Origin: Crenothrix polyspora
GTDB lineage: Bacteria > Pseudomonadota > Gammaproteobacteria > Methylococcales > Methylomonadaceae
NCBI GenBank assembly: GCA_945903675.1
Contig: CAMDOP010000003.1
Span: forward strand, 1 to 36,614
Reading direction: 5' to 3'
Length of the DNA: 36,614 nt
In this document: positions 1-36,614 of the stretch, one piece after another
Layout of the letters: each line of letters starts with the position of its first letter
Position numbering within the stretch: position 1 is the stretch's first letter
Notes under the pieces: model-generated
Databases searched by the model: none
The model's input: the letters and a program-made list of their open reading frames with translations, nothing else
What the model was told of the DNA's origin: nothing
Program-made: the position numbers and the translations under genes

Positions 1-872
1 GCTATCTCGCGCCCCATGCTCTCTGCTTGATCAACTTCAGACCAACGTTCAGCTCGATAAAGCACACTACCATCAGGATCACCCACCAAGCCACGCATAA
101 ATAATTGTCCATTAATACATTGAGCAAAACCGCCTATCGGCACTTGGCATCCGCCCTGTAAACGTGCATTCATGGCGCGTTCAGCACTGACGCATAAGCC
201 AGCATCAGGATCATGCAAACGCTGTAACATGCCATTCATTTCAACATCGTCAACACGACATTCTATTCCTATCGCACCCTGGCCTATGGCAGGCAAACTA
301 TCACTAGGATCTAAAGACTGTGCGATACGATCTTTCATACCTAATCTTATCAAGCCAGCTGAAGCCAAAATAATGGCATCATAATCACCCGCATCGAGTT
401 TGGCTAAACGAGTATTGACATTACCTCTTAAAGGCAAAACTTGCGCATCAGGAAAACGCTCTTTAAGCTGACATTGTCTGCGTAGACTAGACGTGCCTAT
501 TCTGGCATTGGTAGGCAACTCTGCTAGAGACGAATAATGATTTGATACTAAAGCATCAGTAGGATCTTCCCTCGTTAATATAGCTGCCAAATGCAAGCCC
601 ACGGGAAATTCAACTGGCACATCTTTCATTGAATGCACTGCGATATCTGCGGCACCTTCAAGCATACCTTGCTCTAACTCTTTAACAAACAAACCTTTGC
701 CGCCAATTTTAGCTAAAGGGGCATCCAAGATTTTATCGCCGCGCGTGACCATTTTGATAAGTTCAGTCTTCACACCTGGAAAGGTCTGCTCCAATAAGGC
801 TGCGACGTGCTCGGCCTGCCATAATGCCAAAGGGCTCTGCCGCGTAGCAATTCGAATCGTTTTTTCTGTCAA
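1..872 (-). CDS. hemC: Porphobilinogen deaminase (hydroxymethylbilane synthase), 3' end cut off by window start
   Basis: My reverse-strand translation gives [22 protein letters not shown]...[15 protein letters not shown]...AVHSMKDVP...[13 protein letters not shown]...[15 protein letters not shown]...[13 protein letters not shown], typical of HemC; likely TTG start at 872. Missing from the supplied ORF track because it has no ATG start and is open-ended. Confidence 0.95.
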
Positions 873-1004
873 AAGCTAGCCTACATTATTCAAAAATGAA
901 TATTGTAACCGCATTTAAGTTAACGGTATGTGAATGGACGATAAAATTTTATGAAGCCGCTGTAAAGCTAGCGGTTTTGGAGGATGGGAAAGTATAAAAA
1001 TAGG

Positions 1005-1202
1005 GCGTTAGATAAAGCTTTTAATTGGCTAGAATGAATGTAGGCGAAAGACTCAAGGCAAAAGGCAAAATCTAAGAGGCTAGCAACTTATGGCGAGTAG
1101 GCTTAGTCTTTAGTCTTTCGTCTTTCGCCATTTGTCTGCAACTTAGAGAGCCTTATCTAATAGTGAACGATTAAGCTATATTTACCGCCTTAAATTGCTA
1201 GC
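1005..1202 (-). repeat. Copy D of a dispersed MITE-like palindromic element (diverged; left end uncertain)
   Basis: GCTAGCAACTTATGGCG...CTTTCGTCTTTCGCCATTTGTCTGC...ACCGCCTTAAATTGCTAGC aligns with the reverse complement of the 14119-14322 copy. Confidence 0.7.
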
Positions 1203-1207
1203 CTAAC

Positions 1208-2041
1208 TTAATTCAAGCCCCAATTGACCCAACCCAGTTGTGCAGAAACTAACACCATGACACCGAATATAATTCTATACCAAGCAAACACGGTAAAATC
1301 ATGTCGACTAATAAAGCGGATTAATCCACGTACGGCAAAAAAAGCACTGATAAACGAGACTGTGCCACCGACCACAAACAAAGCCATATCATCCATGCTG
1401 AACAAATACCTATGTTTATAAACATCGTATAGCGTTGCAGCAAACATGGTGGGGATAGCGAGGAAAAAAGAGAACTCAGTAGCCGCTCGGCGAGATAAGC
1501 CAAAAAATAAGCCACCGATAATCGTTGCACCAGAACGGGAAGTTCCAGGTATCATGGCCAAAGCTTGTGCAAAGCCAATTTTTAAGGCATCTCGCCAAGT
1601 CATGTCATCTATAGATTCAGCATGAACGACATGCTGACGACGCTCGGCCCACAAAATCAGAAGGCCACCTATGATAAACGCTGAAGCGACCACCATAGGA
1701 TTGAATAAATAGGCTTTTATTTGTTTTAAAAACAAAAAACCCAATATAGCCGCTGGCAAGAAAGCAACGACCAAATTTAAAGCCAAACGCATAGATTTCG
1801 GTTCTGTTCTTACACTAATCAAAGTATGAGCTAATCGTACCCGATACTCCCAAACAACGGCAAGTATCGCTGCAAACTGAATAGCAATTTCAAAGACCTT
1901 ACCTTTATCATCATTAAACCCAAGTAATTGACCCACTAGAATTAAATGACCGGTAGATGAAACTGGAAGAAACTCAGTCAAGCCTTCAACAATACCTAAA
2001 ATAAGTGCATGTATTAATAAAGTAGGGTCAGTCATAGCCAA
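1208..2041 (-). CDS. uppP: Undecaprenyl-diphosphatase
   Basis: Polytopic protein with [16 protein letters not shown] and [12 protein letters not shown] motifs of the BacA/UppP family. Confidence 0.96.
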
Positions 2042-2094
2042 GTCTCTGGGTGCACTCTGTGTAAAAAAGCAAGCAATCGCTATGTTCTATAAAA

Positions 2095-3351
2095 CTAGCG
2101 CTTCATGGAGTTAAAAAACTCAGCATTGGTTTTGAAGTCTTTCAGCTTACCAATCAAAAATTCTGAAGCGGCTGTTTCGTCCATAGGTTGCAGAATTTTG
2201 CGTAAGATCCAAGTTTTTTGCAAGGTATCAGGATCAACCAAATACTCTTCTCTACGCGTACCAGAACGATTTATATTGATCGCAGGATAAATTCTTTTTT
2301 CAGCAATTTTGCGATCCAGATGCAATTCCATGTTGCCGGTACCTTTGAACTCTTCATAGATAACCTCATCCATTCTTGACCCGGTATCTACCAACGCCGT
2401 AGCGATAATGGTCAAACTGCCGCCTTCTTCGATATTACGCGCCGCACCAAAAAATCGTTTAGGTTTTTCTAAGGCATTGGCATCAACACCACCCGTTAAT
2501 ATTTTACCTGACGAAGGCACGACCGTATTATAAGCTCTAGCAAGACGAGTAATCGAGTCTAACAAAATAACCACGTCGTGTTTATGCTCAACCAAGCGAC
2601 GCGCTTTTTCAATAACCATTTCAGCAACTTGTACGTGGCGAGTGGCAGGTTCATCAAAGGTACTAGAAATCACCTCACCTCTAACACAACGCTCCATTTC
2701 GGTTACTTCTTCTGGACGCTCATCAATTAGGAGTACGATTAAATAACACTCTGGGTTTTGCTCTGCAATAGCTTGCGCCAAACTTTGCAGTATCATGGTT
2801 TTACCTGCTTTCGGTGGCGATACAATCAAACCACGCTGGCCTTTACCAATCGGCGCTATTAAATCGATAATTCTTCCTGTTAAATCCTCGCTACTGCCAT
2901 TGCCTTGCTCAAGAGTGAAGCGTTGTTTAGCAAAAAGGGGCGTCAGATTAGAAAAGGTGATTTTATTTTTAGTATTCTCTGGGGATTCAAAATTGATCTG
3001 ATCAACTTTGAGCATCGCAAAGTAACGCTCATTATCTTTAGGAGGTCTGATCTTACCTGTGATCGTATCACCGGTTTTTAAAGAAAAGCGTCTTATTTGA
3101 CTGGGTGACACATAAATATCATCGGGGCCGGCTAAATAAGAGCAACCCGGGGTTCGTAAAAATCCAAAACCATCTTGCAAAATCTCAAGAACACCATCAC
3201 CAGAAATATCGTCGCCGGCCTTTGCCTGCTTCTTTAGAATAGCAAAGATCAAATCTTGCTTGCGTGATCTAGCGACATTTTCAAGTCCAAGGGACTCGGC
3301 AATTTCAATAACTTCACTAATTTGTTTTAATTTTAACTCGGTAAGATTCAT
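2095..3351 (-). CDS. rho: Transcription termination factor Rho
   Basis: [41 protein letters not shown]-terminus; [19 protein letters not shown] Walker [14 protein letters not shown]. Confidence 0.99.
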
Positions 3352-3536
3352 AAAAAGACAACTCGGAGAAAAGTAGTTCGGCTGTACACCGTAACAACCA
3401 GGATAGAATTTAGAATTCGGAGGGTAAGTATCAGACGATATGATTGAGTGCGCGAGACTATCGCACGGAAGAAGTATATATCAAGTATTCAGAGCCGTCC
3501 AACTTTTATGGGCGGCCTGAATAATGAGAACTCTTT

Positions 3537-3863
3537 TTAAATGTTACTATCAAGGAATTTGGCAAGCTCTACTTTAGTCAGCGCACCGACTTTAGTCGCT
3601 TCGACTTCACCATCTTTAAACAACATCAATGTTGGAATGCCTCGCACACCATAGTGTTGTGGCGTCTGCGGATTGTCATCTATATTTATTTTTACGACCG
3701 TTACTTTACCGGCATATTCTGCGGCTATAGCATCCAGTACTGGAGCAATCATTTTACAAGGACCACACCATTCTGCCCAATAGTCAACCAATACAGGTCC
3801 ACTAGCTTTAATAACAGTTTCGTTAAATTCACTATCACTTACATGTAGAACTGAATCGCTCAC
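3537..3863 (-). CDS. trxA: Thioredoxin 1
   Basis: [22 protein letters not shown] with WCGPC active site; [13 protein letters not shown]. Confidence 0.99.
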
Positions 3864-3959
3864 ACTATTTCTCCAAAATAAAAAACAAAACTATAGGAGG
3901 GATAGCTTATTGAGTCAATCAATTTCAAGCAATTTGATTTTTACGTTATGCTATAGCTT

Positions 3960-5243
3960 ATGAATACTACTCATTTAACTGAAACACGCTTTTGCAATCT
4001 TGAATTGTCTGACTCCATTTTGTTAGGCTTAAACGATGCCAAGTTTAATCATTGCACACCGATTCAAGACCAAGCTCTGCCTTTATTATTGCGCAGTAAA
4101 GATATTGCCGGACAAGCGCAAACGGGAACAGGTAAAACCGCTACCTTTTTGCTGGCTACTTTTCAGCACCTATTGAATGATGAAAGTGAAGCTATTAAAA
4201 ATCCTAGGGCACTCATTCTTGCCCCGACCCGTGAACTGGCGATCCAAATTCATAAAGATGCTTTATTACTCAGCAAACATCTTAATTTAAAGTTCGCATT
4301 GATTTATGGCGGCACCGATTATCAAAAACAATTGGATATCTTAAAAACCAATATTGATATTATCATCGGTACTCCAGGACGGATTATTGATTTTTATAAA
4401 CAAAATGCTTTCACGCTGGATCACATCCAAGTCACCGTAATGGATGAAGCTGATCGCATGTTTGATTTAGGTTTTATCAAGGACATCCGGTATTTATTAC
4501 ATCGCATGCCAGCACCCGAACAGCGTTTAAACATGCTATTTTCAGCGACCCTTTCTTATAAAGTCACTGAGCTTGCCTATGAGCACATGAACAACCCAAT
4601 ACTCATTCGGATAGAATCGGAGGAAGTGACTTCTAAGGCGATACAGCAAAGTGCCTATTGCCCCGCCAACGAACAAAAAATACCTTTATTAATCGGCTTG
4701 TTAAACCATCATCAACCGCAACGTAGCATTATTTTTGTCAACACCAAACGTTGTGCAGAACTTTTGGACGATACCCTTAACGCCAATGGCTATAAAACTG
4801 CGGCTCTTAGTGGTGATGTGCCGCAAGACAAACGTCAGCGGCTACTGGCTGATTTTCAGGACAATAAAATCACCTTACTCATTGCTACGGATGTTGCTGC
4901 AAGAGGTCTTCATATAGCTGACGTTTCTCATGTTATTAATTATGATTTACCTCAGGATGTTGAAGATTATGTACACAGAATTGGAAGAACAGCTCGCTTT
5001 GGCGCGAGCGGCGTCGCTATTAGCTTTATTTGTGAGCATTACGCCTATTCCATGCCGGATATTGAAACCTACATAGGCCAGAAAATTCCTGTTAACGCCA
5101 TCACCGCCAATCTTTTAGCAGACATCATCACACCAGCAAGAAGAACGCCTAAACCTAAAGCCGATCATCAAGGTAAGCGTCCTAGCTCAGACAAGCATAA
5201 GAAATTTACCAGCCGACCATCAACTCCCGAAAATCCTCAATAG
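3960..5243 (+). CDS. rhlB: DEAD-box ATP-dependent RNA helicase, RhlB type
   Basis: THLTETRFCNLELSDSIL..CTPIQDQALPL..AGQAQTGTGKTATFL, DEAD, SAT, HRIGRTAR motifs; N-terminus like E. coli RhlB; divergent from trxA-rho as in other Gammaproteobacteria. Confidence 0.94.
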   Translation: MNTTHLTETRFCNLELSDSILLGLNDAKFNHCTPIQDQALPLLLRSKDIAGQAQTGTGKTATFLLATFQHLLNDESEAIKNPRALILAPTRELAIQIHKDALLLSKHLNLKFALIYGGTDYQKQLDILKTNIDIIIGTPGRIIDFYKQNAFTLDHIQVTVMDEADRMFDLGFIKDIRYLLHRMPAPEQRLNMLFSATLSYKVTELAYEHMNNPILIRIESEEVTSKAIQQSAYCPANEQKIPLLIGLLNHHQPQRSIIFVNTKRCAELLDDTLNANGYKTAALSGDVPQDKRQRLLADFQDNKITLLIATDVAARGLHIADVSHVINYDLPQDVEDYVHRIGRTARFGASGVAISFICEHYAYSMPDIETYIGQKIPVNAITANLLADIITPARRTPKPKADHQGKRPSSDKHKKFTSRPSTPENPQ

Positions 5244-5862
5244 AACGAAATTCAGCGATCTCCTTTTTGGGTTGCTGACTATCCGGCTTGCTCACAGAGA
5301 TTAAATGCCCTATGCCAAATAACTGGGCTGAATTCAACACTGCCAAACTGTCATCAACCATCAAAGTATGCTCTTTATCAAAGACCTGACATTGCTGTAA
5401 CAATGGCCAAAAACCAGCATGCTCTTTAGGAAAGCCCAAATCATGAGAGCTGACAATGCCATCAAAAAAAGTCTGTAGGCAGGTCTTTTCCATTTTCAGG
5501 GCTAAACTATCGCGATGCGCATTGGTCACCAACAACACTTGCTTAGAGGATTGCTGCAGCTTTTCTAAAAACTCAGTCACATGAGGCAACACTGCAATTA
5601 ACTCGGAAAGCTCTCGCTTTAAGCCCACAATATCCAACTGCAAGGCTTCACTCCAATAATCTAAACAATACCACTCCAACTGCCCTTCCATACTTTTGAA
5701 CTGAGGCTCTAATTGCAACTTGGCCAAACTTACATCCATATCGTGTAATTGGGCAAACTTTAAGGGTACAAACTCTTTCCAGAAATGATTATCAAAGTTC
5801 AAATCCAATAAAGTTCCGTCCATATCCAGTAAAACTGTATCAATTTTTTGCCAATCAATCAT
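5206..5862 (-). CDS. yrfG: HAD-superfamily nucleotidase, YrfG (GMP/IMP nucleotidase)-like
   Basis: VLLDMDGTLLDLNFDNHFW..WYCLDYWSEALQLDI..LVTNAH..GFPKE..MVDDSLAVLNSA; matches the YrfG pattern. Confidence 0.85.
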   Translation of the reverse strand: MIDWQKIDTVLLDMDGTLLDLNFDNHFWKEFVPLKFAQLHDMDVSLAKLQLEPQFKSMEGQLEWYCLDYWSEALQLDIVGLKRELSELIAVLPHVTEFLEKLQQSSKQVLLVTNAHRDSLALKMEKTCLQTFFDGIVSSHDLGFPKEHAGFWPLLQQCQVFDKEHTLMVDDSLAVLNSAQLFGIGHLISVSKPDSQQPKKEIAEFRSIEDFRELMVGW

Positions 5863-5903
5863 GATGAGTTATATTTAGTAATAAAAAATCATAAAATACC
5901 ACA

Positions 5904-6452
5904 ATGCCTAACAGACCCACTATTCTAAAAACAACAACCATCGCTCAAAGCCGTTTATTTCGCATTGAATCACTAGACATACAATTCAGTAATGGTGAGT
6001 TACGCAATTATGAACGCTTAGCTCGAGGCAAGCCAGGTGGAGCTGTCTTAATCGTACCTATGCTAGATGCTGAAACGGTACTCTTAATAAGAGAATATTC
6101 AGCGGGTGTACACCGATACGAAGTCGGCCTACCCAAAGGTAAAACGGATGAGGGCGAATCCTTTTTTGAAGCCGCTAACCGAGAACTCAAGGAGGAAGTC
6201 GGTTATGGTGCTAAAAACCTGCATCATTTAAGCTCATTATCGTTAGCCCCGTCTTATTTGGAGCATAGTACAGAGATTGTTCTTGCTCAGGACTTATATG
6301 CCGAAAGATTAGTAGGAGATGAGCCCGAAGAATTGGAAGTCATTCCTTGGAAGCTTGATAACATCAATGGATTATTGGCGACTGGCCAATGTACCGAAGC
6401 TCGTTCAATTGCCGCACTCTTTATGACCTTAGAATATTTTAAAAACGCATAA
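5904..6452 (+). CDS. nudE: ADP compounds hydrolase NudE (Nudix)
   Basis: Nudix box GKTDEGESFFEAANRELKEEVGYGA; RPTILKTTTIAQSRLFRIESLDIQFSNGELR N-terminus; YLEHSTEIVLAQDLY. Confidence 0.92.
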   Translation: MPNRPTILKTTTIAQSRLFRIESLDIQFSNGELRNYERLARGKPGGAVLIVPMLDAETVLLIREYSAGVHRYEVGLPKGKTDEGESFFEAANRELKEEVGYGAKNLHHLSSLSLAPSYLEHSTEIVLAQDLYAERLVGDEPEELEVIPWKLDNINGLLATGQCTEARSIAALFMTLEYFKNA

Positions 6453-6509
6453 GTTATATAGTATGGATTAGCAACTTTACTCCAGACATACTTAAGGCAA
6501 TGTAATGCA

Positions 6510-6543
6510 GGTGCAAATCAACCTCAATAGGTTGTTTTGCACC
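6510..6543. terminator. Stem-loop downstream of nudE (candidate terminator or RNA structure)
   Basis: GGTGCAAATCAACCT-caat-AGGTTGTTTTGCACC: 15-bp stem with one mismatch and 4-nt loop; no clear U tract follows. Confidence 0.55.
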
Positions 6544-6888
6544 CATAGCCCTCCGCCATTGCTAGTCATTATTTTACTAAAAACCTTATCACACCAGTAA
6601 AAGCATAAATAACAATGCTTGGCACAAAAATAGCTTAATTTATTATCAACAGAAGAAATAATAATCTATTAATAAGATACCGATCATTATTATGCCCCCG
6701 CAACCTTAAGAGATAACACTATATTGCCAAGCATACTGTCACAGTATTGTCATCAACCCCCTAGATAATGGTATGTATAGCTGTAAATATCCACCATTGA
6801 CAATATTAAAGCCCTCTCAACAAACCATGTCCGCTGTCTTACCGACATACCTATGTTTGATTTAAATGGCTACTAACCCATAACACTC

Positions 6889-8235
6889 ATGAAATCTATT
6901 TTTTTAAAAGCAACCACCTCATTACTACTACTACTAAACTTTCTGCTTGCTTTTGATGCGCAGGCTGAAAATCAACAACTCTCTGTCGATGAGGTGGTTT
7001 CGATTTTTTATCAACGGAATCTGAATTTAATTGCGGCTCAATACAATATTGATCAAGCTCGAGCTGATGCCATTATTGCTAGTGCTATCCCCAATCCTAC
7101 TATCAGCATTCAGATACTCGAGCTTGCACATAATCTTAATAATAATGCTGCTGCAACTGGCTGTCCTTCCACACCAGGGACTTCTTGCGGTCCTGCCCAG
7201 TATTATTCTTTCAGCCAGTTGATAGAAGTGGCTGGTAAACGCGGCCTACGCATAGAAAGCAGTAACTTTGGCACGCAAGCCGCAGAAAGTGACTTCCGCG
7301 ATGCGATACGTATCTTTTCCAACATGGTTAGAGATGCTTATTATCAACTCTTGCAAACCCAAAAGAATGCGTGGCTAGCACAAGAAATTGTTGCTCATTA
7401 TGAGGATATATCTAAAGCCAACCGCTTACGTATGAAGGATGGCGACATATCGGAATCCGATTTTTTACGCGTAAAAATGGAAGCCATGCGTGCGCAATCA
7501 GATTTAGATGCCGCAGCAGCCAATGTAGAACAAGCTCAAGCTGATTTAGCGGTGTTATTGCGCTGGCCAGCCAAAAGTCTGCAATTCGAAGCAAAAGAAC
7601 AATGGCCTTTAGCCAATGATTTTGGGCAACTACTCTCTAAAGAAGACGCTATCAACAAAGCCCTGCAACAACGTCCAGACCTAGAAGGCGATAAACTGCG
7701 CGCAGATCAAGCGGACAAACAACTCGAATTAGCACGCAGACTTAAATACCCTGATGTGACCATTAATGCTGGCTACTCGCATGATCCTAGTAATAATGCT
7801 CTTAACTCCGGCTTCGTCGGTGTCAGCTTGCCTTTACCCTTATTCTATCAATACCAAGGTGAAGCCGACAAAGCCGCTGTTAACTTAAACCAAAATCGAC
7901 TGGCCGCAGAACAAACCGAACTCAGCATTCGTAATGATGTCATCACCGCTTTAGCGATTTGGACTAGCACCAACAAAATTGTGCAACGCTTCAAAGAAGG
8001 CTTATTAGACGATGCGTTAACGGTTAGAAATAGCTCTGAACTGTCATACAGTAAAGGCGCGGCTAGCGTACTGGATTTTATTGAAGCGCAACGTACCTAC
8101 AAAAATATCATGCGAGATTATTACGCTGCAGAGATAGCTAGAGCTAATGCTTACTATGATTTAGAAAAAGCCCTAGGCATGCAATTGGATACCGAAAAAG
8201 CACCCGTCGTTCGTAACAACAAAAAAGAGCCTTAA
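6889..8235 (+). CDS. TolC-family outer-membrane efflux protein (CzcC/CusC-like)
   Basis: Signal peptide, IPNPTISIQILEL, FSQLIEVAGKRGLRIESS, SYSKGAASVLDFIEAQRTY; first of three consecutive RND-system genes. Confidence 0.9.
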   Translation: MKSIFLKATTSLLLLLNFLLAFDAQAENQQLSVDEVVSIFYQRNLNLIAAQYNIDQARADAIIASAIPNPTISIQILELAHNLNNNAAATGCPSTPGTSCGPAQYYSFSQLIEVAGKRGLRIESSNFGTQAAESDFRDAIRIFSNMVRDAYYQLLQTQKNAWLAQEIVAHYEDISKANRLRMKDGDISESDFLRVKMEAMRAQSDLDAAAANVEQAQADLAVLLRWPAKSLQFEAKEQWPLANDFGQLLSKEDAINKALQQRPDLEGDKLRADQADKQLELARRLKYPDVTINAGYSHDPSNNALNSGFVGVSLPLPLFYQYQGEADKAAVNLNQNRLAAEQTELSIRNDVITALAIWTSTNKIVQRFKEGLLDDALTVRNSSELSYSKGAASVLDFIEAQRTYKNIMRDYYAAEIARANAYYDLEKALGMQLDTEKAPVVRNNKKEP

Positions 8236-8282
8236 GTAGCGCTACCCCCCGAAACTAACAAAGACTTGTAAAGAGTAAACTC

Positions 8283-9443
8283 ATGCCACAACAAACAAAA
8301 ACACCCTTCTTATGCAGCCTGCTAATAACGGCTCTATTAAGTGCTTGCTCGGACCCAATCGATAAGACTAAAGAAATCTCCAAGATCGCAGCCATACCGG
8401 GCAAAGTGTTTTTGGCCGAGGACTCACCCAAAAAAGCCTACATCAAAACAGCAACACTAGCGCTAAGCCAACACCCATTGCTAGAGCCATTGGTTGGCAA
8501 AATTAGCTATGACGAAAAACTGACTTCACGTATCAGTTCGCCCGTTGCTGGCCGCGTAATTGCCACACCGATAACCTTAGGTACGCCGGTACAAACAGGT
8601 GCTACTTTATTAGAACTCGATAGTCCAGATGTGGCCTCTGCCGAAGCTGACTATGGCGCTGCTGAAGCCGATTACACGCTGGCCCAAAAAGCCTGGGATC
8701 GCCAGCAAGAGCTTTATGCTGGCAAAGCTATTTCTCAAAAGGAGTTAGAGCAGGCACAAGATGCTCTAAATGGCGCTCGCAGCGCACTGCAACGTGCTCA
8801 GCAACGTTTAAAAAATCTACATATCAACGCAGGTCAAAGTGATGGTCACTTTAGCTTGCGCTCGCCCGTCTCTGGCATAGTGGTTGAACGCAACGTTAAC
8901 CCAGGCATGGAAGTACGTCCTGATCTTGATAAGCCATTATATGTAGTATCCGATTTAAAAAAACTAACCCTACTCATGGAGGTTTTTGAAGTTAACCTCA
9001 GCAAAATAAAATTAGGGCAAAAACTCTCGGTTTCAGTTCCAGCCTTTCCCGGAGTCGTCTTTCCCGCCAGCGTACAATATATTGCTCAAATACTCGATGA
9101 AAACACGCGTACAGTCCAAGTACGTTGCGAACTACCCAATACTGATGGCCGCTTATTACCCGGCATGTACGCTACGATTAATGTTAACAGCGACCCTGAA
9201 GACCAAGCTATCGTCCTTCCTTTAACGGCAGTATTTACTGAAGGCGATGCTGATTATGTATTTATTGCACTTGAAGATCATCACTACAAACAACGTCTAG
9301 TTAATATTGGTTTGCGGCTTAAAGATAAAGCCATCATTACCGGTGGATTACAAGCTAACGAACAAGTCGTGATTGAAGGCGCATTAACACTGCGTGCTGA
9401 AGAAGCCGTCGAAATCGACAGTAATAGCAATAAAGCAAACTGA
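8283..9443 (+). CDS. Efflux RND transporter periplasmic adaptor (CzcB-like), predicted lipoprotein
   Basis: Lipobox LLSACSD; SSPVAGRVIATPITLGTPVQTGATLLELDSPD; LRSPVSGIVVERNVNPGMEVRPD. Confidence 0.9.
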   Translation: MPQQTKTPFLCSLLITALLSACSDPIDKTKEISKIAAIPGKVFLAEDSPKKAYIKTATLALSQHPLLEPLVGKISYDEKLTSRISSPVAGRVIATPITLGTPVQTGATLLELDSPDVASAEADYGAAEADYTLAQKAWDRQQELYAGKAISQKELEQAQDALNGARSALQRAQQRLKNLHINAGQSDGHFSLRSPVSGIVVERNVNPGMEVRPDLDKPLYVVSDLKKLTLLMEVFEVNLSKIKLGQKLSVSVPAFPGVVFPASVQYIAQILDENTRTVQVRCELPNTDGRLLPGMYATINVNSDPEDQAIVLPLTAVFTEGDADYVFIALEDHHYKQRLVNIGLRLKDKAIITGGLQANEQVVIEGALTLRAEEAVEIDSNSNKAN

Positions 9444-9453
9444 GCATACCAAA

Positions 9454-12400
9454 ATGATTGAACGTATTATTGCATTTTGTCTACAGCAACGACTGATGGT
9501 AATTGGTGCCACCCTGACCATTGCTATTTCTGGGATCATCGCTTTTGAAAACCTACCTGTACAAGCCTTTCCTGACGTACAAAACGTCTTCGTACAAGTG
9601 GTCACTCAATACCCCGGACAAGCACCAGAAGAAGTAGAAAAGCTGATTTCATTGCCTATTGAGCGGGTCATGAATGGTGTGCCACATTTAATGAATATGC
9701 GCTCGGTATCTATCTTTGGACTCTCCGTCGTCACCCTAACCTTCGACGATAGCGCAGAAGATTATTTTTCACGGCAACAAGTGTTAGAACGCTTACATAA
9801 CGCTGATATTCCCTCTGATACCAAGCCACAACTTGGCCCATTATCTACCGGTGTCGGTGAAATATTACGCTATGTAATCGATGCTAAAAATTTGTCTTTA
9901 GTTGAACAGCGAGCACTTCAAGACTGGGTCATTGAACCTAAGATACGTACCATGCAAGGGGTTGCCGACGTAGTTTCCTACGGTGGTGGCGTTAAAGAAT
10001 ATAAAGTTGCTGCCAAACCCGATCGACTCAGAAATTTCAATATTAGTCTCCAACAAGTATTTGATGCGATAGCGGCTAATAATAACAATACAGGAGGGGG
10101 CTATATAGAACATGGCGATGAAGCCTTAGTTGTCAGAGGTATAGGTTTATTAAAGTCTGCCGATGAAATCGGCGAAATTGTTGTCAATACTAACGATGGC
10201 GTGCCCATACGTATTAAAGATGTCGCTGATATTAGCGTTGGCCCGCAACCGCGCACCGGCATGGTAGGCATGAACCAGCGCGATGATGTCGTTGAAGGCA
10301 TCGTATTATTAATCAAAGGCCGTGATGCGGTTGAGGTACTTAATGGCGTCAAACAAAAAATCGCAGAGCTGAACGACTTTGGTCTACCGCCCGGCGTACA
10401 AATTAGACCTATTTATGACCGCACAGAATTAGTCGGTCATACCATACATACCGTTGAACACAATATGCTGGAAGGCGCCGTGCTGATTTTGATCATCTTA
10501 ATGGTCTTTCTAAGGCGCTTTGTAGCAGCACTTTTAGTCACCTTGATTATTCCTTTGTCTTTATTATTCGCCTTTATTCTGGTCGATCTAGGCGGAATCT
10601 CTGCCAACTTGATTTCACTGGGCGCGATTGACTTTGGTATTATCGTCGATAGTGCAGTGGTCTTAGTTGAAGCCGTTATGGTACAGGTTACCTTAGATTT
10701 ACAACGTAATGTTGACATGCGCACTATGCGGCAAACGCTGCTTATTACAGCAACAGAAATGGGTAGACCTATCCTATTTTCAAAAGCCATTATCATCACT
10801 GCTTTTTTACCTATCTTTACTTTTCAACGCGTAGAAGCCAAAATTTTCTCACCCATGGCTTTTACCCTGAGCTTTGCACTGGTCGCTTCAATGCTATTCA
10901 GTCTAACTTTTGTGCCAGCGATGCTAACTTATTTATTGGGACCAAAATTAGCCGAAACACACAACCCCCTAGTTCAGGGCATGGAGCACCATTACCGACG
11001 TCTACTGGAATGGGTACTTAAACATGCACGCGCGGTTTTTATAACGGCCGTCATCGCATTACTATTAAGTTTTATGTCGGTAAAATTAATAGGCACCGAA
11101 TTTATGCCTAAGTTAGACGAAGGTAATATTTGGCTGACCATCACTTTACCTACACCCGTTTCACTCACGACAGCTAAGGAACTAGAGCGTGAAGTGCGAG
11201 AAAAGTTAGAAAAATTTTCTGAAGCTAAAATGGTCTTAACCCAACTAGGTAGACCTGAAGATGGCACAGATCCCAAAGGCTTTAATAATTTAGAAGTTTT
11301 AATCGATCTAAATTCCAAAGACACTTGGCGTTATAAGAAAAAAGATCAGCTAGTACAAGCGATGGATAAAGAACTCGCTATTTTTCCAGGCATACTCACT
11401 AACTTCTCACAGGTTATACAAGATAACGTTGAGGAAGCCATTTCGGGCGTTAAAGGTGAAATTGCTATTAAAATATTCGGCAGTGACTTAAAAACACTAC
11501 AAGACAAAGCCGATCAGGTAACTCGAATTCTTGCCTCGATACAGGGCGCTACTGATGTGGCCGCCGAACAGCAAGCTGGATTAGCACAGGTCATGGTTGA
11601 TATTGACCGTGCCAAAGTATCGCGTTACGGTATTAATGTTGCTGATGTTGAAGCTGTCATGGAAATGGGTATGGGCGGCAAAGCCGCTTCGCAGTTCTTA
11701 GAAGGTGAGCGTCGTTTTGATATCACGCTACGTTATGACGAAGACGCACGTAACTCGGTATCAGGCTTAGAAAACTTAACAGTACTGTCTCCAGGTGGTC
11801 AGCGCATTCCATTATCGGAACTGGCGACTATTAAAATTAATCAAGGCGCTTCCAGAATCAGCCGCGAAGATAATATGCGTCGCATTGCTATCAAATGTAA
11901 TTTGATAGATAGAGACCAAGGCAGCTTCGTCGCTGAGGCACAACAAAAAGTAGCCGCTCAAGTCGATATGCCACCGGGCTATCATATCGTTTGGAGTGGT
12001 CAATTTGAAAACCAACAACGCGCCATGAAGCGCTTAGCCGTTATTGTCGCTATCAGCTTAGGCCTCATATTTGTGTTGTTGTTCTGGGCTTTCATGTCCA
12101 TTAAGAATGCATTGCTCATACTCATGAACGTGCCTTTCGCTATGATCGGTGGTATTCTCATTCTGCTTGCTACGGGGATTAATCTCAGTGTCTCCGCAGC
12201 CGTCGGTTTTATCGCGCTATTTGGTATCGCCGTACAAAATGGGGTTATTCTTGTCTCGCAATTAAACAAGCTTCGACGAGAAGGGCAATGCTTACATGAT
12301 GCCATCGTCAACGGCTCAGTCAGTCGTCTTAGACCCGTCGTCATGACCGCATTGATGGCAATGCTAGGTTTATTTCCTGCCGCACTCTCAACCAGCGTCG

Positions 12401-12522
12401 GATCAGAAACAGCAAAACCTTTTGCTGTTGTTATTATCGGTGGATTATTAACGGCAACCTTATTGACGTTAACCTTGTTGCCAGCACTTTATCGCTATTT
12501 TGCAGAACCTGACGAACCATAA
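9454..12522 (+). CDS. CusA/CzcA-family heavy-metal efflux RND transporter (start moved from 9394 to the ATG at 9454)
   Basis: MIERIIAFCLQQRLMV start after the upstream stop; PVQAFPDVQNVFVQV; TM4 motif DFGIIVDSAVVLVEA of HME-RND proteins; about 1022 aa. Confidence 0.94.
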   Translation: MIERIIAFCLQQRLMVIGATLTIAISGIIAFENLPVQAFPDVQNVFVQVVTQYPGQAPEEVEKLISLPIERVMNGVPHLMNMRSVSIFGLSVVTLTFDDSAEDYFSRQQVLERLHNADIPSDTKPQLGPLSTGVGEILRYVIDAKNLSLVEQRALQDWVIEPKIRTMQGVADVVSYGGGVKEYKVAAKPDRLRNFNISLQQVFDAIAANNNNTGGGYIEHGDEALVVRGIGLLKSADEIGEIVVNTNDGVPIRIKDVADISVGPQPRTGMVGMNQRDDVVEGIVLLIKGRDAVEVLNGVKQKIAELNDFGLPPGVQIRPIYDRTELVGHTIHTVEHNMLEGAVLILIILMVFLRRFVAALLVTLIIPLSLLFAFILVDLGGISANLISLGAIDFGIIVDSAVVLVEAVMVQVTLDLQRNVDMRTMRQTLLITATEMGRPILFSKAIIITAFLPIFTFQRVEAKIFSPMAFTLSFALVASMLFSLTFVPAMLTYLLGPKLAETHNPLVQGMEHHYRRLLEWVLKHARAVFITAVIALLLSFMSVKLIGTEFMPKLDEGNIWLTITLPTPVSLTTAKELEREVREKLEKFSEAKMVLTQLGRPEDGTDPKGFNNLEVLIDLNSKDTWRYKKKDQLVQAMDKELAIFPGILTNFSQVIQDNVEEAISGVKGEIAIKIFGSDLKTLQDKADQVTRILASIQGATDVAAEQQAGLAQVMVDIDRAKVSRYGINVADVEAVMEMGMGGKAASQFLEGERRFDITLRYDEDARNSVSGLENLTVLSPGGQRIPLSELATIKINQGASRISREDNMRRIAIKCNLIDRDQGSFVAEAQQKVAAQVDMPPGYHIVWSGQFENQQRAMKRLAVIVAISLGLIFVLLFWAFMSIKNALLILMNVPFAMIGGILILLATGINLSVSAAVGFIALFGIAVQNGVILVSQLNKLRREGQCLHDAIVNGSVSRLRPVVMTALMAMLGLFPAALSTSVGSETAKPFAVVIIGGLLTATLLTLTLLPALYRYFAEPDEP

Positions 12523-12531
12523 AGGAACCTT

Positions 12532-12858
12532 ATGAAAGAAATCCGCGCCTTTATTCAGCCCCACAAGCTTAGCCACGTCACCATGGCCTTGTTGCAGATT
12601 CCGGACTTTCCCGGCATGAGCGTCATTGATTGCGATGGCTTTGGACGTGAACGTACTCAACATATCCAAGATTACAAACCCTTCTTGGCTAAAAAACGTC
12701 TAGAAATTTTCGCACCGGATGCTTTAGTGGAGATTATTTTCGAAACTATCATGAATGCAGCGCATAGCGGTAATCATGGTGATGGCAAAATTTATGTGAT
12801 TGATATGCTGGAAGGTGCTCGTATTAGTACCGGTGAACGTAGCCCAGATTTGGGCTGA
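12532..12858 (+). CDS. Divergent P-II family protein (PII-NG-like), linked to heavy-metal RND operon
   Basis: MKEIRAFIQPHKLSHVTMALLQIPDFPGMSVIDCDGFGRER...IFETIMNAAHSGNHGDGKIYVIDMLEGARISTGERSPDLG: P-II fold and GDGKI B-loop retained; short T-loop with no Tyr51-equivalent. Confidence 0.87.
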   Translation: MKEIRAFIQPHKLSHVTMALLQIPDFPGMSVIDCDGFGRERTQHIQDYKPFLAKKRLEIFAPDALVEIIFETIMNAAHSGNHGDGKIYVIDMLEGARISTGERSPDLG

Positions 12859-12870
12859 TTCAATCAAGAT

Positions 12871-12901
12871 AAATTAGCCTCTATATTGTAGAGGCTAATT
12901 T
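12871..12901. terminator. Bidirectional intrinsic terminator between convergent genes
   Basis: AAATTAGCCTCTA-TATTG-TAGAGGCTAATTT: perfect 13-bp stem, 5-nt loop, A/T flanks, between convergent CDS ends. Confidence 0.8.
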
Positions 12902-14015
12902 AATAGTACGAATCTTCAACTCTTGGAATCTGATAGGTTTTTAGCCATGCTTTAAAGCTAGCAGGGTTTTGATAGGCCTTAAGTTCACGTTTGAAATCTG
13001 AAATATCTATTTCTAAATCTTTAATATCTCTGGCTAGCATAGACATCATTTGCTTAGGTGCTAAGCGCTGGAAAGACGGTATGTTTAAATTTATCTTAAA
13101 CATCTGTTCAATTTCATCAGTCTCTTGCTCTAATTCAGCCAATTGTTCTTTTAAGATCTTATTAAAATATTTAAGCCGACTGTCGGCAATCAAACTTAAC
13201 TCTGCTGGATTGATTTGCTCTATTTCTAACTGCAGAGCCAACAGCAACAATAAATCTTTTTTGCCGTAAGCTATATTAACGCGCTGCATCAACTCAGTTT
13301 TACGCTTTTGCTCTTCTGGATCTGGCTCGCGATCAGGGTGTAATACGGCAACTAACTTACGATAAACCTCTCGCACCGATTTACTGGCCAGCTCCTCTTC
13401 TTCTTGTAGGCGCGCTTCTTTTTCTAATTGTTTTTTAGTCTTTTTGCGAGCTATGCCCGCTCGATGTTGAGCCTCCGCCTCTTCTCGTTCCAGAATTTTT
13501 TCATGCAAATGCGCTTGAAACATTTCCGGTGAGCTCATATCAATATCGTCACCTAAATCCACATCAAACATATCTTTGGCAAGATTTTTCATCATATCAG
13601 CCATAAAAGACTCCCTGCCTTCATTAAGGCTATCGAAATCTTCCTCACTATATTTATTAAATAGCGGCTTTAATTCATCCATTTGATGATCCGCAATTAA
13701 GTGCTCTGATACTTCGCAGATCAGGTGTCTAATTTTTATTTTATCGGTTTTCTTAAACAAAGACAGATCATAATGCTGATCTAATAATTGCACCCACGCT
13801 AATTTATGCTGACTAAAAGTCTCTTGCAAAGGCTCATAACTTTCAACTATTTTTTGTTGGTACAAGGGTCTAGTGTCCTGCCATTCGACCAGACGCTGCT
13901 TTTGTAAATCAATTTTCTTAGTCAGCGTATTAAATAGCTTTTGCTGCGCCGATAAGGTTTTCTTTTCATCGGCTTTCGGGGTAATGCTGACGGTTTTGTT
14001 TTTAGATGGGCTCAT
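12900..14015 (-). CDS. J-domain-containing protein (DnaJ-like co-chaperone), otherwise uncharacterised
   Basis: C-terminal half has SVREVYRKLVAVLHPDREPDPEEQKRKTELMQRVNIAYGKKDLLLLL, with the HPD motif between two helices; long charged N-terminal region. Confidence 0.8.
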   Translation of the reverse strand: MSPSKNKTVSITPKADEKKTLSAQQKLFNTLTKKIDLQKQRLVEWQDTRPLYQQKIVESYEPLQETFSQHKLAWVQLLDQHYDLSLFKKTDKIKIRHLICEVSEHLIADHQMDELKPLFNKYSEEDFDSLNEGRESFMADMMKNLAKDMFDVDLGDDIDMSSPEMFQAHLHEKILEREEAEAQHRAGIARKKTKKQLEKEARLQEEEELASKSVREVYRKLVAVLHPDREPDPEEQKRKTELMQRVNIAYGKKDLLLLLALQLEIEQINPAELSLIADSRLKYFNKILKEQLAELEQETDEIEQMFKINLNIPSFQRLAPKQMMSMLARDIKDLEIDISDFKRELKAYQNPASFKAWLKTYQIPRVEDSYY

Positions 14016-14118
14016 AGGGTCGTCGTTATCATGTTGCGGGTAATGATTGATATTTTAAACCAAGCTTTTAAAATCATATCACGTTTAAATTTTGATAATG
14101 GTGTCCCCCCCTACGATT

Positions 14119-14322
14119 GCTACCAATTTAAGGCGGGACACTCACTCACTTAATTATTTACTTTTAGACAGGGTTCTCTTAAGCGCAGACAAAGGACGAA
14201 AGGCGAAGGGCAAAGGGTTAAGCTTAGTGCCTGTCACGCCTTAAGTTGCTAGCCTCCTAGACTTAGTCTTTCGCCCTGAGCCTTTTGTCTGCACTGAAAC
14301 TGTCCTGCTTTAAGTTGGTAGC
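14119..14322 (+). repeat. Copy A (used here as reference) of the dispersed MITE-like palindromic element, about 204 bp
   Basis: Ends are inverted: GCTACCAATTTAAGGCGGGACA ... TGTCCTGCTTTAAGTTGGTAGC; interior arms GCAGACAAAGGACGAAAGGCGAAGGGC / GCCCTGAGCCTTTTGTCTGC form an imperfect palindrome. Confidence 0.88.
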
Positions 14323-14326
14323 CCGA

Positions 14327-15379
14327 TTATACAAATAAATGCTTACGAAAGAAAAATGCCACATTAACCAGCGCTATCATCACCGGCACTTCTATCAAAG
14401 GCCCTATCACTGCCGCAAACGCAGCACCACTATTAATACCAAATACCGCGATGGCGACGGCGATAGCTAATTCAAAATTATTACTGGCGGCAGTAAAGGC
14501 TAGTGTAGTGCTCTTGCCATAATCAGCGCCCACCGTTTTACCCATAGCGAAACTAAGCAAAAACATCACGACAAAATAAATCAACATCGGTATGGCGATA
14601 CGAACGACGTCCATAGGCAATTGCACGATCAATTGCCCTTTTAAAGAAAACATCACTACGATGGTAAATAACAACGCGATCAGCGCTAGTGGACTAATCT
14701 TAGGAATGAAAACCTGCTGATACCAGTCTTTGCCTTTAGCGCGAATAAGCAAGAAACGCGTCAGGAATCCAGCCATAAAAGGGATGCCTAAATAGATAAA
14801 CACACTTTGGGCAATATCAACGATGCTGATAGCCACTATGTGACCTTCTAACCCTAACAGAGGTGGCAACACGGTAATAAACAGCCAAGCATAGACACTG
14901 TAAAACAAGACTTGGAACACACTGTTAAAAGCCACTAAGCCGGCAGCATATTCATTATCGCCCTGTGCTAGTTCGTTCCAAACGATCACCATCGCTATAC
15001 ATCTAGCCAGACCAATTAATATCAATCCAATCATGTATTCAGGATAATCACGCAGAAAAATAATCGCCAAGGCAAACATTAACACCGGACCGATTAGCCA
15101 GTTCTGCACTAAAGACACGCCTAAAATCTTACCATTACGAAATACTGCACCCAGCTCCTCGTAATGCACTTTCGCTAAAGGTGGAAACATCATTAACACT
15201 AAACCGATAGCAATCGGGATATTGGTCGTGCCCAAAGACACTTTAGTATTTAAGTCACTCACTTCAACAGGAAAAACATAACCGACACTGACACCCACAG
15301 CCATGGCGATAAATATCCATAGTGTTAGGTAACGATCGAGAAAAGATAAGTGTGCTTTTGAATAGCGTTCTATGCTCAT
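14327..15379 (-). CDS. acr3: Arsenite efflux transporter, ACR3 family
   Basis: [91 protein letters not shown]. Confidence 0.95.
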
Positions 15380-15392
15380 AATTTTCTCCTAA

Positions 15393-17174
15393 TTAATGAC
15401 TATCTACAGTCAATTCTAGTAAGCGCTCTACACCTACAGGTTCTTCTTTAAGCAGCGGCACTACAGCATAACGATGCGCATGAATATTCGCCACACTTTC
15501 AATTTCATGTAGTTCATTATCGGCACGCTGCCGTAATAAAAGTGAATGTACCGTTGTTGCCGCAATGCTATTGTTGATCACCCAAGCCCAAGGCTCAATT
15601 CCTGCCCTACGTAAATCCGCTTGCAGGTGTGCAGCTTCAAGCACCGGCGTCGTTTCTGCTAGGGTTACCAGCAACACCTTAGTTTGCTTAGCATCTTGTA
15701 GTTGCATCATCGGCGTCAGATATTGAACGTCAGAACCCGCCATTTGCCTACTCATTTCACGGTGATAAGCACCGGTAGCATCAAGCAACAGCAAAGTATG
15801 ACCTGTAGGTGCAGTGTCCATAACGACAAATTTTTTGCCTGCTTCACGGATAACCCGTGAGAAAGCTTGAAACACCGCAATTTCTTCGGTGCACGGCGAG
15901 CGCAAGTCTTCTTCCAGCAGGGCTAGCCCCTTGGCATCGAGATTCGCGGCTTTTGTTTCTAATACTTGTAGCCGATAGCGCTCAGTTTCCACGCGGGGAT
16001 CAATGCGGCTCACCATCAAATGTTCTAAGGCCCCATTCAGTGTTTCGCTCAAATGAGCAGCAGGGTCTGACGTTGTCAGATGTACCGGCAACCCCCGTTG
16101 AGCAAGTTCCACCGCAATAGCCGCCGCCAATGTCGTTTTACCCACACCGCCTTTACCCATCAGCATAACCAACCCATGACCGTCAATTGCAATCGCATCA
16201 ACTAGCTTTGAAAGGCTGGGAGCATCAATGGTCTTGGTAACCACCTTGTCATGACCTATTATGGGTATTGCAATAAGCAGTAAGTGCCTAAGGGCTTCCA
16301 GTCCAACCAGATTAAACGGTTTAAGCTCGATAAAATCACAAGGTAAGGCTTTAAGTACTTCAGGTATTGTTTTCAGTGCCTGTTGTTCGCGTTGACAAAT
16401 AGCTGCGGCGAGCGAATCTTCTGCTGCTTCAGCAGCAGGTAATATACCGTTAACCACCAGATATTGTTGAGATAAGCCAATGGCCGCCAGCTCCTCATGG
16501 GTACGTGCAACTTCTCGCAAAGTCGCCAATTGAGCACGAGCCACCAAAATCAAACGACTACGCTGGGGATCGGCCAAGGCCTCTACTGCTGCTTTGTATT
16601 GACTACGTTGCTTTTCCAATCCCGCTAAAGGCCCAAGACAAGAGGCATCACCTTTACCTTCATCAAGGAAGCCACTCCAAGCACCTGGCAATTGCAATAG
16701 CCGGATAGTATGACCGGTCGGAGCGGTGTCAAAAATGATATGCTGATAGTCCGCAGTTAAAGCGGAATCGGTTAATAATGCCGTGAATTCGTCAAACGCA
16801 GCGATCTCTGTAGTACAAGCACCTGATAGCTGCTCTTCAATACCTTTTACTACCGCGTCTGGCAACACTCCACGCACAGGACCCACGATGCGATCACGAT
16901 AAGCTTGCGCTGCCGCTTGTGGATCGATTTCCAACGCGGCTAAACCCGGCACAGTAGGAATAGAGGTGATCTGATTACCAATGGTTATGCCAAATACCTG
17001 AGCCACATTCGATGCTGGATCAGTACTCACCAGTAGTACTTGAAACCCTTCCTCCGCTAACCTTATCGCTGTGGCACTAGCGATTGACGTCTTGCCTACG
17101 CCACCTTTACCGGTAAAAAACAAAAACCGTGGTGGTTGCTCAAGAAATTTGTAGTCACTCATCATATCGCTCAT
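15393..17174 (-). CDS. arsA: Arsenical pump-driving ATPase ArsA (tandem ATPase; likely start 17174, ORF opens at 17228)
   Basis: Two P-loops (FTGKGGVGKTS and MGKGGVGKTT), two DTAPTGHT motifs, GACTTEIAAFDEF and SPCTEEIAVFQAF. Confidence 0.95.
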   Translation of the reverse strand: MSDMMSDYKFLEQPPRFLFFTGKGGVGKTSIASATAIRLAEEGFQVLLVSTDPASNVAQVFGITIGNQITSIPTVPGLAALEIDPQAAAQAYRDRIVGPVRGVLPDAVVKGIEEQLSGACTTEIAAFDEFTALLTDSALTADYQHIIFDTAPTGHTIRLLQLPGAWSGFLDEGKGDASCLGPLAGLEKQRSQYKAAVEALADPQRSRLILVARAQLATLREVARTHEELAAIGLSQQYLVVNGILPAAEAAEDSLAAAICQREQQALKTIPEVLKALPCDFIELKPFNLVGLEALRHLLLIAIPIIGHDKVVTKTIDAPSLSKLVDAIAIDGHGLVMLMGKGGVGKTTLAAAIAVELAQRGLPVHLTTSDPAAHLSETLNGALEHLMVSRIDPRVETERYRLQVLETKAANLDAKGLALLEEDLRSPCTEEIAVFQAFSRVIREAGKKFVVMDTAPTGHTLLLLDATGAYHREMSRQMAGSDVQYLTPMMQLQDAKQTKVLLVTLAETTPVLEAAHLQADLRRAGIEPWAWVINNSIAATTVHSLLLRQRADNELHEIESVANIHAHRYAVVPLLKEEPVGVERLLELTVDSH

Positions 17175-17181
17175 CAATCGT

Positions 17182-17535
17182 TTAACAACTGCTGCCACTA
17201 CAGCAACCGGACTTGACCTTGTCTTCAATTAAAGTAATGGCACACCAGCGAGCCAGTTCGGCACGATTTGGATAACGCCCGGCCAAAGCCACTTCACCAT
17301 CAATTAAAATCAACGGTAAAGCTTCGGCACCAGAACGCTCCAGAAAGCTTTTTACTACGGTATTTTCAGCAAACACCAAAGGTTCTTGCGCCAAATTGAA
17401 TCGCTGGATGTCAGCCCCATTTTGCTTAGCCCAATCCACATCAGCAGAAAACTCAACTAACTGTTGATCAACTTCCACGCCACAAACACCGGTACTGCAA
17501 CATAACGCAGGGTCAAACACTTGAATCGTTGTCAT
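17182..17535 (-). CDS. arsD: Arsenic metallochaperone ArsD
   Basis: MTTIQVFDPALCCSTGVCGVEVDQQLVEFSADVDW..LPLILIDGEVALAGRYPNRAELARW; conserved CC...C plus C-terminal GCCSGSSC. Confidence 0.93.
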   Translation of the reverse strand: MTTIQVFDPALCCSTGVCGVEVDQQLVEFSADVDWAKQNGADIQRFNLAQEPLVFAENTVVKSFLERSGAEALPLILIDGEVALAGRYPNRAELARWCAITLIEDKVKSGCCSGSSC

Positions 17536-17553
17536 AATAGAATGCCTTATCAA

Positions 17554-18033
17554 TTAAGGTAATAGGATGCCAATACGATCCAGTTCAGCTTTCAGCCTAG
17601 CAGGATCATTTTTTAATTCAGTAAGTGGTAGCGCCAAAAATTGTTCAATACGATGGCGAAGTATTTTATAAGCCGTCATAAAAGCGGCTTTAATTTCTTC
17701 TTCACTGCCCTCGGCGTGCGCTGGATCTTCTACGCCCCAATGGCTACGCATAACAGGGCCTAAATAAGCAGGACAGATTTCATTAGCGGCATTACCGCAA
17801 ACACTCAGAACGATATCGGGCGTCACGGGCAGATCATTCCAAGATTTACTGTAATAGCCCTCAGTAGAAATACCTTCCCGCTCAAGCTGCGCCAAGGCAC
17901 CGGTATTGAGTCGACCTAGAGGTTTGCTGCCAGCACTAATAGCATGCCAACCTTCTGGAGCAAGATGATTGAAAATGGCTTCGCCCATCAGAGATCGGCA
18001 AGAATTACCCGTGCAAAGAAATAATACATTCAT
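17554..18033 (-). CDS. arsC: Arsenate reductase ArsC, low-molecular-weight phosphatase type
   Basis: MNVLFLCTGNSCRSLMGEAIFNHLAPEGW: CX5R active site; VCGNAANEICP; HWGVEDPA. Confidence 0.95.
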   Translation of the reverse strand: MNVLFLCTGNSCRSLMGEAIFNHLAPEGWHAISAGSKPLGRLNTGALAQLEREGISTEGYYSKSWNDLPVTPDIVLSVCGNAANEICPAYLGPVMRSHWGVEDPAHAEGSEEEIKAAFMTAYKILRHRIEQFLALPLTELKNDPARLKAELDRIGILLP

Positions 18034-18061
18034 AGTAGATTACTCATTATAAGGAAAGAAG

Positions 18062-18400
18062 TCAGATGGATTCGCAGCACTTCGAGGCTTTGCTGGTATC
18101 GAAACAAGCTTCGGCATCAGCCGCACAACATTCGGCGGTTAGATAATCAATCAGTGTTTGCATCAAAGTAAGGTGAGCGCGATAACGCTGATAGCGGCCT
18201 TCTTGAGTAACATTGATTAAACCAGCATGGGTCATGGCTTTAAGATGAAAAGATAGGTTGTTAGGTGGCAATTCCAAAACAGCGGCAATCTCACCGGCGA
18301 CTAAACCAGTAGGCGCGTGTCTAACCAACAGTCGAAATACATCTAGGCGAATGCCAGACGCGAGAGATTCAAAAATTTTTGTTGCGTGTAGTTTATCCAT
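18062..18400 (-). CDS. arsR: ArsR/SmtB-family regulator with C-terminal Cys cluster
   Basis: Winged helix GLVAGEIAAVLELPPNNLSFHLKAMTHAGLINVTQEGRYQRYR; no ELCVCDL motif; C-terminus ECCAADAEACFDTSKASKCCESI. Confidence 0.93.
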   Translation of the reverse strand: MDKLHATKIFESLASGIRLDVFRLLVRHAPTGLVAGEIAAVLELPPNNLSFHLKAMTHAGLINVTQEGRYQRYRAHLTLMQTLIDYLTAECCAADAEACFDTSKASKCCESI

Positions 18401-18415
18401 AGATCAACTATACAA

Positions 18416-18432
18416 CAATATTTGAAATATTG
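18416..18432. promoter_or_regulatory. Candidate ArsR operator
   Basis: Perfect palindrome CAATATTT-G-AAATATTG just upstream of arsR. Confidence 0.6.
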
Positions 18433-18766
18433 AAACAAAGACGTAAGCTATATATCCCTACGTGATTTTAATGTCTCTAATCAGTTCAGCTTATACAAGT
18501 AGAATTGATTTTTATCGATGATGAATGCTGTTGCAACTTGATGATTTTTTAGCCACGCTGTAAAAGTTGCTCCTAAGGATTCGTAGTAGCGCTCACAGCC
18601 AAAAGAAAATAAACATGGCTATTATTTTAGGTGTAAGTCATTTTTCAATGTGCTCTGGTTGAGTGAGATTAGCCGTAATTATCCGACGCAAATAATAAGG
18701 CAGCATTTTTTCACTTACGGGTAGATTAGTTAAAATTTGATCGCCCAGCCATTACCCTTTAAAAAA

Positions 18767-19369
18767 TTAAGGCGTACAGTTAATGATAACTTCATGGCTA
18801 TAGCCACCGATCTCTTCATTGTTCAAGATATAAATAGCACTGTAACGGCGTGACTCAGGCTTGCCTAATTGCAATAAAGGTCGCACATCCATAAAAGGTG
18901 AAATACTGGCTCGATGCAGCAACGTCCATTCTGTATCACCTTCTCGCATGCTATAAATATTGACACCATCACTATTATATTTGCTGAAATTTATAACAAC
19001 CACTCCATCAGCTAAATCCTTTCCGTTTAATTCTGGATAAGAGACGCTGAGATCAAGACTGATATTTTTCCCTGCAATATCCAAATAAGCACCCAGTCCT
19101 TCGCTATAAGTAGGTTGTGATTTAATCCTGTGTGACTCTGCACTTACTAAGTTGATGACGTTATCACAACAACCATTTTTATCTGCTGCCTGTTTAGCTT
19201 GTGTCGCGACATTATTGAACTGCTTAATTTTTGCATGAAAATCAGCTTTAGCTGCTGTCAATACCGCCAAATCAGCAGCATTTATTTTATTATTAGCACT
19301 AATTTGAGCTAGAAAATGATCAAACCAATCTAAAAACTCATTATCGGCAACCGGTATAAAATCAGACAT
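18767..19369 (-). CDS. Hypothetical protein with helical N-terminus and possible Fn3-like C-terminal domain
   Basis: MSDFIPVADNEFLDWFDHFLAQISANNKINAADLAVLTAAKADFHAKI helical opening; C-terminal VNIYSMREGDTEWTLLHRASISPFMD..RRYSAIYILNNEEIGGYSHEVIINCTP beta-rich. Domain call is inference. Confidence 0.6.
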   Translation of the reverse strand: MSDFIPVADNEFLDWFDHFLAQISANNKINAADLAVLTAAKADFHAKIKQFNNVATQAKQAADKNGCCDNVINLVSAESHRIKSQPTYSEGLGAYLDIAGKNISLDLSVSYPELNGKDLADGVVVINFSKYNSDGVNIYSMREGDTEWTLLHRASISPFMDVRPLLQLGKPESRRYSAIYILNNEEIGGYSHEVIINCTP

Positions 19370-20246
19370 AATAAATTCCTTAACATAAGAATAATAAACA
19401 TGAATAAATAAAGAGGCAGAGGCTTAAGCTAGCCTTGCCAAAACAACCTCGTAAGGTTTAGCAATTAACATTGCGGATTTAGAGCTTTTCTTAAAACGTT
19501 TTGGAAGCATTTAAACCGCCTACAAAACTTGCTGTGCCGATCCATGGAAGTCTTATGCTTGTTCAGGAACACCCCATGAAAGCTAAGTAAGCGTTATATT
19601 CTGTATAAAAAGACGCCATGGCCTTTTAATAAACATATCAGCCGATTCATAGGCTTTGTATAAACTGGCGTAGGTCTTCATTTAATCGGCATGAATACTC
19701 AAAAAATCGGCACGAGTCTTCCAGTAATAGCCAAGTTTTTCTGGGTAATTAACTAGAGGGGCCACCATTCCATTAAGCATCATCTACCATGGGGGTAAAA
19801 TTTCTTTAGCGTCTATGACATCGCTAGACTTTTAAACCGCAGGCATTCAAATTAAATAATTAAGCCCACCGTTTCGCCAACTAAACTAACTAGCCAACCT
19901 TCTCACTCATTTAATGCCCTACTAGAGACTACAGTAATGAAAGACTGTAAAGATATTTAGCTAACCGATGGGCTTGGATGCAGAGTTTATTCGCCTAACA
20001 CTCATCTGGTCAATCCGTAAAACTACTAACTAGAAACATTAGCTGAAAATAAACTCACCATAGAACCCTAATATTTATTATTTACGTTATAAGCTCATTG
20101 GAATAGGTATTTTTACGTATTTTAATCAGCAAAGGTTTATGTCAATATCTAAACCTATTCAGATACTTAGTAACTTCAAGACGCAACAAGACGATATTTC
20201 TAAGCATATCTGAACCTTTCAGCACTCATAATACGGCTAATATCTC

Positions 20247-20504
20247 ATGACTTTACGTACTATTATTTCTTGCGACCAATGCAACTTGCGACGGATAAAA
20301 TCACTAGAGTTTCGCCGTGGCATACTAGACAACACGCTTACAGGAAGACGACTATCTGATGGCCGCTCATGGCAAGAAGCAGACTTTGATTACGCCATTA
20401 GAAATGGCTGGCTTTCTAGCTCAAATGGGCAACATATCTGCCCTAACTGCCAGGCTGAAAATAGTGAACAGATAAGAGCTTACGACCAAATGATTTATAA
20501 ATAG
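20247..20504 (+). CDS. Small hypothetical protein with two CxxC-type pairs (zinc-ribbon-like)
   Basis: SCDQCN and CPNCQ flank the 85-aa protein. Confidence 0.55.
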   Translation: MTLRTIISCDQCNLRRIKSLEFRRGILDNTLTGRRLSDGRSWQEADFDYAIRNGWLSSSNGQHICPNCQAENSEQIRAYDQMIYK

Positions 20505-20529
20505 CTTTTTTGGCTTAACCATTCCCTTT

Positions 20530-21213
20530 TTAAGCTAATAAAGCCGCAATTAGGCCTGTTAAAAAGATGCCATCGAAGGTTCCCGCGCCACCGATGACTG
20601 CAACAGAGGTTCCTAGCTGAGTAATACTTTTAATGCGTAGTATATCGGCCCCTATTAAGACACCTAGCACACCACTAATGTAAGCTAATAGCGAGGCATG
20701 TTCGGGATCAATGATCATAGCTAATAAAGCCGCACTTAAGGGCGCCAAAAAAATGGGCATACCGACACCAAAACCAGGAATTAATTCACTCGAGTTATAA
20801 CTCAACAGCGTAATGGCAAATACCCCAATGATGATTTTTATGGGGTCAATCAGTTGCAAAGAGATGAAATACAGACTTAAGCCTAATGGGATTAAACAGC
20901 CACCGATATTAACTGCAATAATAACTTTATCGCTGAGCTTAGCTGGAGCTATACCCCAAATGACTTTTTGTATCTCCCATTTAACAGGTATGCCCTGTGC
21001 TGGGTTACGCAATTGCAAGAAGGGTACATTAATGCCACTACCCACTAAGGATCCTATCAGCAATACTAAAGTCTCTTCAGGCGTTAAGCCTAATTTGGCA
21101 AAAGCGATCTGAAAGAGATTGACTTGCAATAGTGCAATAAAAAAAACCGCTAGTATAGAAAACAGTAAGGCATATTTTATAGGCATCGCTGATCCTTTAT
21201 GAGATGTATTCAA
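20530..21213 (-). CDS. DUF1614 family membrane protein
   Basis: Polytopic; LIGSLVGSGINVPFLQLRN, NIGGCLIPLGLSLY, VIGGAGTFDGIFLTGLIAALLA match my recollection of DUF1614. Confidence 0.8.
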   Translation of the reverse strand: MNTSHKGSAMPIKYALLFSILAVFFIALLQVNLFQIAFAKLGLTPEETLVLLIGSLVGSGINVPFLQLRNPAQGIPVKWEIQKVIWGIAPAKLSDKVIIAVNIGGCLIPLGLSLYFISLQLIDPIKIIIGVFAITLLSYNSSELIPGFGVGMPIFLAPLSAALLAMIIDPEHASLLAYISGVLGVLIGADILRIKSITQLGTSVAVIGGAGTFDGIFLTGLIAALLA

Positions 21214-21260
21214 TAGTATACCTTTGCCAAAATGGCAGGGTGATTTCTAAGGCTTAAGAC

Positions 21261-22166
21261 TCAATCTTCCAATTGCTGTATACCGTCTAACCACCATTTA
21301 GGCTGCACACTCGCTTTAGGTTTAACAAAATGCCAGATTTCCTTAATCTGTTCAGTAGAGCCGTTGAGGTCTTCGCGCATAATGGCATCAAATAACACCG
21401 TAGCTTGCAGCTCATTGCCTATTTCTCTTACTTCTAACAATTCAGCGTCTAACTTTAGTAAATCAGTAACATTATCAGTAGACGTTGCTTTGAGTTGAGA
21501 TTGAATTTCTGCAAACACTTTGTCCGTGGTTAAGCCTCTGATTTCGGCTAAATCTTTAGCATCCCAAGCTTTTTGCAAAGAACTATAAGCCATTTTCGCA
21601 CCGGCCAAGAAAGCGTTACTATCAAAGCCTTCGGGAACCTTACTTTGTTGTGCATTCTGGCTGGCAGAGGAGTCCATCTGCTTTTTAAATAATAAATCTG
21701 TATTGATACCCGTCTGATTAGACGGCATTGTTTGTGATTGGGCATTATTAGCACTGCGTTGGTAAGACTGCTGTTGCGCAGCACCGGCTTTAGCGGCAAA
21801 TAATTTATACAGCAGATAAGCCATGCCGGCTAAAACCAGAATATCCATAAAATTAATATTCTCAAAAGCGCCGCCGAAGAATAAAGCGCCTAATAGGCCA
21901 CCTAAAGCTAAACCGCCTAGCATGCCCATCATTCCGCCTCGTTGAGACATGCCTTGTCTCGCCATCTGATTCTGAGTCGTTGCCTGCTGTTGACTGGCAG
22001 TACGACTGGGTGGCAATGCTGAACGTTGGAACGGTGCATTATAAGAGGGTCTGCTACCGAAAGAACTGCCGCCACCAAAACGCTTGGCTTCAGCATCGGT
22101 CATTCCCGATAACACTAAGCAAACGCCGATAACCAAGAAAGCAACCATAGAGCTATATTTGTTCAT
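21261..22166 (-). CDS. Tim44-like domain-containing protein
   Basis: Signal/TM N-terminus, AKRFGGGSSFGSRPSYNAPFQR low-complexity, GGMMGMLGGLALGGLLGALFFGGAFENINFMDILVLAGMAYLLYKLF, C-terminal Tim44-like KAWDAKDLAEIRGLTTDKVFAEIQSQL. Confidence 0.85.
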   Translation of the reverse strand: MNKYSSMVAFLVIGVCLVLSGMTDAEAKRFGGGSSFGSRPSYNAPFQRSALPPSRTASQQQATTQNQMARQGMSQRGGMMGMLGGLALGGLLGALFFGGAFENINFMDILVLAGMAYLLYKLFAAKAGAAQQQSYQRSANNAQSQTMPSNQTGINTDLLFKKQMDSSASQNAQQSKVPEGFDSNAFLAGAKMAYSSLQKAWDAKDLAEIRGLTTDKVFAEIQSQLKATSTDNVTDLLKLDAELLEVREIGNELQATVLFDAIMREDLNGSTEQIKEIWHFVKPKASVQPKWWLDGIQQLED

Positions 22167-22326
22167 GAAATCACCTACGTGAAATTAAGTTGTCATTGTT
22201 TTAGTTTATAATCATGGATCATACCTGTACTTAGCACTTAAGACTAAGCCAAAGCGTTGGTTTTAAAGTATGATGACTACAAGTTAGCTGGATTTTTACT
22301 ACTGTCAATAATATAACATAGGCCGC

Positions 22327-22728
22327 ATGCTTCCAACACTACGCAAATTTTTGATCATTTTTCTAACGATACTGCAATTGTTTGCCCCGTTAGTACATGC
22401 TCATGCGAGTGAATCCTCTAGCAATCAAGGCTTGCATGTACCAGGACTGGAACACTATAGCCTCCACCATGAATCGATTGCTTATAGTAAAGCCCCCGCT
22501 CTTCATGCCTGCATCGATGGCATAATGGTTGGTGTCGGCTTAGGTCTTAAACAAAAGCTAAGTACCACACAAGCAGATACGGACAACGGCTTTTATCTGC
22601 CCATGCAGAGGCCACCCTTATCAATCGTGGCTTTACCATTAAAATGCTATGGTTCAGAACCAGCCCAACCTTTACTGGCTAGGTTATTGTCCTCACCACC
22701 CCCTTCTCGAGCCCCTCCTAGCTTTTAA
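22327..22728 (+). CDS. His-rich secreted small protein preceding metal-efflux operon (hypothetical)
   Basis: N-terminal hydrophobic signal LIIFLTILQLFAPLVHAHAS; HVPGLEHYSLHHES; Pro-rich C-terminal SPPPSRAPPSF; codirectional with the following RND genes. Confidence 0.65.
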   Translation: MLPTLRKFLIIFLTILQLFAPLVHAHASESSSNQGLHVPGLEHYSLHHESIAYSKAPALHACIDGIMVGVGLGLKQKLSTTQADTDNGFYLPMQRPPLSIVALPLKCYGSEPAQPLLARLLSSPPPSRAPPSF

Positions 22729-22745
22729 AGCCACCTCACGTCTCA

Positions 22746-22791
22746 AGATACTTTAGGTATCTTTATAAATAAACGCCAGCGCGCGTTTTTA
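22746..22791 (+). promoter_or_regulatory. Tandem stem-loops, second followed by a T run (candidate attenuator/terminator)
   Basis: AAGATAC-tttag-GTATCTT, then AAACGC-cagcgc-GCGTTTTTA, in the gap between the small protein and the tolC-like gene. Confidence 0.45.
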
Positions 22792-22826
22792 TCCTATCAC
22801 GCGGTGATATCCGCATTGAGCTTACT

Positions 22827-24146
22827 ATGTTTTTCTTAGACATGTTCAGAAAACCTGAGCCCTATCTCCCGCTAGTGCCAGTTTTTTTTCTAGCAGCACT
22901 ATTATTATTATTATTGGCCTTACCGATACCTGCTCAGGCTTTAGCCTCAGATTGGCTAAAATCAGAAACAGCCCATGCCGTCGATCATCAAGATCCTATT
23001 GTTATTGATGCCACGCTAAACTTGGTTAAGCTCATTGATTTAACCATGGAAAAATATCCGGATACTACTTGGTTATCAGCCTTAGAAGAAGAAGCGGCAG
23101 CGATAAACGACCGGAGTAAAAGTTGGACAGCTGGAGCAACACAAGCTTCCTTGGGCTATCAGTCTATCAGTTCTTTTAAGCTGAACTACGGCACAGTAGG
23201 ACTACAAGTACCTCTTTGGAATTTAGGTCAACGCGATGCCGAACATCAACTGGCCAGCCAAGCAGAAACGAGTGCCGAAGCGCAAGCGGCGGCTATTAAA
23301 TTACGAGTGGCTGGATTAGTTAGAGGTGCTTTATGGGACATGTATCTTGCTAAAATACGCTATGAACAAGCACAATCTGAGCTAGAAATCTATGAGCGCT
23401 TATTAAGCAGCATAAAGCGCCGGGTTGAACTAGGTGACTTACCCCGTGCTGATGAATTATTGGCAAAATCTGAGTTATTGCAGAAACGCTCAACGTTTAC
23501 CATGGCTGAAGCAGAACTCATGCATAGCCGTAAACGCTACACCTCCATCACGCAAATCAACAAAATACCGTTACATTATGAAGAAGCCTTAGTCGCTATA
23601 AAGGATTTCGGACAAAATCATCCTACCTTAGCTGCCATTAATCATCAGATTGAACACAAACGAGCCGAACTTAATGCTCTTAAAGCCATAGGCTCTGGTC
23701 AAAGCCATGCGATTGCTGGCTTACTAAGCGATGAAAGTAATGATCCCCGCAGCAATAAAGCCGAGTTTTTTAATGTAGGTGTCATCGTGCCTTTTGGTGG
23801 CAGTGTTCATGCACAACCCCATATTGCGGCTATTAATGTAGAGCTCAATAAACTCATCGCTGAAAGCGCCCAAATGAACCGTAGTTTAGAGCAAGCCCAT
23901 CACGAAGCTGAACATAATCTGGAAGTTAATCGTGTTGAACTCGATACCGCTAATGAACAGAAAACCGTTTCAGAAGAGTTGTTAACTATGACTCGACTAG
24001 CCTTTTCGGTGGGTGAAATAAATTTATTGGATTTATTAAAAATCGAATCTAGAACCCACCTAGCCATACTTTATGCTAAAGAACGTGCTGTCATGCTACA
24101 ACGAGATAAAGCGCTATATAACCAAGCCGTAGGGATCATGCCATGA
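22827..24146 (+). CDS. TolC-family outer-membrane efflux protein
   Basis: Long helical region, LASQAETSAEAQAAAIKLRVAGLVRGALWDMYLAKIRYEQA, FSVGEINLLDLLKIESRTH; 4-bp overlap with adaptor gene. Confidence 0.85.
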   Translation: MFFLDMFRKPEPYLPLVPVFFLAALLLLLLALPIPAQALASDWLKSETAHAVDHQDPIVIDATLNLVKLIDLTMEKYPDTTWLSALEEEAAAINDRSKSWTAGATQASLGYQSISSFKLNYGTVGLQVPLWNLGQRDAEHQLASQAETSAEAQAAAIKLRVAGLVRGALWDMYLAKIRYEQAQSELEIYERLLSSIKRRVELGDLPRADELLAKSELLQKRSTFTMAEAELMHSRKRYTSITQINKIPLHYEEALVAIKDFGQNHPTLAAINHQIEHKRAELNALKAIGSGQSHAIAGLLSDESNDPRSNKAEFFNVGVIVPFGGSVHAQPHIAAINVELNKLIAESAQMNRSLEQAHHEAEHNLEVNRVELDTANEQKTVSEELLTMTRLAFSVGEINLLDLLKIESRTHLAILYAKERAVMLQRDKALYNQAVGIMP

Positions 24147-25294
24147 ATCGATCTAAGTGCAAGATACAACAAACAAAAGTCAAAACATCGGCTGTATTAT
24201 GTGTGCTCTTAATTAGCTTAGGCAGCGTTGCCACTGCAATTGCCGCTGAAAACACTATCGCTATCAGCCAAGAGTATGTGACTAATTTAGGTATTATTCT
24301 AGGTAAACTCACACCGGCCAAACAAATACCCTTATTAACAGCGCCAGCCAAAGTCGTTATTCCACCCGAGCATGAGTACATCGTCAGTGCGTCACAAGCC
24401 GGACTGATTACTAAACTCAATGCCGCACTGGGCGATACTGTTAAAAAAGGCCAAATATTAGCTCAGCTAAACAGTCCAGACTTTCTATCGATGCAACGTC
24501 TTTATCTGAAAGCCGTCAGCGAAATGCTATTAAGTTCGCTTAGTTATCAGCGTGATCAAAAGCTGGCAGCCGAAGGCGTCATTGCCGAACGACGCTGGCA
24601 GGAAACCAACAGCCTTCATAATACCTTTGTCTCTGAAGTGAATGAGCATAAGCAATTATTAGAAATTGCTGGCATGACTAGCGAGGAAATTAATAGACTG
24701 ACCAAGACCCGTCAATTAAGCAGCCAACTGAATGTACATGCGCCTATTTCAGGAGTGGTCATGGATCGTATGGCGGTAGCAGGTGAACGTATGGATATCT
24801 TGGCACCGCTCTACCGTATCGCTAATCTGGACGAGCTTTGGTTAGAAATTAATATTCCTCATGAACATATAGGCCAAATTAAAATCGGTGATCAAGTTCA
24901 CATTGAAAATAGTCCTATTGATGCAGTAATAACCTTATTAGGGCAAAGCGTTAATCCAGAAAATCAAACCTTACTAGCACGAGCGACGATCAAGGACTCT
25001 AAAGATATTATTAAGCAGCACGCCTCAGTGCGTGCTGGGCAATCGATTAATACCCAAATTATTCAAGCCAGCGATAATGCTGTTTTTAGAGTGCCCAATA
25101 CCGCCATTGCCCAAAACGATGGCCTCGCTTATATTTTTATCCGTACTCAAAACGGTTTTACTGTCAGCCCCATTACTGTTATTGGTAAACAAGGTGATGA
25201 ATCCATCATAAGCGGAAACTTAACAGGTGATGAAAATATTGCTATTAAAGGCGCCGTGGCACTAAAAGCCAACTGGCTGGGCTTAGGAGTTTAA
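24143..25294 (+). CDS. Efflux RND transporter periplasmic adaptor (CusB/CzcB-like)
   Basis: VSASQAGLITKLNAALGDTVKKGQILAQLNSPDFL; VHAPISGVVMDRMAVAGERMD; NLDELWLEINIPHEHIGQIKIGDQVHI. Confidence 0.9.
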   Translation: MNRSKCKIQQTKVKTSAVLCVLLISLGSVATAIAAENTIAISQEYVTNLGIILGKLTPAKQIPLLTAPAKVVIPPEHEYIVSASQAGLITKLNAALGDTVKKGQILAQLNSPDFLSMQRLYLKAVSEMLLSSLSYQRDQKLAAEGVIAERRWQETNSLHNTFVSEVNEHKQLLEIAGMTSEEINRLTKTRQLSSQLNVHAPISGVVMDRMAVAGERMDILAPLYRIANLDELWLEINIPHEHIGQIKIGDQVHIENSPIDAVITLLGQSVNPENQTLLARATIKDSKDIIKQHASVRAGQSINTQIIQASDNAVFRVPNTAIAQNDGLAYIFIRTQNGFTVSPITVIGKQGDESIISGNLTGDENIAIKGAVALKANWLGLGV

Positions 25295-25296
25295 TT

Positions 25297-28200
25297 ATGG
25301 GGGGTCTTATCCGTTTTGCGCTCAGCCAGCGCTTACTCATGATGATTGCCGTACTGCTGCTTTCAGGTGCTGGTTATTACGCTTTTAAAAATATTCCTAT
25401 CGATGCCTTTCCTGAAGTGTCACCGACACAGGTAAAGATCATCGTTAAAGCGGCTGGCATGACCCCTGAAGAAGTGGAGGCCCGTATTACAGCCCCCATT
25501 GAAATTGAACTGCTAGGCATTCCCCATCAGACCATGCTGCGTTCTATTGCCAAATATGCCTTAACCGATATTACCGTTGATTTTTCTGAAGGCACTGATA
25601 TTTATTGGGCCCGTCAGCAAATTGCCGAACGCCTCAATTCCTTATGGACTAATTTACCTGCTGGAGTACAAGGTGGCATAGCCCCAATGACTACGCCCTT
25701 GGGTGAAATGTTTATGTTTTCTATAGAAGGCGGCGACTTAAGCCTCATGGAGCGCCGAGATTTACTGGATTGGGTCATACGTCCGGCACTGAGAACGGTT
25801 TCTGGAGTCGCTGATGTTAATTCCTTAGGCGGGTTGGTGAGAAGTTTTGAAGTCACGCCAGATAATACTAGGCTGACTGCCAGAGGCATCAGCATAGAAA
25901 AACTCATGGCGACCTTGCAAAACAATAACCGTAATGACGGTGCAGGTCGGATGAGTGATGGTGAAGAAGCCCTCATTGTGCGTGCAGAAGGCCGCATTAA
26001 AACCTTGGCAGATGTCAGTACGTTAGTCGTCGATAATAAAAATGGCATTCCTATTACCGTTGCTGATGTTGCCGATGTGAATATCGGCGCCTTAACACGC
26101 TATGGAGCCGTCAGTAAGAATGGTGAAGGTGAATCAGTAACAGGGTTGGTACTGAGTTTACGAGGTGCTAACGCCAGAAAAACCATCACCGGAATAGAGC
26201 AGAAACTTGCGCAAATTAGCCCTAGCTTTCCTAAAGGCGTCACTGCCCAAGTCTTCTACAATCGTGGCGACTTAGTCGACAAAGCAGTCAGCACGGTTTT
26301 ACATGCTTTACTGGAAGCGGTTGCCTTGGTCATCGTCTTATTGATTTTATTTTTAGGTAATTTACGTGCAGCCTTAGTTGTGGCTTTAGCCCTGCCACTA
26401 GCCGCGCTATTTACCTTTATATTAATGAAAACCATGGACATGTCAGCAAACTTGATGAGTTTGGGCGGCTTGGCTATTGCCATTGGTATGCTGGTCGATG
26501 CCGCAGTCGTGGTGGTTGAAAATGTCATTACCCATTTAGCCAACGTCGAAAAAGCCCAACGTTTACCTCGACTACATGTCATTTATAGAGCAACCTGTGA
26601 AGTGGCGGGCCCTGTTACTTCTGGTATATTAATTATAATTATTGTTTTTTTACCCTTGCTTACCCTGCAAGGCTTAGAAGGCAAATTATTTACACCTGTT
26701 GCTTTAACGATCGTCTTTGCGCTCAGCGGTTCGTTGATCTTGTCACTCACTGTAATCCCTGTGCTAGCCTCTTATTTGCTTAAAGAAGTCTCACACGAAG
26801 AACCATGGCTGCCCAGACAATTACAAAAAGCTTATCAACCCGCTTTATTATGGTGCTTAGCGCATAGTCAACGCGTATTTACGGCAGCAGGAATCTTATT
26901 GGCCATCACGGTACTGGTCTTTACCCAAATAGGCAGTACCTTTATGCCGACTATGGATGAAGGTGATATTATTTTACAGCTAGAGAAATTACCGTCGATC
27001 ACTTTGGCACAATCCGTCGCCTTAGATGAGCAGGTACAAAAAAATCTGCTTAAACATATCCCAGAAATAGCCACTATTGTTTCTCGAGTCGGCGCGGATG
27101 AACTCGGTCTTGATCCTATGGGTTTAAATGAAACCGATACTTTCTTAGTACTTAAACCTAAAGATCAATGGCGTATGGCGACTAAAGATGCTTTGATCGA
27201 AGAAATACGCAAGATCATGGCTCAAACCCCTGGCATCGCTTTCGGCTTTACCCAACCCATAGAAATGCGTGTATCAGAAATGCTCACAGGGACACGCGGT
27301 GATGTCGCTGTTAAATTATTCGGTACCGACCTAGCCGTTTTAAATGAGAAAGCTAATGCCATTGCCGAAACCTTAAGGCATATAAAAGGCTCTAGCGATG
27401 TCTTTGCCAAACAAAATGATGGTATGCAGTTTTTATCGGTAAGTATCAATAAATTGGCTGCGGGTCGTCTAGGTCTGGATAGCGACAGCATAGAAACACT
27501 ATTACGCGCCCAAATTGAAGGCTTAAACTTAGGCATCGTACAAGAAGGCATTAAACGTACACCGTTGATTTTACGTGGCAGGAGCAATACCGCTAATTTT
27601 GACGATCTACAAATTAGCTTAGCTAATGGCAGTCATGTGCCGGTATCGACCATAGCCACTATAAAAAAAGTTGAGGGCGTGGTCTCTGTTAGTCGAGAGC
27701 GTGGACAACGTTTTGTAGTGATCCGCAGTAATGTACAAGATCGTGATTTAGTCGGCTTTGTCGAAGAAGCGCGTAAAGCTGTTGCCGAAAAGGTAGACTT
27801 GCCCACCGGCTATACGCTTGAGTTTGGTGGTCAATTTGAAAACCAACAACGTGCTGCAGCCACACTGTCCTTAGTGGTGCCTATTTCCCTAGTGTTGATA
27901 TTTTTGCTGTTGTTTTCAACCTTCGGCTCAGTACGTCAGGCAGCCCTAGTGCTGTCTAATATTCCTCTGGCCATGGTCGGCGGGGTATTTGCTCTTTGGC
28001 TTTCTGGTGAATATTTATCAGTGCCGGCTTCTGTGGGCTTTATCGCTTTATTGGGTATTGCAGTCCTTAATGGCGTGGTCATGGTCAGTTATTTCAATCA
28101 ACTCAAAGCAACCGGCATGGACTTGCTACAAGTAGTCACCTTAGGCTCATCGCGACGCTTAAGACCCGTATTAATGACGGCCAGCATCGCTGCCTTTGGC

Positions 28201-28359
28201 TTAATTCCCTTGTTATTTGCCAGTGGCCCAGGTTCGGAGATTCAAAGACCCTTAGCCATCGTAGTCATTGGCGGCTTAATTTCGTCAACCTTTTTAACCT
28301 TATTCTTATTGCCGATACTATATAAACTATTCGGTTTACCTAAGGAGATAACAGCATGA
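25297..28359 (+). CDS. CusA/CzcA-family heavy-metal efflux RND transporter
   Basis: MGGLIRFALSQRLLMMIAVLLLSGAGYYAFKNIPIDAFPEVSPTQVKI; TM4 motif AIGMLVDAAVVVVENV; GFTQPIEMRVSEMLTGTRGDVAVKLFG. Confidence 0.94.
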   Translation: MGGLIRFALSQRLLMMIAVLLLSGAGYYAFKNIPIDAFPEVSPTQVKIIVKAAGMTPEEVEARITAPIEIELLGIPHQTMLRSIAKYALTDITVDFSEGTDIYWARQQIAERLNSLWTNLPAGVQGGIAPMTTPLGEMFMFSIEGGDLSLMERRDLLDWVIRPALRTVSGVADVNSLGGLVRSFEVTPDNTRLTARGISIEKLMATLQNNNRNDGAGRMSDGEEALIVRAEGRIKTLADVSTLVVDNKNGIPITVADVADVNIGALTRYGAVSKNGEGESVTGLVLSLRGANARKTITGIEQKLAQISPSFPKGVTAQVFYNRGDLVDKAVSTVLHALLEAVALVIVLLILFLGNLRAALVVALALPLAALFTFILMKTMDMSANLMSLGGLAIAIGMLVDAAVVVVENVITHLANVEKAQRLPRLHVIYRATCEVAGPVTSGILIIIIVFLPLLTLQGLEGKLFTPVALTIVFALSGSLILSLTVIPVLASYLLKEVSHEEPWLPRQLQKAYQPALLWCLAHSQRVFTAAGILLAITVLVFTQIGSTFMPTMDEGDIILQLEKLPSITLAQSVALDEQVQKNLLKHIPEIATIVSRVGADELGLDPMGLNETDTFLVLKPKDQWRMATKDALIEEIRKIMAQTPGIAFGFTQPIEMRVSEMLTGTRGDVAVKLFGTDLAVLNEKANAIAETLRHIKGSSDVFAKQNDGMQFLSVSINKLAAGRLGLDSDSIETLLRAQIEGLNLGIVQEGIKRTPLILRGRSNTANFDDLQISLANGSHVPVSTIATIKKVEGVVSVSRERGQRFVVIRSNVQDRDLVGFVEEARKAVAEKVDLPTGYTLEFGGQFENQQRAAATLSLVVPISLVLIFLLLFSTFGSVRQAALVLSNIPLAMVGGVFALWLSGEYLSVPASVGFIALLGIAVLNGVVMVSYFNQLKATGMDLLQVVTLGSSRRLRPVLMTASIAAFGLIPLLFASGPGSEIQRPLAIVVIGGLISSTFLTLFLLPILYKLFGLPKEITA

Positions 28360-28661
28360 TTGCTAGTGAATATTTAGTAACCCTCAATATCCCGCCCAGT
28401 CTTGAAGAAATGCTGGTAGACCAACTACTACTATTGGAATCCGAACATGGCTTTAGTAGCTTTCAAGTTTATGCCCATCATCACGAAAACAAGAACTTAT
28501 CACTTGCGGAACAAGTGACGGGGCGTCAAAAACGCACCCGTTTTCAGATGTATATACCAGAACACGAGTTACCTAGCTTATTAGCGCAATTACGCAGAGA
28601 CTTTAAAGGTTCCGGCATACAATACTGGGTCATGCCTGTCATTGATAGCGGTGTTATTTAA
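28356..28661 (+). CDS. DUF3240 family protein (PII-like), last gene of the RND operon
   Basis: SLAEQVTGRQKRTRFQMYIPEHELPSLLAQLRRDFKGSGIQYWVMPVIDSGVI; overlaps the RND gene by 4 bp (ATGA). Confidence 0.85.
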   Translation: MIASEYLVTLNIPPSLEEMLVDQLLLLESEHGFSSFQVYAHHHENKNLSLAEQVTGRQKRTRFQMYIPEHELPSLLAQLRRDFKGSGIQYWVMPVIDSGVI

Positions 28662-30799
28662 TGACCACTTGCCACTAAATCGGCTACTCCAGGGTAATTG
28701 ACCTTACCGGTAGCCATCACCGGAATAGCCTCTACGACCAGAATTTTCTTGGGTAGACTTATAAGTGCAACACCTGGCGAGGCACTGGCTAGTTCATTTA
28801 CTGTCGCTAATTTTTGTGTGGTCACTAAGATCACCTGCTCACCTTTTTTAGCGTCAGGTACACTTATTGCAGCATGCTGTGCCTGCGGCCAGGCATTAAT
28901 CGCTAACTGTTCTACTGCGGTTAAAGAAACCATTTCACCTCCTACCTTAGCAAAACGCTTACTGCGACCACGTATGCTAATAAAGCCTTGCTCATCGACA
29001 TGAACGATATCACCCGTGTCATACCAACCTTTGCCATAAATAGATTCCGGTGGCACTAAAACACCGGGATTATCTGCCAGTAAATAACCCAGCATAATAT
29101 TAGGGCCTTTAACATGCAGTAAGCCAGCATCAGAGATGCCAGGAACGGGTTCCAATTGATGCTCCATACAGGGCATAAAACGACCTACCGTACCGGCTTT
29201 ATAATGTAGCGGCGTATTGACTGAGGTAATGGGTGAAGTTTCAGTTGCACCATAACCTTCTAAAATACGAATACCAAATTTATCAGCCCAGAGTTGTCGA
29301 GTATTTTCTTGTAATTTTTCAGCGCCCGCCACTACATAACGTAGATTATAAAAATCATAAGGATGCGCTGTTTTGGCATAAGCCGATAAAAAGGTGTTGG
29401 TGCCAAACATTATAGTGGCATGGGTTTCATAGGCTATTTCTGGAATCACACTGTAGTGCAGCGGCGTCGGATAAAAGAACGTTTTTATACCATTCATGAC
29501 CGGTAACAGCGTACCTACTGTGAAACCAAAAGAATGGAACATAGGCAAAAAATTAAGTACCCGGTCTTGGGCATTAAAATTAATACAAGCCTCTAATTGC
29601 TTAAGATTACCTAATATATTGGCATGAGAAAGCACCACGCCTTTAGGTGTGCCTTCAGAACCTGAAGTAAAGAGCACAACTGCGGGACTATCAGGATTAA
29701 TTGCCTTCGAACTATACCAATAATCCGTGGTTCTGGCTTTTATGACAGCTATTAACTTATCCTTCCCAGAAATATTTTTTGCTAAATCTTCCAAATACAC
29801 AACGTTACATTGCTGACTTAATTGTTCAACCGTAGCACTTAAATCAGCCAATTCTATAAAGCGTCGCGAGGTCAATACCGTATTTATTTGAGCGACTTGA
29901 CAGGCAAGCAGCATCGCAGAAGAACCGGTAGAAAAGTTCAGCATGGCGGGCACACGTTCCTGCAACTGCAAGCCTAGGATAGTCATTAAGGTTTTAGTCG
30001 AATTAGGTAAAAATACACCGACATATTCACCTTTGCTCGTACTTTTAGTTAAGACCTGTCCCACTGCAATACTACGAGTAATTAAGGTGTTATAAGACCA
30101 AGGAATACGCTCTAAGTCTTCAACTATGCTATGTCCACCACCATGAACCTTACGCGCCTCCAGCAAGCCTGTAAAAATACTTTGTCGAAAAGGGCTGGTT
30201 ACAAACATCATTTTAGTCATGATATCTGCTAATTGCTGACCACAATAAGCACGACGAAGCTTACCCTGTAGATTATCGGGAGCATTGATAAACTCAGAGG
30301 GTAATATATGGATGCTAATTTTTGGAAATAAACGCAAGCGTGAAATTCTATGTAGCTTTGAAAAATAGGTATATTGACTGCCTGAAATACGTACAGGCAA
30401 TACAGCCGCTTTAGATTTGTCAGCAACCATACCCGTACCATCATAAATTTTCATTAATGAACCGGTTACCGAGATACGGCCTTCTGGAAAAATAACCGTA
30501 TGCGTATCGTTTCCCAAATGATGGATTAAATCCTTTAAGGAAATCGGATGAGTAGGATCCATAGGAAACACTCGCGATAATCTTAAAAATGGCTTTAACC
30601 ACCAACGTTGAGACATTTGGGTATTGATAGCAAAAGTGATGTTATCAGGTAAAAAAACACCCAGTAGCAAAGGGTCTAAAAATGAGGTGTGATTAGCAAT
30701 AATCAATACTCTTTTACCAGCATTCTTATAGTTTTCTAGGCCCGTCACCTCAACTTTGTACATTAAAATTAATAACGCGCGTAATAATTTTTTTAGCAT
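28658..30799 (-). CDS. aas: Bifunctional acyltransferase / acyl-ACP synthetase (Aas-like)
   Basis: PlsC-type NHTSFLD and FPEGRISVTGSLMKIYDGTG; C-terminal AMP-binding LFTSGSEGTPKGVVLSHANIL, YGATETSP, YDTGDIV. Confidence 0.93.
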   Translation of the reverse strand: MLKKLLRALLILMYKVEVTGLENYKNAGKRVLIIANHTSFLDPLLLGVFLPDNITFAINTQMSQRWWLKPFLRLSRVFPMDPTHPISLKDLIHHLGNDTHTVIFPEGRISVTGSLMKIYDGTGMVADKSKAAVLPVRISGSQYTYFSKLHRISRLRLFPKISIHILPSEFINAPDNLQGKLRRAYCGQQLADIMTKMMFVTSPFRQSIFTGLLEARKVHGGGHSIVEDLERIPWSYNTLITRSIAVGQVLTKSTSKGEYVGVFLPNSTKTLMTILGLQLQERVPAMLNFSTGSSAMLLACQVAQINTVLTSRRFIELADLSATVEQLSQQCNVVYLEDLAKNISGKDKLIAVIKARTTDYWYSSKAINPDSPAVVLFTSGSEGTPKGVVLSHANILGNLKQLEACINFNAQDRVLNFLPMFHSFGFTVGTLLPVMNGIKTFFYPTPLHYSVIPEIAYETHATIMFGTNTFLSAYAKTAHPYDFYNLRYVVAGAEKLQENTRQLWADKFGIRILEGYGATETSPITSVNTPLHYKAGTVGRFMPCMEHQLEPVPGISDAGLLHVKGPNIMLGYLLADNPGVLVPPESIYGKGWYDTGDIVHVDEQGFISIRGRSKRFAKVGGEMVSLTAVEQLAINAWPQAQHAAISVPDAKKGEQVILVTTQKLATVNELASASPGVALISLPKKILVVEAIPVMATGKVNYPGVADLVASGH

Positions 30800-30867
30800 A
30801 GATGCCTCCCCTTTAATTTGATAGGCATTGTATAGACTTATAGTTATAAGATTATTAATTTTAAAAG

Positions 30868-31069
30868 ACTACCAATTTAAGGCGGGGCATTTTAGCTTAA
30901 TCATTCACTTTTAGACAGGGTTCTCATAAGCGCAGACAAAGGACAAAAGGTGTAGGGCAAAGGGTTAAGCCTAGTACCTGCAACGCCTTAAGTTGCTAAC
31001 TTCCTAGGCTTAGTCTTTCGTCCTGAGCCTTTCGTCTTCGCTAAAGCTGTCCTGTTTTAAGTTGGTAGC
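30868..31069 (+). repeat. Copy B of the dispersed MITE-like palindromic element, about 202 bp
   Basis: ACTACCAATTTAAGGCGGGGCA ... TGTCCTGTTTTAAGTTGGTAGC; shares long exact blocks with copy A (CTTTTAGACAGGGTTCTC, AAGCGCAGACAAAGGAC, GGGCAAAGGGTTAAGC, CGCCTTAAGTTGCTA). Confidence 0.88.
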
Positions 31070-31163
31070 CTTTATACTTATTGGCGGTATTTTTTTATTA
31101 CCTAATCGATAGCTTAGCTATCTATGTTAATATTAAACGCTTACTTTTTCTTGCTGTATACCT

Positions 31164-32168
31164 ATGACACCTACTACCCCTAAGCTATTAATTGATCGTT
31201 TTGGCAGAACGGTTGATTATTTACGAATATCTATCACCGATCGCTGTGATTTTCGCTGTGTCTATTGTATGGCTGAAGATATGACGTTCTTGCCGCGCGA
31301 GCAAGTTTTATCGCTAGAAGAAATTCATACCCTAGCTATAGCGTTCACTGAATTAGGCGTAAAAAAGATACGTATTACTGGCGGTGAGCCTTTAGTAAGA
31401 AAAGGTGCACTGGAACTCTTAGAAAAAATAGGTCGAATAGAGGGCTTGCAGGAGCTCGTCATCACCACTAATGGCTCTCAATTAGAAGCCATGGCGATGG
31501 ACTTAAAAGCCGCTGGTATCAAACGCATTAATATCAGCCTAGACACTTTAGATGATGATAAATTTAAAGCCATTACCCGTACAGGTAATTTGCAGCAAGT
31601 ACTTAAGGGTATACAAGCAGCAAAACTTGCAGGGTTCGAACGCATAAAAATCAATACTGTCGTACTTAAAAACCAAAATCATGAGGAAGTCTGCAATCTA
31701 GTGCAATATGCGGTCGATAATGGCATAGACATCAGCTTTATCGAAGAAATGCCGCTAGGTATAGTCGATCAGCATGATCGTTCCAGTGCTTATTATTCTA
31801 GTGACTTAATCAAGCAGGATTTAGCCCAGCAGTTTTCCTTAGTTGCAACTCTTGAAAAAACAGACGGACCTTCCAACTACTTTAAGGTTGATGGCACTTT
31901 CTCTCGGGTAGGCTTTATTTCACCTCATAGCGACAATTTCTGTAGCACTTGTAATCGGGTACGCTTAACGGTAGAAGGTCGTTTGCTATTATGTTTGGGC
32001 AACGAACATTCAGTTGATTTAAAAGCCGTGCTTAGAGCCCATCCAGGCGATATGACAATACTTAAACAGGCCATAATTGATGCTATGTTGATCAAGCCGG
32101 AGAAACACGAATTTAACGTCCATGAACAACCGGTTATTCTACGTTATATGAATATGACTGGAGGTTAA
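31164..32168 (+). CDS. moaA: GTP 3',8-cyclase MoaA (radical SAM, molybdenum cofactor)
   Basis: RFGRTVDYLRISITDRCDFRCVYCMAED (CX3CX2C) and C-terminal FCSTCNRVRLTVEGRLLLCLG. Confidence 0.97.
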   Translation: MTPTTPKLLIDRFGRTVDYLRISITDRCDFRCVYCMAEDMTFLPREQVLSLEEIHTLAIAFTELGVKKIRITGGEPLVRKGALELLEKIGRIEGLQELVITTNGSQLEAMAMDLKAAGIKRINISLDTLDDDKFKAITRTGNLQQVLKGIQAAKLAGFERIKINTVVLKNQNHEEVCNLVQYAVDNGIDISFIEEMPLGIVDQHDRSSAYYSSDLIKQDLAQQFSLVATLEKTDGPSNYFKVDGTFSRVGFISPHSDNFCSTCNRVRLTVEGRLLLCLGNEHSVDLKAVLRAHPGDMTILKQAIIDAMLIKPEKHEFNVHEQPVILRYMNMTGG

Positions 32169-32248
32169 GGCTCTAGACCTTGTAGTGCCATCACTACGCT
32201 TTGTACATTTGCAGATTAAACGGCAGGGTGAATACTTTGCGGATGTTG

Positions 32249-32335
32249 GTTACCAACTTAAAGCGGGACAGCTTCAGCGCAGACGAAAGGCTCAGGGTGA
32301 AAGATTAAGCTAGTGTCCCGTCTTTAATTGATAGC
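32249..32335 (-). repeat. Copy C of the dispersed element, internally deleted, about 87 bp
   Basis: GTTACCAACTTAAAGCGGGACAGCTTCAGCGCAGACGAAAGGCTCAGGGTGAAAGATTAAGC joined directly to AGTGTCCCGTCTTTAATTGATAGC; matches both ends of reverse-complemented copy A with the middle missing. Confidence 0.82.
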
Positions 32336-32362
32336 CCAGAGTTGATATCGTCTAAAACAACA

Positions 32363-32402
32363 CGACCTAAGTCTTCAGCTTTTAGGCTGCCGACTTAGGT
32401 CG
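32363..32402. terminator. Stem-loop terminator between convergent moaA and phoU
   Basis: CGACCTAAGTC ... GACTTAGGTCG, 11-bp perfect stem with inner CAGC/GCTG pairing. Confidence 0.65.
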
Positions 32403-32427
32403 CTTACTACATAAAGCTTAGCCAGTT

Positions 32428-33144
32428 TTATCGAGGCTGATTAATCTTGTCGACTAATTCTTCTTGAGTCAAATGACGGACATTTTCGCCTTTAATCATA
32501 AAAACTAAATGTTCACAGATATACCTAGCATGATCGCCGACTCTTTCCAAGGCACGTACCGTAGTCATTACATCTAAGAAACGAGTGATGTTTCTAGGGT
32601 CTTCCATCATATGAGTAATCAACAACCTGACTATATTCTCATATTCACGATCGACTTTTTGATCACGCTCAGTAATAGCAGGAATTTCTTCTATCGACAT
32701 TCTAGCAAAAGCATCCAAAGCATTATCTAACATGGCTTTGACTAACTCGACCATGCGATCCATATCATGCTTAGGCATGGCATTGGTGTGACTTGATAAC
32801 TTAACAGCCATTTCTGCAATACGCTTAGCTTTGTTACCGATTCTTTCTAGCTCATGGACGATTTTAATCACTGCAAGCAATAATCTTAAATCAAAAGCAG
32901 TTGGCTGTCTGAGCGCCAAAATCTGAGTACATTCCAATTCAATGGCAACTTCAAGCGTATCAATTTGGTTATCTTGACCAATGACAAACTCTGCCTGCTC
33001 AATATTACCTGTAATAAGAGCTTCAATTGCTAACTCTAATTGTTGTTCAACCAGTCCACCCATGGCCATGACTTTGTTGCGTACATCTTCAAGTTCTTTA
33101 TTAAATTGTTCAGATATATGATGGCCTATTTTACTGTTATCCAT
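32428..33144 (-). CDS. phoU: Phosphate signalling complex protein PhoU
   Basis: HISEQFNKELEDVRNKVMAMGGLVEQQLELAIEAL; ELERIGNKAKRIAEMA; RALERVGDHARYICEHLVFMIKGENVRH. Confidence 0.97.
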   Translation of the reverse strand: MDNSKIGHHISEQFNKELEDVRNKVMAMGGLVEQQLELAIEALITGNIEQAEFVIGQDNQIDTLEVAIELECTQILALRQPTAFDLRLLLAVIKIVHELERIGNKAKRIAEMAVKLSSHTNAMPKHDMDRMVELVKAMLDNALDAFARMSIEEIPAITERDQKVDREYENIVRLLITHMMEDPRNITRFLDVMTTVRALERVGDHARYICEHLVFMIKGENVRHLTQEELVDKINQPR

Positions 33145-33157
33145 TTTCTGCTCCTAA

Positions 33158-33991
33158 TTAGCCATACCGACCGGTAATGTAGTCTTCTGTTTGTTTTTTA
33201 CTAGGATTAGTAAACAACTCACTGGTTGTACCTATCTCTATCAATTCGCCCATATACATAAATGCTGTGTAATCAGAAACACGTGCAGCTTGTTGCATAT
33301 TGTGCGTCACAATAACGATGGTATATTTTTCTTTTAGCTCATTAATGAGCTCTTCAATTTTTAATGTTGAAATAGGATCCAGTGCAGAAGCTGGCTCATC
33401 TAACAATAACACTTCAGGTTCAATTGCTATGGCTCTAGCAATAACCAAACGTTGTTGCTGACCACCTGACATCCCTAGTGCGTTATCATTTAGGCGATCT
33501 TTCATTTCATCCCATAATGCAGCGCCGCGTAATGCTTTTTCAACGGTTTCTTCCAAAACACGTTTATCATTAATACCTTGAATTCTTAAACCATATGCTA
33601 CGTTTTCAAAGATAGACTTAGGAAAAGGATTTGGCTTTTGAAATACCATACCTACGCGCCTGCGCAATGCCGCAACATTGACAGATTTATCATAAATATT
33701 GTCGCCGTCTAATAGGATTTTTCCTTCAATTCTGGCGCTATCAACCAAATCGTTCATGCGATTAATACAACGCAACAACGTTGATTTACCACAACCACTA
33801 GGCCCAATATAAGCGGTCACTTTTTTCTTTTGCATTTCCATGTTAATACCATGTAATGCTTGTTTTTCGCCATAAAACAAATTTAGGTTTTCAACCTTAA
33901 TGCAGGTCTCAGTAGGCTGTTGTGATACATCCTTGTCACGTAATACAGAGCTCATATCAATTGAATGTGATTTTACTTGTTGTGCTGTCAT
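33158..33991 (-). CDS. pstB: Phosphate ABC transporter ATP-binding protein (likely start 33991)
   Basis: [65 protein letters not shown] signature [16 protein letters not shown]. Confidence 0.97.
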
Positions 33992-33995
33992 TTGT

Positions 33996-35651
33996 TTAAC
34001 CTTCCAGTGCCCGATATTTTTCCCGCAAATTATTCCTGATGACAATTGCAGCCAAATTGAGGCCTATAATTACCAACACCAGCAATAATGCAGTCGCATA
34101 AACCAATGGTCTCGCCGCCTCAACATTGGGGCTTTGAAAACCTACATCATATATATGGAATCCAAGATGCATAAATTTTCTATCTAAATGCAAAAACGGA
34201 AAATTGCCATCTAAGGGGAGCGTTGGCGCCAATTTAACCACACCAACCAACATTAATGGCGCTACTTCACCAGCTGCCCTAGCAACGGCTAATATTAACC
34301 CCGTCATCATGGCAGGACTCGCCATAGGCAATACCGTCAACCATAAGGTTTCAAGTTTAGTTGCACCTAAAGCCAAGCTACCTTCCCTAATAGAAATTGG
34401 AATACGAGCTAAACCCTCTTCTGTAGATACAATAACGACAGGCAGAGTCAACAAGGCCAAGGTTATTGAAGCCCATAATAAACCAGGTGTACCAAAAACA
34501 GGTGCAGGAGATGACTCAGGGAAAAATAACTGATCTATATTGCCGCCTAAAATATAAACAAAGAAGCCTAAACCAAACACCCCATAAACTACCGAAGGCA
34601 CACCAGCAAGATTGTTCACGGCTATTCTAATTAAACGAGTAGTGAAACCTTGTTTAGCATATTCGCGTAAATAAACAGCAGCAATTACACCAAAAGGGGT
34701 AACAATGACTGACATCATCAAGACCATCATTACTGTACCGAAGATAGCAGGGAAAATACCGCCTTCTGTATTGGCTTCTCGTGGATCATCAGTTAAAAAT
34801 TCAACAACCTTGCTACCATAATGCAGAATTTTATCTAGCAAGCTCATGGTGTTCGGTTGAAAAACCCTAACAACCTTAGACAATGGAATAACTAATTGGC
34901 TACCACTTTCAGTTTTAGCCACCAAGCTATCACTACGTAATTTCTGATAGAGACCTGTCAACTTAGCTTGATGTTGCTTATATTCAGCCTCAAAAGCTGC
35001 TTTTTCCGCATCAATTTTTTGTTTTGCAACGTCATCTAAGCTGTTTTCCAACTCTAGCTTTCTTTGTTTAAGCCTTAAGCGCTCTAAGCCAAAATTGATG
35101 GTTCCAACTTCCTTTTTTTCTATATGCGTTATTTCTTTAAATATCGCTAAAGTTTCATCAATTTTCGTCTGTAAAACTTGCCAGGCTTGTTCGCCAGTAG
35201 CAATTGTAACGCCGTTTTCTTTAACTTCGAGTAACTGTCCGTAAAAGTTACCCCATTCTCGACGCTCAATAACAATCAAATCAGATGGTTCACTGTGAGC
35301 CTTAATATTGCGCTCTTGTATCCAGCGGAAATCAGTGCCCGTCACATCACGATTACCTGTTTTAATTAAATACTGAACCAAGGTATCTGCATTATCTGCC
35401 ATGACATGGCCGGTGCTTTTTGCCATAGAAGCCGGTGTAATGCTGGTATCTACTTTTTCACCAATAATGATTTGTGGCTGATTATCAGGTTCTTGATAAC
35501 TAAATTGGTTAACTTGATGCGGCCAGAAATGACCCACACCACGCTCAATTACCAAACCCAATACACCAACAACCATGATAAGACTTAAGCTGACCGCTGC
35601 TGCATTCAGCCATATCCAAGGGGTGCCGCTTTTAAACCATAATCTAATCAT
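33996..35651 (-). CDS. pstA: Phosphate ABC transporter permease PstA (large variant)
   Basis: C-terminal permease domain [61 protein letters not shown]; 551 aa with long periplasmic region. Confidence 0.95.
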
Positions 35652-36614
35652 AATGAACTATATTTTTCGCGTAAGCGCTGACGAATAACTTCAGCTAACG
35701 TGTTAAAAACAAATGTAAATACAAACAACACCAAGGCTGCTAAAAACAAGACTCGATAATGAGTACTATCTACTTCGGATTCCGGCATTTCTACGGCAAT
35801 ATTAGCAGCCAAGGTACGTAAGCCTTGAAAGATACTTAAATCCATTACTGGGGTATTACCGGTTGCCATCAATACAATCATCGTTTCGCCAACTGCACGA
35901 CCTAGACCTATCATAACCGCTGAGAAAATACCCGGACTAGCAGTTAATAATACGACTTTAATCATGGTTTGCCATGGCGTTGCGCCTAATGCCAAGGAAC
36001 CAACCGTTAAATGCTTAGGTACACTAAATATGGCATCTTCAGCAATAGAGAAAATAGTTGGGATAACCGCAAAACCCATGGCTATACCGACCACCAAAGC
36101 ATTACGTTGATCATAGCCTATACCCCATTCGTTCTTAAACCATTCACGTAAACTACCCTGGAATAACAAATTTTCTAAAGGTACGCTTACGCTAAAAGCA
36201 AACCAAGCGCTCAATAGAATTACAGGTATTAATAAGGCCGCTTCCCAGCCTTCAGGAATACTTTCTAGCAGATTTTTTGGCAGATATTGCCAAGCATAGG
36301 CAAACAACATAACCCCTAAAGGAATAAGCATAAACAAGGCAAACAGAGCCGCCAAATGTGCTTCGATCAAAGGTGCCAGCCATAATCCTGCTAAAAAACC
36401 CAAAATCACGGTAGGTAATGCGCCCATCAACTCAATGGAAGGTTTGACATATTGACGCATTTTTGGCGTCATAAAGTAGGCGGTATAAATAGCCCCCATC
36501 AACGCTATAGGCATAGCCATCAACATGGCATAAAAAGCAGCCTTCATGGTACCGAAGACCAAAGGCGTAAAACTATATTTAGGTTCGAAATCACTATTAG
36601 CTGATGATGACTGC
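35648..36614 (-). CDS. pstC: Phosphate ABC transporter permease PstC, 5' part beyond window
   Basis: ELMGALPTVILGFLAGLWLAP; SLALGATPWQTMIKVVLLTASPGIFSAVMIGLGRAVGETMIVLMATGNTP; frame stays open to the window end (QSSSANSDFEPKYSFTPLVFGTMK). Confidence 0.95.
   Translation of the reverse strand, partial: QSSSANSDFEPKYSFTPLVFGTMKAAFYAMLMAMPIALMGAIYTAYFMTPKMRQYVKPSIELMGALPTVILGFLAGLWLAPLIEAHLAALFALFMLIPLGVMLFAYAWQYLPKNLLESIPEGWEAALLIPVILLSAWFAFSVSVPLENLLFQGSLREWFKNEWGIGYDQRNALVVGIAMGFAVIPTIFSIAEDAIFSVPKHLTVGSLALGATPWQTMIKVVLLTASPGIFSAVMIGLGRAVGETMIVLMATGNTPVMDLSIFQGLRTLAANIAVEMPESEVDSTHYRVLFLAALVLFVFTFVFNTLAEVIRQRLREKYSSL

Follow-up and report, generated by a model that had tools for sequence, protein, structure and literature searches.

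A new MITE family in Methylobacter-clade methanotrophs and the DUF6399 insertion sequences as its probable source of transposase

The dispersed intergenic repeat found in the window, i.e., the whole analysed stretch of 36,614 nucleotides from a contig of Crenothrix polyspora, is a MITE and represents a new family of this known kind of element. This identity accounts for a repeat that occurs in many copies between the genes of Methylobacter-clade methanotrophs, and the family is very probably supplied with transposase by DUF6399 (PF19936) insertion sequences. In the proposed mechanism, the MITE would be a non-coding passenger carrying only the two ends recognised by the transposase, and insertion sequences of about 1.6–1.8 kb would provide this enzyme, presumably of the DDE type, which has a helix-turn-helix at its N-terminus and is interrupted by a large helical insertion. 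Binding would take place at the 23-bp ends (GGCTACCAAYTTAAGNCGGGACA), whether these belong to the insertion sequence itself or to a MITE, probably through the N-terminal helix-turn-helix region of the transposase, and the bound element would be inserted at an A/T-rich 8-bp target, which would become duplicated. Judging from the sequences, the DUF6399 protein would mobilise the MITEs in trans, and by analogy with IS256 the transposition may follow a copy-out/paste-in route.

Both MITEs and DDE insertion sequences were known before, and the greater interest lies in DUF6399, a protein family found widely in bacteria that appears to be the mobility enzyme of the MITE. Its assignment as an insertion sequence transposase would provide a function for a protein family still labelled "unknown" by annotation pipelines. 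Annotation could then cover a kind of mobile DNA that has gone unrecognised in methanotrophs, cyanobacteria and sulfate reducers; the MITE/transposase pair is also open to a simple laboratory test. A broader reading, which we regard as moderately probable, is that the DUF6399 elements form a previously unnamed insertion sequence family across Gammaproteobacteria, Cyanobacteria, Desulfobacterota and further groups. Such a family would be akin to IS256 in fold yet distinct from it, and would feed several unrelated MITE subfamilies. According to this reading, some lineages may make the transposase only via a frameshift on an A7–A8 run right after the start codon, and the ~200-bp MITE, owing to its third usable inner end, could also shed half-elements.

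Copies of the element in the window

A preliminary description of the window had reported four related non-coding intergenic blocks, two of them full length, and both a profile search and the refined ends agreed with it. The copies and their main features are as follows:

14118..14323, plus strand: full-length MITE copy of 206 bp, the first base being T, not G
14118..14140, plus strand: left 23-bp terminal inverted repeat (TIR); bases 2–23 identical at 21 of 22 positions to one insertion sequence end from genome G066
14232..14254, minus strand: third TIR-like copy inside the element, GTCACGCCTTAAGTTGCTAGCC, which can serve as an end judging by the half-element L075
14301..14323, minus strand: right 23-bp TIR, agreeing at 21 of 23 bases with the insertion sequence end from strain KS41
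30867..31070, plus strand: second full-length MITE copy of 204 bp, in the gap between divergent genes, upstream of a moaA-like gene
1027..1203, minus strand: diverged MITE copy of 177 bp in the opposite orientation, with one TIR decayed, starting immediately past the BacA stop codon
1208-2041, minus strand: BacA gene adjoining the MITE copy at 1027-1203
32248..32336, minus strand: internally deleted MITE of 89 bp with both TIRs kept, between convergent moaA-like and PhoU genes (equal to L004:2880-2968)

The sequence profile, for which 25 genomic copies were used, matched the window at 30869-31070 (E = 5.5e-54), 14119-14323 (E = 7e-54) and 1026-1202 on the minus strand (E = 2.5e-29), and the short copy was recovered as two half matches within 32250-32335 (1e-9 and 1e-4). 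The terminal inverted repeats were present, and the actual TIR is 23 bp long (GGCTACCAAYTTAAGNCGGGACA, beginning with GGCTACC), one base longer than described. The third TIR copy in the middle of the element (14232-14254) was absent from the earlier account. The proposed folding of the whole element as a hairpin held, with an RNA energy of −80.9 kcal/mol and z = −5.6, none of 200 shuffled sequences folding equally well. No ORF of at least 80 aa overlapped the window copies.

A clean target duplication was absent at all four window copies, which are therefore probably old. For the copy at 14118-14323, where the clean duplication is gone, the flanks read CCTACGAT and CGATTATA.

Elsewhere in the window, two long ORFs were located at 9394-12522 (1042 aa) and 25297-28359 (1020 aa), each following an ORF of about 385 aa. 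By size and arrangement they look like parts of two RND efflux systems.

Copy number and genomic setting

The source genome (G000) is an incomplete assembly of 3.64 Mb in 482 contigs. BLASTN, which had been suggested as a check, returned at least 43 matches to the element in this genome and further copies in relatives. The profile, a sequence-only search, detected at least 42 distinct places at E ≤ 4e-35 and at least 144 matches at E ≤ 1e-3, where one palindromic element can match both strands. The high genome-wide copy number inferred earlier from the window held in part: copies number in the dozens, and the window is richer than average, its four copies within 36.6 kb being a local cluster. 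The lack of further copies or of alignable ends, named at the outset as the outcome that would speak against a family, was clearly not what was seen: the copies numbered in the dozens and their 23-bp ends aligned.

Matches to the element were found in 13 of the 61 genomes searched, all 13 belonging to the same genus, with full-length copies in six same-genus genomes and no match in other genera or families among the 61. All 26 source-genome copies examined lay between genes or at most at the very end of a gene. The copies are often situated a few bases past a stop codon, and one copy (L008) overlaps a predicted frame.

The size of the MITEs ranges from about 80 to 210 bp. The same 23-bp ends enclose unrelated interiors at L042, L052, L086, L088, L020, L061, L065, L066, L084 and L040. 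The interiors of some subfamilies are palindromes containing TTCGACAAGCT or GTAGGTCGGG; by their sequence these look like repeats of other kinds, common in bacteria, that were captured between MITE ends.

Target duplications, empty sites and the inner end

Evidence of mobility comes from sister copies and not from the four copies in the window. Among 86 TIR pairs from the source and related genomes, 23 had a perfect 8-bp direct repeat on their two sides and a further 13 had one matching at 7/8 positions, with chance levels from mismatched flank pairs of 0.04% for 8/8 and 0.2% for 7/8. When one flank was shifted by one base, a single pair was left at 7/8 or better. The true duplicated fraction is higher, since the inner TIR gives rise to many alternative pairings among the 86. 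The duplicated eight bases are A/T-rich.

For the L002 insertion, GTTAAAGA was duplicated, and the insertion was missing from the orthologous place in the relatives G025 and G030. Both of these genomes read uninterrupted CTAAGTTAAAGATAA with a single GTTAAAGA, and the flanking BLAST matches overlapped by exactly 8 bp. The proposed comparison of orthologous empty sites accordingly yielded a single target copy in the relatives. At the place corresponding to the 14118 copy, G018 and G020 also lack the element; the intergenic DNA there was too diverged for a base-exact empty site to be obtained, and the L002 copy was used instead. At the orthologous place of the 14118 copy, G002 and G025 contain a different insertion of about 800 bp (L214:1774-2578 and L215:2706-3521), which on visual inspection resembles a small toxin-antitoxin pair.

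The L075 locus is a 126-bp element extending from the inner TIR to an outer TIR with a 7/8 duplication, which suggests that the inner TIR can be used as an end. Overlapping or nested TIRs, with the duplication around the outer unit, were observed at L058:1454-1748 (G030) and L036:1245-1656 (G016); these are apparently MITEs inserted in or fused with other MITEs.

The family is thus short, multi-copy and non-coding and has paired TIRs, a target duplication and an empty site, as expected of MITEs, and an autonomous element with matching ends exists in related genomes, not in the source assembly. Of the two identities offered in the preliminary description, that of a non-autonomous transposable element was upheld by the exact 8-bp target duplications, the orthologous empty sites and the existence of a full-length insertion sequence that shares its ends.

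Insertion sequences with the same ends

A TIR pattern search in the genus led to a decayed DUF6399 element (L068; 1053 bp between TIRs, no duplication) and to contig ends carrying a reading frame. A search with the L068 frame then gave elements of 1.6–1.7 kb that share these ends and are bounded by perfect 8-bp duplications (L091, CATTAATC; L092, GAATTACT), so that the recommended search for an insertion sequence with matching TIRs was successful in related genomes, not in the source assembly. The partner insertion sequences are about 1.6–1.8 kb long overall and contain one gene for a protein of about 540 aa. Their TIR is identical to that of the MITE at up to 23 of 23 positions. The encoded protein is a full-length member of Pfam PF19936 (DUF6399; E = 2.6e-62), described by Pfam as of "unknown function" and labelled "DUF6399 domain-containing protein" in public plasmid records. 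The L091 sequence (G031) is the same as that of L137 from Methylobacter sp. KS41, which identifies G031 as this strain; since G031 belongs to the genus of the source genome, the host is a Methylobacter-clade methanotroph.

The 3.0-Mb genome G066, from a related genus, carries DUF6399 29 times at equal top score and represents a recent insertion sequence burst (loci L105, L116, L124 and L128). Two of its copies had perfect duplications, AAATGTAA and CCATCATC, with the ends GGCTACCAATTTAAGACGGGACA and GGCTACCAACTTAAGACGGGACA. Several MITEs have 23/23 end bases in common with the G066 element and nothing else.

A scan of GTDB genomes for DUF6399 returned 80 loci; among these the end motif GG(C/G)TAnCAACnTAAGCCGGG was recognised, together with 27 perfect 8-bp duplications in all. 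In Leptolyngbya PCC 7375, 13 DUF6399 copies with duplications were located at 13 different targets, and the same end motif, again with duplications, was present at DUF6399 loci of Desulfobacter, Methylovulum, Nodosilinea, Hormoscilla and others. A strict search gave no TIR/duplication pair for the Acaryochloris and Crinalium plasmid copies or for L106.

No DUF6399 gene was found in the 482 contigs of the source assembly, so the MITEs may be stranded and immobile here, or the gene may be missing from the incomplete assembly. In the relative G017, contigs are broken at DUF6399 elements; in G025, the relative with the closest MITEs, the only DUF6399 copy found is interrupted.

The common ground of the MITE and the insertion sequence is limited to the TIRs, and the interiors differ. 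The common ends would also be expected if the MITEs were internally deleted DUF6399 elements, i.e., direct deletion derivatives of one insertion sequence. Such an origin is rather unlikely, as the MITE interior had no similarity past the ends to three DUF6399 elements and several subfamilies have unrelated interiors, which together favour the capture of foreign palindromes between the ends. The MITEs may nonetheless descend from a parent element that is now extinct. This alternative touches only the origin of the MITEs and is compatible with their supply by DUF6399 insertion sequences.

It is very improbable that the MITEs are moved by another 8-bp-duplicating transposase, for instance an enzyme of the IS1595 family. 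IS1595 elements make 8-bp duplications, a likeness to the present elements that made this family the first guess, and the source genome has two genes for the corresponding PF12762 transposase. However, matching ends were found near neither gene (one locus being closely cut by a contig end), PF12762 is not matched by DUF6399 proteins, and the elements with exactly the MITE's ends and duplications carry DUF6399 and not an IS1595 enzyme. The two IS1595-type genes of the source genome are L031 (G000:C89) and L032 (G000:C19), and one of them adjoins an integrase-like gene.

The remaining view, that the blocks are REP/BIME-like or act at the RNA level (as a terminator or mRNA stabiliser) and are kept for their hairpin, is the least credible: the hairpin is strong and the copies are intergenic, often just past stop codons, but such an origin is already refuted by the exact 8-bp target duplications and empty sites, by the near absence of covariation in RNAalifold on 25 copies (covariation term −0.24, both sides changed in three of 35 pairs) and by the lack of any Rfam match at the gathering score. 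The large REP/BIME-like family considered earlier is likewise unsupported, paired TIRs plus target duplications not being a feature of REP elements. As a secondary use, individual copies may serve as terminators.

The DUF6399 protein as a putative transposase

Residues D145, D200 and E455 and the D220xxH223 motif were invariant in all 35 DUF6399 proteins. The AlphaFold model (pLDDT 90.1) had an RNase-H/DDE topology with a helical insertion, in the order beta1-3, alpha, beta4, alpha, beta5, a long all-helical insertion and a helix with E455. PF19936, for which Pfam states no function, can on this basis be assigned as the predicted C-terminal region of a DDE transposase, within which the catalytic E lies. 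A Foldseek search against PDB placed the ISCth4 transposase first (E = 3.6e-4, TM-score 0.30–0.40), followed by retroviral integrase cores; since the TM-score is low, the match supports the fold class and not a close relationship.

ISCth4 belongs to the IS256 family (PDB 6XG8/6XGX) and is characterised by 8-bp A/T-rich duplications, a DDE triad and CxxH located 21 residues past the second D, and IS256 TIRs carry a subterminal TGTAAA (PMC7780238). The likeness of DUF6399 to this family includes the modelled RNase-H/DDE fold interrupted by a helical insertion, for which ISCth4 was the best match, the DxxH placed 20 residues past the second D in comparison with 21 for CxxH of ISCth4, and the A/T-rich 8-bp target duplications. 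A weak match to an NCBIfam IS256 variant was noticed in 10 of 35 members (best 1.6e-7). On the other hand, PF00872 (Transposase_mut) was not among the families matched by the 35 proteins, NF048019 scored 24.7 bits in the first DUF6399 member against a cut-off of 150, and the helical insertion comprises about 230 residues in the DUF6399 model and 65 in ISCth4. The TIR motif also differs, the subterminal TGTAAA being absent from the DUF6399/MITE ends GGCTACCAAYTTAAGNCGGGACA and GGGTAACAACTTAAGCCGGGA. Direct membership in IS256 is therefore unsupported in view of the missing PF00872 match, the NCBIfam score far below the cut-off and the lack of TGTAAA; the transposase has a predicted IS256-like fold yet falls outside IS256 by these sequence tests. 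As far as the literature, Pfam and NCBIfam were searched, ISfinder being left out, the DUF6399 elements are an insertion sequence family with a previously unrecognised transposase. In the literature searched, no paper naming DUF6399 was found, none of five tested end strings was printed in the context of insertion sequences, and nothing relevant was found on MITEs in Methylobacter or methanotrophs.

Comparison with other MITEs

Correia elements use TA target sites, whereas the present MITE makes 8-bp duplications. Bacterial MITEs such as Correia elements and MITEAba12 (PMC6382973) resemble the present MITE in being short, non-coding, high-copy, intergenic, TIR-bounded and hairpin-forming, and differ from it in the TIR sequence and partner transposase; the present MITE has in addition a third internal TIR. 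The Thiomargarita MITEs (PMC4853749) were set aside on account of their 10-bp or TATAG direct repeats, not 8-bp ones.

Start of the DUF6399 gene

At the start of the DUF6399 gene in L105 (287-550), L133, L137, L140 and L146, the only sensible ATG (ATGACTAAAAAAAC or similar) was one frame off relative to the conserved N-terminal helix-turn-helix. An A7–A8 run lies between the two in these five loci, and a programmed frameshift at the gene start is possible from the sequence. No such offset exists in L143, L151 or the cyanobacterial copies, where the ATG and the helix-turn-helix share one frame.
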